A stretch of 63,085 bases of DNA. Origin: a virus. Numbering within the stretch: position 1 is the stretch's first letter; every line of letters starts with the position of its first letter. Location of the stretch: positions 1 through 63,085 of the IMG/VR virus record IMGVR_UViG_3300017917_003968; one strand, written 5' to 3'. Positions 1 to 63,085 of this stretch are shown here, piece by piece. A program made the translations under genes and the position numbers. Under the pieces are notes generated by a model. That model was given only the letters and a program-made list of their open reading frames with translations, was not told where the DNA came from and did no database searches.

Positions 1-270
1 AAAGACACTTATATAGAAGTATTTAAAGAAGACTGCAAAAAAATCATCCTAACAACAGACCCTGATTTAATAGCTGATGGAGTACAATCTATTGATGAAG
101 ACTTCCTTCAATGGTTTATTAATAATAGTAGTTGTGAGTATATCGAGGTTAATCATTTTGGAACTTGTTGTGGAAATCAATTAATTACTGAATGTATTAA
201 TTGTGAGAAATATAATCCTAGATATAAAATAATCATTCCACAAGAAGAATCTAAAAAATTAAAATATTAA
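1..270 (+). CDS. Hypothetical phage protein, 5' end cut by window
   Basis: An open frame runs from the first base to a TAA at 268-270, giving the last 89 residues of a protein whose start lies outside the window. It contains ILTTDPDLIADGVQSID followed by FLQWFINNSSCEYIEV, then a small Cys cluster (CC and CINC). From memory, short proteins with an 'ILTTD-L-DGVQ-ID-EFL-WF' core occur in Bacteroidota phages and elements, but I know no function for them. The next gene starts 3 nt after this stop, so it heads or continues a tight plus-strand operon of small genes. Confidence 0.75.
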   Translation, partial: KDTYIEVFKEDCKKIILTTDPDLIADGVQSIDEDFLQWFINNSSCEYIEVNHFGTCCGNQLITECINCEKYNPRYKIIIPQEESKKLKY

Positions 271-273
271 GTT

Positions 274-495
274 ATGAAAATACAAGAAAAAATAGAGACT
301 ACTATTATATTAACAGCCGATGATATTAAAAATATTGTAAAAGAGTATTTAGAAACCAAAGGTTATAAAATTAAGATAGATGAAATATATCCACAAATCT
401 CTAAAACAGAATATGATGATCTTTTAATTTGTCATGAATATTTTGATGGTTTTAAAATTAAAGCCAATAGTTCATCTGAAACCAAAACTATTTAA
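274..495 (+). CDS. Small hypothetical protein (73 aa)
   Basis: An acidic, Ile/Lys-rich 73-residue protein starting 3 nt after the previous stop. The N-terminal half (TADDIKNIVKEYLETKGYKI) predicts a helix followed by strands, as in many small phage proteins where a helix packs on a short sheet. No catalytic or metal-binding motif is visible and I cannot assign a function. The start is preceded by an A/T-rich leader ending in AAGTT, the style used by several other genes in this region. Confidence 0.65.
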   Translation: MKIQEKIETTIILTADDIKNIVKEYLETKGYKIKIDEIYPQISKTEYDDLLICHEYFDGFKIKANSSSETKTI

Positions 496-505
496 TTAAT
501 AAAAT

Positions 506-733
506 ATGGATATAAATACCGAAATAATCTGCACAAAACTACTAAATTGGATAGTAAGAGAAGACTTTGAATATTATTATATAGAAGAAAATAAAACTAC
601 TATGTGGTATATAAAAGGAAGTCCTGAACGATTTACTACCGAAGAAATAATAAACATATATAATCATACAATGCCAAAAGAATTAATAGATAGATGGCTT
701 AATCATAATACAGTCAGTTTTAAAAGAATATAA
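506..733 (+). CDS. Small hypothetical protein (75 aa)
   Basis: A 75-residue protein 10 nt downstream of its neighbour. It is rich in aromatic residues (YYYIEENKTTMWYIKG) and ends in a likely helix (EEIINIYNHTMPKELIDRWL). No recognisable domain. The spacing and orientation place it in the same early-region operon. Confidence 0.6.
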   Translation: MDINTEIICTKLLNWIVREDFEYYYIEENKTTMWYIKGSPERFTTEEIINIYNHTMPKELIDRWLNHNTVSFKRI

Positions 734-738
734 ACCAG

Positions 739-1041
739 ATGAATATAGATATAAATAATAATAAAACAACAGCTCAAGATATAATAGATAATATAAATAA
801 TAATAATAAAGAATCAGAATATAATAATAATCCAGTAAAAACATTATATCAAAAAACTGCTATAGCACCAATCAAGATCTTAAATGATGATTATATTACT
901 CCAGATATATATCAAAAGCATATGATAATAGATTTAATTAATTCAATCCCTATTGAAAAGTTAAAGACTATATTCAAAATAACAGCAGAACCATATTATA
1001 CCGAAGATTCCATAAGAATAAACGTAAAGATTAATATATAA
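739..1041 (+). CDS. Asn-rich small hypothetical protein (100 aa)
   Basis: A 100-residue protein 5 nt downstream of the preceding stop. The first 30 residues are a low-complexity Asn/Asp/Ile segment (several runs of 3-4 Asn), and the rest looks like a small folded alpha/beta domain. The Asn tracts reflect AAT/AAC codons in very AT-rich DNA and may be disordered. No function can be assigned. Confidence 0.55.
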   Translation: MNIDINNNKTTAQDIIDNINNNNKESEYNNNPVKTLYQKTAIAPIKILNDDYITPDIYQKHMIIDLINSIPIEKLKTIFKITAEPYYTEDSIRINVKINI

Positions 1042-1065
1042 AAGAAATAAAGAATAATAATAACT

Positions 1066-1170
1066 ATGATAACAGAAACTATATTAGGTATATTTTTAAC
1101 TTTTCTTTTGATGGTGGTAATAAACAATAATGATAGGATTAAGAAGACAGATGATAATAAGATAGAATAA
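1066..1170 (+). CDS. Possible small membrane protein (34 aa)
   Basis: A short frame (ATG at 1066, TAA at 1168-1170) behind an A-rich leader. The product starts MITETILGIFLTFLLMVVI, one clear transmembrane helix, followed by a charged Asn/Lys/Asp tail. Single-pass proteins of this size are common in phage early regions and are easily missed. The opposite strand holds a longer but implausible Ile/Tyr-only frame. Expression is not shown, so this is a tentative call. Confidence 0.35.
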   Translation: MITETILGIFLTFLLMVVINNNDRIKKTDDNKIE

Positions 1171-1810
1171 AACTACCATATAAACAGAATAGAAGAAATA
1201 ATATATAAGAAGAAGAATAATACTGTATATGCAAATAATACCATTAATAATAATATCTTTAATAACATTAGATATGATAATAATAATAACTAAAAGATCA
1301 AAGATATAAAAGAAATAACCATAGATAGAATAGAATATACAAAATATATATTGATTACCCATAATAAGTTCAAGTATATAGAAAATATGTATATAAAGAA
1401 TAAGTTATATTAGTAACCGGTGTGTATAAAAAATATAATATGACGGGATGTATGCTGGGAAAGGGTCTCCTGCAAGCTTCTTATAAATATGCACCATTCA
1501 CAATCCAGTCAACCATATTTCCATATATAAAACCAAGGAATATAAACCATTGGTCCAAACCCAGACCCTCCAGAATAGCCTAAAAAGCGCATAATATATA
1601 ACTGATTGATTATCAACAAGTTATAAGTAATTGATATATAACCACTTATATATAACAAAAAAGTATATATATAACTTGTTGATACTCTATCGAGAAGTTT
1701 TAAAAAAAGTCAAAATAAATTTTTTACTTTGAATTATTTGTCTTAATTTTACTTATATCAATTGATTATCTAGCTCAACTGATCATCATATAACTAAAAA
1801 AATATATACT
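1171..1810 (+). other. Non-coding stretch with repeats and a GC-richer island
   Basis: About 640 nt without a convincing gene. A 26-codon hydrophobic frame (1229-1309) is the only candidate and is weak. From about 1434 to 1595 the base composition becomes clearly less AT-rich. Within that part AGGGTCT (near 1463) can pair with AGACCCT (near 1562), closing a loop of about 100 nt, which hints at a structured RNA. From 1592 to 1684 there are four TATATAAC copies and a long inverted repeat. The last part (1685-1810) is AT-rich leader for the gene at 1811 and probably holds its promoter. Confidence 0.45.
1611..1684. repeat. 15-bp perfect inverted repeat with TATATAAC iterations
   Basis: TATCAACAAGTTATA at 1611-1625 is the exact reverse complement of TATAACTTGTTGATA at 1670-1684, with 44 nt between them. 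TATATAAC occurs within or beside the repeat near 1595, 1635, 1649 and 1668. The arrangement could be a protein-binding operator pair, a large stem-loop, or part of an origin-like iteron cluster. It lies about 130 nt upstream of the gene at 1811. The repeat is seen directly; the role is inference. Confidence 0.6.
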
Positions 1811-2164
1811 ATGTACACAATGACTTTTAACGACGCTATTTGGGCAACACCTTCTAATGAGAAAACTGTGTTTAACAACTTTGCACCTGCTAAAATGAAT
1901 GAGAAAGCTTCTGGTAGTATGCACGTTGAATATACTGATTTGTTTGGTAGACGTCAAATCATTCCTTGTAAGAACAGAACACAGTTGAAGAAAGCTAGTG
2001 AGTTTCTTAGTATCTTTAAGAGAGAAGAGAATACGGTTAAAACAATCATCGGTCAGTATAACGTTAAGAATGGTAAATTCCAGAACGTAAGTCAATTGAA
2101 AAAAGATCTTATTCAATTAGGTTTCGGTACTGAAGGTGTTAAGAGACTTGTTTGTTTGAAGTAA
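1811..2164 (+). CDS. Hypothetical protein with high-expression codon use (117 aa)
   Basis: A basic 117-residue protein with no motif I recognise. Its codons (GGT, CGT, AAC, AAG) are less AT-biased than those of neighbouring genes, a pattern also seen in the capsid gene and the HTH gene at 3875, consistent with high expression. A second in-frame Met (1820) is an alternative start. It sits behind a long untranslated region carrying an inverted repeat, so it is probably separately promoted. The antisense frame over it is a shadow. Confidence 0.7.
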   Translation: MYTMTFNDAIWATPSNEKTVFNNFAPAKMNEKASGSMHVEYTDLFGRRQIIPCKNRTQLKKASEFLSIFKREENTVKTIIGQYNVKNGKFQNVSQLKKDLIQLGFGTEGVKRLVCLK

Positions 2165-2213
2165 TTTCTATCTATATTATCTAGTTATATTATCTAATTA
2201 TAAAATCTATATT

Positions 2214-2468
2214 ATGTCTAAGAGTTTAAAAAGCAAATTTACGGTATCTAAAGTGATTAAAACGTTAAGACTTGCATGTGAGAATTTTGAACCACATAAG
2301 TATGAATTGTATCAGGTTAAATATAATAAGCAAGGAATTAACAAATTGTTTGCCCATAAGAAAGATGCGGTTAACTATATTGATAAGGTTACTACTAGAA
2401 AAATGGATAGTGTTACATTAAATAAATTGTTATTCGAATTGAAATTAGCTGATAGATCTTTGGCATAG
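2214..2468 (+). CDS. Small basic hypothetical protein (84 aa)
   Basis: An 84-residue Lys-rich protein (SKSLKSKFTVSKVIKTLRL at the N-terminus) with predicted helices separated by a short sheet (YELYQVKYNKQGINKLF). The overall charge would suit nucleic-acid binding, but no defined domain is visible. It lies 49 nt after the preceding gene and just before the tRNA-Leu-like segment. Confidence 0.65.
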   Translation: MSKSLKSKFTVSKVIKTLRLACENFEPHKYELYQVKYNKQGINKLFAHKKDAVNYIDKVTTRKMDSVTLNKLLFELKLADRSLA

Positions 2469-2481
2469 TAAATAAATGTTT

Positions 2482-2562
2482 AGTCAGGTGGCGGAATTGG
2501 TAGACGCAGCCCTTAACAAAGGAACTGAATCGCAAGTGGTTGACAGCCAGGAAAGACTGGCA
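2482..2562 (+). tRNA. tRNA-Leu-like sequence, probably degenerate
   Basis: TGGCGGAATTGGTAGACGC at 2489-2507 is the classic T8/G9, D-stem and D-loop block of bacterial leucine tRNAs. The outer acceptor pairs can form (AGTC 2482-2485 with GACT 2555-2558) and the 81-nt span fits a class II tRNA. The anticodon stem pairs poorly, though CTTAACA resembles a Leu(UAA) loop. The T-loop is non-canonical and no CCA is encoded. The segment is therefore either a decayed tRNA-Leu or a tRNA mimic. Reading it as protein gives the familiar artefact VAELVDA, so the downstream gene should not be extended through it. Confidence 0.4.
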
Positions 2563-2583
2563 TCTTTTAAAAACAAATACTAT

Positions 2584-2904
2584 ATGACAAGAACTAAAAG
2601 ACGTTCAGATAGAAATCATGTTATATACGAAATATACAATACTGTTAATGGAAAGTTTTACTTAGGTATTACTGCAGCTACTGGTAGAAGATTTAATTAT
2701 TCTGCTAGATTAAGATTCCAGAGACATTGTTCTAGAGCAAGATTAGAAAATAGAGATTGGTTATTATACCAAGATATGAGAGAATATCCTCATGATGTAT
2801 ATGAAGTCTATGTACTTGATGTGGTTAGAGGTAGAAAAAAAGCACATGAAATAGAGGTTAAGTTATTAAAGAAATACGATTATAAATTAAATAGTACACA
2901 TTAA
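2584..2904 (+). CDS. GIY-YIG domain nuclease-like protein
   Basis: A 106-residue protein with HVIYEIYNTVNGKFYLGIT at residues 12-30, the two-strand GIY-YIG signature (here VIY ... YLG), followed by an Arg-rich helix and a C-terminal segment with Glu (HEIEVKLLKKY) that could hold the metal-binding acid. GIY-YIG domains are the catalytic core of many homing endonucleases. The start was set at the Met at 2584 because the in-frame Met at 2476 would translate through the tRNA-like sequence. It is adjacent to a tRNA remnant, a typical setting for a mobile endonuclease, but target and activity are unknown. Its stop overlaps the next start (TAATG). Confidence 0.75.
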   Translation: MTRTKRRSDRNHVIYEIYNTVNGKFYLGITAATGRRFNYSARLRFQRHCSRARLENRDWLLYQDMREYPHDVYEVYVLDVVRGRKKAHEIEVKLLKKYDYKLNSTH

Positions 2905-3038
2905 TGGATTGGAAAGCTATGGGATTTAAATCTGAAAAGGAATATAAGAAATTCTTGGATGATAAAATAAAGTCACTATTCAACACAATTAAAAAGCCTG
3001 AGATTTTAGCAGTATTTAAAAGATTAAAACAAAAATAA
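2904..3038 (+). CDS. Very small hypothetical protein (44 aa)
   Basis: The ATG at 2904 overlaps the stop of the GIY-YIG gene by one base, and the frame ends at 3036-3038. The product (MDWKAMGFKSEKEYKKFLDD...) is Lys-rich and probably one or two helices. The translational coupling and the next gene starting 6 nt later support it as a real gene. No function assigned. Confidence 0.5.
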   Translation: MDWKAMGFKSEKEYKKFLDDKIKSLFNTIKKPEILAVFKRLKQK

Positions 3039-3043
3039 AAGTT

Positions 3044-3472
3044 ATGAAAAAAATTAAATTACCGATGACATTTACAAACAATGTAGCTATTCATTGTAAA
3101 GGATCTTTTGAGTTAAAGAAATTCTTAGTTAATTATGCAAGTAAAAAAGGAGTACCTGTATATGGAGAAACCATGAGAGGCGTTAATGATGATAATGGTG
3201 AATTAGATTATCCAAATTTGATATTTAATAATAATCACATTGTAGGTACTTTAATTACTCCAAATGGAGAATCAAAAAGAGTAACGGCATGGATCTCAGT
3301 AGATGAATTCTTAACTTATTGTGATAATTGGAAAGATGCAAATAATTATGTAACAGTTCCTTTAAATAAAGAGTACGGTGCAACTATTAATAAAAGAGAA
3401 AGAACAGTTACAGTAGGTTGCCAAAAATTTACATTTGATGCTATAGAAAACCTACATAATAAAATGTACTAG
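3044..3472 (+). CDS. Hypothetical protein (142 aa)
   Basis: A 142-residue alpha/beta protein without a recognised domain. It contains a Gly/Asn-rich stretch (RGVNDDNGELDYPNLIFNNNHIVG) that looks like paired strands and loops, and a C-terminal strand pair (INKRERTVTVGCQKFTFDA). The start is preceded by AAAATAAAAGTT, the leader shared with genes at 3518 and 4465, suggesting a common mode of translation initiation. Confidence 0.7.
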   Translation: MKKIKLPMTFTNNVAIHCKGSFELKKFLVNYASKKGVPVYGETMRGVNDDNGELDYPNLIFNNNHIVGTLITPNGESKRVTAWISVDEFLTYCDNWKDANNYVTVPLNKEYGATINKRERTVTVGCQKFTFDAIENLHNKMY

Positions 3473-3517
3473 AAAATAAATAATCAATTCAATTAAATAA
3501 AATAAAAAATAAAAGTT

Positions 3518-3808
3518 ATGTCAGCAGAAAATTTTATGGTTAACATGTATAATGAATTAGCAGCAAAACAAAGATCAGGTCTTATGGCCATTGTATATAG
3601 TATCTTTGATGAGAATTTAAAGTTTGAATCAATAAAAGATTTAAGAGTAATGGTATTAAGTGCAATGTCAAGTATGATTGATAAAGAGTTAATGGTTGGA
3701 GACACTATAGAGAAAATGGTACTTCAAAAAATGATGGAGTATGCAGAGTCTGAATCGGCGGTAGAAGATGCTCAAGACTTAATTAATTCTACTGACTCTA
3801 AAGATTAA
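3518..3808 (+). CDS. Helical hypothetical protein (96 aa)
   Basis: A Met-rich, mostly helical 96-residue protein (for example KDLRVMVLSAMSSMIDKEL and IEKMVLQKMMEYAESES) ending in an acidic tail. It carries the AAAATAAAAGTT leader before its ATG. No known domain; size and composition suggest a small oligomeric or adaptor protein, which is only a guess. Confidence 0.7.
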   Translation: MSAENFMVNMYNELAAKQRSGLMAIVYSIFDENLKFESIKDLRVMVLSAMSSMIDKELMVGDTIEKMVLQKMMEYAESESAVEDAQDLINSTDSKD

Positions 3809-3833
3809 TTTTACCATGTCAAAATAAAGTCTT

Positions 3834-3841
3834 ATATTTAT
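3834..3841 (+). promoter_or_regulatory. ATATTTAT motif upstream of HTH gene
   Basis: One instance of the recurring ATATTTAT motif (context TATATTTATAT), 33 nt before the ATG at 3875. The same motif precedes many late genes in this window. Promoter function is inferred. Confidence 0.3.
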
Positions 3842-3874
3842 ATCCTATTATATTATTAATTAAAACAATCAGTT

Positions 3875-4132
3875 ATGATGAACATCCAAGTTGAATTTTC
3901 AAACAGACCAAGTACTTACCAGAAATTAACTTACATTCAAAAGGTAAGCCGTATTAATCGTAAATTAAGAACAGGTGATATTACTAAAGTCGCTTCAAGA
4001 ACTAACTACTCTACTACACACGTATCTGATGTGTTAAGCGGTAAGCAAATCAATGACCGCATCGTTAATGAGGCCTATGATATGACTCGTGGCCGTGTTA
4101 GTAACGCTGTTAAGCTTTCTAGCTTAAGCTAA
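3875..4132 (+). CDS. Small helix-turn-helix DNA-binding protein
   Basis: An 85-residue basic protein. Residues about 33-62 (TGDITKVASRTNYSTTHVSD) fit an HTH: helix, turn, then a recognition helix with VSDVLSGK, similar to lambda-repressor-like or Cro-like folds. It probably binds DNA as a regulator, perhaps of early genes or of its own operon. Codon use is markedly less AT-rich (CGT, GGT, GCT, CGC) than that of neighbours, suggesting high expression or different ancestry. A motif/leader lies upstream and a strong terminator about 60 nt downstream, so it is likely a separate, abundant transcript. Confidence 0.7.
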   Translation: MMNIQVEFSNRPSTYQKLTYIQKVSRINRKLRTGDITKVASRTNYSTTHVSDVLSGKQINDRIVNEAYDMTRGRVSNAVKLSSLS

Positions 4133-4152
4133 TACTAATTAATATGTTGGGC

Positions 4153-4178
4153 ATGATGCTAGCATGATGCTAGCATGA
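4153..4178 (+). repeat. Tandem ATGATGCTAGC direct repeat
   Basis: Two adjacent copies of the 11-mer ATGATGCTAGC followed by a partial third (ATGA), just downstream of the HTH gene and before the terminator. The CTAGCATGATG element recurs at about 5328-5338. GCTAGC is a palindrome, so each unit could pair or bind a dimeric protein. Confidence 0.6.
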
Positions 4179-4194
4179 ACAACAAACAACAAAT

Positions 4195-4225
4195 AGGGCT
4201 AGAAAATAAATCTAGCCCTTTTTTT
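4195..4225 (+). terminator. Rho-independent terminator
   Basis: AGGGCTAGA (4195-4203) pairs perfectly with TCTAGCCCT (4211-4219) over 9 bp around a 7-nt loop, followed by a T-run to 4225. It ends transcription from the HTH gene at 3875. It also shows that the upstream in-frame ATG at 4175 is not the start of the next gene. Confidence 0.85.
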
Positions 4226-4243
4226 GGACCAATCTCATTCACT

Positions 4244-4453
4244 ATGAAAGTAATTAATCAATATAAGTCAAAGGTAAAAATAGTACATGCAAAGTATTTC
4301 AGCTCTGATTTAGAGTATGAAATTAACTCTTTTATAAACACTCAAGAATCATTAAATGAATCTTTCGAAGTAAAAGATATTAAATTTTCAAGAGATACTA
4401 ATGGTAATTTCCATGCATTAATCCATTATAATATATTAAAAAACCACCAATAA
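4244..4453 (+). CDS. Cse60-like (DUF2758-type) small protein
   Basis: A 69-residue protein starting at the ATG at 4244; an earlier in-frame ATG at 4175 would run through the terminator and is rejected. The layout VKIVHAKYFSSDLEYEINSFINT ... FEVKDIKFSRD ... FHALIHYN matches the small beta-helix-beta fold of Cse60/DUF2758-type proteins, in which a single helix follows the first strand and the chain ends in a short strand. The biochemical role of that family is poorly known. It is followed 11 nt later by the DUF932 gene. Confidence 0.6.
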   Translation: MKVINQYKSKVKIVHAKYFSSDLEYEINSFINTQESLNESFEVKDIKFSRDTNGNFHALIHYNILKNHQ

Positions 4454-4464
4454 AAATAAAAGTT

Positions 4465-5265
4465 ATGGCAAACAAATTAGAATTATTAAAGTCAATCTCA
4501 TTAGATACAGCAAAAGAATTAGCTCCAGCAATCTTTGCTACAAGCCCAGCTCCAACAATCAAGAGTCCTAAGTATCAGTTCACTCCAACATTCGAAGTGA
4601 TTGAGCACATGCAGTCTCTAGGTTATATATTAACTGGTGCAAAACAATCAAAATCAAATGTAGAGTTAAGAAAGAATTGGGGTATACATATCACTGAGTT
4701 TCAACACCCTGATCTATATATTAAAGATTCAAATGGTAATATAGAAGCAAGACCACAAGTAGTATTGATTAACTCACATGATGGTACAAGACCTATCCAG
4801 TTTGAAATGGGTTTGTTTAGATTAGTATGTTCAAATGGTTTAGTTATTAAGTCACAAGACCTAGGTTCATTTAGAGAACGTCATACCAAGTTTAACTTCC
4901 AAGAGGTAAAGAACTTAATGGATATGAAAGTACAGACCTTACCTAATGTAACAAATAAGATTAGCCAATGGAATATGATTGAGATGACCTCTACTCAAAG
5001 ATATAACTTTGCATCTGAAGCAATCTCATTAAGACTTCAAGAAGATCGTAAGCCTGAACAGTATGAGATTATGGAGATCTTAAGTCCTAAGAGAAGTGTA
5101 GACCAAGCACCAACTTTATGGCATACATATAATGCTGTACAAGAGAATCTTATTAGAGGAGGCTTCCAAATGAATAATAGGAGTGCAAGGGCTATCGTTA
5201 ACCCTATAGAGGACTTTAATATCAACCAAGCCTTATGGACGTTAGCTGATTCATTTGTAAAGTAG
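4465..5265 (+). CDS. DUF932 phage/plasmid-type protein
   Basis: A 266-residue protein resembling the DUF932 family: a beta-rich first half, then the hallmark GLFRLVCSNGLVI (around residues 121-133) followed by a segment with an Arg/His pair (FRERHTKFNFQEV) and a helical C-terminal domain. DUF932 proteins are widespread on phages and plasmids; their role is not settled. Length matches the family. The start carries the AAAATAAAAGTT leader. It is followed by a hairpin-rich non-coding stretch. Confidence 0.75.
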   Translation: MANKLELLKSISLDTAKELAPAIFATSPAPTIKSPKYQFTPTFEVIEHMQSLGYILTGAKQSKSNVELRKNWGIHITEFQHPDLYIKDSNGNIEARPQVVLINSHDGTRPIQFEMGLFRLVCSNGLVIKSQDLGSFRERHTKFNFQEVKNLMDMKVQTLPNVTNKISQWNMIEMTSTQRYNFASEAISLRLQEDRKPEQYEIMEILSPKRSVDQAPTLWHTYNAVQENLIRGGFQMNNRSARAIVNPIEDFNINQALWTLADSFVK

Positions 5266-5518
5266 ATTTGGAAAACGAGAGCGCTAGCATCTAGCTAGCG
5301 CCTCGCTAGTACTCGCTAGCACTTAACTAGCATGATGGCAAAGGTATACTTATGGTAGATAGCAACTTATTAGCAGGTAGGGGTCTGCTTAGCCCGTCTC
5401 ACAGGCCGGGGGAAATTTCAAACCAACCCATTTTGTATATACGTAAATAAGACTAAATAATATAAAACTAATCTATAAGGCCCGGGGAATTTTTGATCTC
5501 CCTTAAAAATATAAATAC
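5266..5518 (+). other. Structured non-coding region with CTAG-rich repeats
   Basis: A 253-nt gap between genes that is clearly less AT-rich than its surroundings. It holds the GCGCTAGC hairpin (5281-5301), a tandem CTCGCTAG repeat (5302-5309 and 5312-5319), a GCAG/CTGC hairpin near 5375 and CCCG/CGGG pairing near 5394-5410. Two near-identical AGGCC(C/G)GGGGAA elements lie at 5403 and 5478. These could form a leader RNA or small RNA upstream of the gene at 5519. A TATAAATA (5510-5517) immediately precedes that ATG. Confidence 0.45.
5281..5301 (+). terminator. GCGCTAGC hairpin after DUF932 gene
   Basis: GCGCTAGC (5281-5288) and GCTAGCGC (5294-5301) form a perfect 8-bp stem with a 5-nt loop, 16 nt after the DUF932 stop. 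No U-run follows, so it is a weak intrinsic terminator at best and may instead stabilise the 3' end or bind a protein. Confidence 0.4.
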
Positions 5519-5734
5519 ATGAATACAAATAAACATATATGGGAAGGATGGACCGTACAAGACTTCATTGATGATCTAGAACCATCGTTTAATACCATAA
5601 TGAATAATAGTAGTTGGCAAAAACCATTTGAGAGTAAAGAACAATTGAAACAGTGGGTAAAAGATAATCAACCCTATTACAAAAAACATATACCAGAAGT
5701 TTATAACTATTTCAAAAATAAAACTAATTTATAA
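5519..5734 (+). CDS. Conserved small phage protein (71 aa)
   Basis: A 71-residue protein with IWEGWTVQDFIDDLEP, a central WQKPFESKEQLKQWVKDNQPYYKKHIPEV block and a helical end. From memory this 'WTV-DFI-EL ... WQKPF-SKEEL-KW--DNQPYYKK-IPEV' layout recurs in Bacteroidota phages. The function is unknown. It begins directly after the structured leader and is 18 nt upstream of the repeat protein, so both are probably co-transcribed. Confidence 0.65.
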   Translation: MNTNKHIWEGWTVQDFIDDLEPSFNTIMNNSSWQKPFESKEQLKQWVKDNQPYYKKHIPEVYNYFKNKTNL

Positions 5735-5752
5735 AATAAAAAACAATACATT

Positions 5753-7225
5753 ATGAAATTAATAGTAGGAGAAAAGTATGTACCATTAAAAAAGACAAAA
5801 TTTGGTTCATTAGATAATTCAAAGGTATGGAAAAGAGCTAAAGAAATTGGGCAGCCCTACCTTTATTTTATAGGAATAGATAAAGATGGAGACCATATAT
5901 TTTCTGAAATTCTAAATGAAGAAAATACAGGAGACTTCTTTAACCCTGAAGATGTGGTACCTTACGAAGATCCTCACCAAGGGCTAGTAATTGGAAAAAG
6001 GTATATACCAAAAACTAAAACCTCTGGCCATGTGGGTTTAAATAAGTCTGTTCAGTTTGCAAAGTCTTGTAATAAAGGAATGGGTTACCTTTACTACGTA
6101 GGGCCAGATCAGGATGGAAACGGTAATGTGATACACAAATTTGGTGCTAGCCTTGATGAACCTGGTGGTTATGACTGGTTTAACCCATCTGACGTGATTC
6201 CAGTACCGGATGAGATAGACAATTTCAATTTAACAGACAAGTACACTCCTATTAAAAAGACAAAAGGTTGTAGCCTAGAAGGAAGTACAGTCTGGGCCAC
6301 GGCAAAACAGAAAAACCAAGACTATCTGTTTTTCAGAGGAATAGAAATAAATATAGATAAAGAACTGGTTTTTCTGTTTTCTGATAATCAATATAAAGAA
6401 GGTGATCATATATCAGGAGATTATTTTAACCCAACAGATTTAATACCATATAAAAAACAAGAAAATAATATGAAAAAAGAAACCACAGTAAAAGTAGACG
6501 GCAAATTCATTTTAGAAGTTTATAATGATGCTTGTAAAGTTTGGAAAACTAATATCGAGAGAGCATTTCCTGAAATATTTTCAAAGAATGAAAATACTAT
6601 TGAAGGAGCTGTTGAGAAAGTAGGTAATATCGTGTATGGCAACTCTGTATCAATTGAAGGAGAATTTGTTAAAGTACCAATTCCTAATGCTAATAAAGAG
6701 TGGACTTTAGCAGCTTTTGATTATGTAAAAGAGTTTGTTACTCAATATCCTGAATCCTATCCTGTTCATAATTCACTTTATGATGGAATTGATTTAGATG
6801 TAAAAAACTTTATCTATATTAAGTTTGAAAATTCAAAGAAGCCTTCTGCATTAGATTTTAAAGATCTAAAAGATTTTTATACTGTTGATGTTGATTTTAT
6901 TTTAAATGGTTTTAAAGAAGCAGATTTTTCTTTAAAGAAAAAACTAGAAGCTAAGTTTCCAACTTTATTCAAATTACCAATGCAAGTAGCGGTTGACTCT
7001 GTTGGTACTCATGTTTATAATCCTGAGTATAAGGTATTAACAGAAATTATTGGTGGCTATGATTATGTTAAAGTGCCTTTACCTACTGCAAATGATACAT
7101 GGACTTTTAAGGCTTTTGATTATGTAAAGGAGTTTGTTGCTAAATATCCTAAGTCTTATCCTGTTCATAGAAGTGGGCCAGAGTTTGATAATAGTAGCTA
7201 TATTTATATAGCATTTCATAGTTAG
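5753..7225 (+). CDS. Modular repeat protein (three A-type, two B-type repeats)
   Basis: A 490-residue protein made of two internal repeat families. Type A (residues about 5-71, 79-151, 161-233) begins with a G-KY-P-KKTK motif, has a YLYF-G core and ends FFNPEDVVPY / WFNPSDVIPV / YFNPTDLIPY. Type B (about 247-355 and 380-490) carries VKVP-PNA--W---AFDYVKEFV--YP-SYPVH and ends in a YIYI-F strand. A Met at residue 240 (nt 6470) lies exactly between the two halves and could serve as an internal start giving the B half alone. No enzyme motif is seen. The A units look like small SH3-sized beta modules. Function is unknown; repeats suggest multivalent binding. Confidence 0.7.
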   Translation: MKLIVGEKYVPLKKTKFGSLDNSKVWKRAKEIGQPYLYFIGIDKDGDHIFSEILNEENTGDFFNPEDVVPYEDPHQGLVIGKRYIPKTKTSGHVGLNKSVQFAKSCNKGMGYLYYVGPDQDGNGNVIHKFGASLDEPGGYDWFNPSDVIPVPDEIDNFNLTDKYTPIKKTKGCSLEGSTVWATAKQKNQDYLFFRGIEINIDKELVFLFSDNQYKEGDHISGDYFNPTDLIPYKKQENNMKKETTVKVDGKFILEVYNDACKVWKTNIERAFPEIFSKNENTIEGAVEKVGNIVYGNSVSIEGEFVKVPIPNANKEWTLAAFDYVKEFVTQYPESYPVHNSLYDGIDLDVKNFIYIKFENSKKPSALDFKDLKDFYTVDVDFILNGFKEADFSLKKKLEAKFPTLFKLPMQVAVDSVGTHVYNPEYKVLTEIIGGYDYVKVPLPTANDTWTFKAFDYVKEFVAKYPKSYPVHRSGPEFDNSSYIYIAFHS

Positions 7226-7348
7226 TATTTAAATAGTTCTAAATCTTTATATGTACTAGATATATTAAGTGTAGTTGTATTGATTATTTTAGTATATTTG
7301 TATATATAAAGATTTTAGGCCTATCCGGAACTTTTAAACTTTTTTACC
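7226..7348 (+). promoter_or_regulatory. Probable promoter and leader for the 7349-9759 operon
   Basis: TATATTTG at 7293-7300 matches the Bacteroidota -7 element TAnnTTTG. TTG trinucleotides lie 10 and 15 nt upstream (7280, 7275), which is closer than the usual -33 spacing, so the match is imperfect. Downstream, AGGCCTATCCGGAAC (around 7318-7332) is an unusually GC-rich patch in the presumed leader before the ATG at 7349. Confidence 0.5.
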
Positions 7349-7546
7349 ATGACAGACTTACACAACTACGTTTTCCACTACAATCAATATACTAATTTGT
7401 GGAACGCTATTCCAAGAGATTTATATAATCAATATTGGAGTAATAGAAAACTAAAACAAGTACTATCTTCAAAAGATCTAGATACTTTAATAGAATTAAT
7501 TAATAAAATTTCAAATGACGAAGACTTTTTAAATAAAATAAAATAA
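7349..7546 (+). CDS. Small hypothetical protein (65 aa)
   Basis: A 65-residue protein with aromatic-rich start (HNYVFHYNQYTNLWNAIPRDLYNQYW) and a helical C-terminus. It is the first gene after the candidate promoter. The N-terminal pattern of strand-turn-strand (Y-FHYN-YTNLWNAIPR) resembles small phage proteins that read as one beta hairpin plus helix. No function assigned. Confidence 0.65.
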   Translation: MTDLHNYVFHYNQYTNLWNAIPRDLYNQYWSNRKLKQVLSSKDLDTLIELINKISNDEDFLNKIK

Positions 7547-7551
7547 TTTAT

Positions 7552-7989
7552 ATGTGTTTAAGAACAATAGGCGAATTTATAAAACAAACAGCTGATAGAC
7601 CAATTATTTGTTATAAATCAGGAACTTTAACTTCTGATGGTAAACTTAAACCTCATTTTTATAATGAATTTAGATATAGTTTAAATGAAGAAACAGAGTA
7701 TGTTGAAATTAAACCCATATATTATCATAATGATCTCTATGAGGAATCTAAATCAAAAATTGAAGAAGGTTATCATAGCTATACAAAATCTAATATACTT
7801 GCTGATCATGTTTTTATTATTCCAAAAGGAGCTACATATTATTTTGGAGGTGTAAATGATTATGATGTAAATGATGGTTATGCTTCATCTAGTCTAATAT
7901 GGTTAGGACATATGTTTAGTATTTCAACATGGGTTAGATATTTTAAATATAAATTTTCAAAAAATGGCATATCAAGAAATAGAGGGTAA
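7552..7989 (+). CDS. Hypothetical protein (145 aa)
   Basis: A 145-residue protein starting 5 nt after its neighbour. It is rich in Tyr and acidic residues, with a segment YHSYTKSNILADHVFIIPKGATYYFGGVNDYDVNDGY that looks beta-rich. The last 26 nt overlap the start of the macro-domain gene in another frame, indicating translational coupling. No family recognised. Confidence 0.65.
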   Translation: MCLRTIGEFIKQTADRPIICYKSGTLTSDGKLKPHFYNEFRYSLNEETEYVEIKPIYYHNDLYEESKSKIEEGYHSYTKSNILADHVFIIPKGATYYFGGVNDYDVNDGYASSSLIWLGHMFSISTWVRYFKYKFSKNGISRNRG

Positions 7990-8437
7990 TCTAATTACTT
8001 TAGCAAAAGAAAATACGTTTGATGTAATCGCTCATGGCTGTAATTGCTTTTGTACTATGGGAGCCGGTATAGCACCTCAGATGGCAGAAGCTTTTTTGTG
8101 TAATAAGTTTAATATGGAACGTGATGAATTTAAAGGCGATATTAATAAACTTGGTACTATTGATTATGGTTACTTCCACGTAAGTGGTTTAACAGTTGTT
8201 AATGCTTATACACAATACAACTACGGTAAGAATCACGCTGATGGTGACAGTAGACCGTTAGATTACGAAGCTCTTACATTATGTTTAAGAAAAATGAATT
8301 TCATATTTAATGGAAAGCATATTGGTCTTCCACAAATTGGTTGCGGTTTAGCAGGTGGAGATTGGGAGATAGTAAAAGAAATAATTAAAAAAGAACTTAA
8401 AGATTGTAATGTAACAATTGTAATTTATAAAAAATAA
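7964..8437 (+). CDS. Macro-domain protein (ADP-ribose binding/processing)
   Basis: A 157-residue macro domain: EIEGNLITLAKENTFDVIAHGCNCFCTMGAGIAPQM (N27 and the GAGIA loop bind the ribose/pyrophosphate in the family), a middle strand VVNAYTQYNYG, and a second phosphate loop IGLPQIGCGLAGGDWE near residues 121-136. Members bind ADP-ribose and many hydrolyse ADP-ribose-1''-phosphate or remove ADP-ribose from proteins or nucleic acids. The catalytic-loop features (Asn, Gly-rich loop) are preserved, so activity is plausible. In a phage this could salvage NAD metabolites or reverse host ADP-ribosylation-based defence; that is inference. It overlaps the upstream gene by 26 nt. Confidence 0.9.
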   Translation: MAYQEIEGNLITLAKENTFDVIAHGCNCFCTMGAGIAPQMAEAFLCNKFNMERDEFKGDINKLGTIDYGYFHVSGLTVVNAYTQYNYGKNHADGDSRPLDYEALTLCLRKMNFIFNGKHIGLPQIGCGLAGGDWEIVKEIIKKELKDCNVTIVIYKK

Positions 8438-8442
8438 AAACT

Positions 8443-8652
8443 ATGACAAATTTAAAAAATGTACACCCACTAACCTTAGAACCAGGAGGTTATAGATTAG
8501 TAATTGAGTTTATGAATGGATCTACTTATAAGACCCATGATAAGGTTAAACACCCTAATGCATATGTAAATGCTATAAACAAAAATAAGCCAATTAAAGT
8601 AGCAAGATTTGACGGAGCTGTTATATTCCAAAGATCTACAGAATCAATTTAA
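8443..8652 (+). CDS. Small hypothetical protein (69 aa)
   Basis: A 69-residue protein, 5 nt after the macro gene. Predicted strands (GGYRLVIEFMNGSTYKT and IKVARFDGAVIFQ) around a helix. No motif recognised. Likely co-translated with the macro-domain protein. Confidence 0.65.
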   Translation: MTNLKNVHPLTLEPGGYRLVIEFMNGSTYKTHDKVKHPNAYVNAINKNKPIKVARFDGAVIFQRSTESI

Positions 8653-8684
8653 GATATTAAGCTTAACAAATTAAAATTTAAAAC

Positions 8685-8981
8685 ATGACAAAAATATTAT
8701 TTATATTAGTATGCATTTTAATATCATATATAGTTTATAAATTAATTGATTTATATGCTAAATATATATTTATGGCTGCAGGAGTATTAGCATCAGTATT
8801 CTTATTAGGAATTGTAACGTTATTCTTTGATAAAGATCTTGCTTTAAAAATGATTGCTTGGCCTATTGCTATATCTATTGCATTCTTAGTAGTTACCTTA
8901 ATATCAGGATTTGTTGCTGGTTTTGTAATTGCTCCTATCAATTTTATATGGCTTACTATAAAAGATATATTTAAATTGTAA
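8685..8981 (+). CDS. Small integral membrane protein (98 aa)
   Basis: A 98-residue hydrophobic protein with three to four transmembrane segments: KILFILVCILISYIVYKLI at the N-terminus, FMAAGVLASVFLLGIVTLFF, then IAWPIAISIAFLVVTLI and FVAGFVIAPINFIWL. Only short charged loops separate them. It has no holin signature I can confirm, but its size and topology would fit a holin, an anti-holin or an inner-membrane accessory. No lysozyme gene is adjacent. Confidence 0.65.
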   Translation: MTKILFILVCILISYIVYKLIDLYAKYIFMAAGVLASVFLLGIVTLFFDKDLALKMIAWPIAISIAFLVVTLISGFVAGFVIAPINFIWLTIKDIFKL

Positions 8982-9012
8982 TACTAATATTTATAATAAA
9001 AACAAAATAAAT

Positions 9013-9759
9013 ATGAAAGATTTTAATTTAGTACAATATCTAAGAGAAAATAAACAAGGTTCTTTTGGAATGTTAAATCACTATGTTGATCTAAAACCTT
9101 TAAAAGAAGAAGATCAAGAAGTTCCTTATCCAGGTCCAGAAGATAAATTAGACGGTTTTGGTGATAGTTTTGATCAAGTAGAAGCTATTCCTGAATTAGA
9201 AAAACCTGAAAATATTTATAATAATAGCTGGATGAATAGTTCTGTAGACAATAAGAAAATTGGTAATTGGACTTGTTACTATGATGATCAGTTAAAAGCT
9301 CTCTATTGGATTCATGATCAAATCTTAAGTGAAGATATTATTGTTTATGCTACTCCTAATTGGGATGGTGCTAAAGGTATTGCTGTAGAGGTTCATATAG
9401 ATTATGGGGGACTTTTAGTTGATCAAGATACTATCGGTGCACCTTCTTATCCTGATTTTAATTCATATGCTGAAGATATAGCACCTTTTCTTAAAATGGT
9501 AGAAAATAAATATTTTAAAGGTGATTATGATCAATATAAAAATGATGAAGTTGATGGAGAAGATACTAGCTTATCCGAAATGTATACTGATATGAAAGAA
9601 GAAGGTGAAGGATTTCAAAGTCAACACTCTGATTCTGCAGATTGGGAAAGATTTTACCAAGAAGGGTATAATGCCGGATATGATGAAGGCTATAGAGATG
9701 CAAAAAAAGAATTTAATACCACAGGAAAAAATGACTACTTCCAAAGAAGAATGTCTTAA
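9013..9759 (+). CDS. Acidic hypothetical protein (248 aa)
   Basis: A 248-residue acidic protein. It starts MKDFNLVQYLRENKQGSF, a short 'YLREN' N-terminal helix reminiscent of many proteins of T4-like marine phages. A middle domain (NWTCYYDDQLKALYWIHDQI ... AVEVHIDYGG) looks alpha/beta. The C-terminus has repeated G-x3-G-x3-G turns (YQEGYNAGYDEGYRDAKKEF). It is the last plus-strand gene before the bidirectional terminator, and ATATTTAT lies 18 nt upstream of its start. Function unknown. Confidence 0.7.
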   Translation: MKDFNLVQYLRENKQGSFGMLNHYVDLKPLKEEDQEVPYPGPEDKLDGFGDSFDQVEAIPELEKPENIYNNSWMNSSVDNKKIGNWTCYYDDQLKALYWIHDQILSEDIIVYATPNWDGAKGIAVEVHIDYGGLLVDQDTIGAPSYPDFNSYAEDIAPFLKMVENKYFKGDYDQYKNDEVDGEDTSLSEMYTDMKEEGEGFQSQHSDSADWERFYQEGYNAGYDEGYRDAKKEFNTTGKNDYFQRRMS

Positions 9760-9785
9760 TTAAAAATACCTCACGCCACCCAAAA

Positions 9786-9820
9786 AAAAAATAAGAGCCC
9801 CTTTAATTAGGGGCTTTTTT
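9786..9820. terminator. Bidirectional Rho-independent terminator
   Basis: AGCCCC (9796-9801) pairs with GGGGCT (9810-9815) around an 8-nt loop, extended by A-T pairs. A T-run follows on the plus strand and an A-run precedes it (a T-run on the minus strand), so it can stop transcription from both sides. It lies exactly between the convergent genes ending at 9759 (+) and 9820 (-), where the two blocks of the window meet. Confidence 0.9.
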
Positions 9821-10281
9821 TATTCTTCTGTATCTTTTCTATAGAACTTACCAAGAATATTTTCGTTATAAGTATCTTGACTTAAAACATCTAGTTTAAA
9901 TTGCCAATATGTTTCATAATAACTTAATTGTTTTTTTGAATTACACAATTTAATTACTTCTCTAGTAAAACAATCCTCTCCTAAAAGTTTCATATCTTCT
10001 TTAATTAATTTGCTACTTCCCCAATAAGTATTCCAATCTGATTCCTTGGTTACTTTCTTTTTGCGTGGGACGCGCCCAGGTTTGTCCCATTCCGCGATTT
10101 CCTTTTTGGTTAATACTTTATTGGTATTATGAAAAAGTACCTTCTTTCCTATGTAGAATTTGTTTGTGCATATGTTTGTTACCTTATAGATAAATCCAAT
10201 GCAAGAAGTTGGGAATTGATCGATGTTTGTATACTCAATAACTTGTCCTGATTCAGGATCATTATATAACCATTTTTTCAT
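9820..10281 (-). CDS. GIY-YIG homing endonuclease-like protein
   Basis: A 153-residue protein with CIGFIYKVTNICTNKFYIGKK at about residues 27-47, the GIY-YIG signature (FIY at 30-32, YIG at 43-45). A YWGSSKLIKEDM segment and a helix with Glu in the C-terminal part (YYETYWQFKLDVL) complete the layout of Seg-type phage endonucleases, including the 'YWGSS' block common to T4-like family members. It is probably a free-standing homing endonuclease. It sits at the 3' end of the minus-strand block beside the bidirectional terminator, a position where an insertion disrupts nothing. Confidence 0.8.
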   Translation of the reverse strand: MKKWLYNDPESGQVIEYTNIDQFPTSCIGFIYKVTNICTNKFYIGKKVLFHNTNKVLTKKEIAEWDKPGRVPRKKKVTKESDWNTYWGSSKLIKEDMKLLGEDCFTREVIKLCNSKKQLSYYETYWQFKLDVLSQDTYNENILGKFYRKDTEE

Positions 10282-10300
10282 TATTATTTTATTTTATTAT

Positions 10301-10705
10301 TTATATAGATACATATCCATATATAGTATCATCACCATTATGATAGTGTGTAGCTGTTCTAGAATATCCATCGATAACTTCTCCATTAAATACTACTATA
10401 GGATTTTCTAATTCATTATAATCAGGAATATAATCTCCTTCTAAATCATCTCCATATCTATCTTCTTTTGATTCAATATAATCTTTTAATGAGATATCTT
10501 GAGACATTAATTTTTTTATTGATAATTTTTCTAATTTAAAATTTTTATTGGATTTTTCTATTAATGATAAAAAATAGTCTGGTATATCTGATTCTGATGG
10601 AGTAATTGTTTTTATATAATCAATAATTTCCTCAGCAGATAATATCTTTTTTGGATTATGAATATATAATTCTAATAATATTTTTATTAAGCTTAACTGT
10701 CCCAT
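10301..10705 (-). CDS. Hypothetical protein with ParB-like DGYxR motif
   Basis: A 134-residue protein. The C-terminal ENPIVVFNGEVIDGYSRTATHYHNGDDTIYGYVS resembles the core of ParB/Srx-type domains, where I-V-DG-HR-A---G lies in the nucleotide-binding fold. The N-terminal half is helical and Ser/Lys-rich. If the ParB-type reading is right it may bind a nucleotide or DNA, but the match rests on one motif. Its start overlaps the end of the 10693 gene by 13 nt, so the two are translationally coupled. Confidence 0.5.
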   Translation of the reverse strand: MGQLSLIKILLELYIHNPKKILSAEEIIDYIKTITPSESDIPDYFLSLIEKSNKNFKLEKLSIKKLMSQDISLKDYIESKEDRYGDDLEGDYIPDYNELENPIVVFNGEVIDGYSRTATHYHNGDDTIYGYVSI

Positions 10706-10995
10706 CTTACTATAAACGTTATATCTGTATTTTGAGGAATAGGGTATGGTCTTGATAATTTACCAACTACTAATAATTCATTTCTACTATTATATAAACC
10801 TATTGTAGTTGCATAAGGATGAAAGTCTGATCCTGATATTGCATCAATATATGATCCTGTTGAACCTGCTAAATTTGCGCTAGGATTTAAAGTATAATTA
10901 AAATCATTTTCATTTACACGGCATCTTACTTCATTCTGATATATCGTATATTCAGAAGATAATGACATTGTATATGGAGTGTAGCTTTGATTCAT
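10693..10995 (-). CDS. Stand-alone copy of a virion-protein C-terminal domain
   Basis: A 100-residue protein that aligns with the C-terminal ~85 residues of the structural protein at 18085-19119. Shared features are the 'NEYT... V-N---NYT-NPS' start, a 'GS-T-SY' loop, 'PTTIGLYN--NELL-V-K-S-P' and an ending 'I-V--D'. It is therefore a duplicated, separated domain, probably a beta-sandwich in the tail/baseplate. It lies with the glycosyltransferase genes and is followed by a coupled gene. ATATTTAT in gene orientation lies only 4 nt upstream of its ATG. Confidence 0.7.
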   Translation of the reverse strand: MNQSYTPYTMSLSSEYTIYQNEVRCRVNENDFNYTLNPSANLAGSTGSYIDAISGSDFHPYATTIGLYNSRNELLVVGKLSRPYPIPQNTDITFIVRWDS

Positions 10996-10999
10996 AATT

Positions 11000-11007
11000 A
11001 TAAATAT
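11000..11007 (-). promoter_or_regulatory. ATATTTAT motif next to start of 10693-10995
   Basis: In minus-strand orientation the sequence reads GATATTTATAATT followed by ATG. It is one of the motif copies lying closest to a start codon; if it is a -10 element the transcript would be leaderless or nearly so. Confidence 0.3.
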
Positions 11008-11013
11008 CTACTG

Positions 11014-11766
11014 CTAAAAATATGATTCTATTTTGAATTTGAATTTCTCAAATTCATCAACATTAAATTTATTTGGAATTTTTTCTAACATTTGTTTCCA
11101 TCTTTTTTCATACATATTATAGTGTATCATAGGTTTCCCATCCCCAGTATCAGTAGAGGTTTCTCTAGATATTAATATTCGTTCTTCCATAGTTTTACTA
11201 CCATAAGCTCCAGATAAATGGTAACTATTATTAGCCCATCTATAAACATACGATAATTCTGAATGTGGTAATATCTCTACTTTCAGTTTATCTGAAATTT
11301 CTGCAAATAAAGAATGATCATCACAATCATGTAAATTTATAGGGATAGATAATGCAAAATCTTTTTTTATTAAATGTGTGGCTTCCATATTTGATGATAC
11401 AACATGATAATCTGTATTATAATTACTCATAAGTACTTCAAATGGTTTCCAAACTATATTATCTTTTATATATTTTATAGATGTAGATAGGTGGTGTGGC
11501 ATCATTAAATCATCATCATCCCAAAAAATAATATAATCACCTGTTGCTAATTCTAAACATGCTCTTCTTATAGATTGTAAAGTAGGAACTTCTTTAGCAT
11601 TTATATTATAAATTTTAACTTGCGGATGATCAAATACTAAAGGTACTTCATGTTGGTTTAATATAATTAATTCTTTATTTTCATAATCTTGATCTAAAAA
11701 ACAAGATAATGATTCAGAAGCCATTGAGTATCTACCATAAGTTCCCATTAAACAGCTTACTTTCAT
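11014..11766 (-). CDS. Family 2-type glycosyltransferase (GT-A fold)
   Basis: A 250-residue glycosyltransferase. It starts MKVSCLMGTYGRYSMASESLSC, the nucleotide-sugar strand and first helix of GT2 enzymes, followed by LDQDYENKELIILNQ. The metal-binding DxD is GDYIIFWDDDDLM (DDDD at residues 83-86). The C-terminal half carries a helix bundle with a conserved-looking YRWANNSYHLSG. It likely transfers a sugar from a nucleotide donor to protein or glycan. It overlaps the next upstream gene by 4 nt and belongs to a four-gene cassette with two more transferases and a methyltransferase, directly beside Thr-rich virion proteins. Confidence 0.9.
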   Translation of the reverse strand: MKVSCLMGTYGRYSMASESLSCFLDQDYENKELIILNQHEVPLVFDHPQVKIYNINAKEVPTLQSIRRACLELATGDYIIFWDDDDLMMPHHLSTSIKYIKDNIVWKPFEVLMSNYNTDYHVVSSNMEATHLIKKDFALSIPINLHDCDDHSLFAEISDKLKVEILPHSELSYVYRWANNSYHLSGAYGSKTMEERILISRETSTDTGDGKPMIHYNMYEKRWKQMLEKIPNKFNVDEFEKFKFKIESYF

Positions 11767-12560
11767 AATAATTTTAATTTATTTATTTCATTACTGTATT
11801 CATATGTAAAAGGAGATGCTATATTTGGTATTATATGACAACTTCCATAATGTCCAAATACTGGCTTTATTAATTTTCCAAATTCATCTGTGCATGTAAA
11901 ACTACTCCAATCTTTTGAGTAATTTCTAATTCCCGTAGTCCATAAACATGCCATAGTATCATGATAATACTTTTGTGATAAATTTAATTTCATATGAGAT
12001 AAAAACATAGCGGACTCATCTCTCATACCTAAATCATTATCTTTCATCCACACTAATGCTTTATAAAATTCTTCAACCCATAATCTAGATTCAGGATGAT
12101 TTGATCTCCAAGAAAAATAACCACCATTTATCATTGGTAAAGGATAATTAATTGGTATACCATAATCTAAAGCTACGCTTCTAGCAGTTCTTTTAAATGC
12201 CCAATTAGAATCTTCTGGTATTTGTTTATAGTTTAATTGCATAAATCCTCTATCTTCTAGAGCTTCTATACAAGGCATATAATTATTAAACATCAAGCTA
12301 TCAGCATCTACAAAACATGCAATATCATAATAGTCTACTTTAATAACTGCTTGGGTTTTTAAGATCCATATTTCTTCAATATTATTATTTTTTATATCTA
12401 TAATAATTTCTTTATGGTAAATTGGATTTTTTGTTAATTTATCTGTAAGTAATGTAACTGGTACATTAAATTTTTTACATGATAATGCTAAATTTTCTGC
12501 TAATTCATGATAAAAAGGATTAATTGCTAAAGTTACCACTCCAAAATTATGACTATTCAT
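11763..12560 (-). CDS. Glycosyltransferase (GT-A, DxD type)
   Basis: A 265-residue GT-A type glycosyltransferase. FGVVTLAINPFYHELAENLALSC is the N-terminal nucleotide-binding unit, and IACFVDADSLMFNN holds the DxD (residues 85-87). Later MINGGYFSWRSNHPESRLWVEEF resembles acceptor-side motifs of GT8-like enzymes. It could add a hexose to a glycan or protein; donor and acceptor are unknown. It overlaps its upstream neighbour by 8 nt and its downstream neighbour by 4 nt, so the cassette is translated as a coupled unit. Confidence 0.85.
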   Translation of the reverse strand: MNSHNFGVVTLAINPFYHELAENLALSCKKFNVPVTLLTDKLTKNPIYHKEIIIDIKNNNIEEIWILKTQAVIKVDYYDIACFVDADSLMFNNYMPCIEALEDRGFMQLNYKQIPEDSNWAFKRTARSVALDYGIPINYPLPMINGGYFSWRSNHPESRLWVEEFYKALVWMKDNDLGMRDESAMFLSHMKLNLSQKYYHDTMACLWTTGIRNYSKDWSSFTCTDEFGKLIKPVFGHYGSCHIIPNIASPFTYEYSNEINKLKLL

Positions 12561-13146
12561 ATTTTTTTAAGATTATAGTTTGTGTAGCTTGTGAATTATT
12601 TGTTATAATATGATTTTTTATTTTAAACCATTGTGATAAGAAATTATTAAATTCTTCAAAATTCCACTCTCTTACATGTGATCCATTTGCTGGTGGACCT
12701 ATATGAGATTTATCATATAATAAAGATCTATCTGGTGTAGATATAATTGCAATTTTCCAACTTTGACCATCTATCCAATTTACAAAACTAATCACATCAG
12801 GAATATGCTCTATTACATCAGAGCATATTAATAAATCATGATGTTCTAATTTTATATCATCTTTATATTCTATCCAATTTTTATCAGGATACTCTTTTTT
12901 TAACCAATTATATGTAATAGTTTCTTCTACTCCAGAAATTTTTATATTATTTGGAAAAAAATTTAATAATTTATAAGCACTTCCACATCCGATATCTATA
13001 ACACTATTGAAATTATTTTCTTTTAATATATCTACTGCTAATAAATAGACTTCTTTTTGCCATTCATCTTTCATTCCCATATCAAAATATTGATATGGAT
13101 TTAGTCTTTCTTTGTAATCTTTTGGAATATATATTATTTTTTCCAT
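12553..13146 (-). CDS. Class I SAM-dependent methyltransferase
   Basis: A 197-residue methyltransferase. Motif I is FNSVIDIGCGSAYKLL (DIGCGS at residues 51-56). A following acidic residue at the end of the second strand (KISGVEE) would bind the ribose, and HDLLICSDVIEHIPD is the typical motif of small-molecule or sugar methyltransferases (UbiG/SmtA-like). Lying between glycosyltransferase genes with overlaps on both sides, it probably methylates a sugar on the glycan they build, a common capping modification; this role is inferred from context. Confidence 0.85.
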   Translation of the reverse strand: MEKIIYIPKDYKERLNPYQYFDMGMKDEWQKEVYLLAVDILKENNFNSVIDIGCGSAYKLLNFFPNNIKISGVEETITYNWLKKEYPDKNWIEYKDDIKLEHHDLLICSDVIEHIPDVISFVNWIDGQSWKIAIISTPDRSLLYDKSHIGPPANGSHVREWNFEEFNNFLSQWFKIKNHIITNNSQATQTIILKKYE

Positions 13147-14105
13147 TAATATAGTACTGTTTTTTTACTTGTTTCTTTAATTTCTAATACGTAATTATAA
13201 CAATTTTTTTCTTTATTGATACTATCTATATCTATATCGTAAGGTAATGTATTCATATATGATGATTTATAAAATAATCTTCCACAACTACAAGTAACCC
13301 CAGCATTATGATATATTATAGCTTCATCCCATCTAGATATAGAATCTGTAGCCCAACTAAAATCCATTTCAGGTACTACTTTAGTTTCATTATTAAATAA
13401 CCAGCCATTCCATAAAACAGCCCACATATCTGCACACCATATTTGTAGTTCATGATATGTTGGATCTTCTTGTTTTTTTTGATTATTTAATTGAGTAACT
13501 TGATAATATAACTCTTCTGCGTCTCTTTCTACTTTACTCCAAAATTTATCATCTACATTTTTTAAAATATATTGAGCCCCTCCTGAATTACTATTCATAG
13601 ATATTGGTATACTGGGATCAATATTAACTATATTACACATTAAATCATAAACGTCTTGACCTTTTGATAGTATATAATCTGAATTAATATAACTATTAGT
13701 ATTACTTAAATACCATATATCATCAGATAAAAATTTGCTAAAATCAGGAGTCTTAGTAAATACTATATCACAATCATGATAAAAAATAGCTTCATTTTTT
13801 AATTCAGGAAATCTTTGAAAATGTTGTTTTAGTATATTAGGTCTAATAGATGAAATATATCTAATTGGTTGAATTCTAGTATCTTGATAAAAGAAAAATC
13901 TAACTGTATTATAATGAGACGCTAATTTATTCCACGCATCTATATTCTCTGGATATGAAGTTGCATCCATAGGATTCCATGCAACTAATATATCTATATT
14001 ATTTGGATTAATACCATGCTTAATAAAGTTATTAATCATAACTTCTACTTGCCAAGCATAATATAGTATTCTAGGTTGAACACAAATGTAACGTAAATTT
14101 TTCAT
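13146..14105 (-). CDS. Glycosyltransferase-like protein with DCD motif
   Basis: A 319-residue protein: MKNLRYICVQPRILYYAWQVEVMINNF, an N-terminal GT-like strand/helix, then AIFYHDCDIVFTKTP with a DxD-like DCD at residues 111-113. Later SNSGGAQYILKN and LQIWCADMWAVLWNGWLF blocks resemble acceptor-binding regions of phage transferases that recognise peptide. I judge it a GT-A enzyme, possibly the one that primes the glycan on Ser/Thr, because it lies immediately beside the mucin-like gene at 14140. ATATTTAT (14119-14126 in gene orientation) is 13 nt upstream of its start. Confidence 0.7.
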   Translation of the reverse strand: MKNLRYICVQPRILYYAWQVEVMINNFIKHGINPNNIDILVAWNPMDATSYPENIDAWNKLASHYNTVRFFFYQDTRIQPIRYISSIRPNILKQHFQRFPELKNEAIFYHDCDIVFTKTPDFSKFLSDDIWYLSNTNSYINSDYILSKGQDVYDLMCNIVNIDPSIPISMNSNSGGAQYILKNVDDKFWSKVERDAEELYYQVTQLNNQKKQEDPTYHELQIWCADMWAVLWNGWLFNNETKVVPEMDFSWATDSISRWDEAIIYHNAGVTCSCGRLFYKSSYMNTLPYDIDIDSINKEKNCYNYVLEIKETSKKTVLY

Positions 14106-14118
14106 AACATTATTTTAT

Positions 14119-14126
14119 ATAAATAT
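14119..14126 (-). promoter_or_regulatory. ATATTTAT motif upstream of glycosyltransferase cassette
   Basis: Reads TTTGATATTTATAT in minus-strand orientation, ending 13 nt before the ATG at 14105. It could start transcription of the four-gene glycosylation cassette independently of the fibre genes. Function inferred from recurrence of the motif. Confidence 0.35.
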
Positions 14127-14139
14127 CAAATTTTACTTA

Positions 14140-14718
14140 TTAACAAGTATATTGAGGTGGAATTATAACAGTATCACCACCAGAATCAGTAATTAAACAT
14201 GCACCAGAAGCTCCACTACAATTATTAGGACCTATATTAGCATTGCTAATAGATTGATCACCTGCCTGCATATAAACTATACCACCTCCTGATAAAGTAC
14301 TAACAGTAAATGATGTTGCTTGTGTTAGTGGTCCTGCTAAATCTATAAATGCTTCAAGCCAACAAGATTCACCATATTGATCTTGCTGTTGCTCTACTCT
14401 AAAGCCAACTACACTATTTACAAATGTAGTAGTTGTACTAGTTGTTGTACTAGTAGTCGTAGGAGCTACAGTAGTAGTACTAGTGGTTGTACTAGTAGTT
14501 GTAGTTGGCTCTATAGTTGTTGTACTAGTTGTAGTACTAGTAGTTGTAGGAGTTACAGTAGTTGTACTAGTTGTTGTACTAGTAGTTGTAGTTGTAGTTG
14601 TTGTAGATTGGGGAAATACTAAAGTACTCCCAACGTACATTTCTTTTACATTTTCTGTACCTACCTTATATTGACCTACCGTTCCTAATAAAAAAGAACC
14701 TACTTTAGTACTGCCCAT
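14140..14718 (-). CDS. Mucin-like Thr-rich virion adhesin (192 aa)
   Basis: A 192-residue protein in three parts: a short N-terminal domain (GSTKVGSFLLGTVGQYKVGTENVKEMYVGSTLVFPQ), a Thr/Ser tract at about residues 38-99 of TTTSTTTSTTT units separated by VTP, IEP and VAP, and a C-terminal Cys-containing beta-type domain (VVGFRVEQQQ ... GDTVIIPPQYTC). The Thr tract resembles eukaryotic-style mucin linkers and would be an ideal O-glycosylation substrate. It directly follows three glycosyltransferases and a methyltransferase. It is likely a tail-tip or fibre-associated protein; the opposite strand's Val-rich frames are shadows. Confidence 0.7.
   Translation of the reverse strand: MGSTKVGSFLLGTVGQYKVGTENVKEMYVGSTLVFPQSTTTTTTTTSTTTSTTTVTPTTTSTTTSTTTIEPTTTTSTTTSTTTVAPTTTSTTTSTTTTFVNSVVGFRVEQQQDQYGESCWLEAFIDLAGPLTQATSFTVSTLSGGGIVYMQAGDQSISNANIGPNNCSGASGACLITDSGGDTVIIPPQYTC
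14447..14504. repeat. 58-nt repeat identical to 16912-16969
   Basis: This stretch within the Thr-coding tract is identical base for base to 16912-16969 in the 16539-18074 gene. The two encode the same TTTSTTT / VAP / TTTSTTT segment, so identity at all synonymous positions points to recent duplication or gene conversion. Confidence 0.9.
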
Positions 14719-14721
14719 ATT

Positions 14722-15783
14722 TTAAATTATAACGTATAAAACATTTGATGAAGGAGAACCTATAGCAGCATATTCTGCAGCTGTAAGCGTAATAATATCA
14801 GTTATTTTAGCTGTACTAGTATATGTATCATTTTTATTCATGATATATCCATCAGGATTTGTGCTATTGTATGGAGTATATCCCAATCCAGTTGTAATTT
14901 GACCAGAAGTTAGACTTAAAGTTCCTCCTAAAGTTAGATTTCCTGTAGTAGTAACAGTGCCAGTAAGAGTTAATCCTGACACAGTACCTGTACCACTAAC
15001 GGAAGTTACGGTTCCGGTAGTTCCTGGATATTGTGGAATATTCAATGTACTTCCAACTAATGTAGCAGCACCACTTGTTCCTGTTGTAGTCAGGGTAATT
15101 GCGTTTTGCTTATTATTAAAAGTACTCCAATCAGTAGAAGATAAAACACCTCTATTAGTAGCGTTTGCAGTAGGAACATTTAATGTAATTACAGGGGTAG
15201 TACTACCATTAGCCACTGTTGAGCTAAGGTCTGTTCCAGTTGTTCCTATAGTCAATGCTGCAACACTAGCTACTGTACCAAATGCTGTATTATCGTATGA
15301 TATATTGGTACCGTTAGCTTTCACGAATCCGGTACCATTTAATGCTGTTAATGGGATTCCGTTTAAATATCCAGATCCTACCAAATATGTACTTCCGGAT
15401 AATACTTGAATGTCTGATAAAGAATCTCCAAATAAATTAGATCCGCTGGAATATATAACCGATGATGTGACAGTCTGAACTATTAAAGTTTGCGCTGTTA
15501 TTTTTCCTATTATAGTCTGATCTCCTCTAAATATATTTGATCCTGTGGTTGCAAACGAACCTGTTTGTGATGACAAAACAATAGGGTCATTATTAACAGT
15601 TATGGAAGTTCCAACTTGTTTAATTACGCTATCTCCGATCGTATGGTCTGCAGTAAATACCGGTATTGTACCGATAGTTCCGTATACCGAAGATGATATA
15701 CTTTGATCTAGATACGTAAAGTTGGTATCTAACTCAGAATAAGTTAAAGCACTTCCTTTTTGTAATCTTAATATTAATCCCAT
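14722..15783 (-). CDS. Tail fibre-like protein (353 aa)
   Basis: A 353-residue Gly/Thr/Ser-rich fibre-type protein. The N-terminus GLILRLQKGSALTYSELDTNFTYLD is a conserved fibre-attachment start in Bacteroidota phages (from memory). TAQTLIVQTVTSSVIYSSGSNLFGD is followed by many short TGT/SGT beta-turn repeats and a chaperone-like or trimerisation-like end (LTAAEYAAIGSPSSNVLYVII). The TAQTLIVQT block is shared with the fibre gene at 61532. Codon use and CpG content are visibly higher than in the baseplate genes, suggesting a separately acquired module. It probably recognises the host surface. Confidence 0.75.
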   Translation of the reverse strand: MGLILRLQKGSALTYSELDTNFTYLDQSISSSVYGTIGTIPVFTADHTIGDSVIKQVGTSITVNNDPIVLSSQTGSFATTGSNIFRGDQTIIGKITAQTLIVQTVTSSVIYSSGSNLFGDSLSDIQVLSGSTYLVGSGYLNGIPLTALNGTGFVKANGTNISYDNTAFGTVASVAALTIGTTGTDLSSTVANGSTTPVITLNVPTANATNRGVLSSTDWSTFNNKQNAITLTTTGTSGAATLVGSTLNIPQYPGTTGTVTSVSGTGTVSGLTLTGTVTTTGNLTLGGTLSLTSGQITTGLGYTPYNSTNPDGYIMNKNDTYTSTAKITDIITLTAAEYAAIGSPSSNVLYVII

Positions 15784-15816
15784 TTTTATATCGTTTTATA
15801 CTTATAAATATATATT

Positions 15817-16515
15817 TTAATTGATTTGGCAGTTTTGAGCGGTTAAGCTGAAAGTACCTTCGTTTCCGCTTGTGCAATTTATCTGATCTACCGATAGAAC
15901 ATATGTACCAGGAGTCGATAATACAAATGAAGGTTGACTATAAGATGGTAGATTACTTCCAACTTGAGTCATTTCAAATGTTGTTATTATCGCACCACCT
16001 GTCGTTTTCAAAGCCGCTGCAGCGCTTCTTGTTCCGTTATTACCATCCCAGAAATATCCTTGAGGTACTATAGTAATAGAATACCCAGCAGCTAAAGTAA
16101 ATGTAGCTGTATCAGACGATGCACATGTTCCTTGAGCATACGTATCACCAGTTACACAACTAAATGGTATTGTAGTAGTCGTAGTCGTCGTGCTAGTAGT
16201 AGTTGGTACAACTGTAGTCGTAGTCGTCGTTGTACTAGTAGTAGGTGCGCCTGTTGTTGTAGTTGATGTCGTACTAGTAGTCGTAGTAGATGTAGTCGGA
16301 ATTCCGGATATCGATAGATCTATACTATTAGTGCACGTACCGGTAGATGTTACAGTTACCTTAGTAGCTGTATCATCAACAGAAACCGATTTACCGGATA
16401 ATAATTCTGATAATGTAGCTGTGTTTGGAGAAACTACTCCAACATCAGCAGTTAGGTTGAAATTAGGACCTAAGTCAGCTCCCAATCCAGAATTAAGTGT
16501 TAATAATACGTTCAT
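15817..16515 (-). CDS. Mucin-like Thr-rich virion protein (232 aa)
   Basis: A 232-residue protein with an N-terminal beta-type domain (MNVLLTLNSGLGADLGPNFNLTADVG), a Thr tract at about residues 75-117 broken by GAP and VVP, and a Cys-containing C-terminal domain (SCVTGDTYAQGTCASSDTATFTLA ... GTFSLTAQNC) that looks like a beta-sandwich. The N-terminal domain (NLTADVGVVSPNTATLSELLSGKSVSV) resembles small domains that precede fibre modules. The C-terminal coding part is relatively rich in CpG. Same architecture as 14140 and 16539 but with different flanking domains. Confidence 0.7.
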   Translation of the reverse strand: MNVLLTLNSGLGADLGPNFNLTADVGVVSPNTATLSELLSGKSVSVDDTATKVTVTSTGTCTNSIDLSISGIPTTSTTTTSTTSTTTTGAPTTSTTTTTTTVVPTTTSTTTTTTTIPFSCVTGDTYAQGTCASSDTATFTLAAGYSITIVPQGYFWDGNNGTRSAAAALKTTGGAIITTFEMTQVGSNLPSYSQPSFVLSTPGTYVLSVDQINCTSGNEGTFSLTAQNCQIN

Positions 16516-16538
16516 TTTTTATAGTTATTATTTTATGA

Positions 16539-18074
16539 TCACGGAGTTCCTATTTCATCTCTATTTACTGTTAATTTTACATAGTTATAACCATTTACAA
16601 TAGTGTATGAATAATTACTTCCGGGTCCTGCAGTTAAAGGACAAGAAGTTCCGCCATCTGTAGTTCCAGAAGCTCCGCTCATTTTAGATGTCCCGCTAGT
16701 TGAAAATACAATAACATCGCCTACATTAAGTAGAATCGGTGACCCGATTAAATCACAAGTTGCGGTAGAAATTCCCCCTAATACACTAGGATCTATTTGA
16801 CTATTTATTTTATAATATAATGTTGGTGCAGGGTTTATTCCAGTACCAATATCTCGTGCGGATACAAATAATGTTGTTGGTAATGGTGCTATTGTAGTAG
16901 TCGTAGTTGTAGTACTAGTAGTCGTAGGAGCTACAGTAGTAGTACTAGTGGTTGTACTAGTAGTTGTAGGTGCAGTTGTTGTAGTACTAGTTGTAGTACT
17001 GGTTGTGGTTGTTGTGGTAGTAGGAGCTATAGTAGTCGTACTAGTTGTTGTACTAGTGGTAGTAGGAGCTGCTGTAGTCGTACTAGTTGTAGTACTGGTT
17101 GTGGTTGTTGTAGTAGTAGTTGTAGTAATAGTCGGTAATACATTTATAGTTATCTTAGCTTTATTACTAGTAAGATAGCAACCTCCTAATATTTGTGATT
17201 GTACAGTGTAATATGTATAATAACTGCCTGGTGTTGTTGAATTTAATGTAACATTTCCATTTAACGTATTAATACTAAATAAATTATAATCTCCTTCATA
17301 TAAAGTTACTGTAGATGGTATTATAATACCAGTTTTTGGTATATCATTACTTAAAATATCAAGTGTTTTATTAAGATTTTCTTGATAGAAAGTGCCAGAA
17401 TCATCTACTGCTATAGGTTCATACGGTAATATATTTTGATAATCTGGATTTGTAATAATTACAATTCCTTGACTATATATAATATTTCCAACATGAGCTA
17501 TTTCTGGTTTAACATACCAATCAGTAAATTCAGGGGTATCATACATCAAGTAATTATAGTATGATTCTTCTGATGTATCTATTAAATTACCATTACCATC
17601 ATCAACAATATAATAATTTGGTGAACTTAAAACAAAACTTCTTTTACTTATATTTTCTCCATAAATACTTCTAGGAATAGATATTACTCTTACACTACTA
17701 TTAGATTCAGTTGGAAAATATCTTAAATCAGCATCTAATGTACCTGATGCAGCAGTTGATTGTAAAAAATTATCATAACTAGAAGTTGAATAGGATCCAG
17801 TATTAGATAGTGAATATAAATAATTGTCGTAATTTGAAGCAGAAAAAGGTAATGATTTAGCTACGTAATTAGAATAATATAAATGTTTAGTAGATAAATA
17901 ATTAATTGTCTCAATAGGTAAAGATCCTGTAGATGATACAGATCCATTAATCCCATTATAAAAAGTTATACCAGCATTATTAACATTACTACAGTTAAAT
18001 GATGATGTATACTTTACTTTAATAGGAGTAGTTGTAACATCCGATGTTTTTAAACTATTTGATGATCTACTCAT
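16539..18074 (-). CDS. Thr-rich virion protein with large N-terminal domain (511 aa)
   Basis: A 511-residue protein. Residues 1-310 form an AT-rich, Ser/Tyr/Asn-rich structural part, including a stretch (ILPYEPIAVDDSGTFYQENL) like cadherin/Ig-type repeats with DDSGT. A long mucin-like tract (about residues 312-400) has five TTTSTTTSTTT units spaced by AAP, IAP, TAP, VAP and IAP. The C-terminal domain (LPTTLFVSARDIGTG ... LTVNRDEIGTP) is less AT-rich and contains Cys residues. The change in composition falls at the Thr tract, suggesting a chimera. It precedes the other Thr-rich genes in the same transcription unit. Confidence 0.75.
   Translation of the reverse strand: MSRSSNSLKTSDVTTTPIKVKYTSSFNCSNVNNAGITFYNGINGSVSSTGSLPIETINYLSTKHLYYSNYVAKSLPFSASNYDNYLYSLSNTGSYSTSSYDNFLQSTAASGTLDADLRYFPTESNSSVRVISIPRSIYGENISKRSFVLSSPNYYIVDDGNGNLIDTSEESYYNYLMYDTPEFTDWYVKPEIAHVGNIIYSQGIVIITNPDYQNILPYEPIAVDDSGTFYQENLNKTLDILSNDIPKTGIIIPSTVTLYEGDYNLFSINTLNGNVTLNSTTPGSYYTYYTVQSQILGGCYLTSNKAKITINVLPTITTTTTTTTTTSTTTSTTTAAPTTTSTTTSTTTIAPTTTTTTTSTTTSTTTTAPTTTSTTTSTTTVAPTTTSTTTTTTTIAPLPTTLFVSARDIGTGINPAPTLYYKINSQIDPSVLGGISTATCDLIGSPILLNVGDVIVFSTSGTSKMSGASGTTDGGTSCPLTAGPGSNYSYTIVNGYNYVKLTVNRDEIGTP
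16912..16969. repeat. 58-nt repeat identical to 14447-14504
   Basis: Second copy of the 58-nt sequence in a Thr-coding tract of a neighbouring gene. Further shorter repeats of the same kind (for example a roughly 30-nt block near 16984 and again near 17080) occur inside this gene. Confidence 0.9.
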
Positions 18075-18084
18075 TTATTTTATT

Positions 18085-19119
18085 TTACCAATCTAATTTA
18101 ACTCTAATAAGTGCTTCTTTAGTAAAGTCTTTTGTTAATGGTTTTGACATTTTAGCTACAGCTAATAGTTCATTATTATTATTATATAAACCTACAGTAG
18201 TTGGAAATGTTTGTGGGCTATTAATAAAATTAGAATATATCATAGTACCAGAACCAGAAATAAATGATGGATTTGTAGTATAATTATATTCTGAGTTTTT
18301 AATTCTAACAAATATATAATCAGAAGATATAGTTTCTTGTGAATTTAATTGAAAGTTTTGCCCTCTATTAATTAATTGAAATATTGTTTCATGATTAGTA
18401 GATGATGCAGCTACAGTAGTTCCAGGATTAAATGAAACATTAAGTCCACCAGATCCTACTGCAAGTCCTAATGCTTTGGGATTTAAAACTATTAATCCTA
18501 AATCAGGTAGCATTAAACCATAACTTCCAGATGCAGTATATCCTTTTGTACCTGCTCCAGATAATAAAGGACTATTTATAGCTGTTCCATTAGATCCAGA
18601 GATAATATCATAAACTCTACCTCCATCAACATACTTAATAGTACTAACATCATTAGAATTATCTGTTAATAATAATTTATTACCACTAACATCAGCTAAA
18701 GTTAAATTAAATGTACCAGGAAATAAACCTTCTTTATACTTATTTCTATCAATTGGAATAGCTATTAAATCTATTGATGATGTATTACCATTTCCAAAAT
18801 TTACTGGAGATTCTGCATCACCATAAATTAAATTTCTATACTGACCAAAAGTAATTCTTGTTGGAGAATATCCAGGAATTAATGAATTTAATGGTGCAGA
18901 TCCAGAACCGTCCGATCTTCCATATGCTATTGAAAATTGTATAGATGATGTAACACTTGATACTGGTGCATTGTATACATCTATATAATAACTACCTGTT
19001 ATAGAAGCAGATGCTGTATAAAATGATGTTAGGATAGTGGCTCCATTACTCCATGCAGGAGCAACAACAGAATCTGATGATACTACAAAATCAGTAGGAT
19101 CTAATTTAGTAAATGACAT
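18085..19119 (-). CDS. Virion structural protein, baseplate/tail region (344 aa)
   Basis: A 344-residue protein of the tail region. It begins FTKLDPTDFVVSSDSVVAPAWSNGATILTSFYTASASITGSYYIDVYN and ends with the ~85-residue domain duplicated as the gene at 10693. It contains many Gly/Ser/Asn beta-turn motifs and no enzyme motif. In related T4-like marine phages genes of this kind sit between baseplate wedge and fibre genes, so I call it a baseplate-proximal structural protein. It is 11 nt downstream of the 19131 gene. Confidence 0.65.
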   Translation of the reverse strand: MSFTKLDPTDFVVSSDSVVAPAWSNGATILTSFYTASASITGSYYIDVYNAPVSSVTSSIQFSIAYGRSDGSGSAPLNSLIPGYSPTRITFGQYRNLIYGDAESPVNFGNGNTSSIDLIAIPIDRNKYKEGLFPGTFNLTLADVSGNKLLLTDNSNDVSTIKYVDGGRVYDIISGSNGTAINSPLLSGAGTKGYTASGSYGLMLPDLGLIVLNPKALGLAVGSGGLNVSFNPGTTVAASSTNHETIFQLINRGQNFQLNSQETISSDYIFVRIKNSEYNYTTNPSFISGSGTMIYSNFINSPQTFPTTVGLYNNNNELLAVAKMSKPLTKDFTKEALIRVKLDW

Positions 19120-19130
19120 ATTTTAATTTA

Positions 19131-19790
19131 TTATGAGTTAACTTTTATAATTGTAACCGGAATACTAATTCTAGCACCAGAATCTCTACCAACAACTACT
19201 AATGTAGTATATAAAGATGTATTTGATCCAAATAAAGTATTTACTGTTGTAGCAGTTAAGTTTATTGATGTACCTATTACAGTTTTACTTACGTTTGTTC
19301 CTATAGTTACTGTTGAATTTAAACTAGTAGCTTCTGCAGTATTAATACCAACTCCATTAAATGAACTTAATGTTCTAACATCACCTATAGTAGCAGTATA
19401 TCCAGATTGTTCAAATGTAGAAGTAGCACTTAAATAGTTTAGTGTTTGAGGAGTTATAGATAATGAAGCACCTTGTTTAATTTGAATAGAACTATATCCA
19501 AGATCTAAAGTAGGTATTTTTGCAGTTCCTCTAGGAAGAGTTATTAATTTATATCTCATAATTTCAGTATCATTAGGATATGCTTGTAATATTGGCATAG
19601 CTTCAATAGCTTCACCATAAAACGCAGATCCAGACGGATGATTAGGATTGTATAGAGTATAATCTATTTCATCATCTGCTAATGAAAATTGAGTAATTTG
19701 AAATGATCCATCATTACGAGCTAGTAATTCACGTCCTTTTTTTGTAAGGATAGCATCTACAACTACTGATGTACTGCTTAAATATGACAT
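19131..19790 (-). CDS. Virion structural protein (219 aa)
   Basis: A 219-residue structural protein with SVVVDAILTKKGRELLARNDGSFQITQFSLADDEIDYTLYNPNHPSG near the N-terminus. From memory, this 'TKKGR-LLA--DGSF-IT-F-L-DDEI-Y-LY' segment is a conserved feature of tail genes in marine T4-like phages. The rest is beta-rich. Order after the large 19843-23991 protein supports a baseplate/fibre connector role. ATATTTAT in gene orientation lies at 19809-19816, 18 nt upstream. Confidence 0.7.
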   Translation of the reverse strand: MSYLSSTSVVVDAILTKKGRELLARNDGSFQITQFSLADDEIDYTLYNPNHPSGSAFYGEAIEAMPILQAYPNDTEIMRYKLITLPRGTAKIPTLDLGYSSIQIKQGASLSITPQTLNYLSATSTFEQSGYTATIGDVRTLSSFNGVGINTAEATSLNSTVTIGTNVSKTVIGTSINLTATTVNTLFGSNTSLYTTLVVVGRDSGARISIPVTIIKVNS

Positions 19791-19842
19791 AAGTTTTAGT
19801 GTTTATAAATAAATATATTAGTTTATTATTTTTTATTGTTTA

Positions 19843-22800
19843 TTACTGTAAAATAATATTAGTTTGATTACCACCAGGTAGTAAATTTTGTTGAGTTAAT
19901 GATTTTATTACATTACCTGAATTTAATTTAACATTCTCATCTATATATTTAGGAAATAATATTCCATCAGATTGTATATTAGAGGTACTATTAAAATCTA
20001 AAATTACATTAGTTTCATCAGGTAAAATTTTTAATATAACATATTTTTCTATTATTGATCCTGATCCATATGTACTACTAGGTCCATTTGCATAAACTTG
20101 TTGCATAGCTACTCCATAGTCTTTAGTGTTAGAATAGTTAACTGCTCTATCTACAGTAAATGATACAAATCCATTATAATTTTCATTTATTTCATTAACT
20201 ATATATTCATCAGAACGTCCCCAACTACTAGTATAATTAAATAATCTAACTAAATCACCTTTATTTAATTGTAGAGGAAATACTGGTTTTTCTAAATTAT
20301 ATGGATCAGAAGTTTGCTCTAAACTAGCCGTCTGAATTAATTCTCCATAAAAAAATGATTGTGATGGAGATAATTGGATTCTATTAGGTTCTATTAATAC
20401 TAAATTATTTTTTGTATCAGTTATTGAAGTAATATAAGTTTGACTAGTACTAGTACCACCTGGGCTTGTACTAACTTGCTGAACCGTATTAATATATGGA
20501 ACGCTCCACTGAACTGATGGAGATTGTTGAACTGCTGCTGGTAATGTAAATTCATATCTAGCTATAGTATTTTCAGTTATAGAAAATTGACCAGTTCTTA
20601 TTTGTAAAGATTGGCCTTCTATAGGATCAGATTCCCAAGTTACTATTAATTTTACAGGACTAGTATTTGGGCTTATTATACTAGGACATGATGCCGTTAC
20701 AGAATAAAATAATTGACTATATAAACTATCATAATACGTAGTAGATTCTATAACCCAGTTAGTTTTTTCAAATCCAGCAGGTGGATTAGAATATACAGGA
20801 TATCCTGGTGTTATAACGGTATTAGTCTGTATTATAGGATTTACTAATTTATATGTTAGTGAGGCAGCTGCATTTGGATTATATAATATTGGAGAATATC
20901 TAAATCCTCCTCTATAAACTGATACATTTGAATTGTTAGTCAAATATTGAGAATCTGCATTATCTGGATCATAATCAAATAATGAAATATCAACAGCATC
21001 ACCAGATCTAAATATATTTTGTACTTCAAATATATTAGTATTTGTTTTTGTTAAATTTAAAATATTTTCATTATCATCTATAATATATTTTATCTGCGCA
21101 TTTGCTCTACCTGGTAATTGGAATGAAGATGAATATATATCAACTAAATATCCATATTGATATTTAATTTTGTCAATAGCAGCGTTTTTACCATATGACT
21201 TATCCCCAGAAGTATAAAAAGTATAGTCTGCGCTTTCTACTGAAGACCCTGAATATCTAGGTAGTATTGATCTTTGTAAAAAATAATTATAATCTTGAAC
21301 TTGAGCATATGGACTCATAGGATTTGTATAATCAGCATAATTATTAACTTGCGAATCATTTAATGATTTTGTTACTAGTCCATAATTAACAGGTTTTGTT
21401 TGATCTGAATTATAATCTAAATCTAATAAATAAATAGATTTTACAGATTCTGTTACGTTTTGATATAAAGCACCTAATGAATAAGTTATAAAATTATTTG
21501 AAGAACCTGGTAAATTTGAAATTTCAGTTTGATTAAATGCAGATCCATTAGTAATTATAACTTCCGTACCACCTAATTCCCCAGTATATTTTTCTATTCC
21601 ATTTGAGCTAGTATATTGAATAAATCCTAAAGGACTTGTAATTAAAAAATTATTTTCTGTGGAATCTATTATACTACCACCATATGATGCAGAAATAAAT
21701 GCAGTATCTATAGACTCAGATAAATTATTTTCATATTGTGTATCAGGCTCATTACGTTTATACTTATTTCTCTCTAATATATGTGATTTTACTATAATAC
21801 CAGTAGAAACATTTGATCTAGCAGGTGCATAATCCTTTATCATTTTAAATAAAGAATTATTATAATATTTAATAAGTCTTATATATTCCCATATACTATT
21901 AGGTTGTGTATAGTTTGAAAAATAAGAATTACTTTGACTAACTAGATTTTTATATGAAGATGAATACTGATCATTAGGATTTCCTATTAATTGATCAATA
22001 TTAAAATATCCTAAAGAACTTGATATATTTTTATTTATAGTATCTGATGGTGAAAATCCTACTTCTATATTAGTATTATTAAGTCTACTAATATTTTCAT
22101 AGTATTGAAGACTTGTATATGGATTTAATAAATGTACATTTTTTTCTAGATTTGGATTAACTCCTTCAATACTACTAGTAATAATGTTTATTTTATCTTC
22201 AGATGAATCTAAATCATAAATACCGTCTAAAGAATTTATAAAAGATCCTCCAAATTCTCTAACAGTTAAAATATCATCAGGTATACCAAAACAACTAATT
22301 AATGTTTTTATTCCTCTTTCTGTACCTTTACTTTTTAATAAATAAGGTAAATTATGATATAATCTTTTGTATAATTCTTTTTGTATTGTTTGCGCAGGTA
22401 GCGTATCAATACTAGATGTAACATATTCATTAATTACCTCAGATCCAGTTGGTGGTAATAAAGAACTATCTTGATTTATTCCAAATAATGTATAATATAA
22501 ATTATCAGATATGTTTGAATTTGTATATAACTGAACTCCAAAACCTTTAAGTGTATCAGCAACTACATCTAAAGAAATACCATCATTAGGATTATTTGTA
22601 TTGTTATATCTATTAGATAAGTCTTTATAATATAACCAAATATTATCAAAATGCTGTCCAATCATATCAATAAAAGTAATGTATGGATGGTTATTTGAGT
22701 CATCTAGTATATATTGAGGAATTGAATTATGTAATAAATCTTTATTAGTATTATCATAATAAGATGCTGAAAATAAAAGTGATTGAGTACCTGGTGTTGG

Positions 22801-23991
22801 TACAATATCTGTAGATCCTAAAAAATTAACAGCTTCTGATGAAGTTATTGAATATAACTCATATGGTTGTGTATTATTACTTTTTGGCCACGCAAAACTA
22901 GATGATTCAAAATATAAAAAATATTCATATGTATCAAATTTTTCTATAATATTATTTATAGATTGTTGAGCTAAGCTAATAGAAGATGATGCATATTGTA
23001 TATTTTGAGATCCTCCAGAAATAGAATTTTGATTTTCTTGTTGAGCCTTATAAGTTTCTATAAGTTGTAATTTATAAACAAAATTATTAACTCGTTCAGT
23101 AGCACTTGAAAAATGTATAAAATTTTTAAAATCACTATAATCTACATTAATATCAACAGACTTATCTTGATAGTAGCTTAATAGTTTTTGATATGATGAT
23201 GTTACTGGACTGGATAATAAATTATCATAATTATAGTAAGGAGTTGTTTGTCCATTTTTATTATTAACAACTACATTATAATTAGGTCCTTGTAATTGAT
23301 TTAAGTTTTGTATATTTTCAGCTTCAACTTGAATTTGTACAGTAAAGCTAATAGATTCTGCAACTTTATCAACTATCCATAATTGTGATTTTAAATCAAA
23401 ATCAGTAGGTAAAGGTTCATATAATTTAATAATTAAATAACTACCTTCAGAATCTTCAGTATAAGCTACATTATTAGCAACAACTATTTGATTATTTCCA
23501 AAATTTAAGTAAAATACAGGATAATAATTTTTTAAAGATATATAATTCTGATATGTATTAAAACCTGTTCTTATATTTAAATCACTAATTTTTTGTGAAG
23601 TTAATTTTATTTCAGTTCTAGATGTTGATATTTCTTTTATCCAATAAAATAAACCATATTGTGAATTAAATAATTTTTTATAAAAATTATATTGTACATT
23701 TAATGTACCTCTATTAAATCCTCTATTTTTAACATCTGTTTCTGGATCTAATGATATACTTGAAAAAGTATTATTTTTAGGATTTGATGTTAGATATGGA
23801 TAATAATCTGATGCATCGTAATCTATTGTTAGTAAATTATTATTTTCATCATATATATGCAATTCTAGATAATCATCTGGGGCTCCAAACTGACTATTTA
23901 TATAATTAGATGAAATTAAAGATTGATCTTCTGGTATTAAATTTTCTGGTGTAATACCTTTTCCTGAATATGAGACGTTAACTAACTCCAT
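19843..23991 (-). CDS. Large baseplate wedge-like protein (1382 aa)
   Basis: A 1382-residue protein, the largest in the window. A central segment (around residues 540-580) reads YHNLPYLLKSKGTERGIKTLISCFGIPDDILTVREFGG, typical of tail protein I / gp7-type wedge proteins in which 'LLK-KGT-RG---L---YGIP-D-L-I-E-GG' recurs. The first third carries ordinary beta-rich wedge sequence and Tyr-rich loops, and the C-terminal third is rich in beta repeats with Ser/Thr/Asn. Compare T4 gp7 (about 1030 residues). It lies downstream of gp6/gp25-type genes, as in T4-like baseplate clusters. Its start overlaps the stop of 23991-24332 by one nt. Confidence 0.7.
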   Translation of the reverse strand: MELVNVSYSGKGITPENLIPEDQSLISSNYINSQFGAPDDYLELHIYDENNNLLTIDYDASDYYPYLTSNPKNNTFSSISLDPETDVKNRGFNRGTLNVQYNFYKKLFNSQYGLFYWIKEISTSRTEIKLTSQKISDLNIRTGFNTYQNYISLKNYYPVFYLNFGNNQIVVANNVAYTEDSEGSYLIIKLYEPLPTDFDLKSQLWIVDKVAESISFTVQIQVEAENIQNLNQLQGPNYNVVVNNKNGQTTPYYNYDNLLSSPVTSSYQKLLSYYQDKSVDINVDYSDFKNFIHFSSATERVNNFVYKLQLIETYKAQQENQNSISGGSQNIQYASSSISLAQQSINNIIEKFDTYEYFLYFESSSFAWPKSNNTQPYELYSITSSEAVNFLGSTDIVPTPGTQSLLFSASYYDNTNKDLLHNSIPQYILDDSNNHPYITFIDMIGQHFDNIWLYYKDLSNRYNNTNNPNDGISLDVVADTLKGFGVQLYTNSNISDNLYYTLFGINQDSSLLPPTGSEVINEYVTSSIDTLPAQTIQKELYKRLYHNLPYLLKSKGTERGIKTLISCFGIPDDILTVREFGGSFINSLDGIYDLDSSEDKINIITSSIEGVNPNLEKNVHLLNPYTSLQYYENISRLNNTNIEVGFSPSDTINKNISSSLGYFNIDQLIGNPNDQYSSSYKNLVSQSNSYFSNYTQPNSIWEYIRLIKYYNNSLFKMIKDYAPARSNVSTGIIVKSHILERNKYKRNEPDTQYENNLSESIDTAFISASYGGSIIDSTENNFLITSPLGFIQYTSSNGIEKYTGELGGTEVIITNGSAFNQTEISNLPGSSNNFITYSLGALYQNVTESVKSIYLLDLDYNSDQTKPVNYGLVTKSLNDSQVNNYADYTNPMSPYAQVQDYNYFLQRSILPRYSGSSVESADYTFYTSGDKSYGKNAAIDKIKYQYGYLVDIYSSSFQLPGRANAQIKYIIDDNENILNLTKTNTNIFEVQNIFRSGDAVDISLFDYDPDNADSQYLTNNSNVSVYRGGFRYSPILYNPNAAASLTYKLVNPIIQTNTVITPGYPVYSNPPAGFEKTNWVIESTTYYDSLYSQLFYSVTASCPSIISPNTSPVKLIVTWESDPIEGQSLQIRTGQFSITENTIARYEFTLPAAVQQSPSVQWSVPYINTVQQVSTSPGGTSTSQTYITSITDTKNNLVLIEPNRIQLSPSQSFFYGELIQTASLEQTSDPYNLEKPVFPLQLNKGDLVRLFNYTSSWGRSDEYIVNEINENYNGFVSFTVDRAVNYSNTKDYGVAMQQVYANGPSSTYGSGSIIEKYVILKILPDETNVILDFNSTSNIQSDGILFPKYIDENVKLNSGNVIKSLTQQNLLPGGNQTNIILQ

Positions 23992-24332
23992 TATAATAGA
24001 TTGTTAATATTGGTAAAGTTTTGATTTAATTCTAAAAGTTGTTGCCTTAAAGAATTTATTTCTTCAATTAATGCTTGTTTTTCTGCATCTAATACAGATC
24101 CTCCTATATACTGTTGACTTTTTTCTACTATATATGTATGAGAATTTATAGATCCTGAAACTGGTATATTAAAAAATAATTGATCATAATATTCAAAAAA
24201 TTGATCTACCGTAACAGATTCAATAGGTACTTGTTCTACAGGTTTTATTAATTCAGAAAAATTAGTATTTACTGCTTTTGAATAAGTATTTATTCCATAA
24301 ATTTCTTTAACTAAATCTACATTTTTATTCAT
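23991..24332 (-). CDS. Small baseplate-region protein with coiled coil (113 aa)
   Basis: A 113-residue protein. The C-terminal ~35 residues (DAEKQALIEEINSLRQQLLELNQNF) form a clear heptad coiled coil. The N-terminal part has FFEYYDQLFFNIPVSGSINSHTYIVEKSQQYIGG. Its overlap with the large wedge gene suggests stoichiometric co-expression. Such short coiled-coil proteins often act as trimeric connectors or fibre pins; no family match is claimed. Confidence 0.6.
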   Translation of the reverse strand: MNKNVDLVKEIYGINTYSKAVNTNFSELIKPVEQVPIESVTVDQFFEYYDQLFFNIPVSGSINSHTYIVEKSQQYIGGSVLDAEKQALIEEINSLRQQLLELNQNFTNINNLL

Positions 24333-24334
24333 GA

Positions 24335-25438
24335 TTATCTAACTATTTTAAATATTAGATTATTATCCACTAAATAAGATTCACCATCTGATAATATAAC
24401 TTTAATTACTATTTTATAATATCTTTCAGGTTCTAAGCCATTCATATATAGATTGAAATAACTATTAACACCATCACAACTTATTTTAGTGTATTGTGTA
24501 TCAAAATCAATTACTACCTCCTCAGTTTTAACATCTTGTATTGACCAATATGAACTAGAAGGGAGAGCTTTATTTGTTGTATAAAAAGATGAAGTTGTAA
24601 AAGTTCTTACGGGATATTGATCTCTAGCATTAATTATAACTTTATACTTACCAGTACCATATTTAAATGTATCATGATTATTTGCTAAGGTAATAACAGA
24701 AAAAGAACTATTAATAGTAGATAAACTTCCAGTTATATAAATACTATCATCCCATTTAATATCTAATGTAGGAGGGTATATAGTATGTGTATCAACAGAA
24801 AAGAATTTAAGACCTATATAACTACCAGAATTACTTTCTATTGCTATAGGATGTTTAATAATAAATCCTGCATTAGTTGATCCTGATAACCAAGAATTAA
24901 CTATACCAGTTACATTTATGTTTAGATCTTTATTATCTTTATAGCTAAATGATTGACTAACTAAAGTACCAGTCCAATTCCCTCCCCCAGGAGTTAAATA
25001 ATATGTAGTATTAGTCCACGAATTGTATGTACCATTAAATTGATCTGGGCTATACCAACACACTCCATTTTGTGGATTTGGATAGTCAAAATATTTTCCA
25101 GTACCCATATTCCAATTTTCTGCAACTTGACCAACTTCTAAATTATATGTAGTTGTTAAGTTTTCTGCATTAGCTAAATATAATCTTAAATTAGCACTAA
25201 AAGATCCTGTTGTTAATGTTTGTATAATATCTAAATCTTCATTACTAAAATAAACTAATGATCTCCTTATATTATCTGACAATAAAGGTTCTTGAGGAAC
25301 TGGATCTACAAAATTTGTAGATTGATTATTTAAATTTAATACTGCAACTTCTAAAATCTCATCTAAACCAGTATTAATAGAAGGTTGTTTTGAGTATATT
25401 GATGCGTCTGCAGATGCAAATAATTTATATACAGCCAT
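24335..25438 (-). CDS. DNRLRE-like carbohydrate/adhesin-type virion protein (367 aa)
   Basis: A 367-residue protein starting AVYKLFASADASIYSKQPSINTGLDEILEV, with RRSLVYFSNEDLDIIQ further on. This is the layout of DNRLRE domains: a DA-I start, a Gly/Asn loop with L-VG--N and a RS--F-L strand. A beta-rich C-terminal domain follows (TLDIKWDDSIYITG ...). Such domains occur in secreted adhesins and in baseplate (gp8-like position) genes of some phages. Here it lies between the gp6-type gene and the wedge, so it likely belongs to the virion. Confidence 0.6.
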   Translation of the reverse strand: MAVYKLFASADASIYSKQPSINTGLDEILEVAVLNLNNQSTNFVDPVPQEPLLSDNIRRSLVYFSNEDLDIIQTLTTGSFSANLRLYLANAENLTTTYNLEVGQVAENWNMGTGKYFDYPNPQNGVCWYSPDQFNGTYNSWTNTTYYLTPGGGNWTGTLVSQSFSYKDNKDLNINVTGIVNSWLSGSTNAGFIIKHPIAIESNSGSYIGLKFFSVDTHTIYPPTLDIKWDDSIYITGSLSTINSSFSVITLANNHDTFKYGTGKYKVIINARDQYPVRTFTTSSFYTTNKALPSSSYWSIQDVKTEEVVIDFDTQYTKISCDGVNSYFNLYMNGLEPERYYKIVIKVILSDGESYLVDNNLIFKIVR

Positions 25439-25448
25439 TTTTTATTTT

Positions 25449-27305
25449 TTATATTGTTGTTACTCTACCTTGAATATCAGAATTTGGATATTTAACTTCA
25501 AAAATAGAAGGATCTAATGAAGGATATATAACTCCATTTAAAGTACCAGCTAAAATATCATATGAATATTTTGAATAACCATCTAATTCACCTGTTTTAT
25601 TTACTATTTTAACTGATTTAACTGATTGTACTCCATCTACTTTATCTATTAATGTATAAAGATCTCCTATAATTATAGGTTGATTTATCTGCCAATTATC
25701 TATATTAAAATAATCTTTTAATTCTAATATGCATCTAGCAATAACATCCTGGCTAGTAAAGTTTGGTCTTATAGTAACTTCAAAATTACACCCAATATTA
25801 ATAATATAAGCAGGTTTTAAATTAATAGCATCAGTTAACATTCTATACTCAGATAAATAAGTTTTTAAATTTTCTAATAACGCTGGAGATGGATAATCTA
25901 ATTGGTTATTGTTATTTAATCCCAAAACATATAAACTAACTAATAAAGGATCTTTTTGACTAATATCATAAGTTGTATATTTGTTATATATAGTATCATC
26001 TTTAGTTATATATGCTTTAGATATTTTACCATATTTAGATGGCATACTTAAAGTTCTTGCTAAATAATCCTGCTGTGTAACAGCTCTTAATTGAGTAGGG
26101 TATTCATTAGCTATGTTTAATCTTAATTCTTCTACAGTCTCTCCATCTCCTCCTCCTGATGCGGGGTTTGGATTATTTACTGCTATTGTATTTTGATAAG
26201 TAGTATTACCTGATACAGTATAAGATACTATTTGCGTTAATTGATTTGATAAAACATTTGCAGAAGCTCCACCACCTACTAAATAATTAAATTTTATAGT
26301 AGTATTTTTAGGAGATAATCCATATGTTTGAGTAGTTACAAAATTAGTAGGATCAAAAGCAGTGGATAAACTACTTAATCCGCCAGCAGTTAAACCAACA
26401 CTAACTTCATTAGGATTTGGTAATATAGAATTATCAGAAGCTGAATTAACTCCAGAACCAAATTCTATTTCTAAAGAACCATCTGTTCTAAATCTAGATA
26501 CAAATCTTCTAGGTACTTGTTGTTTTTGGATTATGTAAGGAACCTGATTTGAATCTTGATATAAACTTGGATAATTAATAGCGGTATTTTCTACTGGTTT
26601 TAATATATAATCTTGAGCTAAATATGGAACTTCATACCAAGTATTACCATTTACATCTATAGCATTTAATATAGTAATAATTGAATTATCTTCTAAAGTT
26701 ATTTTAGTAAATCTTTGTGCATTTGTAAATGAAAAATCTTTAGATCTAACTTCACCAGAAATAGCTTTTACAGTCTTTTTTAAGATATATGATGTAGGAA
26801 TACTAGATCCATCTACAGTATATACTTCAACAGTTGTAGGATCTAAAGATGATGATGTAGCAAAATCTACTTTTTGAGGTACGTAAAATAATACAGATGT
26901 ATTAACATTTGATTTTATTTGCATGCCTTGCTCTATAGTCATAGCATATGAGAAATCAGGTATAGTTTGTCCGCTTACTATAACAGAAGGAACTTGTTGA
27001 TATACATCTAAATCAACTATTGCTGCAGATGTTACTTTAGGTCTATAACCTAACATATATGCAATAGTGTATAAGTTATTTTTTTGTTTTGCATATTGTA
27101 AAAATGACTCTTGTAGTTGATTATCTAAATAAAAAGATAATACATCACCAACATAAGAAGCCATATCAATAAACATAGACCCTGGAGATGGTTGACTGAA
27201 GTCATTATATACTGTAGGATAATAAGACTTTGCGTACTCTATAAGATCTGACTTAAATGATGAAAAGTCTTTATTTAAATATTTAATATCGATTTCGTTA
27301 GACAT
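25449..27305 (-). CDS. gp6: Baseplate wedge protein, gp6 / BaseplateJ family
   Basis: A 618-residue gp6-type wedge protein (T4 gp6 is about 660). DIKYLNKDFSSFKSDLIEYAKSYYPTVYNDFSQPSPGSMFIDMASYVGDVLSFYLDNQLQESFL is the characteristic N-terminal motif of T4-like gp6 proteins. Near the middle, 'GGGDGETVEELRLNIANEYPTQLRAVTQQDYLARTLSM' is the classic BaseplateJ segment. Gp6 forms the inner ring of baseplate wedges. It directly follows gp25 (5 nt between them), the usual order in contractile injection systems. Confidence 0.93.
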   Translation of the reverse strand: MSNEIDIKYLNKDFSSFKSDLIEYAKSYYPTVYNDFSQPSPGSMFIDMASYVGDVLSFYLDNQLQESFLQYAKQKNNLYTIAYMLGYRPKVTSAAIVDLDVYQQVPSVIVSGQTIPDFSYAMTIEQGMQIKSNVNTSVLFYVPQKVDFATSSSLDPTTVEVYTVDGSSIPTSYILKKTVKAISGEVRSKDFSFTNAQRFTKITLEDNSIITILNAIDVNGNTWYEVPYLAQDYILKPVENTAINYPSLYQDSNQVPYIIQKQQVPRRFVSRFRTDGSLEIEFGSGVNSASDNSILPNPNEVSVGLTAGGLSSLSTAFDPTNFVTTQTYGLSPKNTTIKFNYLVGGGASANVLSNQLTQIVSYTVSGNTTYQNTIAVNNPNPASGGGDGETVEELRLNIANEYPTQLRAVTQQDYLARTLSMPSKYGKISKAYITKDDTIYNKYTTYDISQKDPLLVSLYVLGLNNNNQLDYPSPALLENLKTYLSEYRMLTDAINLKPAYIINIGCNFEVTIRPNFTSQDVIARCILELKDYFNIDNWQINQPIIIGDLYTLIDKVDGVQSVKSVKIVNKTGELDGYSKYSYDILAGTLNGVIYPSLDPSIFEVKYPNSDIQGRVTTI

Positions 27306-27310
27306 TTTTA

Positions 27311-27724
27311 TTATGCGTTTTGTATAGTCAGTATAATAGAATCATTTTCATTTGATCTTAATAATCTATAACTAAATTTTATATTAATTGAATTATAATC
27401 AGGATTTCCAATTATATCTAAATTAATTATTTGTATTTGTGGAAAATAATTTTCTAATTGAGTAGTAATAGATTGTTTCATATCATCAAAAGTATATTGA
27501 TCTATTTGCTCAAATAATCTAGCTCTTAAACCAGCTCCAAAATTAATAACAAATGGTCTTTCTCTAGGATCAGATAATAAATAATTAATTATATTATATT
27601 TTATTTGGTCTTTTGTAGTATAAACAGAAGAAAAAACTGCAGGTGCATCAAAAGGTATTTTAACTCCAATTGCTGTAGATGGTTTTAAATCTAAAGGTGA
27701 TATTTTCTTAAGTCCGTATGCCAT
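27311..27724 (-). CDS. gp25: Baseplate wedge protein, gp25-like
   Basis: A 137-residue gp25/lysozyme-like wedge protein (T4 gp25 is 132). The signature block is IKYNIINYLLSDPRERPFVINFGAGLRARLFEQID, equivalent to the conserved 'L-T--GER-----GGL---LFE' of the family, followed by beta strands (FSYRLLRSNENDSIILTI). It clamps wedges via gp6 and is essential for contractile tails. It shares its start region with the stop of the 27724 gene. Confidence 0.92.
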   Translation of the reverse strand: MAYGLKKISPLDLKPSTAIGVKIPFDAPAVFSSVYTTKDQIKYNIINYLLSDPRERPFVINFGAGLRARLFEQIDQYTFDDMKQSITTQLENYFPQIQIINLDIIGNPDYNSINIKFSYRLLRSNENDSIILTIQNA

Positions 27725-28164
27725 TATATTTGACCAGATTGTTTTAGTTTATTCATAAGTCCTGTAAAATCAGGAACTTCATTTATTTGTACTGCATCTA
27801 AATTACTACTAGCTCTTGCAGTACTTAACATACTATTTATATCTCCAACTCTAGCTTCTCTAGGTTGAAATCCTAAAGATGGATGTACATCATCAGAAGT
27901 CATAGAAATATCTTCATTTAACATACTATTAGCAGTTTCATTTAATAAAGATGCTAATGGATTGTTTGATGTAAATTTAGGAACTGGGGGTCTAGAAGTA
28001 TTTAAAGTACCTGGTATTTTAGACTTTATTGACTCTTGCAAGTTCTTTTTAGGATCTATTATAGCAGGTTTATTAACTTCAGATAATAATTTAGGGAGCT
28101 CTTGCTTAATAACATAAGTAAGCTCTTCTCTTATTAGTTTTCTTAGTAAATCTATTTTTGCCAT
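27724..28164 (-). CDS. Hypothetical tail-region protein (146 aa)
   Basis: A 146-residue protein, helix at the N-terminus (KIDLLRKLIREELTYVIKQELPKLLSEVN), then a Pro/Ser/Asn-rich flexible part and a helical end (DFTGLMNKLKQSGQI). The 'LIREEL---I--E' start is frequent in phage structural and prohead-associated proteins. It overlaps the gp25 gene by one nt and has ATATTTAT (28170-28177 in gene orientation) 5 nt upstream of its start. Function unknown. Confidence 0.6.
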   Translation of the reverse strand: MAKIDLLRKLIREELTYVIKQELPKLLSEVNKPAIIDPKKNLQESIKSKIPGTLNTSRPPVPKFTSNNPLASLLNETANSMLNEDISMTSDDVHPSLGFQPREARVGDINSMLSTARASSNLDAVQINEVPDFTGLMNKLKQSGQI

Positions 28165-28169
28165 ATTTT

Positions 28170-28177
28170 ATAAATAT
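28170..28177 (-). promoter_or_regulatory. ATATTTAT motif upstream of the gp25/gp6 operon
   Basis: Reads AATATTTATAAAAT then ATG in gene orientation. It is placed where a promoter for 28164 to about 19843 would be expected, but only 5 nt from the start codon. Confidence 0.3.
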
Positions 28178-28192
28178 TGTTTTTATTAATTT

Positions 28193-29989
28193 TTATACCT
28201 TAATATTAATACCTTTAGAATAATTACTAGATCCATCAGTATTAGCTAAAGTACTATTTAATGTATAAGATGCTTTTGACATTTTATTTTTTATTTTTTT
28301 TCTTAATTTTTTACCACCAGATAAGTTATCTACAAATGATCCTATCTCTAATGTATCATTTGAATCAGTAAAATTAACATCTTGAAGATCTGTTGTAATA
28401 TCTTGTATATTTATATCTCCTTCTTGAAGGTAATTTAAAGATTCAGTTAATACTTGAATCTCTTGAGTAGATAATGTTTTTAAATCGGCATCTACTAATC
28501 CTTTAGAAACTAATTGTACTTTTACTTCATTAAGAATTATAAGATCCAATGATGCAAATGTTGGTGTGGTACTAACTATAATATATCCTTTTGAGTTTGT
28601 AGCGATACCATATCGTCTTTTAAGTTTTATAGATTCATCTGTTATTTCCTCAGAAACTATTGAAATAGTATAATCTCCAAATTTATTATTAGCAGAATTT
28701 TTATTATTATTATAAACATCTAAAAAAGTTTGTAATTCTTTTCTTGTTGATGATAAATCTTTAATAGTATTATCTAAATCACCAATTAAAGGAGACGCAC
28801 AATTATCTAAATTTAATTTTAATATAAGTAATTTTTGAATAATTTCATCTATTACTATTATAATATTAGTTACAAAAACTACTATAAGTGTTAAAACTGT
28901 ATTTATTTGTTCTAGTCTTTCTGTAGTTGTTTCAACAAACTTATTTAATTTAGTTTGGAGATTATCAGATAAACTTAATATAGATCCTATTGTAGAATAT
29001 AAAGATGGTACTGGAAGTGCTTTTAAAAATTTTATAATTATTTTAAAAACTTTTATTAGTAATACTGCCAGTCTTATTAATACCCTAGCAGTATTAATAT
29101 ATCCTAGTATTGATTTTGCAATAGAATTAATATTAGTAGCTGTGTTTAATACCGACTTTAATAGATCATTAATTTTATCTATAGGTACTAATTTTTGTAT
29201 TTTAGATATTTGTTCTCTTAAATTAGCATCTATATTACTAGCTCCTAATAAATTTATTACTGATGATACTGATTTTAAACCTTGTATAGCTATGCAAATT
29301 CCTCTAAGTTTATCAACATATTGAATTAATTTTTGAAGATCTTCATTAGGTATTTGCCTTATATCAGTATATCTATTAAAAAATCCTAATGCATTTTTTA
29401 TATAATTAGTTAATAATGATAATTCAGGAAAATCTTTATTTAATTCTGGATCATTTAATCCTTCTTTTGGACCTAATAATATATTAAAGCTATTATTAAT
29501 TTTTGATGTTAATACAAATAATTTTATTTTACTCTCTTCATTTTTTGAGTCAGTATAATCTTTTTTATAATCATCTATATAAGTCTGTACATCATATGCT
29601 ATTTTTTTTAGTTTCCACTTTTTTCTATCACTAGGAGATAAAGTATTTGGATCTACTTTAGGATCAAAATTAGAATTTCCTACAGCTGTATTTTGTTTAT
29701 TAAGTAAATAGTTTGTTATATTACATAAATCAACAGATGCAATTTCATTTACAACATATAAAAGTCCATTATTTAAAGCAGTATTAACATCTCCAGTATT
29801 AGCAGATTTTTTATTAGTAGCATATTTTTTTCTTACATCACCATATACTATTTTATTAAATTTATTTTGAGACTTTATTACAAATGTTGATATATTACTA
29901 ATAGCTTTTTCAAATCCTTTTGCACTAGTAGTATTAATATTAGTAGTTGAACTACTGTTATTTATTATATTATCTCCAGATTTTTCCAC
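28193..29989 (-). CDS. Large helical structural protein with hydrophobic core (598 aa)
   Basis: A 598-residue protein. Residues 1-270 are charged and helical with flexible Ser/Thr/Asn at the start. A hydrophobic stretch at about 290-400 contains INTARVLIRLAVLLIKVFKIIIKFL and INTVLTLIVVFVTNIIIVIDEII, which look like membrane-inserting helices. The rest is soluble alpha/beta. A protein lying between spike/hub-type and gp25-type genes with internal hydrophobic helices could be a tail-tip or tape-measure-like/ejection protein. No known family; the length is too short for a jumbo-phage tape measure. Confidence 0.6.
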   Translation of the reverse strand: MEKSGDNIINNSSSTTNINTTSAKGFEKAISNISTFVIKSQNKFNKIVYGDVRKKYATNKKSANTGDVNTALNNGLLYVVNEIASVDLCNITNYLLNKQNTAVGNSNFDPKVDPNTLSPSDRKKWKLKKIAYDVQTYIDDYKKDYTDSKNEESKIKLFVLTSKINNSFNILLGPKEGLNDPELNKDFPELSLLTNYIKNALGFFNRYTDIRQIPNEDLQKLIQYVDKLRGICIAIQGLKSVSSVINLLGASNIDANLREQISKIQKLVPIDKINDLLKSVLNTATNINSIAKSILGYINTARVLIRLAVLLIKVFKIIIKFLKALPVPSLYSTIGSILSLSDNLQTKLNKFVETTTERLEQINTVLTLIVVFVTNIIIVIDEIIQKLLILKLNLDNCASPLIGDLDNTIKDLSSTRKELQTFLDVYNNNKNSANNKFGDYTISIVSEEITDESIKLKRRYGIATNSKGYIIVSTTPTFASLDLIILNEVKVQLVSKGLVDADLKTLSTQEIQVLTESLNYLQEGDINIQDITTDLQDVNFTDSNDTLEIGSFVDNLSGGKKLRKKIKNKMSKASYTLNSTLANTDGSSNYSKGINIKV

Positions 29990-30420
29990 TATTTTGTAAA
30001 TGTATTTTTAGATAATGTAGCTTTTGTATCTATATAAGCTTTTGCATCATTAGATGCATTATATAATAAATCAGCAGCTTGTCTTATAACCTCCATACTA
30101 ACTCCTAAGTTACCACTTGAAACTTGCTTTAATAAGATAGCAGCTGTATTAATTCCATTAATTAATGTTGATAGTTGATCATTTAAAGTATTACCTAATA
30201 TTACCGGTTCTCCTTCAGTTTGAGCTTTATGACCTAATTCAATAATTGGAGAATCTATTAATACTTTATCAATAGAATCTAAATTAATAGTTTTTGTTGA
30301 TGATAGTGATACTGATTGTTTACCAAATAAAAAAATACTATCAGATTTAGAATGTATTAAAACTCTATCTGATGATAATATTATTTGATTATTTTGATAT
30401 GGAAATTTAGGTTGATACAT
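29989..30420 (-). CDS. Baseplate spike-like protein (beta-helical tip)
   Basis: A 143-residue protein. The first ~75 residues are short hydrophobic beta repeats, IILSSDRVLIHSKSDSIFLFGKQSVSLSSTKTINLDSIDKVLIDSPIIELG, typical of intertwined beta-helix spikes (gp5 C-terminal or gpV type). HKAQTEGEPVILGNTLNDQLSTL resembles the family ending. The C-terminus is helical. It overlaps the hub-type gene by 14 nt, so spike and hub parts that are fused in T4 gp5 appear to be two genes here. Confidence 0.7.
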   Translation of the reverse strand: MYQPKFPYQNNQIILSSDRVLIHSKSDSIFLFGKQSVSLSSTKTINLDSIDKVLIDSPIIELGHKAQTEGEPVILGNTLNDQLSTLINGINTAAILLKQVSSGNLGVSMEVIRQAADLLYNASNDAKAYIDTKATLSKNTFTK

Positions 30421-31318
30421 TTCCTATACTATTTTTATCTTGTTCATCTGCTGGAATAATTTCATTTGTTAATGGTATTGATCTTAATTCTATAACTGGT
30501 TGATCAACTGGACTTATTGAAGTTCCAAAAGAATTTAATGGAAAACTATTTATATCTTCTAAAAATATTTCTTGAGTAGATGTCATATATATACTAGATC
30601 CATCTCTATTAATATCTTCAACAGTTGCATCAAATTTACTAGTTAAGGATTTTGTACCTTGTTTATTAACTATTATAGTTATAGGATCTCCATTATTACC
30701 AGAATTTGACCAATTATTATTTTTTTTCATTACTGGAACTGTACTTCCAAATCTAATAGATTGACCAAATCTAGCTTGTAATAAAATGTCTCCTTCAAAT
30801 GGTTGTAAATTTTTTACTTTTTGATCTTCAGTAAATGTATATCCTAAAGGCAAAGTAGAACTACTAATTGCAGTACCTATATAATTTGATTTATTAGAAT
30901 TTTTATTTAAAAAATCTGCATATTCTGACATATTTGGAAAAGCTCCATGATTAGGATTATTCCATATTGAATATGGTGGAAAATAAAAAAATTGTTGATT
31001 ATTATATCCATCATTTAACATTTCCGATGGACCTGCTAAAATTAAAACTATTTCATTTACTAAAGGAAAATTTCTTACAAAATTAAAAATAGGATACGCA
31101 GGTTCAGATACCGCAGCTGATTTAGATGTACTTAGTGGTGAATATAATAATTCATATTTTATTTTACCAATATCTGAACTACTTTGATAATCAGGATCTA
31201 TTTTATTAGTACCGGGTATTGTAGGACCCATTACAATAGACTTAACCCTACCAATTTGAAAATATTGGCCTGTAGTATTACCGTAATTAGAATCAAATTT
31301 TTGTCCAAATACTGACAT
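30407..31318 (-). CDS. Baseplate hub/spike OB-fold-like protein (303 aa)
   Basis: A 303-residue protein upstream of, and overlapping, the beta-spike gene. The first part carries FQIGRVKSIVMGP (an OB-type strand pair) and later FEGDILLQARFGQSIRFGST, reminiscent of gp5-type hub proteins where a Gly-Arg-rich OB segment holds the spike. It contains no lysozyme active-site pattern that I can identify. Together with 29989-30420 it most likely makes the central spike complex. Confidence 0.6.
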   Translation of the reverse strand: MSVFGQKFDSNYGNTTGQYFQIGRVKSIVMGPTIPGTNKIDPDYQSSSDIGKIKYELLYSPLSTSKSAAVSEPAYPIFNFVRNFPLVNEIVLILAGPSEMLNDGYNNQQFFYFPPYSIWNNPNHGAFPNMSEYADFLNKNSNKSNYIGTAISSSTLPLGYTFTEDQKVKNLQPFEGDILLQARFGQSIRFGSTVPVMKKNNNWSNSGNNGDPITIIVNKQGTKSLTSKFDATVEDINRDGSSIYMTSTQEIFLEDINSFPLNSFGTSISPVDQPVIELRSIPLTNEIIPADEQDKNSIGNVST

Positions 31319-31680
31319 TATGCGCTAGGTAGGTTTTTATGATCCTGTATTTTTAATGACGTAACATCACTAAATAATTGTTCTATATCTTTTTCAGTAA
31401 GTATTCCATTATCATCAGCACTATCTTTTTTATTAGATTCAGCAGATTTTTGAAATACAGTTAATAGTTTCATAAGTACTTCATCATTTTTTAAACTAGA
31501 GTCTAAAAATCCTTTTAAAAGAGGTACTACAACTATAGCATCTCCAGGAGTTTCTATCATATCAGAAAGTCTTATTATTTCATCTTTAATAGTTTTATCT
31601 TGACTTTTATGCTTACTATAAACTTCTTCAACTAAATCAGATAAAGTTTTATCTTTAAATATAATTGTATTTAAATCCAT
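31318..31680 (-). CDS. Hypothetical helical protein (120 aa)
   Basis: A 120-residue, mainly helical acidic protein (IIRLSDMIETPGDAIVVVPLLKGFLDSSLKNDEVLMKLLTVFQ). It overlaps the next gene by one nt. The central 'ETPGDA-VVVPLLK-FLD-S-KNDE-L-K' block is conserved-looking but I cannot name a family. Positioned between late sigma and hub genes; ATATTTAT in gene orientation is at 31691-31698, 10 nt upstream. Confidence 0.6.
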   Translation of the reverse strand: MDLNTIIFKDKTLSDLVEEVYSKHKSQDKTIKDEIIRLSDMIETPGDAIVVVPLLKGFLDSSLKNDEVLMKLLTVFQKSAESNKKDSADDNGILTEKDIEQLFSDVTSLKIQDHKNLPSA

Positions 31681-31697
31681 TCTCTTTTAAATAAATA

Positions 31698-32450
31698 TTA
31701 ATAGTCACTATTTTCAATATAATTATTTAATATGCTTTTATATATAACCTTTAACTTTTTAATAACTTTAGTAATTGTATTAGATTGAGTATCAGTTATT
31801 TCTTTTACATATATAAAAACTGCTTTTTTATTAAAAATATCAATATTTTCTCTTTTTTTAAATATTTCTAGTATTGCATCAGCTACTTTTAATTCATCAG
31901 GTTTATCAAAAAGTTCAAACAAACTATCATCTACTTTTTTAATAAATAATTCTACAACATCAAGTTTATCTAATTCTGGTTCTGGTTCTTTAACAATTAT
32001 ACTATTAACTAATGCATTATCATCATGCTGCTCTCCAATATCTGTTTTAGCTAATAGTTTTTTATAGTTTTTTTGATTATAAACTATTAAATATCTTTTA
32101 GTAATAGTCCCAAAATAAGAGTAAGCCTTACCTTTTGATTGATCATATAAGTCTAATTTTTGTAATAAAAAAGATATTACTTCATATTTTAAATCTTCTA
32201 TATTATCAACTTCTGTATAATAAAATTTAAATGTATGAATAATATTTTCAACTAATTTATAAAATCCATAATGTATATGTTGATTATAAATTTTATTTCT
32301 TTCTGCTAAGCTTTTTGTACTTCTATATCTTAAAATAGCTTCTTCAGTTTCTGAAGTAAAATAATTATTTTTTACTTTTGGTTTTCTTTTCCTCGGCTCA
32401 CCTTTTTTAGTAAGTAGAATTTCTTCTTCTTTTACTATTGATTCTATCAT
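31698..32450 (-). CDS. gp55: Late-transcription sigma factor, T4 gp55-like
   Basis: A 250-residue protein with sigma-70 region-2-like architecture. The N-terminus is basic (KKGEPRKRKPKVKNNYFTSETEEAILRY). The region HTFKFYYTEVDNIEDLKYEVISFLLQKLDLYDQSKGKAYSYFGTITKRYLIVYNQK matches T4 gp55 and phage late sigmas, where helices bind the beta' clamp and -10 DNA and 'D-SKG-A-SYF-TI--R' is a hallmark. The C-terminal third is helical and could contact other late factors. It would direct RNA polymerase to late promoters of the structural genes. T4 gp55 is 185 residues, so this is longer. Confidence 0.75.
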   Translation of the reverse strand: MIESIVKEEEILLTKKGEPRKRKPKVKNNYFTSETEEAILRYRSTKSLAERNKIYNQHIHYGFYKLVENIIHTFKFYYTEVDNIEDLKYEVISFLLQKLDLYDQSKGKAYSYFGTITKRYLIVYNQKNYKKLLAKTDIGEQHDDNALVNSIIVKEPEPELDKLDVVELFIKKVDDSLFELFDKPDELKVADAILEIFKKRENIDIFNKKAVFIYVKEITDTQSNTITKVIKKLKVIYKSILNNYIENSDY

Positions 32451-32453
32451 ATA

Positions 32454-32720
32454 TTATTTATCAGATATAAATTGATTAATACTTTCTTGCATTATCTTAA
32501 CATTTTCCATTAAAACTAAAAATTCTGGATCAGATTGTACCCATATTTTAGAATCAATTTGTTCGGCAGCTTTATTTATTTCTTTCATGGAATCTTTTAT
32601 TCCATCAATAAAATACTGTTGTTTATAAACTATATTTTCTAATTTTTTGTTTTTTGTAAAAAGATTATATATTATATAACCTATTATGGTAATACCCCAT
32701 AAAGTAATTGCTATTATCAT
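32454..32720 (-). CDS. Single-pass membrane protein with coiled coil (88 aa)
   Basis: An 88-residue protein: N-terminal transmembrane helix MIIAITLWGITIIGYIIYNLFTK, then a charged coiled-coil domain (YFIDGIKDSMKEINKAAEQIDSK ... VKIMQESINQF). Orientation N-out/C-in or the reverse is undecided. Short anchored coiled coils like this occur among lysis and membrane-remodelling accessories. It is 1 nt from the next upstream gene. No family assigned. Confidence 0.6.
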   Translation of the reverse strand: MIIAITLWGITIIGYIIYNLFTKNKKLENIVYKQQYFIDGIKDSMKEINKAAEQIDSKIWVQSDPEFLVLMENVKIMQESINQFISDK

Positions 32721-32721
32721 A

Positions 32722-33360
32722 TTATTTATTTATTTGTGGTTCTATTTTACTTGCCATAAAATCTGCTTGATGCAAGATATATGCTAAATTTGTTTTTAAT
32801 TTTGATTCAGGACTATATGTTATATAATAAGGTTTATTTCCTTCTTCATATAATCCATCATGAATTTTAATTGCAATATATTCATTTTCAGTAACTGGAA
32901 TTCCTGCTGTTTGTAATACAAATAAGCTTCTATCTGAGATTCTCATATGAGATAATTCAGGATTATATTTGTAATATGCACCTTGTTTTTCAATATGCCA
33001 CTGAGAATCATTTGGTATATAGAATGGTTTATCTGTAGTTCCTAATTTACCTAAATCATGATTAATTGCTGAGAATACTAATTCTTCAGTTGTATAATTT
33101 TTAACTTGATTAAATCTATCCCAGACTTTTTCTATAATTAAAGAAGCCTCAACTACTCTATTTACATGTTCAATATATCCACCTGGGAAACAATTATGGA
33201 AGTCTAATTTAGGTGATGCAGGTGCAAGAACTAATAATTCTTCTATATCTTTATAGAAAGATAATAATTTATCTTTTCTATCTCCAGATATGTATTTGTC
33301 AATATAAGAGTAAAATTTACTTAAATTCTCTATAATTTCTTCTGCTGTTAATTTTTTCAT
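32722..33360 (-). CDS. HD-domain phosphohydrolase-like protein (212 aa)
   Basis: A 212-residue HD-superfamily protein. H65 (GYIEHVNRVVEASL), the HD pair at residues 101-102 (AINHDLGKLGT) and a downstream Asp (HQADFMASKIE) form the metal-binding H...HD...D set; an extra H occurs in SHMRISDRSL. Family members hydrolyse phosphomonoesters or diesters of nucleotides (YfbR-type dNMP phosphatase, or dNTPase-like). In a phage it may adjust nucleotide pools. It is in the same operon as the thioredoxin-like gene, which would fit nucleotide metabolism. Confidence 0.85.
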   Translation of the reverse strand: MKKLTAEEIIENLSKFYSYIDKYISGDRKDKLLSFYKDIEELLVLAPASPKLDFHNCFPGGYIEHVNRVVEASLIIEKVWDRFNQVKNYTTEELVFSAINHDLGKLGTTDKPFYIPNDSQWHIEKQGAYYKYNPELSHMRISDRSLFVLQTAGIPVTENEYIAIKIHDGLYEEGNKPYYITYSPESKLKTNLAYILHQADFMASKIEPQINK

Positions 33361-33364
33361 AATG

Positions 33365-33688
33365 CTAATATACTAAACTTTTTACAATTTCAGACATTCT
33401 ATCTACAGAGTTAACTGGATTTAACCAAATTTCATCTCTATAATGATATGGAGGTTTTAAATCTTTATAATTATCAGGTTCAAAGATAATATTAGTATTT
33501 GTTGTTTTATTACTATTTACTATAATCATAGGGTACATAGAAGCATTAGTAATCATTTCTAACTTATCACATTCATTAGGATTATCCTCACATGTAATCT
33601 CAGTAAATTTTATATTTGCATTAGTAAGTGTGTCTTTTAATTTTTTACACCTACTGCAAGTTTCTAATGTTAATAGTTTAATTGTCAT
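33365..33688 (-). CDS. Glutaredoxin/thioredoxin-fold protein (107 aa)
   Basis: A 107-residue protein: IKLLTLETCSRCKKLKDTLTNANIKFTEI with a CxxC at residues 11-14 (CSRC) on the N-terminal helix, then strands NASMYPMIIV with the cis-Pro motif. This is the glutaredoxin/thioredoxin core. It probably reduces ribonucleotide reductase or other thiol enzymes, as T4 gene nrdC does. The start overlaps the small gene at 33678-33818 by 11 nt. Confidence 0.85.
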   Translation of the reverse strand: MTIKLLTLETCSRCKKLKDTLTNANIKFTEITCEDNPNECDKLEMITNASMYPMIIVNSNKTTNTNIIFEPDNYKDLKPPYHYRDEIWLNPVNSVDRMSEIVKSLVY

Positions 33689-33818
33689 AATTTTCAGGAT
33701 CTATTTCAGTTATTAATTTTGTCCAGAATTCTTGTTCTTCTTTATTCATATTGTCAAACATTATTTCTAGATAGATATAGATAGCATCTAGTTCTTTTTC
33801 TGTTATTTTTTTTTCCAT
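33678..33818 (-). CDS. Small acidic protein (46 aa), first gene of the minus operon
   Basis: A 46-residue frame (start at 33818, stop 33678-33680) overlapping the glutaredoxin gene by 11 nt: MEKKITEKELDAIYIYLEIMFDN followed by MNKEEQEFWTKLITEID. It is a two-helix, negatively charged peptide with alternating hydrophobics, like a regulatory or adaptor peptide. From memory, small proteins with a similar 'MNKEEQEFW' helix occur in T4-like marine phages. It follows the structured leader, so it is the first protein of that transcript. Confidence 0.7.
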   Translation of the reverse strand: MEKKITEKELDAIYIYLEIMFDNMNKEEQEFWTKLITEIDPENYDN

Positions 33819-33897
33819 AAAAAATAGAATATTAATATAGAGTATTTCTATATATTAATAATTATTTGACTTTGTTTTTTATCAATAGTTTATATTT

Positions 33898-34104
33898 AAG
33901 AGCTCTAGCGGGATTTATACCGTCGGATTTAGCCGATATTCACTTAAAATTTCACTACTAACTATTTTTATATACCTGAAACATTATACTTAGTCTTAGC
34001 TCCTGGTAGCTGATTTTATTTACTTAGTCTAAAATCTCACTCATGGAATCTAACCAAGCTATGGTATAGAGCCTAAGTAATCAGCGTTAATAAAATCAAA
34101 TATA
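33898..34104 (-). ncRNA. Candidate structured leader RNA in divergent region
   Basis: The 371 nt between the divergent genes at 33818 (-) and 34190 (+) hold no protein frame. TTACTTAG (34020-34027) pairs with CTAAGTAA (34073-34080), and the adjoining GCTGA (34009-34013) pairs with TCAGC (34081-34085), leaving a 6-nt bulge. GATTTTATT (34012-34020) can alternatively pair with AATAAAATC (34089-34097), so two mutually exclusive folds exist. The tandem hairpins CGG/CCG and TCGG/CCGA lie at about 33909-33936, and TACTTAGTCT is directly repeated (33987, 34021). On the minus strand a TATATTTG box (34097-34104) would start transcription just upstream. It may be a riboswitch-like or attenuator leader, or a small RNA. 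Confidence 0.45.
34097..34104 (-). promoter_or_regulatory. TATATTTG box for minus-strand operon
   Basis: Reading on the minus strand, TATATTTG matches the Bacteroidota -7 consensus TAnnTTTG. The upstream sequence is T- and A-tract rich; no clear -33 TTG at standard spacing is seen. The same octamer occurs upstream of the gene at 7349. Confidence 0.45.
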
Positions 34105-34157
34105 CAACAAATATTTCAAATAAAAAAATTTTTTTTATACTTTTTTTAAATTATTTT

Positions 34158-34186
34158 TTTCTTTCGTATTTTTTTGTTATATTTAC
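34158..34186 (+). promoter_or_regulatory. Plausible promoter/leader for primase operon
   Basis: A long T-tract followed by TTTTTTTGTTATATTTACATT precedes the ATG at 34190. It contains TATATTTA, one base from the TAnnTTTG consensus. Location between divergent genes supports a promoter here, but the transcript would have almost no leader. Confidence 0.35.
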
Positions 34187-34189
34187 ATT

Positions 34190-35119
34190 ATGGAAAATGA
34201 ATTATTAGTTTTGGGGTTATTAGAACATGTTCTTGGTAAAGGTAAAGGATCTAAAACAAATAGTGACTATGCTTTTCATTGTCCTATATGTAAGCATAAA
34301 AATCCAAAACTTATTATTAATATTAAGTCTGGCCAATATAATTGTTGGACATGTGAAATACCCACTAAAGGGAAAACACCAGTATCTTTATTTAAAAAGT
34401 TACAAGTAGATATAGATAAGATTCAAGAGATGAAATCTTATTTTAAAAATGATAATATTAATATACAAAAAATTGTTAATACCAATAAAGCTATACTCCC
34501 TAAAGAATTTATATCATTAACTAAAAATGATAATTCTCTAGATTATAGACAAGCTATATCATACATAAAACAAAGAGGAATTACTTTATCTGACATTGTA
34601 AAATATAATATAGGATATTGTAAGTCAGGGAAATATAAAAATAGAATTATTATTCCATCTTATAATAGGTTTGGTGATTTAAATTATTTTGTTGGTAGAT
34701 CATATGAAAAAGAGCCTGGATTAAAATATGATGCCCCATCAGTAGATAAAAAATCTATAATTGGCATGGAATATTTTATTAATTGGTCAACTCCAATTAT
34801 TTTATGTGAAGGAGCTCTTGATGCAATTGCAATAAAAAGAAATGCTATTCCATTATTTGGTAAAGTAATTCCTGATGCATTAATGATGAAGCTTGTACAA
34901 ACTCAAGTAAAAACTGTTTATCTAGCATTAGATAATGATGTTATTAAATTATCTTTAAATTATGCAGAACAATTATTAAATTTAGGAAAAGAAGTCTATT
35001 TAATAGAATTAGAAGGTAAAGATCCATCTAAATTAGGGTTTGAAAAAATGACAAAATTATTACATACAGCAAAACCATTTACATTTGCTGATATTATTTT
35101 AAAAAGATTAGTAAATTAA
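34190..35119 (+). CDS. gp61: DNA primase, DnaG/gp61-like
   Basis: A 309-residue primase. An N-terminal zinc ribbon is shown by C31-P-I-C34 and C52-W-T-C55 (residues 27-56), the CHC2-like domain that recognises template. A central region holds basic and hydrophobic helices, and a TOPRIM fold follows at about residues 200-250 (PIILCEGALDAIAI with the catalytic Glu, and VYLALDND with acidic metal ligands). It synthesises RNA primers for replication and is shorter than host DnaG, similar to T4 gp61. A helicase gene was not seen nearby. It is followed 2 nt later by the recombination nuclease. Confidence 0.9.
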   Translation: MENELLVLGLLEHVLGKGKGSKTNSDYAFHCPICKHKNPKLIINIKSGQYNCWTCEIPTKGKTPVSLFKKLQVDIDKIQEMKSYFKNDNINIQKIVNTNKAILPKEFISLTKNDNSLDYRQAISYIKQRGITLSDIVKYNIGYCKSGKYKNRIIIPSYNRFGDLNYFVGRSYEKEPGLKYDAPSVDKKSIIGMEYFINWSTPIILCEGALDAIAIKRNAIPLFGKVIPDALMMKLVQTQVKTVYLALDNDVIKLSLNYAEQLLNLGKEVYLIELEGKDPSKLGFEKMTKLLHTAKPFTFADIILKRLVN

Positions 35120-35121
35120 TT

Positions 35122-38100
35122 ATGATAAGAAAGATTTTTCACATTAGTGATATTCACGTTAGAAATTTTAAAAGACATCAAGAGTATAGAAGAGTATTTG
35201 AATCATTATACAATTATTTAAAAGATAATGTAACTGAAAATGATTTAATATGTTTAACTGGAGATATTGTACATGCAAAAACAGATATTACACCTGAGTT
35301 AATAGAAGAAGTTCAAAATCTATTTAAAGCTTTGGCTGATATAGGAACTGTTTTATTGATACCTGGTAACCATGATACTAATTTGAATAATAATCATAGG
35401 CTTGATGCATTAACTCCGATTGTGAATGCTCTGAACCACGATAACCTAGTATATCTTAAAAGAAGCACAACACATATTCATAAAGGAGTTATTTTTTCAC
35501 ATTGGTCTGTTTTTGATACTAAAGAATCGTATATAACAGCTAATATGATTAATGAAAATTATTTTAAAATTGCATTATATCATGGTCCTGTTAATAGCGC
35601 TTTATCAGATTCTGAATTTACTTTATTTGAAAATGAAGTAGAAGTTGAAGATTTTGATGGTTTTGATTTAGTTTTATTAGGAGATATACATAAAACACAA
35701 TATCTAAATGAAAGTAAAACAATAGGATATCCAGGATCTTTAATACAACAAAATCATGCTGAAGGATTAGTTCATGGAATTTATGTTTGGGATTTAGAAT
35801 CTAAGGCATCTGAATTTATTGAAATTAAAAATGATACCGGTTTTTATACTATAGAAGTAGATGCAGGAAATTATAACAAGCTTCCAGATAATTTACCTAA
35901 AAATTTATATCTAAGAGTAAAATATAAAAACACAGACCAATCAGAAATAAAAAGAATTGTATCTAATATTAAACAAGATTATAATATTATAGAAACTTCT
36001 TTATTAAGAATTAAAGACTTTGGGTCTAGTTCAGACAATAATAAAAAATTAAATGTTAATGATATAAGAGATATTGAATATCAAAATACTATATTAGCTG
36101 AATTTATAAAAGAAAAATTTGATTTAGGTGAAAAAGCAATAAAAAATATTTGTGAGTTAAATAAAACTATTAATAATTCTTTACCTAAGTCTGAAATTCC
36201 TAGAAATTCTATATGGGTACCAAAAACATTTGAGTTTAATAACATGTTTAGTTATGGAGAAAATAACTATATTGATTTTTCTAATATGAGTGGTACATAT
36301 GGTATTTTTGCACCTAATGCTTCTGGAAAATCTACTTTATTAGATTCAATTGCATATTGTATTTTTGATAAATGTTCTAGAACTTCAAAGGCAGCACAAG
36401 TTATGAATAGTACATCAGATTCATTTAATTGTAAATTAGTATTTGAACTAAATGGCTTAGAATATACTATAGAAAGAACTGGTTTTAAACAAAAATATGG
36501 TAATACAAAAGTAAATGTAGATTTTTATTATTACGATGAAGATGCAAATAAAATATCTTTAAATGGTAAAGAGAGAAATGATACAAATAATAATATTAGA
36601 AATGTAGTTGGTAATTATGAAGACTTTGTATTAACTGCATTGTCAATGCAAAATAATAATACTGGTTTTATTGATATGAATCAAAAAGATAGGAAAGATT
36701 TATTAGCTCAATTTTTAGATATTAATATTTTTGAAGATTTATATAATATAGCAAATAATGAAGTAAAAGAAATATCAATATTATTAAAAGAATATCAAAA
36801 AGAAGATTATCATGAACTTTTAAAAAACAATCAAATTGATATTAAAGATTTAAATTCTAAATTAAAAGAAGCAAAGCAAGTTAAACAATTAATTGAAACT
36901 ACTAGAAATGATTTAAATAATCAGATTATAGAAGAAACTAAAAATCTAAATAAAATAGAAGTATTAGAAGATATATCTGATTTAGAAGCACAAAAGAAAA
37001 AAATAGAAGATGCAAAAAATCAATTATTAATGTCATCTTCAGAAGTTAAAGCTAAGTTAATAAATTTAGAAAATTCTAAATTAGAATTAACTAATAAATT
37101 AGTAGAATTAGATATTGAGAGCATAGAAATTGGATTAGCTAATTTACAAAAAATGCAAAAAAAATATACTAGTAAGTTAGTTGATCACAGTGCTTTAACT
37201 GTAAAAGTTGATAGTATGGAAGATAAATTAAGTAAATTAAAAGACTTAAATTATGATCCTAATTGTTCTTTTTGTATGAATAATATTTTTGTAAAAGATG
37301 CAATTGAAATTAAAGAAGAATTTCCAAAAGAACAAAAAAAATTAGAAGATTTAACTATTGAAATTTCAAATCTTAGACAAGAATGTATTAATTTAGATTC
37401 TTATAATGTTAAAAATAATGAATATAAAAAAATTAAGGAAGATATTCAAAAGTTAATTAATGAATCATCAAAATATACTTTAGAATCATCAAAATTGGAT
37501 TCAAAAATAAAACAATCTGATTCACTTATTGAATTAGTTAATTCTAAAATTAACAAATATACTGATCAACAACAAGATATTGAAAAAAATAAAGATATTA
37601 ATGATAAAATAAAAGTAATTAAACTAGATCTTGATAAAAATACTCAAGAATTAAATGAAATAAATGATACTATATCAGAATTATTAGTAAATAAAAAACT
37701 AGCTGAGAATAATAAAATCAAATACGAAGCTTTAATTAAAAAAATTCAAGTTTTAGAAAGTAAATATAATGATTATCAATACTATTTACAAGCAGTTCAT
37801 AGAGATGGTATACCACATAAATTAATAGCAAATACAATACCACAAGTAGAAGAAGAAATAAATAATATATTAGCTCAATTAGTTGAATTTTCAGTAATAT
37901 TACAGGCTGATGATAAAAATATCAATGCTTATATAGCGTATGATGAAGATAATTATTGGCCATTAGAACTTACTTCTGGTATGGAAAAGTTTATAGCTAG
38001 CTTAGCAATTAGAACATCATTAATTAATGTATCAACTCTTCCAAGACCTAATTTTATGGCAATTGATGAAGGTTTTGGTGCTTTAGATCAATCAAATTTA

Positions 38101-38250
38101 GGATCTATGGCTATGTTATTTGATTATTTAAAAACACAATTTAGATTTATTATGATTATTTCTCATATTGATTCTATGAGAGATATAGTAGATCATCATA
38201 TTGAGGTGAATAAAATAGATGGAAAGTCAAAAATAGAACAAACCGCATAG
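35122..38250 (+). CDS. gp47-gp46: Fused Mre11/Rad50-type nuclease (gp47-gp46 / SbcD-SbcC)
   Basis: A 1042-residue single chain fusing two normally separate recombination proteins. Residues 1-320 are a metallophosphoesterase nuclease (SbcD/Mre11/gp47): HISDIH at 7-12, GD at 47-48, GNHD at 82-85, and GDIH later. From about 370 follows an SMC-type ATPase (SbcC/Rad50/gp46): Walker A APNASGKST around 396-404, long coiled coils with a zinc hook CSFC near 715-718, signature LTSGMEKFIASL near 953 and Walker B FMAIDEGFGALD near 978. In T4 gp46/gp47 resects DNA ends in recombination-dependent replication. Fusion would fix the stoichiometry. Confidence 0.93.
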   Translation: MIRKIFHISDIHVRNFKRHQEYRRVFESLYNYLKDNVTENDLICLTGDIVHAKTDITPELIEEVQNLFKALADIGTVLLIPGNHDTNLNNNHRLDALTPIVNALNHDNLVYLKRSTTHIHKGVIFSHWSVFDTKESYITANMINENYFKIALYHGPVNSALSDSEFTLFENEVEVEDFDGFDLVLLGDIHKTQYLNESKTIGYPGSLIQQNHAEGLVHGIYVWDLESKASEFIEIKNDTGFYTIEVDAGNYNKLPDNLPKNLYLRVKYKNTDQSEIKRIVSNIKQDYNIIETSLLRIKDFGSSSDNNKKLNVNDIRDIEYQNTILAEFIKEKFDLGEKAIKNICELNKTINNSLPKSEIPRNSIWVPKTFEFNNMFSYGENNYIDFSNMSGTYGIFAPNASGKSTLLDSIAYCIFDKCSRTSKAAQVMNSTSDSFNCKLVFELNGLEYTIERTGFKQKYGNTKVNVDFYYYDEDANKISLNGKERNDTNNNIRNVVGNYEDFVLTALSMQNNNTGFIDMNQKDRKDLLAQFLDINIFEDLYNIANNEVKEISILLKEYQKEDYHELLKNNQIDIKDLNSKLKEAKQVKQLIETTRNDLNNQIIEETKNLNKIEVLEDISDLEAQKKKIEDAKNQLLMSSSEVKAKLINLENSKLELTNKLVELDIESIEIGLANLQKMQKKYTSKLVDHSALTVKVDSMEDKLSKLKDLNYDPNCSFCMNNIFVKDAIEIKEEFPKEQKKLEDLTIEISNLRQECINLDSYNVKNNEYKKIKEDIQKLINESSKYTLESSKLDSKIKQSDSLIELVNSKINKYTDQQQDIEKNKDINDKIKVIKLDLDKNTQELNEINDTISELLVNKKLAENNKIKYEALIKKIQVLESKYNDYQYYLQAVHRDGIPHKLIANTIPQVEEEINNILAQLVEFSVILQADDKNINAYIAYDEDNYWPLELTSGMEKFIASLAIRTSLINVSTLPRPNFMAIDEGFGALDQSNLGSMAMLFDYLKTQFRFIMIISHIDSMRDIVDHHIEVNKIDGKSKIEQTA

Positions 38251-38258
38251 ATATTTAT
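38251..38258 (+). promoter_or_regulatory. ATATTTAT motif upstream of the three-domain protein
   Basis: Context CATAGATATTTATTAG, ending 19 nt before the ATG at 38278. It is one of the recurring motif copies. It suggests that this gene and the small genes behind it have their own late promoter. Confidence 0.35.
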
Positions 38259-38277
38259 TAGTAAACAACTTTCAAAA

Positions 38278-40713
38278 ATGATAAAAACAGTGATAGCAGT
38301 GTACCCAGGACGTTTTCAACCAATGGGTCGCCATCATTTTGATGCTTATAAGTGGTTAGCTAGTAAATTTGGTAAAGATAAAACATTTATAGCTACATCT
38401 GATAAAGTTGATTTACCAAAAAGTCCGCTTTCTTTTAAAGAGAAAAAAATGATTGCAGATAAATATGGTATTGGCAATCAATTTATACAAGTTAAAAATC
38501 CATATAAAGCAGAAGAAATAACATCTAAATTTGATCCTAATACAACAGCAATAGTGTTTATGGTAGGATCTAAAGATATGCAAGAAGATCCTAGATTTAA
38601 AATAGGAAAATTAAAATCTGGAAAAGACTCATATTTTCAAGTATATGATCCAAAAAAACCACTAGCTCCATATACAGAGCATGGTTATTTAATTGTAGCA
38701 CCACATGTTTCATTAGAAATACCAGGATATGGTGAAATGAGTGGAACAGAAATTAGAAAAGCTTTATCTCAAGATCCAAAACAAAATTCTAAATTATTTA
38801 AGTATATATTTGGATTTGAAGATCCTAAATTACAAGATTTATTATACAAAAAATTTACACAAAATAAAAAAATTAATGAATCTATAATAAAAATATTAGT
38901 AGAGGGTATTAGCAAGAATTTATTAAATGAAGGAGGTCATGTTTTTAAAACTGAAGATGGTAAAGAAGCTACTCAAAGAATAAATAAAATAGATGTAATA
39001 CCTACTGTAAAATATTTAGAGAAAATAACTAATTTAGATTTAGTAGATAATATGTTAGGAACTACTGGTAAAAAAGACAGTAGTGGAGATTTAGATTTAG
39101 CTGTTGATGAAAATGAAATTTCAAAAAATGATCTAGTATCTTTATTGTCTAAGTATTTTTCAAAAAACGATATTAAAAAAATTGGTACTAATGTACATTT
39201 AAAAACTCCAATTAATGGAGATCCTAAAAATGGTTATGTACAATCTGACTTTATGTTTGGAGATAGAGACTGGATGAAATTTAGTATGAAAGGAGGTGCT
39301 GATAATTCTAAATTTAAAGGAGTAGATCGTCATTTATTAATGTCATCTATTGCAAAAGCATTAGGATTAAAGTGGTCTTATATAAATGGATTAGTAGATA
39401 GACAAACAAATAAAGTTATTACAAAAAATCCTGATGAAATTGCTAAAATATTATTAGGAGATAAAGCAACTAGTGAAGATTTATCTAATGTAGAATCAAT
39501 AATCAATATTATAAAAAATAAACCCAATTATAAAAACTTAATAGCACAAGCAGAAACTGATTTTGATAAAAAAGGATTAACATTAAATGAAGAACTAATA
39601 AATGAAGCTGAAGCAAGAATACAACACCCAGAAGATTTAACATATTGGGAAGGTAGTAAAGGTGCAAAAAGAGCTCTAGCAACTATGTTATCTATAATTA
39701 AAGATCCAAATAAAGCATCAGTAAAATGGGATGGTAGTCCTGCAGTAATATTTGGTGTAGGAGATGATGGTAAATTTATTCTAACAGATAAATCTGGTTT
39801 TACTGCAAAAGGATATAATGGTAAAGCAACTTCTGGTGAAGAATTAAAGAATATGTTTTTAAATAGAGGAAAAAAATCTGGTAAACCTATTTCTAAAGAA
39901 TATATTAATTTTGCAAATAGTATGGGCAATATTTTTAACATATTTAAAAATTCTTTTCCAAAAAACTTAAAAGGATTTTTTAAAGGAGATCTATTATATC
40001 AATCTACCCCAGAGATAGAAAATGATCACTATGTATTTAAACCAAATATAACTACATATTCAGTATTAGCTGATAGTGATATGGGAAAAAAAATTGGAGC
40101 AAGTAAAGTAGGTGTTGTATTACATAGATATATTTCTACAGAAGGTCAAGAAATTCCTATAAAAAATATATCAGACTATAATTTTAACACTAATTCTGGA
40201 TTATTTGTAGTACCCCCAGTATTTATACAAAGTCCTCCCAAAGTTAATATTAGTAATATATCAAATATTAAAAATCAAATATCAGCTAATGCAAAAGACA
40301 TAGATACACTATTAGACAAATCTAAATTAGTATCTATGAAAATTTCAAATCTTCCTGATTTATTATATAAATTTACAAATTCAAAAGTAGATAATTTAAA
40401 ATCATTAACTAGTAGAGAATTTATTGAGTTTATAAAAAAAGAATCGTCTTTATCTGAAATTAAAAAAAATAATATTATAGAATATTGTAATAATAATATA
40501 AAATCATTAGATAAATTATTTTTAACAGTACAAGGTATAATAGCAATAAAAGATGATTTAATAAATCAATTAGATTCTCAAGATTTAGGAGTTAAATCAT
40601 CTATAGGTGATCTAGCAGGAGGGGAGGGCTATGTAATTTCAGATCCTAGAGGAGACATAAAATTAGTTAATAGATCAGGATTTACTGCAGCAAATAGAGC
40701 TATTCAAAGATAA
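38278..40713 (+). CDS. Three-domain nucleotidyltransferase/ligase-like fusion protein
   Basis: An 811-residue chain. Domain 1 (1-165): NMNAT/cytidylyltransferase type, with YPGRFQPMGRHHFDAY (9-24, a degenerate HxGH) and MSGTEIRKAL (154-163, the SxTxxR motif). Domain 2 (about 225-400): polymerase-beta-type nucleotidyltransferase, with SSGDLDLAVD (268-277, two Asp) and SDFMF (third Asp, D324). Domain 3 (about 444-811): DUF6267-like with covalent ligase-type motifs, namely KWDG (483-486, nucleotide-binding Lys), FFKGDLLY (567-574), EGYVI (783-787) and IKLVNR (794-799). Helical linkers contain L-N-E (216-218) and I-N-E (441-443), possible sites for the prohead protease. The substrate is unknown; nucleic-acid end modification, ligation or repair is plausible. 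Confidence 0.8.
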   Translation: MIKTVIAVYPGRFQPMGRHHFDAYKWLASKFGKDKTFIATSDKVDLPKSPLSFKEKKMIADKYGIGNQFIQVKNPYKAEEITSKFDPNTTAIVFMVGSKDMQEDPRFKIGKLKSGKDSYFQVYDPKKPLAPYTEHGYLIVAPHVSLEIPGYGEMSGTEIRKALSQDPKQNSKLFKYIFGFEDPKLQDLLYKKFTQNKKINESIIKILVEGISKNLLNEGGHVFKTEDGKEATQRINKIDVIPTVKYLEKITNLDLVDNMLGTTGKKDSSGDLDLAVDENEISKNDLVSLLSKYFSKNDIKKIGTNVHLKTPINGDPKNGYVQSDFMFGDRDWMKFSMKGGADNSKFKGVDRHLLMSSIAKALGLKWSYINGLVDRQTNKVITKNPDEIAKILLGDKATSEDLSNVESIINIIKNKPNYKNLIAQAETDFDKKGLTLNEELINEAEARIQHPEDLTYWEGSKGAKRALATMLSIIKDPNKASVKWDGSPAVIFGVGDDGKFILTDKSGFTAKGYNGKATSGEELKNMFLNRGKKSGKPISKEYINFANSMGNIFNIFKNSFPKNLKGFFKGDLLYQSTPEIENDHYVFKPNITTYSVLADSDMGKKIGASKVGVVLHRYISTEGQEIPIKNISDYNFNTNSGLFVVPPVFIQSPPKVNISNISNIKNQISANAKDIDTLLDKSKLVSMKISNLPDLLYKFTNSKVDNLKSLTSREFIEFIKKESSLSEIKKNNIIEYCNNNIKSLDKLFLTVQGIIAIKDDLINQLDSQDLGVKSSIGDLAGGEGYVISDPRGDIKLVNRSGFTAANRAIQR

Positions 40714-40724
40714 TAATATAATAT

Positions 40725-41141
40725 ATGGAACAAGATAAGAAACAACAAATTATAAATGAATTTATTGATTTTTGTAAACAAAAATTAGAAATAGCTCATT
40801 TACCTAATATAGAATTTATAACAGATATAAAATGGGTTACTGAAAATCGTAGTTTTGGAGGTTATAATCCATATTATAAAACTTTAACAGTATATATTAA
40901 TAATAGAAATTTAGCAGATATATTAAGAACTTTATCACATGAATTAGTTCATCATAAACAAAATGAATTAGGTCAACTTACAAGTGATAATGATGGAAAT
41001 ACTGGATCAGACATAGAAAATGAAGCAAACTCAGTATCAGGAATAATAATGAGAGAGTTTGGCCAAAAAAATAATAAAATTTACGAAAATAAACAAATAA
41101 TAAAACAATTATTATTACTAGAATTACAAAATAAATCATAA
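40725..41141 (+). CDS. HExxH metallopeptidase-like protein (138 aa)
   Basis: A 138-residue protein containing TLSHELVHHKQNELGQL, a HELVH zinc-protease signature (HExxH) with a helix that follows. A nearby Glu in IENEANSVSGIIMREF could be the third zinc ligand, as in minimal Zn-metallopeptidase or SprT-like proteins. It could cleave a phage or host protein, or be a non-catalytic relic. From memory such genes recur next to DUF6267 genes in T4-like marine phages. It lies 11 nt after the three-domain protein. Confidence 0.7.
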   Translation: MEQDKKQQIINEFIDFCKQKLEIAHLPNIEFITDIKWVTENRSFGGYNPYYKTLTVYINNRNLADILRTLSHELVHHKQNELGQLTSDNDGNTGSDIENEANSVSGIIMREFGQKNNKIYENKQIIKQLLLLELQNKS

Positions 41142-41146
41142 GTTAT

Positions 41147-41725
41147 ATGTTACCAAAAGAGTCTACGTTAAAAAAAGAGTTTAAAAAGAGTGATGTACAA
41201 AGAATGAGAAATCTCATAACTGGTAAATCAGGAGATAGAACTCAAGTTTCAGCAGGTTGGGAAAAAAAACAAATAGATCATAAAGAAGGAGACATTTGGG
41301 AAGAAAATGAAAAATTATGGACTATTAAAAATGGAATAAAACAAACAGTTACTAAATTAGATAAATTTAAAGGTATAGTTTTATTACCATTAACTTGTCC
41401 TAGTTGTGGAAAACCTATGAAATCTACTGAAATAAACAAAAAAATGTATTCAATACATAAAAAATGTTTAGATTGTGTAGTAATTATGGAAACAAACATG
41501 AAGACTGAAGGTTCTTACAATCAGTATGAAAAAAGTATGATCAATTCTAATAAAAATGCTAGTTTAGAAGAAGTTGAACAAGCTTTAAATCAGTGGTTTT
41601 TAGATAAAGATAGTTTTATTTCAGAAGCAGGAGATATAGAAAGCTGGTCTGGAGGTGATAAAACTAAAATGTATGAAGAAATAAAAGCTAATTTGGATAA
41701 ACTAAAAAATATAGATATTTATTAA
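41147..41725 (+). CDS. Zinc-ribbon hypothetical protein (192 aa)
   Basis: A 192-residue protein with a central four-Cys zinc site, CPSCGKPM ... HKKCLDCVV (about residues 85-107), flanked by a helical N-terminus and an acidic helical C-terminus (ASLEEVEQALNQWFLDKDSF). The start is MLPKESTLKKEFKKSDVQRMRNLITGKSG, a basic stretch that could bind nucleic acid. It is conserved-looking and in the block of small genes before the terminase. Function unknown. Confidence 0.65.
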   Translation: MLPKESTLKKEFKKSDVQRMRNLITGKSGDRTQVSAGWEKKQIDHKEGDIWEENEKLWTIKNGIKQTVTKLDKFKGIVLLPLTCPSCGKPMKSTEINKKMYSIHKKCLDCVVIMETNMKTEGSYNQYEKSMINSNKNASLEEVEQALNQWFLDKDSFISEAGDIESWSGGDKTKMYEEIKANLDKLKNIDIY

Positions 41726-41737
41726 AAACATTATAGT

Positions 41738-42358
41738 ATGCCTTCGCATTCAAAACAACAACAAAAATTAATGGGAATAGTTCATGCACTACAAACTGGT
41801 GATATGAAGCCTTCTGAAGCATCACCTAAAGCCCAAAAAATGGCAAAATTAATGAAAAAAGGAGATGTTACTGATTATGCATCAACTAAACATAAAGGAC
41901 TTCCTAAAAAAGTAAAAAAAGAAGGTATTGATGGAGCTATAACAGATTTATATGCTGTACAAATTCCATATTCTGGATGTACTCAAGATTCTTTAGTAAC
42001 TCCTTTTAGTCCATTACAGGGAATTCCTACAGATAAAATATCCCATGATCAAATCCACGCAGTATATCCAGATCAAGAAATGGCAAACTCTGCGGCGCAA
42101 GGATTATATGAAGATCATTGTAATCAAGAAGCTATGTTAGAAGAAAAAAAATCTTCTACATCTGATAAAATTAAAAAAGCAATTACTCAATTAGAGAAAA
42201 AACATAAAGAACATATAAAGTTAGCTAAAGAAGATCCTAAAAATGCAAAGCAACATAGAGATCATATCGCAAAAATAACTGGTCAAATTGATGATTTAAT
42301 GACTAAATTAGAAAGAATTGAAAAGTCAAAAAAAGAATTAAATAAAAAAGAAGATTAA
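41738..42358 (+). CDS. DUF3008-like small phage protein (206 aa)
   Basis: A 206-residue protein starting MPSHSKQQQKLMGIVHALQTGDMKPSEASPKAQKMAKLMKKGDVTDYASTKHKGLPKKV, the recognisable DUF3008 N-terminus (A-SK-QQ--M---------G----ASP-A-K-A--M----V-DFA-T-HKGLP). The second half is a Lys/Glu-rich helix (KSSTSDKIKKAITQLEKKHKEH). DUF3008 proteins are phage proteins of unknown role, commonly found in T4-like cyanophages. Located in the pre-terminase block. Confidence 0.75.
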   Translation: MPSHSKQQQKLMGIVHALQTGDMKPSEASPKAQKMAKLMKKGDVTDYASTKHKGLPKKVKKEGIDGAITDLYAVQIPYSGCTQDSLVTPFSPLQGIPTDKISHDQIHAVYPDQEMANSAAQGLYEDHCNQEAMLEEKKSSTSDKIKKAITQLEKKHKEHIKLAKEDPKNAKQHRDHIAKITGQIDDLMTKLERIEKSKKELNKKED

Positions 42359-42370
42359 ATTTAAAAAATA

Positions 42371-42742
42371 ATGGAACAATTTGCATCTTTAATAGGGACT
42401 TTAATGCAAAGTCGTAATCAAGCACATATATATCATCTTCAAGCTGAAGGTGTTGGATCTTTTGCAGCTCATAAAGCATTGGAAGACTATTATACTGGTA
42501 TAATTGATTTAATAGATGGTATAACTGAATCATTTCAAGGCAGATATGGTATTGTTAGAGGCTATAGAATGACTTCGATGATAAAAGAAGATCAAAATCC
42601 TTTATTATATTTTCAAGGATTATGTAAATTTGTAGAAACCATTAGAACCCAGATACCACAAGATTCGTATATACAAAATCAAGTTGATGAAATTGTTGAT
42701 CTAATAGAATCTACTAAATATAAACTTACATTCTTACACTAA
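42371..42742 (+). CDS. Helical protein of the DUF5856/Dps-like type (123 aa)
   Basis: A 123-residue four-helix-type protein: SRNQAHIYHLQAEGVGSFAAHKALEDYYTGIIDLIDGITESFQGRYGIVRGY. The spacing of H, E, H and D residues resembles ferritin/Dps-like bundles and phage DUF5856 proteins. The key motif is HIYHLQAEG ... AAHKAL-DYY. A metal-binding role is possible but not shown. It is adjacent to other small genes conserved in T4-like phages. Confidence 0.65.
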   Translation: MEQFASLIGTLMQSRNQAHIYHLQAEGVGSFAAHKALEDYYTGIIDLIDGITESFQGRYGIVRGYRMTSMIKEDQNPLLYFQGLCKFVETIRTQIPQDSYIQNQVDEIVDLIESTKYKLTFLH

Positions 42743-42743
42743 T

Positions 42744-43070
42744 ATGATGCATGAATTAAATCCAGGAGAGTTTTGCCCCCAATGTTTAGCAGAATATATA
42801 AAAGAGTGTTGGCAACAACCTATTTTAGAAGCTAAATATCAAGGTAGAACAGTACCATTAGGTAAACCAATGGCTGGAGATACTAAAAAATTCAAAGTTT
42901 ATGTAAAAAATGCTAAAGGCAATGTTGTTAAAGTTAATTTTGGTCAAAAAGGAGTTCATATAAAAAAGAATAATCCTAAAAGAAGAAAAAGTTTTAGAGC
43001 AAGACATCACTGTGATACTAATCCAGGACCAAGATGGAAAGCTAGATATTGGTCATGTAGAAAATGGTAA
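42744..43070 (+). CDS. Small basic protein with conserved C-terminal KW motif (108 aa)
   Basis: A 108-residue protein. The N-terminus has FCPQCLAEY (CxxC). The basic C-terminus KRRKSFRARHHCDTNPGPRWKARYWSCRKW ends in the Trp-rich 'RYWSC-KW' motif that I recall from small conserved proteins of T4-like cyanophages and marine phages. The two Cys pairs could bind zinc. Role unknown. It begins 1 nt after the preceding stop. Confidence 0.65.
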   Translation: MMHELNPGEFCPQCLAEYIKECWQQPILEAKYQGRTVPLGKPMAGDTKKFKVYVKNAKGNVVKVNFGQKGVHIKKNNPKRRKSFRARHHCDTNPGPRWKARYWSCRKW

Positions 43071-43074
43071 AAAT

Positions 43075-43455
43075 ATGATAAAATTAATAGACTTACTAAG
43101 AGAACATCAAAACGGAGAACAAAAACCATATATGCACTCTCCTGTTGGATTTAGTTGTGCAGTATGTGAATATTATTATAAAGAAAATGATATGCATATG
43201 TGTAGTAATCAAAATTATGCAGATTATATGAATACTAATCAATTAGTTGATGAAATTGGTCAACAAATAGAAGATCCTACAAAGTGGTGTTCAAATTGGT
43301 TTGAGCCAAAAACTCAAAAATTACAAGAAAAAAATAAAGGTCTTTGGTACAATATAAGAGCCCAAAGAGCTAGAGGAGAAAAACCAGCAAGAAAAGGTTC
43401 TAAAGCATATAATTTAGCAGTAAAAGCAGCAAAAGAAATAAATAAAAATACATAA
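43075..43455 (+). CDS. DUF5872-like protein with Cys motif (126 aa)
   Basis: A 126-residue protein starting at the ATG at 43075, just after the previous gene's stop; an upstream in-frame ATG at 43012 lies inside that gene. The first part (SPVGFSCAVCEYYYKENDMHMCSN) has CxxC and a further Cys, with CSNWFEP later (four Cys in all). The C-terminal GLWYNIRAQRARGEKPARKGSKAYNLAVKAAKEIN is the recognisable DUF5872-type basic tail, 'LW-NI-A-RARGEKPAR-G'. Function unknown. Confidence 0.7.
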   Translation: MIKLIDLLREHQNGEQKPYMHSPVGFSCAVCEYYYKENDMHMCSNQNYADYMNTNQLVDEIGQQIEDPTKWCSNWFEPKTQKLQEKNKGLWYNIRAQRARGEKPARKGSKAYNLAVKAAKEINKNT

Positions 43456-43466
43456 TTATAAATAGC

Positions 43467-43685
43467 ATGAAGCATAATGTATCATATTATAGAGAAAGAT
43501 TATTAGCTGAAGATCATGAAGTATCTATGGCATTAAGTAGTCTTCAGTCTATTATAAAATCAGCAACAGATTTAGTACAAAAATTAGGAAATGAAGAAAG
43601 AGATATACCAGGTTGGATTCAAGATCATATTACTAATGCTGAAAATTATATAAATCAGGCTTCAAAAGGTTTTCATGAACTATAA
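43467..43685 (+). CDS. Small helical phage protein (72 aa)
   Basis: A 72-residue helical protein: SYYRERLLAEDHEVSMALSSLQSIIKSATDLVQKLGNEERDIPGWIQDHITNAENYINQASKGF. The segment 'DIPGWIQDHIT-AENYI-QA' is reminiscent of small conserved proteins near portal/terminase genes of T4-like phages. The ATG is preceded by TATAAATA (43457-43464). No function assigned. Confidence 0.65.
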   Translation: MKHNVSYYRERLLAEDHEVSMALSSLQSIIKSATDLVQKLGNEERDIPGWIQDHITNAENYINQASKGFHEL

Positions 43686-43687
43686 TT

Positions 43688-43695
43688 ATATTTAT
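43688..43695 (+). promoter_or_regulatory. ATATTTAT motif upstream of 43705
   Basis: Context TATATTTATAGATA, 9 nt before the ATG at 43705. Another member of the motif family. Confidence 0.3.
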
Positions 43696-43704
43696 AGATA
43701 ATAT

Positions 43705-45462
43705 ATGAATAATAAAAAAGTGGATAATAATATATTAAAGGGTATACTTTTACAAGAGTTTAGTGAAACTTTTGAAGAGAATCCTATGGCATTTATTCTT
43801 AATAAGTATCAAGGTCTTAAAAAAACTCTTGAATATTTAATGACTCCATCTTTTGGAGAATATGTTACTGCAATATATGTAGTAGCACCAAAACCAACTA
43901 CATTTAAAATTGTCTTACATAATGGACAGTTTTTCTTTTTACAATTTATGGGTAAAGCTTATCAGGCAACTATCCAAGGTAAAAATTATTATTTAATGAC
44001 AATTGGTGAGAAAGAAAGAGCTATGGTAGCGCTTTCTAGATTACTAAGATTTGGAAATCCATTAAAAACAAAAGGTCCTGAAGGAGCAGAACAAGCTACT
44101 AGAGGAGCAGAAGGACCAGATAGTGAATTAGGAGCAGAGTCAACACCAGAAGAAACCTCAGAAACATCGCCAGAAGAATTAGCAGAAATATCAAATATAG
44201 AAAACAAAATGAAAACAACTAATATACAAGAGATTAAAATATTAGAATCACTATTATTAAAAGAAGCAGCTGGAGCAGAGTCTACGGCTGCAGAACAAGT
44301 CATAGTATTATTAATAAATAATAAACCTAATATAACGAATATAGAAAGTATGTCAGAATTTTTATCTTCTGAAGATCCAGATGCTATGTTTCTTGTTTCT
44401 TATTATAACAAATATATGAAAAAATCTGGTATGCCAATTGAAAAATTGTACTTTAATGCAATAACTAAATTACCAGATACATCAAATGCTGAACAATTAG
44501 GTAAAAATCAATATGAAACAACTCAAGATTGGAGAAATTTTGGAGGTATTAAAAAAGTAACATCTAAAACAGATATTGCAACTTCTGCTGCAAAGTATTC
44601 TGTAAAAAATGGAAATACAGCTGTTAGAGTATTAGATGCATCAGTTCCTCAAGCAACAGCTTTAATTAATTATACTATAAATAAATTAAATTATGATGAA
44701 GAAATTAAAGTTGAAATTGGAAAAAGTGTAAATAGATTAAAAAAATTATCTAAAGAAAGTTCTTTTAAATTAAGTAGAATATATAAAGGAAAAAAATATG
44801 ATAAAAAAGGTTTAGGTGAAATAAATAATAAAGCACTACAACAAGTAATTGCTGAATTTGAAAAAAATACTGATGATTTAAATAAAACTGTTGATAAGAT
44901 ATTTAAAAAAGCACAACAAAATCCAAAATTCAATCAAACATTTATATATGAATCTATAACAGGAGAAGGGATGCTTAGCCCAGGATCTATAGGATCAGCA
45001 GATAAAATATTAACATTTGAAAAATATTTTGCAGATTTTAAAGTAATTCCAATGCAAACAGCATCTAAAAAAATATCAAGTGCATATATAGCCCCTAAAT
45101 TTGGAACTAAAACATCTGGAAGTAGAATAGCAAAAACATTACAGCAAGGTTATAAAGAAAAGCCAGTAAAAGAAGAATTACAAGAAATTATAAATGAATT
45201 TAATAAAACTTTAATACTACAAGAGAAATTTGAATCTAAAAAAGTATTATTAGAAGCAAATATAATACAAAAAGGAGCAGATTATATTAAAAATAAATTT
45301 AAAGAATTAATAGATAGATTATCTCAATTTTTTACTAATTTAATTGAAAAAATAATAGAATTTGCAAAAGAATCTTATAATAAAGCCCTTAGTTTATTTG
45401 GTATTGAAGTAAAAGTTGAATCTTTTTCTTATGACGCAACTATGACATATAATGAATTATAA
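43705..45462 (+). CDS. Large hypothetical protein with acidic linker (585 aa)
   Basis: A 585-residue protein in a head-gene setting. Residues 1-120 form a beta/alpha domain with a hydrophobic core (GEYVTAIYVVAPKPTTFKIVLHN). Residues about 125-165 are a low-complexity acidic/Pro/Glu/Thr linker (EETSETSPEELAE). A long Lys-rich alpha/beta part follows, and the C-terminal coiled-coil-like helix (YIKNKFKELIDRLSQFFTNLIEKII) is followed by a short tail. A putative prohead-protease site LKE|A occurs at about residues 190-193 (LLLKEAAGAES). It may be an internal head or packaged protein. The antisense frames are shadows. Confidence 0.6.
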   Translation: MNNKKVDNNILKGILLQEFSETFEENPMAFILNKYQGLKKTLEYLMTPSFGEYVTAIYVVAPKPTTFKIVLHNGQFFFLQFMGKAYQATIQGKNYYLMTIGEKERAMVALSRLLRFGNPLKTKGPEGAEQATRGAEGPDSELGAESTPEETSETSPEELAEISNIENKMKTTNIQEIKILESLLLKEAAGAESTAAEQVIVLLINNKPNITNIESMSEFLSSEDPDAMFLVSYYNKYMKKSGMPIEKLYFNAITKLPDTSNAEQLGKNQYETTQDWRNFGGIKKVTSKTDIATSAAKYSVKNGNTAVRVLDASVPQATALINYTINKLNYDEEIKVEIGKSVNRLKKLSKESSFKLSRIYKGKKYDKKGLGEINNKALQQVIAEFEKNTDDLNKTVDKIFKKAQQNPKFNQTFIYESITGEGMLSPGSIGSADKILTFEKYFADFKVIPMQTASKKISSAYIAPKFGTKTSGSRIAKTLQQGYKEKPVKEELQEIINEFNKTLILQEKFESKKVLLEANIIQKGADYIKNKFKELIDRLSQFFTNLIEKIIEFAKESYNKALSLFGIEVKVESFSYDATMTYNEL

Positions 45463-45528
45463 TAGAGACTAAAAACTATTTTAGTATATTATAAATACTT
45501 TGTTGTATATTAGACTAAAATAAAATCT

Positions 45529-45774
45529 ATGGCAAAAAAAGAATCAAGTTTTCGAACTCTTACAACAGTAGACGGTATTACTTTTCATCTATATGAAGAT
45601 GATCAAGGTATTGTAAAACCGCACTCAGCTACTGGACCGTCAATTATTTATCCAAAATCATTAGCTAAACCAGATGAATATTACATCTATGGAGTTAAAT
45701 ATAATTTTGATAAATGGTTAGAATTATCTAGACCATTAAGGAAAACTTTATCACAAGAAGATTTTGTTGATTAA
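45529..45774 (+). CDS. Small hypothetical protein (81 aa)
   Basis: An 81-residue protein with beta strands FRTLTTVDGITFHLYEDDQGIVKPHSATGPSIIYPKS and a helical end (WLELSRPLRKTLSQED). 'DGI-FHLYED--GI--PHSATGPSIIYP' looks like a small beta-barrel/SH3 type unit; no family named. A TATAAATA lies at 45490-45497, 31 nt upstream of the ATG. Confidence 0.6.
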   Translation: MAKKESSFRTLTTVDGITFHLYEDDQGIVKPHSATGPSIIYPKSLAKPDEYYIYGVKYNFDKWLELSRPLRKTLSQEDFVD

Positions 45775-45777
45775 TAA

Positions 45778-45785
45778 ATATTTAT
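45778..45785 (+). promoter_or_regulatory. ATATTTAT motif upstream of the terminase operon
   Basis: Context AATATTTATAAG, 23 nt before the ATG at 45809. It would start the transcript carrying the membrane protein, terminase and portal genes. Confidence 0.35.
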
Positions 45786-45808
45786 AAGAAACAACAAAAT
45801 TATTATCT

Positions 45809-46501
45809 ATGAGTAAGTTATTTATTTCTATTTTATCCGGAGTATTAATCGGATTAGTTATTTGGTATACATTTCTGTATAAACCAGAAAGTTTTAATAC
45901 AAAACCATATGAATCTAAAATAGATTCTTTACAAAAAAAAGTTGATTCATTTTTATTAAAAAATGATAGTTTATCAAATTCAATTAAATTAACAGAGGAA
46001 AGTAATTTATTTTTAGCTAAAAAAAATCAAGAGTTAAAAATTAAAGTTAGTAAACTAAAGTATAAAACAATAGTAGAAAAACCTGAAATAAAATATACGC
46101 CTACACAAGTAGATAGTTTTTTTAAGGAAAAATATCCTGCAGAATATAAAAAATACTCAATAGATACTACAAAATTACCAATAGAAGTATCAAAATCTAT
46201 TGTATCTGATATAAAAGAATGTGAAGTTAATAAAAATGTCATACTAATACAAGATACAATTATTAATAATCTAGATAGTTTAGTTATTGGTAAAGATTCT
46301 GTTATAACATTATTAAAAGATAAAGATCTAAATAATCAAAATATTATAAAAACTCAAAAAGATCAAACTGATAATTATAAAATTTTAGTAGCTGGATTAA
46401 AAGATGAGATTAAGTTTAAAGATAAAAAATTAAAATTTCAAAAAATAGAAAGAATAATTATGGGTATTTTTATAATTGGTCTTTTTTTAGGAACTAGATA
46501 A
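45809..46501 (+). CDS. Membrane protein with N- and C-terminal TM helices and coiled coil (230 aa)
   Basis: A 230-residue protein. The N-terminal SKLFISILSGVLIGLVIWYTFLYK is a transmembrane helix, the middle ~170 residues are a charged coiled-coil-like region (SKIDSLQKKVDSFLLKNDSLSNSIKL), and the C-terminus IERIIMGIFIIGLFLGT is a second membrane helix. The two-helix hairpin with a long periplasmic-type coiled coil resembles unimolecular spanin-like or envelope-bridging proteins, but no lysis motif is present. Its TAA overlaps the ATG of the terminase gene (TAATG), so the two are coupled. Confidence 0.65.
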   Translation: MSKLFISILSGVLIGLVIWYTFLYKPESFNTKPYESKIDSLQKKVDSFLLKNDSLSNSIKLTEESNLFLAKKNQELKIKVSKLKYKTIVEKPEIKYTPTQVDSFFKEKYPAEYKKYSIDTTKLPIEVSKSIVSDIKECEVNKNVILIQDTIINNLDSLVIGKDSVITLLKDKDLNNQNIIKTQKDQTDNYKILVAGLKDEIKFKDKKLKFQKIERIIMGIFIIGLFLGTR

Positions 46502-48096
46502 TGGCTGAACAACAGATAAATATAAAAGATAGAATAAAAGAGGAGTTTGTAAAATGTGCAACAGATCCTGTGTACTTTATGAAGAAGTATTACATGATCC
46601 AGCATCCTAAAAGAGGTAGACAGCTATTTGATTTATATCCATTTCAAGAAAAAGTATTGAGATTATTTCAAAAAAATGATTATTCAATAATTAATAAATC
46701 TAGACAGTTAGGTATTTCTACCTTAGTATCCGCATATTCTTTATGGTTAATGCTATTTAATAAGGATAAAAACATTCTTGTTATTGCAACAAAACAAGAG
46801 ACTGCAAAAAATATGGTAACCAAAGTAAGATTTGCTTATCAAAATTTACCATCGTGGTTAAGAATTGCAGCATCTGAAGATAATAGGTTAAGTTTAAGAC
46901 TAACAAATGGATCTCAAGTAAAAGCAGTTTCTGCCGCTGGTGATGCTGGTCGTTCTGAAGCTGTATCATTATTAGTAATAGATGAGGCTGCTTTTATTGA
47001 CAATATTGAAACTATATTTACAGCTGCACAACAAACATTAGCAACTGGAGGAGGTTGTATAGCCTTATCAACTCCAAATGGTGTTGGTAACTGGTTTCAT
47101 AAAACATATATAGTTGCTCAAGAAAAGAAAAATAAGTTTTTACCCATATCTTTACCTTGGACAGTACATCCAGAAAGAGATCAAACTTGGAGAGATGATC
47201 AAGATGTAATATTAGGAAAAAGAAACGCGGCCCAAGAGTGTGATTGTAACTTTGCAACATCAGGAAATACTGTAATAGAACCAGAAATATTAACATGGTA
47301 TGAAGATAATATGGTAGATGATCCAATAGAGCGCCGTGGACTAGATAAAGCATTTTGGATATGGGAATATGCAGATCCAGTAAAATACTATGCTATAATA
47401 GCCGACGTTGCTCGTGGTGATGGTAATGACTATTCTGCATTTCATGTAATTGATATAGAATCACTAACTCAGGTTGCTGAATATAAATCACAAGTTGATA
47501 CTAGAGATTTTGCAAATATATTACTTAGTGTTGGATCTGAATATAATAATGCATTATTAGTAGTTGAGAATGCAAATATTGGTTGGGACGTTATACAAAC
47601 AATAATTGAGCGAGGATATACTAATATTCATTATAGTTATAAACAAGATCAAGGTATGGATTTTAGTAAATACGTTGATAAATATAATAGAGCTGACGGA
47701 TTAGTACCAGGATTTTCAACCACAGAAAAAACAAGACCGTTAGTTATCGAAAGAATGAGAGATTTTATAGAAAATAAAGTAGTAATTATAAAATCTGTTA
47801 GACTTTTAGAAGAGCTTAGATCTTTTATATGGAAAAATGGTAGAGCACAAGCAATGCAAAGCTATAATGATGACTTAGTTATGTCATTTGCAATCGCTAT
47901 GTATTTAAGAGAAACTTCTTTAAGATTTAAAAAAACTGCAGATAGTTTAACATATGCTGCATTAGATGGATTTACTAGAACGCAAGATACATCAATAGCA
48001 TATAATTCAAATAATCAATATAATCAAAATCCATGGATAATGAATGTTAATAGCCCACAAGGCCAAGAATTTCAAGATCTTACATGGTTAATTTAA
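46501..48096 (+). CDS. gp17: Terminase large subunit (packaging ATPase/nuclease), gp17-like
   Basis: A 531-residue terminase. ATPase: Walker A SRQLGIST (residues 67-74) and Walker B SLLVIDEAAFI with DE at 161-162, followed by an ALSTPNG coupling motif (188-194). Nuclease: IIADVARGDGNDYSAFHVID with Asp at 302, VVENANIG with Glu at about 356 and NDDLVMSFAIAMYL near 458 give the acidic RNase-H-like triad. It packages concatemeric DNA through the portal and makes the headful cut. Length is in the T4-like range (gp17 is 610). No intron or insertion is visible. It overlaps the upstream stop and is 14 nt before the portal gene. Confidence 0.95.
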   Translation: MAEQQINIKDRIKEEFVKCATDPVYFMKKYYMIQHPKRGRQLFDLYPFQEKVLRLFQKNDYSIINKSRQLGISTLVSAYSLWLMLFNKDKNILVIATKQETAKNMVTKVRFAYQNLPSWLRIAASEDNRLSLRLTNGSQVKAVSAAGDAGRSEAVSLLVIDEAAFIDNIETIFTAAQQTLATGGGCIALSTPNGVGNWFHKTYIVAQEKKNKFLPISLPWTVHPERDQTWRDDQDVILGKRNAAQECDCNFATSGNTVIEPEILTWYEDNMVDDPIERRGLDKAFWIWEYADPVKYYAIIADVARGDGNDYSAFHVIDIESLTQVAEYKSQVDTRDFANILLSVGSEYNNALLVVENANIGWDVIQTIIERGYTNIHYSYKQDQGMDFSKYVDKYNRADGLVPGFSTTEKTRPLVIERMRDFIENKVVIIKSVRLLEELRSFIWKNGRAQAMQSYNDDLVMSFAIAMYLRETSLRFKKTADSLTYAALDGFTRTQDTSIAYNSNNQYNQNPWIMNVNSPQGQEFQDLTWLI

Positions 48097-48110
48097 CTAG
48101 ATAAAATAAA

Positions 48111-50024
48111 ATGGCAGAACAACAACCACAAAAACAGAATAATTTATTTTCTACTTTAAGACGTTTATTTTCAACTGACGTTATTATACGTAACGAAGGT
48201 GGAGATATGATAAAAGTAATAGATACAGACACTATTCAAAGATCTGGTGAATTACAAACAAATGGTTTAATTGATAGATTTAATAAGGTGTATACAATGT
48301 CTACAGCTTATGGAGTTAATTTAAATCTAGCACAAAACTATCAATCAGCAAGAGTTCAAATTTATGCTGATTATGATGCTATGGACACCGATGCAATTTG
48401 CTGTTCTGCATTAGATATTATAGCAGATGAGTGTACATTAAAAAATGAACAAGGAGAAGTTTTACAAATTAGATCTTCTGATGAAAATATACAAAAAATA
48501 CTATATAATTTATTTTATTCTGTATTAAATATAGAATTTAATTTATGGTCTTGGGTTAGAAACATGGCTAAATATGGTGATTTTTATTTAAAATTAGAAA
48601 TAGCAGAAAAATATGGTATTTATAATGTAATTCCATTCTCAGCATATAATATAGTTAGAGAAGAAGGTTTTAATCATGAAAATCCACAAGAAGTTAGATT
48701 TAAATATGATCCTAATGCGGCTTTAGCATCATCTACTGGTTATAGTTCTATGCAAAATCATGATAGTGGTGTTTGGTTTGATAATTATGAAATGGCACAC
48801 TTTAGATTAACTGGAGATGTTAACTATTTACCTTATGGTAGATCATATTTAGAGCCAGCTAGAAAGATATTTAAGCAGTATACTTTGATAGAAGACGCAA
48901 TGTTGATACATCGTATAGTAAGAGCTCCAGAAAGACGTACTTTCTATGTAAATGTAGGAGCAATTCCACCAGCAGAAGTAGAAAATTATATGCAGAGAAT
49001 GATTCAAAAGATGAAAAAAACTCCTCTTATTGATCCAAATACTGGTAATTATAATTTAAAATATAATCAACAAAATTTATTAGAAGATTTCTTTATTCCT
49101 GTTAGAGGAAATGATACTTCTACAAAAATAGATACAGCAAAAGGTCTTGATTATAATGGTATTGAAGACGTTGCATATTTTAGAGAGAAATTATTTGCAG
49201 CTCTTAAAATACCTAAAGCTTTCATGGGATATGAAAAAGATTTAACTGGTAAAGCTACATTAGCTGCTGAAGATATTCGTTTTGCAAGAACTATTGAAAG
49301 ATTACAAAGAATTATAGTAAGTGAATTAACTAAAATGGCATTAATTCATTTATATGCGCATGGATATACTAATGAAGGAGCCGCAAACTTTACTTTATCA
49401 TTAACAAATCCATCAATCATCTATGATCAAGAAAGATTAGCTTTATTTAAAGAAAAAGTTGAGTTAGCACAAACAGCTATGGAAGCATCTATATTACCAA
49501 GAGACTTTATATATGATAAAATATTCCACTTCTCAGAAGATCAATATGCTGAATTAGAAGATATGATTGTAGAAGATAAAAAGAGAACATTTAGATATGA
49601 GCAAATTAAAGAAGAAGGAAATGATCCAGCAGAATCAGGTCAAGCTTATGGTACTCCACATCAAATAGCTAGTTTATATGGAGGAAAAGAGGCATCTGTA
49701 TTAAATACTCCTGATGGATATGATGAAACAAAAATGGGAAGGCCAAAATCAGTAACATCAATTATAGGAACAGATAAATCAGCTTTTGGTAGAGATCCTA
49801 TAGGTACTTCAGAATTAACAGGAAGAAAAGACTCTGCTGAAGATAAATCTGGTACTAATTATAAAGGAGGAAATCCACTAGCATTAGAAAATAGTATGGG
49901 AACTTATTTACAGAATAAAAAAATGCTAGATGGATTATTTAAAAAACAGTCTAGTAGAAAAGTAAATCTTTTTGAGCAACCAAATCTTATGAGTGAAGAT
50001 AATATTATTGATGGTTTAGACTAA
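48111..50024 (+). CDS. gp20: Portal vertex protein, gp20-like
   Basis: A 637-residue portal protein (T4 gp20 is 524). It has FNKVYTMSTAYGVNLNLAQNYQSARVQIYADYDAMDTDAICCSALDIIADECT and FNLWSWVRNMAKYGDFYLKLEI, with later DYNGIEDVAYFREKLFAALKIPKAFMGYEKDLTGKATLAAEDIRFARTIERLQRIIVSEL. That last segment is the T4-like hallmark 'FR-KL--ALK-P---------G---TRDE--F---I-RL'. The C-terminal ~120 residues are extra, acidic and Ser-rich. It forms the dodecameric portal for DNA entry. Confidence 0.95.
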   Translation: MAEQQPQKQNNLFSTLRRLFSTDVIIRNEGGDMIKVIDTDTIQRSGELQTNGLIDRFNKVYTMSTAYGVNLNLAQNYQSARVQIYADYDAMDTDAICCSALDIIADECTLKNEQGEVLQIRSSDENIQKILYNLFYSVLNIEFNLWSWVRNMAKYGDFYLKLEIAEKYGIYNVIPFSAYNIVREEGFNHENPQEVRFKYDPNAALASSTGYSSMQNHDSGVWFDNYEMAHFRLTGDVNYLPYGRSYLEPARKIFKQYTLIEDAMLIHRIVRAPERRTFYVNVGAIPPAEVENYMQRMIQKMKKTPLIDPNTGNYNLKYNQQNLLEDFFIPVRGNDTSTKIDTAKGLDYNGIEDVAYFREKLFAALKIPKAFMGYEKDLTGKATLAAEDIRFARTIERLQRIIVSELTKMALIHLYAHGYTNEGAANFTLSLTNPSIIYDQERLALFKEKVELAQTAMEASILPRDFIYDKIFHFSEDQYAELEDMIVEDKKRTFRYEQIKEEGNDPAESGQAYGTPHQIASLYGGKEASVLNTPDGYDETKMGRPKSVTSIIGTDKSAFGRDPIGTSELTGRKDSAEDKSGTNYKGGNPLALENSMGTYLQNKKMLDGLFKKQSSRKVNLFEQPNLMSEDNIIDGLD

Positions 50025-50031
50025 TATATAG

Positions 50032-50039
50032 ATATTTAT
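50032..50039 (+). promoter_or_regulatory. ATATTTAT motif upstream of 50063
   Basis: Context ATAGATATTTATTACTAG, 23 nt before the ATG at 50063 and just after the portal stop. Confidence 0.35.
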
Positions 50040-50062
50040 TACTAGCTGATTTTTATAAAACT

Positions 50063-50914
50063 ATGGCAATAAAACATTCAAAATACCGTAATACAGGAAT
50101 TTTATTTGAACTATTAGTAAGAAGAACTACAACTGACTTATTAAATAATCAAGATTCTAAAGCGGTAAAAATACTAAAAAAGTACTTTACTAATACAGAA
50201 TTAGGAAAAGAATATACTTTATATAGTACCTTTTCTACAAGTCAAAAATTATCTGAAGCTAAAGCAGAAATATTAATTTCTACTATAGTAGAACAATATA
50301 GAAAATTAGATTATGAGAAAATAAATAAGTTAAAATATAACTTAATAAAAGAAATTAAGCAGTCTTATGATCTAGATGATTTTTTCAAAGCTAAAATAGA
50401 TAATTATAAGCCGTATGCATCAATATATACTATATTTGAGTCTCAAAATTCAAAACAATCTGATACAAAACAACTGCTTTTAAATAAAATTACTTTATTA
50501 GAACATATATCAGATAAATTTTCAGAAAATTCAAAAGCTCCTAAGTCATTAGTAGATGAGTTTATGAAAGAAGATAAAGAGATTAGACTATTAGCTTATA
50601 AAATACTAGTTGAAAAGTTTAATGATAAGTATAAAAATTTATCAGAAAGACAAAAATCAGTATTAAAAGAATATATTACTAATGTATCTGACACAAAAAA
50701 TTTAAGAGATTTTTTAAATAAACAATTAGTTGAAATTAAAACTGAATTAGTTACTTTAAAAGATTCTTCAAAAGATCCGGTTATTAAAATTAAATTAGAT
50801 GAGGTATTGAAGTTTATTAATCCAATAAAAGATAATCAAACGATAAAAGATGAGATTGTTACAGGAGTACTTCAATATTGCGATTTAATTGATGAATTAA
50901 AAAAATCTAATTAA
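50063..50914 (+). CDS. Conserved helical head-region protein (283 aa)
   Basis: A 283-residue mostly helical, Lys-rich protein. The start MAIKHSKYRNTGILFELLVRRTTTDLLNN followed by KILKKYF-NTELGKEY is a pattern I recall from head-gene clusters of T4-like marine phages. A helical repeat follows (KAEILISTIVEQYRKLDYEKINKLKYNLIKEIK). Position between portal and prohead protease points to a prohead, scaffold or assembly role, which is inferred. The next gene starts on its last base. Confidence 0.6.
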   Translation: MAIKHSKYRNTGILFELLVRRTTTDLLNNQDSKAVKILKKYFTNTELGKEYTLYSTFSTSQKLSEAKAEILISTIVEQYRKLDYEKINKLKYNLIKEIKQSYDLDDFFKAKIDNYKPYASIYTIFESQNSKQSDTKQLLLNKITLLEHISDKFSENSKAPKSLVDEFMKEDKEIRLLAYKILVEKFNDKYKNLSERQKSVLKEYITNVSDTKNLRDFLNKQLVEIKTELVTLKDSSKDPVIKIKLDEVLKFINPIKDNQTIKDEIVTGVLQYCDLIDELKKSN

Positions 50915-51678
50915 TGAATAAATTTAGTAATCAATTTGCTACTCAAAAACTTCGTGAAGAAAATATCGAAGAAGATGGTAGTGCAACAGGATCAGGTGAA
51001 GCATATCTCCCAGGATTAGATGTGCCAGAAAAAAAATATAAAGGAGTCAAAGAAAAAAAAGATCCTACAGATAAAGAACCTAAATTAGCTTCTGGAAAAG
51101 CAAAAATTTATGCTAAAGATAAATGGGGTTGGCAAGAAGCTCCATCAATTCCTAATAGACCATCTAAAGGAGGTTTTATATATAAACAATTATATGAAGC
51201 ATTATCTGAATTAGATGCATCTGATATAGATACTACTTGGCAAGATGTAAAAGGGAAATATTTAAGACTTAGTGCTGATATTCAAGTTACTCATAAAGAT
51301 GCTACAAAAGGAGAATCTGTTATAAAAAAAGAAAGTAAAGTAAAGATTTTAGATTTACCATTTGATAATAATACAAAAGTTAATATTTTGTATAAAAATG
51401 ATATATTCATAGCAAATCCAGCAGATATAATGAAAAAAAATACTTTAGCAGAAGGATTTAAAAAAGAAATTAAGCATAGAAGTAAATCTCAGCAATTTCA
51501 AGAAGCAGCTAAACTTGCAAATAGAAAATTACAAGAGGTAAATAAAATTTTAGAATACGCAGCTCAACTAAAAACTGAATTATTTGAAGATGAGCAAAGT
51601 ACTAAAACATCTAAATTATTAGAAAAAGTTAAACATAATATGGTTTCGGCATATGGTAAAATTAAAAAATTAAACTAG
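50914..51678 (+). CDS. Hypothetical head-region protein (254 aa)
   Basis: A 254-residue protein: a low-complexity Gly/Glu/Lys N-terminal part (residues 15-65), a middle domain (KLASGKAKIYAKDKWGWQEAPSIPNRPSKGGFIYKQL) and a helical Gln/Lys-rich C-terminus. 'KDKWGW-EAPSIPNRPSKGGFIYK' is distinctive but unassigned. It directly precedes the tiny basic protein and follows the 283-residue protein with overlapping stop/start bases. Likely part of the head assembly set. Confidence 0.6.
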   Translation: MNKFSNQFATQKLREENIEEDGSATGSGEAYLPGLDVPEKKYKGVKEKKDPTDKEPKLASGKAKIYAKDKWGWQEAPSIPNRPSKGGFIYKQLYEALSELDASDIDTTWQDVKGKYLRLSADIQVTHKDATKGESVIKKESKVKILDLPFDNNTKVNILYKNDIFIANPADIMKKNTLAEGFKKEIKHRSKSQQFQEAAKLANRKLQEVNKILEYAAQLKTELFEDEQSTKTSKLLEKVKHNMVSAYGKIKKLN

Positions 51679-51680
51679 TC

Positions 51681-51809
51681 ATGGCAAAAGCAAAATCAAG
51701 TACTGGATCACAAAAAATTAGTTTTGGTAAAAGAAAATCAGGTAATGCTAAAAAATCATATAATAAGCATAGTCCTAAACCAAAAGAATATAGAGGTCAA
51801 GGCCGATAA
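51681..51809 (+). CDS. Very small, highly basic protein (42 aa)
   Basis: ATG at 51681, TAA at 51807-51809, starting 2 nt after the 254-residue protein's stop. The product (MAKAKSSTGSQKISFGKRKS ... YRGQGR) is almost wholly Lys, Arg, Ser, Gly with no hydrophobic core, like DNA-binding peptides packed in heads or small cationic virion proteins. The strict spacing and consistent codon use make it credible despite its size. From memory, similar short 'KRKSG-AKKSYNKH-PK-' peptides occur in the same place in other T4-like phages of Bacteroidota. Confidence 0.7.
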   Translation: MAKAKSSTGSQKISFGKRKSGNAKKSYNKHSPKPKEYRGQGR

Positions 51810-51827
51810 ACATTATTAGAAAACTAG

Positions 51828-51835
51828 ATATTTAT
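51828..51835 (+). promoter_or_regulatory. ATATTTAT motif upstream of 51843
   Basis: Context CTAGATATTTATAGTTAAT followed by ATG, only 7 nt away. It is a copy that a standard -10 promoter would not explain without a leaderless transcript. Confidence 0.3.
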
Positions 51836-51842
51836 AGTTAAT

Positions 51843-53312
51843 ATGACAACACTAGAATTATATCGTAAGCATAAAAAGGGAGAAGTAAGTAAAGATAAAT
51901 TTATTTATGAAGTAAGAAAAGATCAAAATCTTCCTTGGATTATTAATACAACTTCTTATACAGATGCTGTAAAAATTCTTAAAAACAAAGGAATTATTAA
52001 AGAAGATGATTCTAATATTACAACAGATCCTGCTGTAGATAGAGTTAATCCTTATTTTTTAAAAAAAGGAGTTGAAAAAATTCTATCTAAAGAAAAAGAA
52101 CTTACTAATGATTCTTATAAATTAGCTCTTAATAAAGCTGCAAAACAACTTGAATCTAATCCTCATGCATTTGATGAAGATATGATTCATAATGCTAAAG
52201 AAGTAGAAAAAGCTGATGAAAAATTAAAAACTCAAGAAGTTAAAAAAGATAATTTTGTTGATAAAGCTAATGAAGCAAAAAAAGTAAAAGTACCAAAAAA
52301 TAAAAATAAAAAACAATTATCTGAAGATCAAAATAATAAAAAAATAGATTTAGAAGAGGTGGATATTAATGATCCTGTACTTATGGCAGTAAGAGCTAAA
52401 AAAGATGCTCCTCAAGTTAAATCAGTACAAAAAAATAATCCAAACCAAATTAAGATTAATTTATTACTTAAAAAAAGGGCTGAGATAGAAAGAGATATGG
52501 AGCAAGAAGCGGAGCCAGAAGGAGGACCTATAGCAGATAGATATGCTTCTGATTTAATGTCAATAGATAATACTATAAAAAAATTAAAAGCAAATACATT
52601 AAAAGAAAATGTATTATTTGAACTAACAAAATCTTTAAAAAAAAAAGTTACAATTAAAGAAGATACTCACTGGAGACATGTAGTAGGAGCTGAAGTTCAT
52701 ACTCCTGATGGTCCTGGTAAAATTAGTGAAATATTAGGTAGTACTTTGACTGTTGAATTACAAGATGGATCTTTAAAAGATTTTCAAATAAATACAGTAG
52801 ATCACTTCACTAAAAAAGCACAAGAACAACAGACTGAAGTATCATCAATAGATTCTAAATATAATATTAATAAAGATTATAATGGAAATGTAGTTCAAGT
52901 TACTAATACTAATGGAAAATTATTTAGTAAGAATGATGATGCAACTATTACAGGTACTGGAGAAAAAATTAAAATAACAGGATTTAAAGAAGATCAAGGA
53001 AAACTACAAGCTTTATATACTAAAGATGGAACTGTTAACTCAACAGATGTAGATAGTCTTGAACAAGTAAAATCTGGATTTAGACCTGGAGTTAATTTAG
53101 GTAAGTATGATTTAAATAAACTAGCTGAAAAACTAAAAAGCAATCCAGAAAAATTAAAAAATTATCCTAATTTTAGTAAAAAAATAAAAGAAGCTGTTAA
53201 ATTTAAAGTAAAAGGAGAAACCACTCCTATATTTAAAAGCTCAGAAGATGCAAAAAGATATAGAGATGAACTTACTAACGCTAAAGTACAATTTACACAG
53301 AGTAATATATAA
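51843..53312 (+). CDS. Hypothetical head-region protein with KOW/SH3-like segment (489 aa)
   Basis: A 489-residue protein. An N-terminal helical part (TTLELYRKHKKGEVSKDKFIYEVRKDQNLPWIINTTSYTDAVKILKNKGII) is followed by a Lys-rich disordered middle. At about residues 275-325 comes HWRHVVGAEVHTPDGPGKISEILGSTLTVELQDGSLKDFQINTVDHF, which has the V-G-V-TP-GPG-I--I----V-V-L-DG pattern of KOW/SH3-like folds. A second Thr/Gly/Asp-rich beta part follows. It probably acts in head assembly; the position just before the prohead protease suggests a maturation or scaffold partner. Confidence 0.6.
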   Translation: MTTLELYRKHKKGEVSKDKFIYEVRKDQNLPWIINTTSYTDAVKILKNKGIIKEDDSNITTDPAVDRVNPYFLKKGVEKILSKEKELTNDSYKLALNKAAKQLESNPHAFDEDMIHNAKEVEKADEKLKTQEVKKDNFVDKANEAKKVKVPKNKNKKQLSEDQNNKKIDLEEVDINDPVLMAVRAKKDAPQVKSVQKNNPNQIKINLLLKKRAEIERDMEQEAEPEGGPIADRYASDLMSIDNTIKKLKANTLKENVLFELTKSLKKKVTIKEDTHWRHVVGAEVHTPDGPGKISEILGSTLTVELQDGSLKDFQINTVDHFTKKAQEQQTEVSSIDSKYNINKDYNGNVVQVTNTNGKLFSKNDDATITGTGEKIKITGFKEDQGKLQALYTKDGTVNSTDVDSLEQVKSGFRPGVNLGKYDLNKLAEKLKSNPEKLKNYPNFSKKIKEAVKFKVKGETTPIFKSSEDAKRYRDELTNAKVQFTQSNI

Positions 53313-53326
53313 ATTAATATTATAAC

Positions 53327-53950
53327 ATGCCAAAAGAATTATTAATAGAATATAGTTTATTTAAACCAACAACATCATTAAATGAGTCTAGACGTCTTAC
53401 TAATGGTAATATGGTAGTGTCTGGTTTAGTTCAAGCGTGTGATAAACCAAATGCAAATAGACGAATCTATCCTTATCCTATTCTTTCTAGCCAAGTTGAA
53501 AAATATATATTAGGTCCAATAAAAGAAAATAGAGCATTAGGTGAATTAGATCACCCAGAATCTAGTATAATAAACTTAAAAAATGTTAGTCATAATATAG
53601 TTAAGTTATGGTGGGAAGGCAAAAATCTTTATGGAGATATTGAAGTACTTCCAACCCCATCTGGAAATATTCTAAAAGAATTATTTAAAAATAATATAAC
53701 AGTAGGTATATCATCAAGAGCTATGGGAACAACTACTCCAATTGGAGAAGGTTTAGTACAAGTTGAAGATGATTTAGATTTAATTTGTTGGGATTTTGTG
53801 TCAACTCCATCAACATTTGGAGCATATATGAAACCAATAGGAGGATTAAATGAATCTGTTAATTATAATATAGCAAAACCACAAACAAGAATTAATCAAT
53901 TAATATCAGATATTATATGTTCACAATCTGGTGTATGTTGTATTAATTAA
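53327..53950 (+). CDS. gp21: Prohead core protease, gp21-like
   Basis: A 206-residue prohead protease (T4 gp21 is 212). The catalytic His is in RALGELDHPESS (H76) and the catalytic Ser in ITVGISSRAMGT (S129 or S130). The pattern 'G-LDHP ... G-SSR--G' is the S77-family hallmark, followed by VQVEDDLDLICWDFVSTPS, the conserved 'L-ITG-D-V--PS' equivalent. It cleaves scaffold and capsid N-termini during maturation, at L/I-x-E sites in T4. Placement between portal and scaffold genes is canonical. Confidence 0.95.
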   Translation: MPKELLIEYSLFKPTTSLNESRRLTNGNMVVSGLVQACDKPNANRRIYPYPILSSQVEKYILGPIKENRALGELDHPESSIINLKNVSHNIVKLWWEGKNLYGDIEVLPTPSGNILKELFKNNITVGISSRAMGTTTPIGEGLVQVEDDLDLICWDFVSTPSTFGAYMKPIGGLNESVNYNIAKPQTRINQLISDIICSQSGVCCIN

Positions 53951-54096
53951 AAATTTTATAGTAAAGTTATACTTTTACTTTATTTATAGATATTTATGAG
54001 TATATGTGTTATTATCTAATATAACACTAGTCAAAAAAATACTTATATTGCTTTCTACATTACAATAAGCAATCCCAAAGAAAAACATTTATAAAA
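53951..54096 (+). promoter_or_regulatory. Leader of the scaffold/capsid operon with two hairpins
   Basis: A 146-nt gap. It contains ATATTTAT (53990-53997), the hairpin GTGTTAT / ATAACAC (54006-54012 / 54021-54027, 7 bp) and the hairpin ATTGCTT / AAGCAAT (54047-54053 / 54067-54073, 7 bp). The region is long for a late-gene leader in this window, as expected for the strongly expressed scaffold and capsid genes. The hairpins may stabilise the mRNA. Specific function is inferred. Confidence 0.45.
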
Positions 54097-55305
54097 ATGA
54101 GCAATCTTTATCAAGATGCCATCCTAGATGCTAAAGCACTAAGAGCTAGCGTAATTGCAAATACAAAAGCTGCATTAGAAGAAGCATTTGAACCAAAAAT
54201 TCAAGCAATGTTCAGATCTCAAATAGTTGAAGAACTAGAAGAGACTGAAGAAATTGAAGAAGTTGAGGATATGGAAGAAGGCATGGACACAGAAGTAGTT
54301 GGTGGTATGGAAGAAGAAAATTACAACATCAATGAAGATGAGTTAGAAGAAATTCTTTCTCAATTAGAAGAATTATCAAATGAAAACACAGAAGAATCAT
54401 TACAAGAAGCTGACGATGATGAAGAGACAGCTGATGATGAAGAAACTGATGACATTGACGATTCTGAAGAAATGGTAGATGATACTGAAGAAATGACTGA
54501 TGACACAAAAATCATAGACATTACTTTAGGAGATCTTAAACAAGTTTTACAATCAGTAGTATCTGGACAAACTGGTCTAGACGATTTAGGTGGAGATGAA
54601 ATGCCTTCAGACGAATTAGATGCAGAAACAGATACTGATATTACTTTAGATGAAATTTTAGCTGAGCTAGAAGAAACTGAAGAAATTGAAGAAGCTGAAG
54701 ACATGGAAGAAGGTTTAGGAAGTGCAATTACTGGAGGATTAAAAAAATTCGGTTCTAGTATTAAAAAAGAATTAGGTTTAAACTGTCTTAAAGATCGTAA
54801 AGCTGCACTTGCTGCTGGAAAATCTGACAAAGAAGCTTATAAAGTTTATGTAGATTGTATGAGATCTGAAAAAGGTCCAGGAGGTGTTAATGCACTTACA
54901 GGGGCTGGAGAAGAACAAGGTGCATCTTTTAGATCAGATTGGATGAAAAAAGAATCTAAAGAATTAAAAGAAGCTAAAAAAACTATTGAAATTCTTAGCA
55001 AAAATCTACAAGAAGTTAACTTACTAAATGCAAAGTATCTTTACATGAATAAGTTATTCAAAAAACCAAATCTAAGTGAATCTCAAAAAGTTAAAGTTAT
55101 TAATGCACTTGATAGAGCTAAAACAGTAACTGAAGTTAAAAATACTTATGAGACTTTAAAAGAGTCATTAGAGGTTAAAAAAACACAACAATTAAAAGAA
55201 TCAATTGGTTTTGCATCACAAGCAGCAGGAGTTGCTCCAAAAGGAAATATCGTGGATTCAGATCCTTATATTAACAGATGGCAAAAACTTGCTGGAATTA
55301 AATAA
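54097..55305 (+). CDS. gp22: Prohead core scaffold protein, gp22-like
   Basis: A 402-residue strongly acidic protein placed between protease and major capsid genes, as gp22 is in T4. Residues about 42-200 are Glu/Asp-rich (two near-copies of LEETEEIEE-EDMEEG at about 47 and 190). A short middle segment (GLGSAITGGLKKFGSSIKKELGLNCLKDRKAALAAGKSDKEAYKVYVDCM) is cleaved-peptide-like, and the C-terminal half is helical (KESKELKEAKKTIEILSKNLQEV). The two acidic near-copies look like an internal duplication. It directs capsid assembly and is normally degraded by the protease. The antisense Ser-rich frame is a shadow. Confidence 0.85.
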   Translation: MSNLYQDAILDAKALRASVIANTKAALEEAFEPKIQAMFRSQIVEELEETEEIEEVEDMEEGMDTEVVGGMEEENYNINEDELEEILSQLEELSNENTEESLQEADDDEETADDEETDDIDDSEEMVDDTEEMTDDTKIIDITLGDLKQVLQSVVSGQTGLDDLGGDEMPSDELDAETDTDITLDEILAELEETEEIEEAEDMEEGLGSAITGGLKKFGSSIKKELGLNCLKDRKAALAAGKSDKEAYKVYVDCMRSEKGPGGVNALTGAGEEQGASFRSDWMKKESKELKEAKKTIEILSKNLQEVNLLNAKYLYMNKLFKKPNLSESQKVKVINALDRAKTVTEVKNTYETLKESLEVKKTQQLKESIGFASQAAGVAPKGNIVDSDPYINRWQKLAGIK

Positions 55306-55328
55306 AAATAAAAAACAATTAATAAAAA

Positions 55329-56978
55329 ATGGCAAACTTAGTACAATCATTATTGGCTGAATCTGCTCAAACTGCATTCTCTGATCAACATGGTGTTGCT
55401 CAGCGTCTTGCAAAGAAGTGGGCTAAGTCTGGTCTTTTAGAAGGCCTTCAAGATTACGACAAAAATAATATCGCCGTAATGCTTGAATCACAAGCAAAAC
55501 AATTAGTAGTTGAGCAATCAAATACAAATGGTGGTTTAAACTCAGGTGGATCAACTTTCACTCCAGGTACTGGTGAACAATGGGCTGGTGTAGCTTTACC
55601 GTTAGTTCGTAAGATCTTCGGTCAAATTGCATCTAAAGAGTTCGTTTCTGTTCAACCTATGAACTTACCTGCAGGTTTAGTATTCTATCTTGATTTCCAA
55701 TATGGACAAACAAAAAATCCTTTTACTGCTGGAGATTCTTTATATGGTACTCCAAGTGCAAACTTTGGTAACTTAGCTGAAGGTTCACTTTACGGTGCTG
55801 GTAAATTTGGATATTCATTAAATCAATTCTCTGCTTCTGCAACTATTTTAGCAGGTGGTGCAGTAACTGCATCATTTAAGAATGTTGATTTTAATGCTGA
55901 TTTATCTGCTTCTGTTGTTGCTGGTGAAATTAAAAAACTTTCTGTTCCTACAAGTTCATTAACTGCATTCAATGTTGATGGCGTACGTGCTTTCACTATT
56001 GTTTCTGGATCTGTAACTGTTGCTAGAAACTTACAAGCTTATACAACTTTAAATGGTGGTAACGTTGATTTCTTTGTTACTGCATCTACTGCTGAATTAG
56101 CTGCAACATCATCTTTCACCGTGTTCTATAATAAAGCTACAGACTTTAATGCACGTGGAGATTTCGAAGATAGAACAGGTAACCCATCAGTTCCTAACTC
56201 ATTATCTTCTACATCAATTGTTATCCCTGATATCAATGTACAGATGAAGAGCCAAACCATTTCTGCTAAAACTCGTAAGTTAAAAGCACAATGGACTCCA
56301 GAATTTGCACAAGATTTAAATGCTTACCATTCATTAGATGCTGAAGCTGAATTAACTGGTCTTCTTTCTGAGCATATCTCTTTAGAGATTGATCTTGAAG
56401 TATTAGATATGTTAATCCAAAATGCTCCATCAATTGAATATTGGTCAGCAAAAGTTGGTAACCAAATTAACACTGCTAAAACAGGATTTGATAGTAACAC
56501 TAATGGTGTTTTCTATACACAAATGACTTGGTTCCAAACTTTAGGTATTAAATTACAAAAAATATCTAACATTATTCACCAAAGAACATTACGTGGTGGT
56601 GCAAACTTTATGGTTGTTTCTCCTTCTGTAGCTACTATCCTTGAATCAATCCCTGGATTTGCAGCTGATACTGACGGTGCAGCAGATACTATGAAATATG
56701 CATTCGGTGTACAAAAAATCGGTCAATTAAATAGCCGTTATAAGGTGTATAAAAACCCTTACATGCTTGAGAATGTTATCTTAATGGGATTCCGTGGTAA
56801 CCAATTCTTAGAGTGTGGTGCTGTATACTCTCCATATGTTCCATTAATCATGACTCCATTAGTGTACGATCCAAACACATTTACTCCGCGCAAGGGAATA
56901 ATGACAAGATATGCTATGACTATGGTTCGTCCAGAATATTATGGCTTAGTTGTTGTTGCAGACTTAAACGTAGTGTAA
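55329..56978 (+). CDS. gp23: Major capsid protein, gp23-like
   Basis: A 549-residue major capsid protein (T4 gp23 is 521). QWAGVALPLVRKIFGQIASKEFVSVQPMNLPAGLVFYLDFQYG is the conserved N-arm of gp23-like proteins, and KTRKLKAQWTPEFAQDLNAYHSLDAEAELTGLLSEHISLEIDLEVL is the T4-like signature. Residues 150-290 hold a Ser/Thr/Val-rich insertion typical of the I-domain. A likely maturation site lies near VVE62, close to T4's residue 65. Codons are noticeably less AT-biased (GGT, CGT), as expected for the most abundant protein. It is followed by a strong terminator. Confidence 0.97.
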   Translation: MANLVQSLLAESAQTAFSDQHGVAQRLAKKWAKSGLLEGLQDYDKNNIAVMLESQAKQLVVEQSNTNGGLNSGGSTFTPGTGEQWAGVALPLVRKIFGQIASKEFVSVQPMNLPAGLVFYLDFQYGQTKNPFTAGDSLYGTPSANFGNLAEGSLYGAGKFGYSLNQFSASATILAGGAVTASFKNVDFNADLSASVVAGEIKKLSVPTSSLTAFNVDGVRAFTIVSGSVTVARNLQAYTTLNGGNVDFFVTASTAELAATSSFTVFYNKATDFNARGDFEDRTGNPSVPNSLSSTSIVIPDINVQMKSQTISAKTRKLKAQWTPEFAQDLNAYHSLDAEAELTGLLSEHISLEIDLEVLDMLIQNAPSIEYWSAKVGNQINTAKTGFDSNTNGVFYTQMTWFQTLGIKLQKISNIIHQRTLRGGANFMVVSPSVATILESIPGFAADTDGAADTMKYAFGVQKIGQLNSRYKVYKNPYMLENVILMGFRGNQFLECGAVYSPYVPLIMTPLVYDPNTFTPRKGIMTRYAMTMVRPEYYGLVVVADLNVV

Positions 56979-57010
56979 GTTTAACATCTACATAAAATAG
57001 ATATAATAAA

Positions 57011-57038
57011 AGAGGGCCTCAATTTGAGGCCTTTTTTT
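57011..57038 (+). terminator. Rho-independent terminator after capsid gene
   Basis: GGCCTC (57015-57020) pairs with GAGGCC (57026-57031) around AATTT, followed by a 7-nt T-run. It ends the scaffold/capsid transcript and separates it from the HNH gene. Confidence 0.9.
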
Positions 57039-57040
57039 AT

Positions 57041-57048
57041 ATATTTAT
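57041..57048 (+). promoter_or_regulatory. ATATTTAT motif before HNH gene
   Basis: Lies directly after the capsid terminator and 12 nt before the ATG at 57061, a fit for a new transcript start. Confidence 0.35.
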
Positions 57049-57060
57049 AATAAAGGCATT

Positions 57061-57609
57061 ATGACTCATACTTGTACTTCATGTGGTATTACAATAAATT
57101 ATACAAATAAAGGTAGCTGGAAAAACGCTAAACATAATTATAAAAAAAATGGTATTTTAAGATGTCCTCCATGCGCAGGAAAAGAAGGTCAATTAAACAG
57201 AAAAACTAAACCTACAGGTAGACCTAAAGGATCTAAAAATATAGATAATTCCAACATAAAAAATAATCTTATACCTTTTAATAAATTTAAAATAACTAAA
57301 GAACAAAGACAAAAAGCAATAGCCACAAGAAATGGTTTCACATCCTACCAAGAATATTTAGAATCACTCCCAGAATGGAAAAAATATAGAAATGAAGTAG
57401 ATAGATTAACTAAACAACAACCTCTTAATGAATTAGAAAATTATAATAAAAGAGGACCAAATGGAAAAGATGGAGCATATACTTTAGATCATATTATATC
57501 TATAGCTATGGGATTTAAAAAAAATATAGATCCTATAATTATAGGAAGTATTAATAATCTTAAAATGATACCTTGGAGAGATAATATAATTAAGGGTTGG
57601 AAAGGTTAA
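57061..57609 (+). CDS. HNH homing-endonuclease-like protein
   Basis: A 182-residue protein. The N-terminal zinc ribbon is CTSC (C5, C8) with CPPC (C35, C38). A linker (PTGRPKGSKN) resembles an AT-hook-like element, and a middle helical part follows. The C-terminal HNH-type nuclease has YTLDHIISIAMGFKKN (H about 145) and INNLKMIPWRDN (N about 166). It is a free-standing homing endonuclease between capsid and PhoH genes, flanked upstream by a terminator and motif of its own. Such genes often insert next to conserved structural genes in T4-like phages. The C-terminal KGWKG end is lysine-rich. Confidence 0.85.
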   Translation: MTHTCTSCGITINYTNKGSWKNAKHNYKKNGILRCPPCAGKEGQLNRKTKPTGRPKGSKNIDNSNIKNNLIPFNKFKITKEQRQKAIATRNGFTSYQEYLESLPEWKKYRNEVDRLTKQQPLNELENYNKRGPNGKDGAYTLDHIISIAMGFKKNIDPIIIGSINNLKMIPWRDNIIKGWKG

Positions 57610-57632
57610 AATTTTTTATTTAGCACATATCG

Positions 57633-57640
57633 ATATTTAT
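57633..57640 (+). promoter_or_regulatory. ATATTTAT motif before PhoH gene
   Basis: Context TCGATATTTATATTTAAAT, 16 nt before the ATG at 57657. Confidence 0.35.
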
Positions 57641-57656
57641 ATTTAAATAGATTTTA

Positions 57657-58325
57657 ATGACAGCAAATCAGGTTACCAAAAAAACTTTAAAAAATCCAAT
57701 TAGGTTTTCAATTAATTTAAACGAAGAACAAAAAGAAGCTAAGTCAATAATACTAAATAATAAAATAACTGTATTAAGAGGTCAAGCTGGTTCTGGAAAG
57801 TCATTAGTTGCAGCTCAAGTAGCATTAGATCTTTTATTTAGAAAAGATGTAGAAAAAATCATACTTACTAGACCTGCAGTAACTTCAGGAGAAGAAATAG
57901 GTTATTTACCAGGAGATAAAGATGCTAAACTTGCTCCATATACAGCAGCTATATATGATAACATGTATAGGTTATATAATAAAGAAAAGATAGATAAAGA
58001 ACTATCAGAAGGAAATATAGAAGTGATTCCTTTAGCATTTATGAGAGGAAGAAATTTAACTAATTGCTGTATAGTAGTAGATGAAGGCCAAAACATAACT
58101 CATAAACAAATGGAGTTATTATTAGGTAGAATATGTAATGGAAGTAGAATGATTATATGTGGAGATTCTGCTCAAATAGATTTAAAAGATAGAAAATTAA
58201 GTGGTTTTAATTTTATTTGTACTAATTTTAAAGAAGTAGAAGGTTTTGAAGTAGTTTCATTAAAAACAAATCATAGAGACCCAATAGTAGAAAAAATACT
58301 AGAAATATATAAAGCACACGAATAA
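57657..58325 (+). CDS. phoH: PhoH-like ATPase
   Basis: A 222-residue PhoH-type P-loop ATPase. Walker A RGQAGSGKSLVA (K48), IILTRPAVTSGEEIGYLPGDKDAKLAPY (the hallmark PhoH block at about 68-95) and Walker B CCIVVDEGQN (D142, E143) are intact. An ICGDSAQID motif follows, and NHRDPIVEKIL closes the domain. PhoH proteins are common auxiliary genes in marine phages; the precise biochemical role is not settled, and an RNA/ATP-dependent role has been proposed. Its last base overlaps the next start. Confidence 0.93.
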   Translation: MTANQVTKKTLKNPIRFSINLNEEQKEAKSIILNNKITVLRGQAGSGKSLVAAQVALDLLFRKDVEKIILTRPAVTSGEEIGYLPGDKDAKLAPYTAAIYDNMYRLYNKEKIDKELSEGNIEVIPLAFMRGRNLTNCCIVVDEGQNITHKQMELLLGRICNGSRMIICGDSAQIDLKDRKLSGFNFICTNFKEVEGFEVVSLKTNHRDPIVEKILEIYKAHE

Positions 58326-59500
58326 TGGCATCAACTTCAACAACACCAATATATAATGGAAATCCTATAGCAATATCAGGATCAACTCCATTTGGATTTT
58401 ATGATACAGATTTATTATTTCAAATAGAAGGACCTAAAGTAGCTAATTTTTGTGCTAATAAATTAGGTTATCCTATTATGGATGTAGAATTACAAGATAT
58501 AAATTTTTATGCATGTTTTGAAGAAGCAGTATCAGCTTATTCAGAAGAGCTTTTTTTAAGTAAAATAAAAGATAATTATTTAGCATTAGAAGGATCTCCA
58601 ACAGGATCATCTTTAAATAATACAGTAGTAGTACCAAGTTTAAATTCTATAATAACAGTAGCAGAAAACTACGGTACACCTATTCAGGTAGGGGGTCATG
58701 TTAATCAATATAAAGCACCTCTTTACTTAACATCTAGCGTTCAGATATATGATCTGCAAGAATGGGCAGTATCTGGTAGTTTAATATCAGGAAGTGATAG
58801 ATTAGTAGTAAATAAAATATACTATGAAGCACAACCAGCTATTAATCAATATTACGATCCATATATTGGAGGTAGTATTAACTATCAAGGAGCTACTGAA
58901 AATTTTGGTTGGGCAAGTTATTCACCAGGTTTAAATTTCGTATTATTTCCTATATATTGGGACATATCTCGTATACAAGAAATAGAAATGTCCAATGCAG
59001 TTAGAAGATCATATTATTCTTTTGCTATAACAAATAATAAATTAACCATATTTCCATTTCCTGATAAAGATGGAATAGTTGTATGGATTGATTATGCAAA
59101 ACAGAGTGAATTAAGCTCAACAACAGGAAATAGTCCATATGGATCTAATACTGGTTTAGTTTCTAATCCATCTAATGTACCATATACTAATATATCATAT
59201 AGTCAAATTAATCAACCAGGACGTCAATGGATATATGAATATACTTTAGCTTTAGCATCTGAGTTATTAGGCCTAATTAGAGGTAAATATACACAAATTC
59301 CAGCACCAGGATCTGAAGTTACGTTAAATGGAGCTGACTTAATAGCAAAAGGAAAAGATGCACAATCAGCATTAAGAGAAAAATTAAGAGGTGATTTTGA
59401 TCAAATGAGTAGACAAGCTCAATTAGAGCGTAAATCATCTGAAAATCAATCAATATCTAGTACATTGAATGAAGTTCCAATGTTTATTTATATAGGCTAA
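58325..59500 (+). CDS. gp13: Neck protein, gp13-like
   Basis: A 391-residue protein. TDLLFQIEGPKVANFCANKLGYPIMDVELQDINFYACFEEAVSAYSEEL matches the N-terminal block of T4-like gp13 neck proteins ('F---RLG-P---VEL-D-Q---C-EEA---Y'). A beta-rich centre and a basic C-terminal helix region (QSALREKLRGDFDQMSRQAQLERK) follow. It completes the head-tail connector after packaging together with the next genes. Longer than T4 gp13 (309). Confidence 0.85.
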   Translation: MASTSTTPIYNGNPIAISGSTPFGFYDTDLLFQIEGPKVANFCANKLGYPIMDVELQDINFYACFEEAVSAYSEELFLSKIKDNYLALEGSPTGSSLNNTVVVPSLNSIITVAENYGTPIQVGGHVNQYKAPLYLTSSVQIYDLQEWAVSGSLISGSDRLVVNKIYYEAQPAINQYYDPYIGGSINYQGATENFGWASYSPGLNFVLFPIYWDISRIQEIEMSNAVRRSYYSFAITNNKLTIFPFPDKDGIVVWIDYAKQSELSSTTGNSPYGSNTGLVSNPSNVPYTNISYSQINQPGRQWIYEYTLALASELLGLIRGKYTQIPAPGSEVTLNGADLIAKGKDAQSALREKLRGDFDQMSRQAQLERKSSENQSISSTLNEVPMFIYIG

Positions 59501-59514
59501 AAAATAAAATTATT

Positions 59515-60006
59515 ATGTCAATATTTGGATCATTTAGAGATGTGGCTACATTTAAAATATTTACTAAAGAATTAGTAGAAGCTGTAATATCTCAAGAAAT
59601 TGGTTATTATAAAATAAAATTAGGAGATACTCAAGCAAATATTTATGGAGAATCTCAATCTAAATATTTTATAGGGCCAGTATTAATACCTTGTCTAATA
59701 GAAAGAGGAGATTTTGAAAAAGAGTCTAGTGATTTTGGTTTTGACACTATTAGAAGTGTTAAATTTAGATTTTTTAGAGATCATTTAGTTGAAGCTAATA
59801 TAGTTCCAGAAGCTGGGGATGTGGTAATGTATAATGAAGGTTATTATGAAATAGATAATACAAATGAGAATCAATATATTTTAGGAAAAAATCCAGATTA
59901 TATTTATTCTAATGGTGCAGCAGGTCATGGTGAATCATATTCTATAATATTAACAGGACACTATTCAAGTCCAGATAAACTTGGAATAACTAAAGAAAGA
60001 TTATAA
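59515..60006 (+). CDS. gp14: Neck protein, gp14-like
   Basis: A 163-residue protein. DVATFKIFTKELVEAVISQEIGYYKIKL and later VEANIVPEAGDVVMYNEGYYEIDNTNENQYILGKN resemble T4 gp14, where the 'P--GD-IY-----LFEI--V------LG' region is the best-conserved part. T4 gp14 is longer (256), so this is a trimmed version or retains only the core. It sits between gp13- and gp15-type genes, as in T4, and its stop overlaps the next ATG. Confidence 0.75.
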   Translation: MSIFGSFRDVATFKIFTKELVEAVISQEIGYYKIKLGDTQANIYGESQSKYFIGPVLIPCLIERGDFEKESSDFGFDTIRSVKFRFFRDHLVEANIVPEAGDVVMYNEGYYEIDNTNENQYILGKNPDYIYSNGAAGHGESYSIILTGHYSSPDKLGITKERL

Positions 60007-61256
60007 TGTCAACACAAATTGTAAGACCTCAAAATAGAAGAGAATTTTTAGATAAATTAGTAGATCCTTATGATCCTAAAATAGGGAATCCTAATAATAT
60101 ATTCTCTGAACCTACTAAATTAGGTCAACCTGAAGAAAATAGAGCTAGACAAATAAGTGTCAAAGGAGATACTGAAAAAGATTTTTATATTGGTATTAAA
60201 GATATAGATGAAGCTGTAATGTATTATTTTAATAATGTATTAAAATTATCTGTTATTCAAAATAATACTAGAGTTCCAATACCTATTTTATATGGCACCC
60301 CAGAAAACTGGAAAAGTGTCCAACAAGATGGTTATTATAGAGATCAAAATGAAAAATTAATGGCTCCGCTATTAATGTTTAAAAGAAAATCTGTAACTCA
60401 AAATAGAAATCTAGGAAATAAATTAGATGGAAATTTAGTTCATAATATACAACTATTTGAAACTAGATATAATAAAAGAAATTTTTATAGTAATTTTTCT
60501 TCATTAACAAATAGAAGTCCTGAAAAAAAATATATTGTATCAGTAACCCCAGACTATGTTACGGTAGATTATGAGGTATATGTTTGGACTTATTTTGTTG
60601 AACAAATGGATAAAGTAGTTGAATCACTTAATTTTGCATCTAGATCTTATTGGGGAGATCCTAATCGATTTCAATTTTATTCATCTATAGAATCATTTGA
60701 TGATACAGTAACATATAATTTAGGAGAAAATAGAACTGTTAGAAATAGTTTTACTTTAACATTAAATGGATATTTAATACCAGACTCTATTAATAAAAAA
60801 TTAGCTAATGCAAATGTTTATTATGGAGTATCACAAGTTGTATTTGGATTAGAAACTACATCAGGAGTAGAGCAATTTAATACGTCTGTAAGTAAAACAA
60901 AATCAAGTGGAATTAAATCACCACTAATAAATGATTCAGTGAATAATGTTAATATAATAAGTAATGTAAACCCTGCATTAATTACCTATTTAGATACTAA
61001 TAAGTCAATGGTAGGTACATATCAATCACCAACAACTGTAGTATTTCCAGCTGGATGGTTAATTGCACCAGTACCATTACCACCTACAAATATAAATAAT
61101 TTTACATTTTTTGTAAATGGGCAATATGTTGAACAAACTAGTATTGTTAGTTTTACAACAGATGGTAATACATCAACATTAGTAATAGATCCAACTTTAC
61201 TTCAATATAGTTTAGAAGAATCTGATACTATTATAGCAACTGGTAAATTTAATTAA
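60006..61256 (+). CDS. gp15: Tail completion protein, gp15-like
   Basis: A 416-residue protein with the gp15 pattern: VPIPILYGTPENWKSVQQDGYYRDQNEKLMAPLLMFKRKSV, then ETRYNKRNFYSNF, YIVSVTPDYVTVDYEVYVWTYFVEQMDKVVESLNF and ENRTVRNSFTLTLNGYLIPD. These equal T4 gp15's 'VPI-YA---------K' / 'P----LV---YNA--K-N' / 'YELSI-T-YEDDM-QIVEQI-P-F' / '---W-L-F-VNGWMYP'. It caps the tail tube so the tail can join the neck. T4 gp15 is 272; the C-terminal extension carries Ser/Thr/Asn loops. Confidence 0.8.
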   Translation: MSTQIVRPQNRREFLDKLVDPYDPKIGNPNNIFSEPTKLGQPEENRARQISVKGDTEKDFYIGIKDIDEAVMYYFNNVLKLSVIQNNTRVPIPILYGTPENWKSVQQDGYYRDQNEKLMAPLLMFKRKSVTQNRNLGNKLDGNLVHNIQLFETRYNKRNFYSNFSSLTNRSPEKKYIVSVTPDYVTVDYEVYVWTYFVEQMDKVVESLNFASRSYWGDPNRFQFYSSIESFDDTVTYNLGENRTVRNSFTLTLNGYLIPDSINKKLANANVYYGVSQVVFGLETTSGVEQFNTSVSKTKSSGIKSPLINDSVNNVNIISNVNPALITYLDTNKSMVGTYQSPTTVVFPAGWLIAPVPLPPTNINNFTFFVNGQYVEQTSIVSFTTDGNTSTLVIDPTLLQYSLEESDTIIATGKFN

Positions 61257-61258
61257 AA

Positions 61259-61477
61259 ATGGCTAGATTAAAATTAAAACAAATACTATCAAACTTACAA
61301 TATAATGCTGAAGATTCACAATTAATATTAAGTGGAAGTCAACAAACTGACTTTATTATATCTGGATCTATAGAAATAACTTCAACACCAACAGTAACTG
61401 GATCTTTAACTATCCAAGGAATAGATTCTTTTGGAGATTCTGGAAGTTTTTATACTGTAGATTTAGGAGAATACTAA
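61259..61477 (+). CDS. Small Ser/Thr-rich virion-type protein (72 aa)
   Basis: A 72-residue protein starting 2 nt after the gp15-like stop, with ARLKLKQILSNLQYNAEDSQLILSGSQQTDFIISGSIEITSTPTVTGSLTIQG. It has fibre-like short beta repeats (SGS, TGS) like the neighbouring long fibre gene and may be the first, stand-alone segment of that module. No family named. Confidence 0.6.
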   Translation: MARLKLKQILSNLQYNAEDSQLILSGSQQTDFIISGSIEITSTPTVTGSLTIQGIDSFGDSGSFYTVDLGEY

Positions 61478-61484
61478 TATTTAT
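61477..61484 (+). promoter_or_regulatory. ATATTTAT motif before long fibre gene
   Basis: Context TACTAATATTTATACTTGG, 47 nt before the ATG at 61532. Confidence 0.3.
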
Positions 61485-61531
61485 ACTTGGAACTATATAG
61501 TTCTTTTTAATACGTACGTAAAATTTGACAT

Positions 61532-63085
61532 ATGTCTACCCAAATTGTAAATTTATCTAATCAGTTTTTGAAGTTTCGTAGATCTGCAGTACCTGGAAAA
61601 GTACCAGACACATCATCAATTGATTATGGAGAATTAGCTCTTAATACATATGATGGTTATGTATATATGAAAAGATCTGGCTCTTTAGGGGTAGATATAG
61701 TAAGAGTTGGATCATCTGGATCTTTTAATGGATCTTTTACAGGTGATGGATCAGGATTAACAAATATACCAGCTGGTGGAATTGTAGGTTTAAATTTATC
61801 TCAAATAGCTTCAGGATTAATAACAGCGTCTGTTAATCCATCATATGGATTTAAAGCAAATTCAAATGCTATTATTGAAGGTAATATTATCAATTATGGA
61901 ACTAATACATCTACTCAAGGATATACTGGGTCTTTATTTGGTACTTCTAGTTGGGCTTATAATGCAATAAATTCTCAAATATCTGATTATAGTTATAATG
62001 CATTAACATCATCATATGCTCATACTGCATCATTAGCTACTTATGCAATTTCAGCAGGAAGTTCAATAATTTCATTAACTTCGTCTTATGCTGATAATTT
62101 TACTGTAGCTGGAACTTTAACTGCAAGAACAATAATAGTACAAACAATTACATCATCAACAGAATATGTAACTGGATCTACTATATTTGGAAATAAATTA
62201 ACAGATACTCATCAATTTACAGGAAGCGTTTCTATTACTGGAAGTTTATCAATTAATGGAAATAATTATACTGATGAGTCTGCTTCTTTTGATTCTAGAA
62301 TATTAAACAATAGCTCTAGTATTAGTTTACTTTCATCATCATTTATATCATTTAGTTCTTCTTATAATACTGGGTCATTTACAGGTTCATTTACAGGATC
62401 ATTTAGTGGTTCTTTATCAAATTTTCAAGGGACACCGACACATATTCCATTTTTTAGTTCGTCTCAAGTATTATCAAATAGCACTATGTTTCAGGTTGAT
62501 AATGGACCTGGTCAAGGATATAGTATAGCTATTAATGAAGATGGAGTATCAACAGAAGCTCCTGAGGCATTATATGTTTTTCAGTCAAGCACATCATCTT
62601 ATAATGTAATAAGTGGTAAAGGTAACTTGAACAATTATTTACAGTTAAATATTCAAAATACTAATGCTGGAGTATCAGCATCATCAGATGTAGTAGCTAC
62701 TGCAAACAATGGTAGTGAATTTGACATGTACATTGACATGGGTATTAATGGTAGCAACTATGTTGATAATGGAAATAGTGTAGGAGCAGCAAATGATGCT
62801 TATCTATATTCTACCGGTAAACATTTACATATTGGTAATGCTACACCCAATGAGCCTTTAGGATTTTTTGTAGGCGGCATGGGAGCAGAAGCTAATAGAA
62901 AATTTCAACTAAATCCTAATAACCAGCATCAAATGTCTGGTTCATTAAATATAACAGGAAGTTTATTTGTACTTAATGGTATTACTGGATCATTATTTGG
63001 TACTTCTAGTTGGGCAGTTACATCATCATATACTTTAAATGCACTATCTTCATCTTATTCATTAAACAGTACAAGTGCGTCATAC
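61532..63085 (+). CDS. Long tail-fibre gene, 3' end beyond window
   Basis: The frame from the ATG at 61532 is open to the window end, giving the first 518 residues. The N-terminus (STQIVNLSNQFLKFRRSAVPGKVPDTSSIDYGELALNTYDGYVYMKRSGS) is a fibre-attachment type domain with the 'GELALNT-DG--Y-K' motif. It continues in repeated SSYA, TGSLFGTSSWA and TGSFTGSF modules, TARTIIVQTITSSTEYVTGSTIFGNKL (the block shared with 14722-15783), then a globular insert (APEALYVFQSSTSSYNVISGKG). It is probably the main host-binding fibre. Length is unknown because the stop lies outside. Confidence 0.8.
   Translation, partial: MSTQIVNLSNQFLKFRRSAVPGKVPDTSSIDYGELALNTYDGYVYMKRSGSLGVDIVRVGSSGSFNGSFTGDGSGLTNIPAGGIVGLNLSQIASGLITASVNPSYGFKANSNAIIEGNIINYGTNTSTQGYTGSLFGTSSWAYNAINSQISDYSYNALTSSYAHTASLATYAISAGSSIISLTSSYADNFTVAGTLTARTIIVQTITSSTEYVTGSTIFGNKLTDTHQFTGSVSITGSLSINGNNYTDESASFDSRILNNSSSISLLSSSFISFSSSYNTGSFTGSFTGSFSGSLSNFQGTPTHIPFFSSSQVLSNSTMFQVDNGPGQGYSIAINEDGVSTEAPEALYVFQSSTSSYNVISGKGNLNNYLQLNIQNTNAGVSASSDVVATANNGSEFDMYIDMGINGSNYVDNGNSVGAANDAYLYSTGKHLHIGNATPNEPLGFFVGGMGAEANRKFQLNPNNQHQMSGSLNITGSLFVLNGITGSLFGTSSWAVTSSYTLNALSSSYSLNSTSASY

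Follow-up and report, generated by a model that had tools for sequence, protein, structure and literature searches.

A candidate cytoplasmic O-glycosylation system for poly-threonine virion proteins encoded by a T4-like phage

Here, we report a gene locus by which a T4-like phage likely encodes a cytoplasmic O-glycosylation system for its own surface proteins. The locus is in the window, i.e., the whole stretch of 63,085 nucleotides from the virus record IMGVR_UViG_3300017917_003968; the source virus infects aquatic Bacteroidota-type bacteria. In the proposed mechanism, an enzyme of the PHROG 4417 family would recognize poly-Thr/Ser tracts as portable acceptor tags and, at the latest while the virion is being assembled, would add the initial sugar to them from a nucleotide-sugar donor. 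A GT2 enzyme and a possible second glycosyltransferase would extend the glycan and a methyltransferase would O-methylate it, the glycan being grown sugar by sugar with no lipid carrier, and the glycan-covered tracts would form stiff stalks or tails on adhesins. We infer the catalysis on Thr, the donor sugar, and the order of these steps; the function would most likely be modulation or shielding of host-contact proteins. A broader reading, which we favor by a modest degree, is a mucin-type O-glycosylation of the phages' own, in which PHROG 4417 and a poly-Thr tag act on major capsid, tail-tube, and fibre proteins in at least three phyla; it would be shared with bacterial peptide-modification clusters, and block-swapped elaboration genes in aquatic Bacteroidota-type phages would give each phage its own glycan type.

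Layout of the locus and tract proteins

A preliminary description had placed enzyme genes with overlapping ends beside Thr-tract proteins, and this arrangement was confirmed: all seven open reading frames are on the minus strand (11,014–18,074), three Thr/Ser-tract proteins coming first in gene order and then four enzyme genes that overlap by 1, 8, and 4 nt (Table 1). The Thr/Ser/Pro tracts are written in mixed codons (ACT/ACA/ACG/ACC/AGT). These three proteins are probably the acceptors of glycosylation and, judging from gene position, would be incorporated in the virion. The N-terminal part of the 232-aa protein has 71% identity to a tract protein in another locus (L078), and 24 relatives encode a homologue of the 511-aa protein, immediately upstream of the enzyme gene in 21 and two genes upstream in three. 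The 344-aa upstream flank has 62–78% identity in the best-matching relatives and 48% in Flavobacterium phage immuto; the 100-aa downstream flank, which 23 relatives also carry on the downstream side of the enzyme, resembles the 344-aa protein (40%, E = 1e-11). A chance arrangement is excluded because the arrangement is conserved in relatives. The Pfam Mucin family (PF01456) was rejected for the 192-aa protein, its 24.4 bits being a compositional match below the curated cut-off of 34.7. The locus is also the receptor-binding locus of the phage.

Table 1. Features of the locus and its flanks (all positions are those of the window).
Coordinates	Strand	Feature	Evidence or remark
10693..10995	-	100-aa downstream flank of the variable cassette	paralogue of the 344-aa C-terminus
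11014..11766	-	GT2 glycosyltransferase, putative chain extension, variable-cassette gene	PF00535, E = 3e-9
11763..12560	-	possible glycosyltransferase, FVDADSLMF motif, variable-cassette gene	DAD motif and gene context only
12553..13146	-	class I SAM methyltransferase, variable-cassette gene	PF13489, E = 2.6e-6
13146..14105	-	putative initiating poly-Thr O-glycosyltransferase, PHROG 4417 family ("prophage pi2 protein 34")	profile and fold
14140..14718	-	192-aa protein, N-terminal domain, 66-residue Thr/Ser tract, C-terminal domain	directly upstream of the enzyme
14722..15783	-	353-aa fibre-like protein, C-terminal Phage_tail_C domain, no Thr tract	PF24243, 2.9e-8
15817..16515	-	232-aa protein, 50-residue Thr tract	
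16539..18074	-	511-aa protein, 85-residue Thr/Ser tract, TTTSTTT units spaced by (A/V/I)-P	
18085..19119	-	344-aa probable virion protein, upstream flank of the locus	conserved in relatives

Co-location of the enzyme with poly-Thr tracts

Relatives of the PHROG 4417 enzyme are found in phages of Firmicutes, Actinobacteria, and Bacteroidota. The gene is present in 74 sequenced phage records (tblastn at 1e-5) and in no fewer than 572 virus stretches from the environment. With redundancy reduced at 70%, a Thr tract is encoded immediately upstream of the enzyme at 22.4 of 38 loci, whereas the downstream positions +1, +2, and +3 carry none (0/39, 0/36, and 0/35; Fisher 2e-16), and the median gap between the upstream gene and the enzyme is 22 nt. 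In all 18 isolates checked, a head or tail protein encoded nearby bears a Thr-rich tail, which in 16 of them is in the directly upstream gene or a shifted frame; one such protein, LP65 gp51, is annotated as structural by 2-D/MS. When compared by BLAST with the tracts masked, 77 carrier proteins form 25 families among which no relationship is detectable. Since hundreds of phages have relatives, mostly in the same position, the enzyme very probably glycosylates the neighboring poly-Thr tracts.

Shifted frames have a precedent in the tail gene of Listeria phage PSA, which uses a programmed +1 frameshift at CCC-UGA (PMC5009743). Staphylococcus and Arcanobacterium phages have similar CCC-UAA sites, at which some major tail proteins would be extended; unlike in PSA, the tail added is poly-Thr and the PHROG 4417 gene follows.

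In the reverse search, the enzyme was found in 13 of 106 poly-Thr loci, directly downstream in 12 of them, versus 0 of 120 random viral loci (p = 4e-5), and contigs having the enzyme but no adjacent tract carry a tract elsewhere in 8 of 20 cases versus 0 of 24 random contigs. The other 93 poly-Thr loci have no PHROG 4417 enzyme nearby, many of them being incomplete, and a general enrichment of glycosyltransferases beside poly-Thr proteins was not supported, since of 38 genes downstream and 43 upstream only a few matched such families; tracts can therefore exist without the system. This frequent absence of the enzyme would suit a reading in which the tracts are unmodified flexible linkers and the enzyme modifies another site on the same virion proteins, as would the L036 clade, where the enzyme has no adjoining tract, and L029/L030, where the tract is gone from the protein next to the retained enzyme. 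We regard this reading as unlikely: the tract is the sole feature common to the 25 carrier families, and the tract type shifts with enzyme divergence, the most divergent relative (LP65, 21%) being paired with a divergent tract, TETQTQ.

It is well known that phage glycosyltransferases can change host O-antigen or capsule, and such genes could also serve in a receptor-binding locus. It is nevertheless very unlikely that the enzymes modify glycans of the host surface, to convert the serotype or mask a receptor, and adjoin adhesin genes incidentally, given that the upstream neighbor in many loci and three host phyla carries a tract and is unrelated in its other parts. In Firmicutes phages, the enzyme is within head and tail modules, and late expression there would not be in time for a serotype change. 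Moreover, the cassette has no membrane-embedded partner. Serotype-conversion (gtr) cassettes combine a membrane flippase with a membrane glycosyltransferase, whereas by hydropathy the four window enzymes are not of the membrane type: no transmembrane segment was detected, the maximal 19-residue values being 0.58–1.22 versus 2.6 for a membrane protein of the window. No flippase or oligosaccharyltransferase was matched among the scanned cassette genes. Modification of the phage's own tract proteins, as the preliminary description had proposed, has strong comparative support from carriers with no detectable relationship, three phyla, and LanC-like neighbors (see below), and the interpretation as a whole is partly supported; the coat may serve to shield fibres, to bind mucus or host capsule, or to evade immunity.

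In the matching region of the closest isolated relatives (immuto, Mel-JY01, and RM378), neither tract nor enzyme is present, ruling out the enzyme as a core gene of the lineage. A search for poly-Thr tails with glycosyltransferases gave no match in the literature covered, a set with few subscription papers.

The PHROG 4417 enzyme and described glycosylation systems

The enzyme matches phrog_4417 over its full length (E = 1.4e-64; residues 5–313 to profile positions 2–292 of 293) and has no match in Pfam and no sequence match in the PDB. It was modeled as a GT-A enzyme (pLDDT 95) whose best PDB folds are UGGT, glycogenin, and LARGE1. These proteins of the GT24 and GT8 folds, several of which act on protein-linked substrates, share the GT-A fold and DxD with the model, at TM-scores of only about 0.4–0.5 and 8–13% identity. 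Compared with CAZy GT8/GT24, the fold, the DxD, and the metal-binding His agree, while a sequence-profile match is absent. The literature searched contained no glycan, glycopeptide, or enzyme assay for the family. One depositor cites homology to a PqqD peptide-modification chaperone protein, which would suit a reading of PHROG 4417 as an inactive, peptide-binding GT fold serving poly-Thr tails as a chaperone. We find this hard to credit, as D111, D113, and H266 (the DxD...H set) are invariant in 29 diverse relatives and the partner genes are glycan enzymes.

In Bacteroidota chromosomes, the PHROG 4417 fusions adjoin LanC-like genes in six of six cases (L090–L095), the domain being fused to a GT7C domain, and radical-SAM maturase, C39 transporter, and HlyD genes are near some of them; these versions sit in peptide-modification clusters. 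The domain is common to the phage system and to Bacteroidota glycosylated or lanthionine-type RiPP clusters, in which the substrate is presumably a secreted peptide rather than a virion protein; no precursor peptide was found. The source phage is T4-like, and phage glycosyltransferases acting in DNA hypermodification have been described (Pyle et al. 2024, cited in PMC12619734), yet glycosylation of phage DNA deserves almost no weight here, with the family also in structural operons of phages as different as small lactococcal prophages, with chromosomal versions in peptide-modification clusters, and with no T4-type alpha/beta-GT among the Pfam matches, PHROG matches, and 50 best PDB folds of the enzyme.

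The earlier remark that no such phage system had been described has to be corrected. Mycobacteriophages are reported to carry glycans at the C-terminal ends of their capsid and tail-tube subunits, with phage glycosyltransferases implicated and acceptors on the virion surface as proposed here (Freeman et al. 2023, cited in PMC12619734 and PMC10955285). As in those phages, a phage-encoded putative glycosyltransferase is linked to virion proteins in our locus. The present case differs in that the proposed acceptors are poly-Thr tracts, which fibre-like proteins carry as well, and in that the genes for elaboration make up a cassette subject to swapping; none of the 74 records containing a PHROG 4417 relative is from a mycobacteriophage.

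The scheme also resembles a bacterial one. In bacterial cytoplasmic O-glycosylation of serine-rich repeat adhesins and flagellins, soluble enzymes act in sequence on a Ser/Thr-rich protein, the initiating enzyme being constant and the later ones variable. The present system differs in being virus-encoded and in having no secretion system, and PHROG 4417 is not known to be related to those initiating enzymes. Virion glycosylation itself is known; the PHROG 4417 family, the poly-Thr tag, and the variable cassette look new. An unnamed phage gene becomes a testable candidate for a peptide O-glycosyltransferase that would work in the cytoplasm on a simple poly-Thr tag. If this is true, virion glycosylation is far wider than the mycobacteriophage examples, the type of phage surface glycan can vary through exchange of cassettes, and enzyme and tag together could offer a compact means of attaching glycans to proteins in bacteria.

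Swapping of the cassette between conserved flanks

Three GT-A glycosyltransferases and a methyltransferase had been named at the outset. Two of the glycosyltransferases stand, i.e., the PHROG 4417 enzyme by its model and the 11,014 product as a GT2 member (PF00535, 37.5 bits versus a curated cut-off of 23.3), which also matches the PglI-type glucosyltransferase 9jma in the PDB (E = 6e-9). The methyltransferase is marginally over its cut-off (27.7 versus 27 bits) and is probably a sugar O-methyltransferase (capping), the sugar target being suggested by context; used as a query, it found no relatives in viral contigs. The 11,763 product has no match in Pfam, PHROG, NCBIfam, or the PDB, no homologue among the relatives compared or the viral contigs searched, and an unusable single-sequence fold (pLDDT 33); its motif and gene context make it a possible glycosyltransferase. 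Profile comparison shows no relation to PHROG 4417, and its one weak match in 295 class-level genomes was discarded, as the longest overlapping frame reads by eye as an unrelated oxygenase.

In 23 close relatives, the PHROG 4417 enzyme and both flanks are conserved and the one to six genes between are swapped. The swapped genes belong to 21 families, including GT2, GT6, GT32, GT61, Fringe-like, methyltransferases, and an epimerase; the genes that would finish the glycan are exchanged between close relatives in the style of a serotype locus. We conclude that the variable genes probably elaborate O-glycans started by PHROG 4417 enzymes on the poly-Thr tracts of virion proteins. The glycan structure would differ between close relatives because everything inside the conserved flanks that serves elaboration is exchanged as one block. 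The earlier idea that the other three window genes build and cap the glycan is plausible and supported by this swap pattern, with one gene of no verified family. The cassette extends beyond what the preliminary description covered, with the 344-aa and 100-aa flanks framing a variable region.

Locus layout and enzymes

The 63-kb window comes from a T4-like virus and contains terminase, portal, major capsid, and baseplate genes; its major capsid protein shares 55% identity with the counterpart in Flavobacterium phage immuto. After the baseplate genes, the minus strand encodes first a 344-aa protein, next a group of three Thr/Ser-tract proteins interspersed with one fibre protein, then four enzymes whose genes overlap at their ends, and finally a 100-aa protein. 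The tracts (85, 50, and 66 residues) consist of Thr interrupted at short intervals by one Ser, with (A/V/I/T)-P as spacers; their codons are mixed, and therefore they are not simple DNA microsatellites. Long-tract proteins beside enzyme genes, as the preliminary description had it, are seen.

Features of the window locus and its surroundings
Coordinates	Strand	Product	Basis
7964-8437		macro-domain (ADP-ribose-binding) protein	by eye
9820-10281		GIY-YIG-type protein (indicated)	match pattern, Mel-JY01 counterpart
10693-10995	-	100-aa protein, paralogue of 344-aa C-terminus	
11014-11766	-	GT2 glycosyltransferase	Pfam
11763-12560	-	possible glycosyltransferase only	no family assignment
12553-13146	-	generic SAM methyltransferase	Pfam
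13146-14105	-	PHROG 4417 member, full-length	PHROG profile
14140-14718	-	192-aa tract protein	
15817-16515	-	232-aa tract protein	
16539-18074	-	511-aa tract protein	
18085-19119	-	344-aa protein	

The methyltransferase claimed at this locus was recovered; of the three claimed glycosyltransferases, two are supported, i.e., the GT2 enzyme and the PHROG 4417 member, whereas the third (11763) received no assignment from family searches, PDB match, or fold prediction. PHROG 4417 is annotated as "unknown function" in the PHROG database, and the window member has no Pfam family in a Pfam scan. Its AlphaFold model (29-sequence alignment, pLDDT 95) is a GT-A enzyme with UGGT, glycogenin, and LARGE1 as nearest folds, and D111, D113, and H266 are invariant among 29 relatives. 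Please note that the PHROG label of the GIY-YIG-type protein, "NAD synthetase", looks wrong, its matches being homing endonucleases and a group I intron endonuclease.

Association of PHROG 4417 with Thr-rich proteins

PHROG 4417 relatives occur in 74 phage records (hosts Lactobacillus, Enterococcus, Staphylococcus, Lactococcus, Arcanobacterium, and Chryseobacterium), at least 572 viral stretches, 80 of which entered the locus comparison, and 17 bacterial contigs. The same-strand gene directly upstream of the enzyme carries a Thr tract in 64/102 loci, versus 0/103, 0/96, and 0/90 at the first, second, and third downstream positions and 2-9% of loci further upstream. Clustering the loci at 70% enzyme identity gives an upstream count of 22.4/38 (Fisher 2e-16 versus the same three downstream positions). 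Each of the 18 isolates examined has a Thr-rich tail on a nearby head or tail protein. In 16 it lies directly upstream, in the gene there or in a shifted frame; of the other two, bIL285 carries it on the major tail protein, five genes away, and PT1-4 has another gene in between. Tracts are carried by major capsid, major tail, Ig-domain, and fibre-like proteins; 77 such carriers fall into 25 BLAST families once the tracts are masked. In the reverse direction, a DNA pattern for poly-Thr retrieved 106 viral loci, 13 of which contain the enzyme (immediately downstream in 12), versus 0/120 from an arbitrary pattern; a tract lies elsewhere on 8/20 enzyme contigs lacking an adjacent one versus 0/24 random contigs. 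The claim that the phage glycosylates its own tract proteins thereby gains strong comparative evidence, and we consider it probable, on sequence grounds, that the tracts are glycosylated.

One clade (L036-L062) has no tract beside the enzyme and, by eye, phosphoesterase-like and peptidase-like genes upstream; another locus (L070 4868-5209) has a candidate poly-Ser open frame two genes upstream. The major tail protein of Staphylococcus phage RQ1 (L006 4660-4690), Arcanobacterium phage TPWB06 (L007 4745-4765), and locus L353 ends ...TTTTTTTP at CCC-TAA, where a +1 shift at CCC-T, resembling the Listeria PSA +1 frameshift, would bring translation into a long poly-Thr frame immediately ahead of the PHROG 4417 gene. 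In Enterococcus phages nattely (L348 2700-2880) and 9183 (L349 2760-2880), the stop codon of the major capsid gene is followed, in a different reading frame, by a poly-Thr stretch, which suggests a frameshifted capsid extension.

Cassette swapping and proposed glycan assembly

Twenty-three close relatives (enzyme ~67-78% identical) share one gene order: the 344-aa protein comes first, followed by the 511-aa tract homologue, PHROG 4417, one to six further genes, and the 100-aa protein. The 51 middle genes form 21 families without mutual BLAST similarity, including by Pfam GT2, GT6, GT32 (Gly_transf_sug), GT61, Fringe-like, several methyltransferases (FkbM among them), a nucleotide-sugar epimerase, and a radical-SAM protein. 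By BLAST against these genes, the window GT2 has only distant homologues and the methyltransferase and 11763 gene have none. This swapping is, in our analysis, a serotype-locus pattern, i.e., first step constant and elaboration variable. Because the 100-aa protein and the C-terminus of the 344-aa protein are paralogues, the variable region lies between duplicated ends, at which recombination could take place. Tract length ranges from 52 to 247 residues and is zero in two relatives. In L029 and L030 (5440-7985) the tract protein next to the enzyme stops short of its tract and one radical-SAM/SPASM protein makes up the whole cassette, so that tract loss coincides with loss of glycan genes.

In immuto and Mel-JY01, which are isolated relatives, the matching interval is occupied by tail fibre/spike genes or by large proteins without names, and has neither tract nor enzyme; the system therefore sits in a receptor-binding locus. 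A different sugar cassette possibly occupies this locus in Rhodothermus phage RM378 (L363 9156-11341), where a UDP-galactopyranose mutase-like gene and a 345-aa protein without a name are found near the 344-aa homologue.

In our model, the PHROG 4417 enzyme would attach the first sugar to tract Thr/Ser, the GT2 and perhaps the 11763 product would extend it, and the methyltransferase would cap it; this build-and-cap order, also proposed in the preliminary description, has about an even chance of being right. No transmembrane segments were predicted in the four enzymes and no flippase or oligosaccharyltransferase matched among the cassette genes scanned, which favours sequential cytoplasmic transfer over lipid-linked assembly. 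The products may be stalks, stiffened and coated by glycan, that link an N-terminal anchor to a C-terminal domain. Cassette variability suggests selection by a surface recogniser (host surface, competing binders, grazers, or antibodies), confidence in any particular role being low.

Known systems and chromosomal relatives

The preliminary description knew of no comparable phage system; glycosylated capsid and tail-tube C-termini of mycobacteriophages are, however, already published (Freeman et al. 2023, as related in PMC12619734 and PMC10955285). That system differs, as no mycobacteriophage is among the 74 PHROG 4417 phage records. In the literature searched, which lacks many journals, no paper was found that connects PHROG 4417 with poly-Thr tails of virions, and this version appears new.

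In six Bacteroidota chromosomes (Chitinophaga, Pedobacter, Mucilaginibacter, and related; L090-L095), a PHROG 4417 domain forms the N-terminal part of a ~580-aa protein, whose C-terminus matches Glyco_transf_7C in the five scanned (all but L094; weak in one). No precursor peptide was found at these loci. A LanC-like gene adjoins in 6/6, and a radical-SAM peptide maturase (L090), C39 peptidase transporter (L093, L095), and HlyD (L093) lie nearby. These are peptide-modification clusters, possibly glycosylated lanthipeptide-like ones, and they add separate evidence on the acceptor, since in them as well the enzyme probably acts on a ribosomal peptide.

Follow-up and report, generated by a model that had tools for sequence, protein, structure and literature searches.

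A three-enzyme chain with prohead-protease-type joints as a predicted head-cargo polyprotein of a T4-like phage

Three domains in one reading frame

We analyzed a 63,085-nucleotide stretch of viral DNA (IMG/VR record IMGVR_UViG_3300017917_003968, hereafter the window) and found an open reading frame that probably encodes a head-cargo polyprotein of a T4-like phage, a chain predicted to enter the prohead, to be cut there, and to reach the host together with the DNA. The frame (38278..40713, + strand; 811 aa, 90.6 kDa) is uninterrupted and encodes three domains, each of which has independent relatives in other phages. Direct support comes from two folds, conserved catalytic residues, conserved motifs at the joints between the domains, and a gp21-type protease encoded in the same genome. 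Counting against the cargo reading are the missing targeting peptide, the shortness of the L-x-E motif, and the many cyanophage ligases that carry no such site.

All the motifs named in an earlier note on this DNA, which was made from the letters alone, are present in the chain. In the first two domains these are GRFQPMGRHH (residue 11), SGTEIR (155), SSGDLDLAVD (268), and QSDFM (322); in the third, they are the Lys483 motif KWDG, FFKGDLLY (567), EGYVI (783), and IKLVNR (794). Searching phage records with tblastn matched residues 3–220 to Microcystis phage Mel-JY01 and jumbo phage LR756508, residues ~216–404 to Sinorhizobium phage Phosso, Agrobacterium phage Atu_ph07, Pseudomonas phage PA5oct, and their relatives, and residues ~447–811 mainly to cyanophages. 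Scans of IMG/VR with alignment queries recovered hundreds of relatives, and the complete three-domain architecture is shared with seven non-redundant fusions (<90% identity); alignment queries were required for this, as a single-sequence scan returned only a near-identical copy. A single-sequence search against solved structures likewise gave only a marginal match to PPAT. No peptidase domain was found in the chain with Pfam.

Folds and catalytic residues of the three modules

Module 1, together with the spacer that follows it (38278..38931, + strand; residues 1–218, or 1–201 without the spacer), is an NMNAT-like nucleotidyltransferase of the HIGH superfamily. Among solved structures, its profile matched the NMNAT 2qjt (E = 8e-4) and PPATs (E = 0.0015 and above), and Pfam CTP_transf_like exceeds its cutoff in relatives. 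Judged by these profiles, the module appears to fit the nucleotidyltransferase superfamily rather than NMNAT as such. The SxTxxR motif is kept as SGTEIR. In this clade, the HxGH motif (window positions 38308–38337) is altered to GRHH while SGTxIR is retained; LR756508 still has HRGH at the corresponding position. The presence of GRHH in place of HxGH puts NAD+ synthesis by module 1 in doubt.

Module 2 (38932..39606, + strand; residues 219–443, 25.1 kDa) is a pol-beta-superfamily nucleotidyltransferase (NTase) with a family-X-like palm and thumb. Module 3 (39607..40710, + strand; residues 444–811, 40.7 kDa) is a covalent-ligase domain that corresponds to Pfam DUF6267, placed by Pfam in the C-terminal part of the chain; we encountered no mention of DUF6267 in the open-access literature searched. 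Fold comparison was needed for these two modules because their sequence profiles found no useful solved relatives: the NTase profile detected no solved structure related by sequence, nor did Pfam assign an NTase family to module 2. Matches of the ligase profile among solved structures were unrelated helical proteins and were rejected.

The AlphaFold model of residues 219–443 (pLDDT 92.6) matched DNA polymerases lambda, beta, and mu (Foldseek E = 5.7e-5), with a VIA Z of 10.9 and an rmsd of 3.4 over 172 residues against polymerase lambda. All the NTases compared, from those of jumbo phages to that of this virus, keep the GDxD pair and the third Asp unchanged. The 225 residues of the module cover only positions 375–580 of polymerase lambda, and since the lyase and fingers domains are missing, we do not class the module as a polymerase. 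For residues 444–811 (predicted structure, pLDDT 92.6), the best Foldseek match was weak (an archaeal RNA ligase, E = 0.033), and the best 50 VIA matches were without exception RNA or DNA ligases, at modest scores: Naegleria RNA ligase had a Z of 6.8 (the top value; rmsd 4.0 over 176 residues), T. brucei REL1 6.5, DNA ligase IV 6.3, and T4 Rnl2 5.8. In all 54 ligase sequences compared, motif I (KxDG) retains its Lys (Lys483 here), Asp, and Gly, motif IV its EG, and motif V its Lys.

The earlier note had proposed three nucleotidyl-transfer folds in one chain and had made its case depend on structure prediction and on the conservation of Lys483. Both the NTase and the ligase folds were recovered, and Lys483 proved invariant; the proposal thus holds for these two modules by structure models and conserved residues, and for the NMNAT-type fold by profile only.

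Protease-type sites at both domain borders

The T4 prohead protease gp21 cleaves after L/I-x-E (PMC9026906), and both domain borders obey this rule by motif match, with LNE218|GG at joint 1 and INE443|A at joint 2. Joint 1 (38872..38931, + strand) holds the predicted sites INE201/S, LVE209/G, and LNE218/GG, and joint 2 (39583..39606, + strand) holds LNE438/E and INE443/A (cut at the slash), so that INE201, LVE209, and LNE438 are extra gp21-type motifs within the spacers. The same arrangement recurs in all seven non-redundant fusions, which are interrelated and do not count as seven independent events: joint 1 reads [LIF]xE|GG, joint 2 reads [LIF]xE followed by A or S shortly upstream of RIQHPED, and paired sites bracket the spacers in every case. 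Across the seven fusions, the joint zones make up 42 of 5742 positions yet hold 14 of the 24 such motifs. When 25-aa linkers were shuffled, a site was regained in 3–7% of trials per joint, figures that presume independent sequences and, as the sequences are related, can neither be multiplied nor read as a probability. The chain of this virus contains four [LI]NE motifs, every one of them in a joint. An N-terminal capsid-targeting propeptide is absent: the chain opens with the NMNAT-like domain, and the first [LIF]xE[AGS] lies at residue 199.

Module order and partners differ among phages

Standalone relatives of the NTase were examined at their N-termini. Among 21 that were non-redundant, [LIFV]xE stands directly before GG in 15, and in five, the start codon Met lies immediately at GG or SG. 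In the cultured phage immuto, the NTase, which matches the NTase profile at E = 2e-18, begins with MGGNVF. We found no relatives of the NTase in GTDB genome contigs. Many standalone ligases open with peptides resembling the capsid-targeting sequence (CTS) of T4, such as MRAFEFLTE|A, MYSFKQYLNE|A, and MRFLEILTE|A. The exact site is absent in 51 of 82, mainly in the cyanophage groups that begin with MAKNTHLEH and MFSFKGFIT, and, as a control, a loose [LIFMV]xE was present within residues 4–20 of 42% of unrelated ORFs. The weight of the argument lies with the joints and the NTase starts, not with single motifs.

The modules are also rearranged among phages. A ligase gene immediately follows the standalone NTase in 42 of 62 loci; at two loci (L158 and L159), NTase, ligase, and NMNAT-like proteins are encoded by three adjacent genes, and at a third (L153), the ligase precedes the NTase and the two meet at FME|GG. 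In many relatives, the NMNAT-like module is joined through LLxE|GG to a different ligase-like type (KIDG..EGIV). The cultured phage Mel-JY01 has an NMNAT-ligase chain. Locus L043 combines NMNAT, NTase, and this other kind of ligase with an LLxE|GG-type site at both joints, and locus L052 has a different middle piece between LLKE|S and LLRE|GG.

Several further arrangements were observed. At L052 (4275-6545), L079 (6001-8193), and L088 (6001-8637), domains other than the NTase fill the space between the NMNAT-like and ligase modules. At L064 (5989-8463) and L081 (6001-8715), the reading frame continues through a homing-endonuclease-like insert of zinc-finger or HNH appearance, placed precisely at the EGG joint between the NMNAT-like and ligase modules. 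In the jumbo phages Phosso, Atu_ph07, and PA5oct (L004 4806-6858, L005 5043-6840, and L006 3306-6615), the NTase adjoins or lies near a ligase-like gene of a different type (KLDG/KIDG ... EG), and the pairing of NTase and ligase thus extends past DUF6267. The ligase-like neighbor of the Atu_ph07 NTase matched Pfam RNA_ligase at E = 0.002, under the curated cutoff.

These comparisons bear on the all-in-one end-modification enzyme suggested in the earlier note. The chain would then be an uncut multifunctional protein made during infection, whose active sites share one substrate, for example to add nucleotides to RNA or DNA ends and seal them, and whose L-x-E linkers are flexible joints. Every catalytic residue is kept within one chain, there is no N-terminal targeting peptide, and the NTase and ligase are constant neighbors, as a shared pathway would predict. 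However, L-x-E is conserved precisely at the domain borders even though the spacers vary, standalone NTases start at the cut position, module order and partners differ among phages, and relatives of two of the modules have been detected in virions (see below). We consider the uncut enzyme unlikely, and favor the polyprotein on account of the conserved protease-type joints and the separate proteins that begin exactly there.

Genomic setting and the predicted protease

The predicted cutter, a gp21-type prohead (head maturation) protease, is encoded 13 kb downstream of the polyprotein ORF (53327..53950, + strand; phrog_207, E = 9e-47). Its only two LNE|S motifs lie near its ends, at residues 18 and 174. 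These flank its catalytic domain, and immuto and its relative have LTE|S and LNE|G at the same places. The two motifs are likely self-processing sites, judging from their positions; T4 gp21 is itself suspected of processing its own ends (PMC9026906). The head and packaging block of the window is marked by the large terminase (46501..48096, + strand; phrog_2, E = 3e-49) and the major capsid protein (55329..56978, + strand; phrog_138, E = 3e-68). In both this virus and Mel-JY01, a few kb separate the NMNAT-containing chain from the large terminase downstream of it, and in LR756508 the chain likewise precedes a terminase-like ORF by a few kb.

The gene next to the polyprotein (40725..41141, + strand) encodes a small metallopeptidase-like protein with a BLASTP match (E = 4e-12) to gp088 of Flavobacterium phage immuto, in which the relative is a module within a polyprotein. 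Immuto gp088 (L250 3122-5845; 907 aa) combines an NTase-like region with an NMNAT-like domain and the metallopeptidase, all separated by LxE|G/A motifs, and it occupies the same place, after the primase. By its domain makeup and motifs, it is another candidate cargo polyprotein.

A 585-aa protein encoded near the head genes (43705-45462) has LKE|A (~residue 187) and LLE|A (~residue 517) between its regions and may be a second cut polyprotein. It is weakly similar to Melnitz gp15, whose N-terminus is MQGFKTFLSE|A, and its sole matches in phage records are in immuto. Mel-JY01 and immuto also encode prohead proteases with 46% identity to that of this virus, which together with the immuto matches makes a Bacteroidota host plausible.

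Relatives of the modules in virions

Evidence from virions is available for relatives of two modules. The PA5oct relative of the NTase carries the annotation ‘structural protein, ESI-MS/MS’. For the NMNAT-like module, the cyanophage cytidylyltransferase T4-GC190 was found in S-SM1 virions (PMC3037559), and the cytidylyltransferase gp154 was found in virions of S-CREM2, whose authors concede possible co-purification and propose a metabolic role for the virion NMNAT (PMC10665884). The N-terminus of gp154 is MKNFSSFLTE|A, and its similarity to module 1 is only distant. In S-PM2, the T4-GC190 cytidylyltransferase gene adjoins the DUF6267-related gene T4-GC71. A DUF6267-type ligase was not among the virion proteins reported in the open-access literature searched.

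We also scored S-CREM2 N-termini over record positions 1-42115 and 103579-149501. A template built on the T4 targeting positions matched six of 15 detected non-shell proteins and four of 126 undetected ones (p = 8e-5, with a regular expression that was fixed after viewing the N-termini); a looser N-terminal pattern gave weak enrichment (p = 0.04). The six detected proteins that match are gp6 (SAM hydrolase), gp12 (Cas9-like), gp13, gp14 (kinase), gp136, and gp154. The virion-detected Cas9-like gp12 (L249 7704-10313) has the targeting-like RFASFMAE|A near its N-terminus and is possibly a head-packaged nuclease.

The annotation of the PA5oct relative could alternatively indicate a structural or scaffold-like internal protein in which the enzyme domains are inactive, and the altered HxGH of module 1 would suit this. 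Such a role is highly improbable, given that the catalytic residues of the NTase and ligase are invariant across very distant phages.

Proposed loading, cutting, and delivery

According to the cargo-polyprotein reading, the chain would first be loaded into the prohead core. In place of an N-terminal targeting peptide, loading would depend on the internal spacers, and the amphipathic spacers are the obvious candidates. The gp21-type protease would then cut after E218 and E443, and also after E201, E209, and E438 in the spacers, to yield an NMNAT-like enzyme, a family-X-like NTase, and a covalent ligase (~25, 25, and 41 kDa), the NTase starting with GGHVF and the ligase with AEARI. All three enzymes would remain packaged alongside the DNA until infection, when they would pass into the host and act early and separately.

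Nucleic-acid repair and counter-defence are possible roles for the released enzymes, as are modification of protein or tRNA and NAD+ counter-defence. The palm-thumb NTase and the ligase, as constant neighbors, suggest the filling and sealing of nucleic-acid ends, and the NMNAT-like domain suggests a supply of nucleotides or NAD+. We tentatively propose, with less than even confidence, that the NTase and ligase fill and seal damaged ends or gaps while the NMNAT-like enzyme supports nucleotide or NAD+ supply. The NAD-tagging of ends put forward in the earlier note drew no support from this analysis.

A possible, though somewhat unlikely, alternative retains the cargo polyprotein but assigns its enzymes to modifying host proteins or tRNA, or to restoring NAD+ against defence, and not to end repair. 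Pol-beta NTases are among the predicted injected effectors of polyvalent proteins (PMC5512222), and NAD+ restoration is a known phage counter-defence (PMC12774641); the metabolic role suggested by the S-CREM2 authors would also agree with it. On the other hand, nucleic-acid repair better fits an NTase whose fold is nearest to family-X polymerases and whose commonest partner is a ligase, and the altered HxGH motif casts doubt on NAD+ synthesis.

Returning to cargo delivery with end repair, a wider generalization can be drawn, which we regard as rather doubtful. Cargo polyproteins cut by the prohead protease may be a general, modular way of loading several head enzymes at a fixed ratio in T4-like phages of Bacteroidota and other aquatic hosts. 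In such a scheme, the X-type gap-filling polymerase, ligase, and NAD-making enzyme of this chain would be a ready-made set, for repair or counter-defence, that serves the incoming genome or damaged host RNA straight after delivery.

Comparison with known systems

If the cargo reading is correct, a naturally modular polyprotein cut by the maturation protease would show how phages load sets of cargo enzymes. It would also explain the occurrence of DUF6267 beside NMNAT-like genes in many cyanophages, and would make DUF6267 proteins candidate virion ligases open to testing. For T4, internal head proteins are known individually, and their targeting tags serve as delivery tools. The parts of the proposal are already known, from T4 targeting-sequence cargo, polyvalent proteins, and cyanophage virion cytidylyltransferases. 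Several cargo enzymes in one chain with conserved prohead-protease joints were not found in the open-access literature searched.

The closest parallel is with T4 IPI-IPIII and Alt (PMC9026906, PMC5694885), which share cutting after L/I-x-E by a gp21-type protease of the same genome, loading into the head, and injection, all predicted here. Alt, a capsid-targeting-sequence cargo, is cut at both ends (PMC5694885). IPI-IPIII and Alt differ in being single proteins or enzymes with a terminal propeptide, whereas the chain described here joins three enzymes through internal sites and has no N-terminal targeting peptide.

The polyvalent proteins of phages and conjugative elements, such as DarA and DdrB of phage P1, also carry many effector domains per polypeptide, which are proposed to travel with the DNA and to be split apart by proteolysis (Iyer et al. 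2017; PMC5512222). Most have their own metallopeptidase domain, whereas in the present system cutting is predicted to be done by the head maturation protease, and the metallopeptidase-like gene is separate. The combination of NMNAT-like, NTase, and ligase domains is not in the polyvalent-protein set in the passages of that study considered here.

The cyanophage virion cytidylyltransferases (T4-GC190 of S-SM1 and gp154 of S-CREM2) are NMNAT homologues that resemble the present system in their detection in virions, in the CTS-like N-terminus in S-CREM2, and in the position of the gene beside DUF6267 in S-PM2. They differ in being separate genes with a canonical GRxNPPHxGH-type motif and only distant similarity to module 1.

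Module 3 shares motifs I, III, IV, and V, in order, with RNA and ATP-dependent DNA ligases (Naegleria Rnl, T. brucei REL1, T4 Rnl2, and DNA ligase IV), but differs from them by a long helical stretch inserted ahead of motif IV and by the absence of a C-terminal OB domain, and its Z scores are modest. Module 2, similarly, has the palm-thumb fold and the SGDxD and third Asp of the family-X DNA polymerases lambda, beta, and mu, but not their lyase and fingers part, and no match to them at the sequence level.
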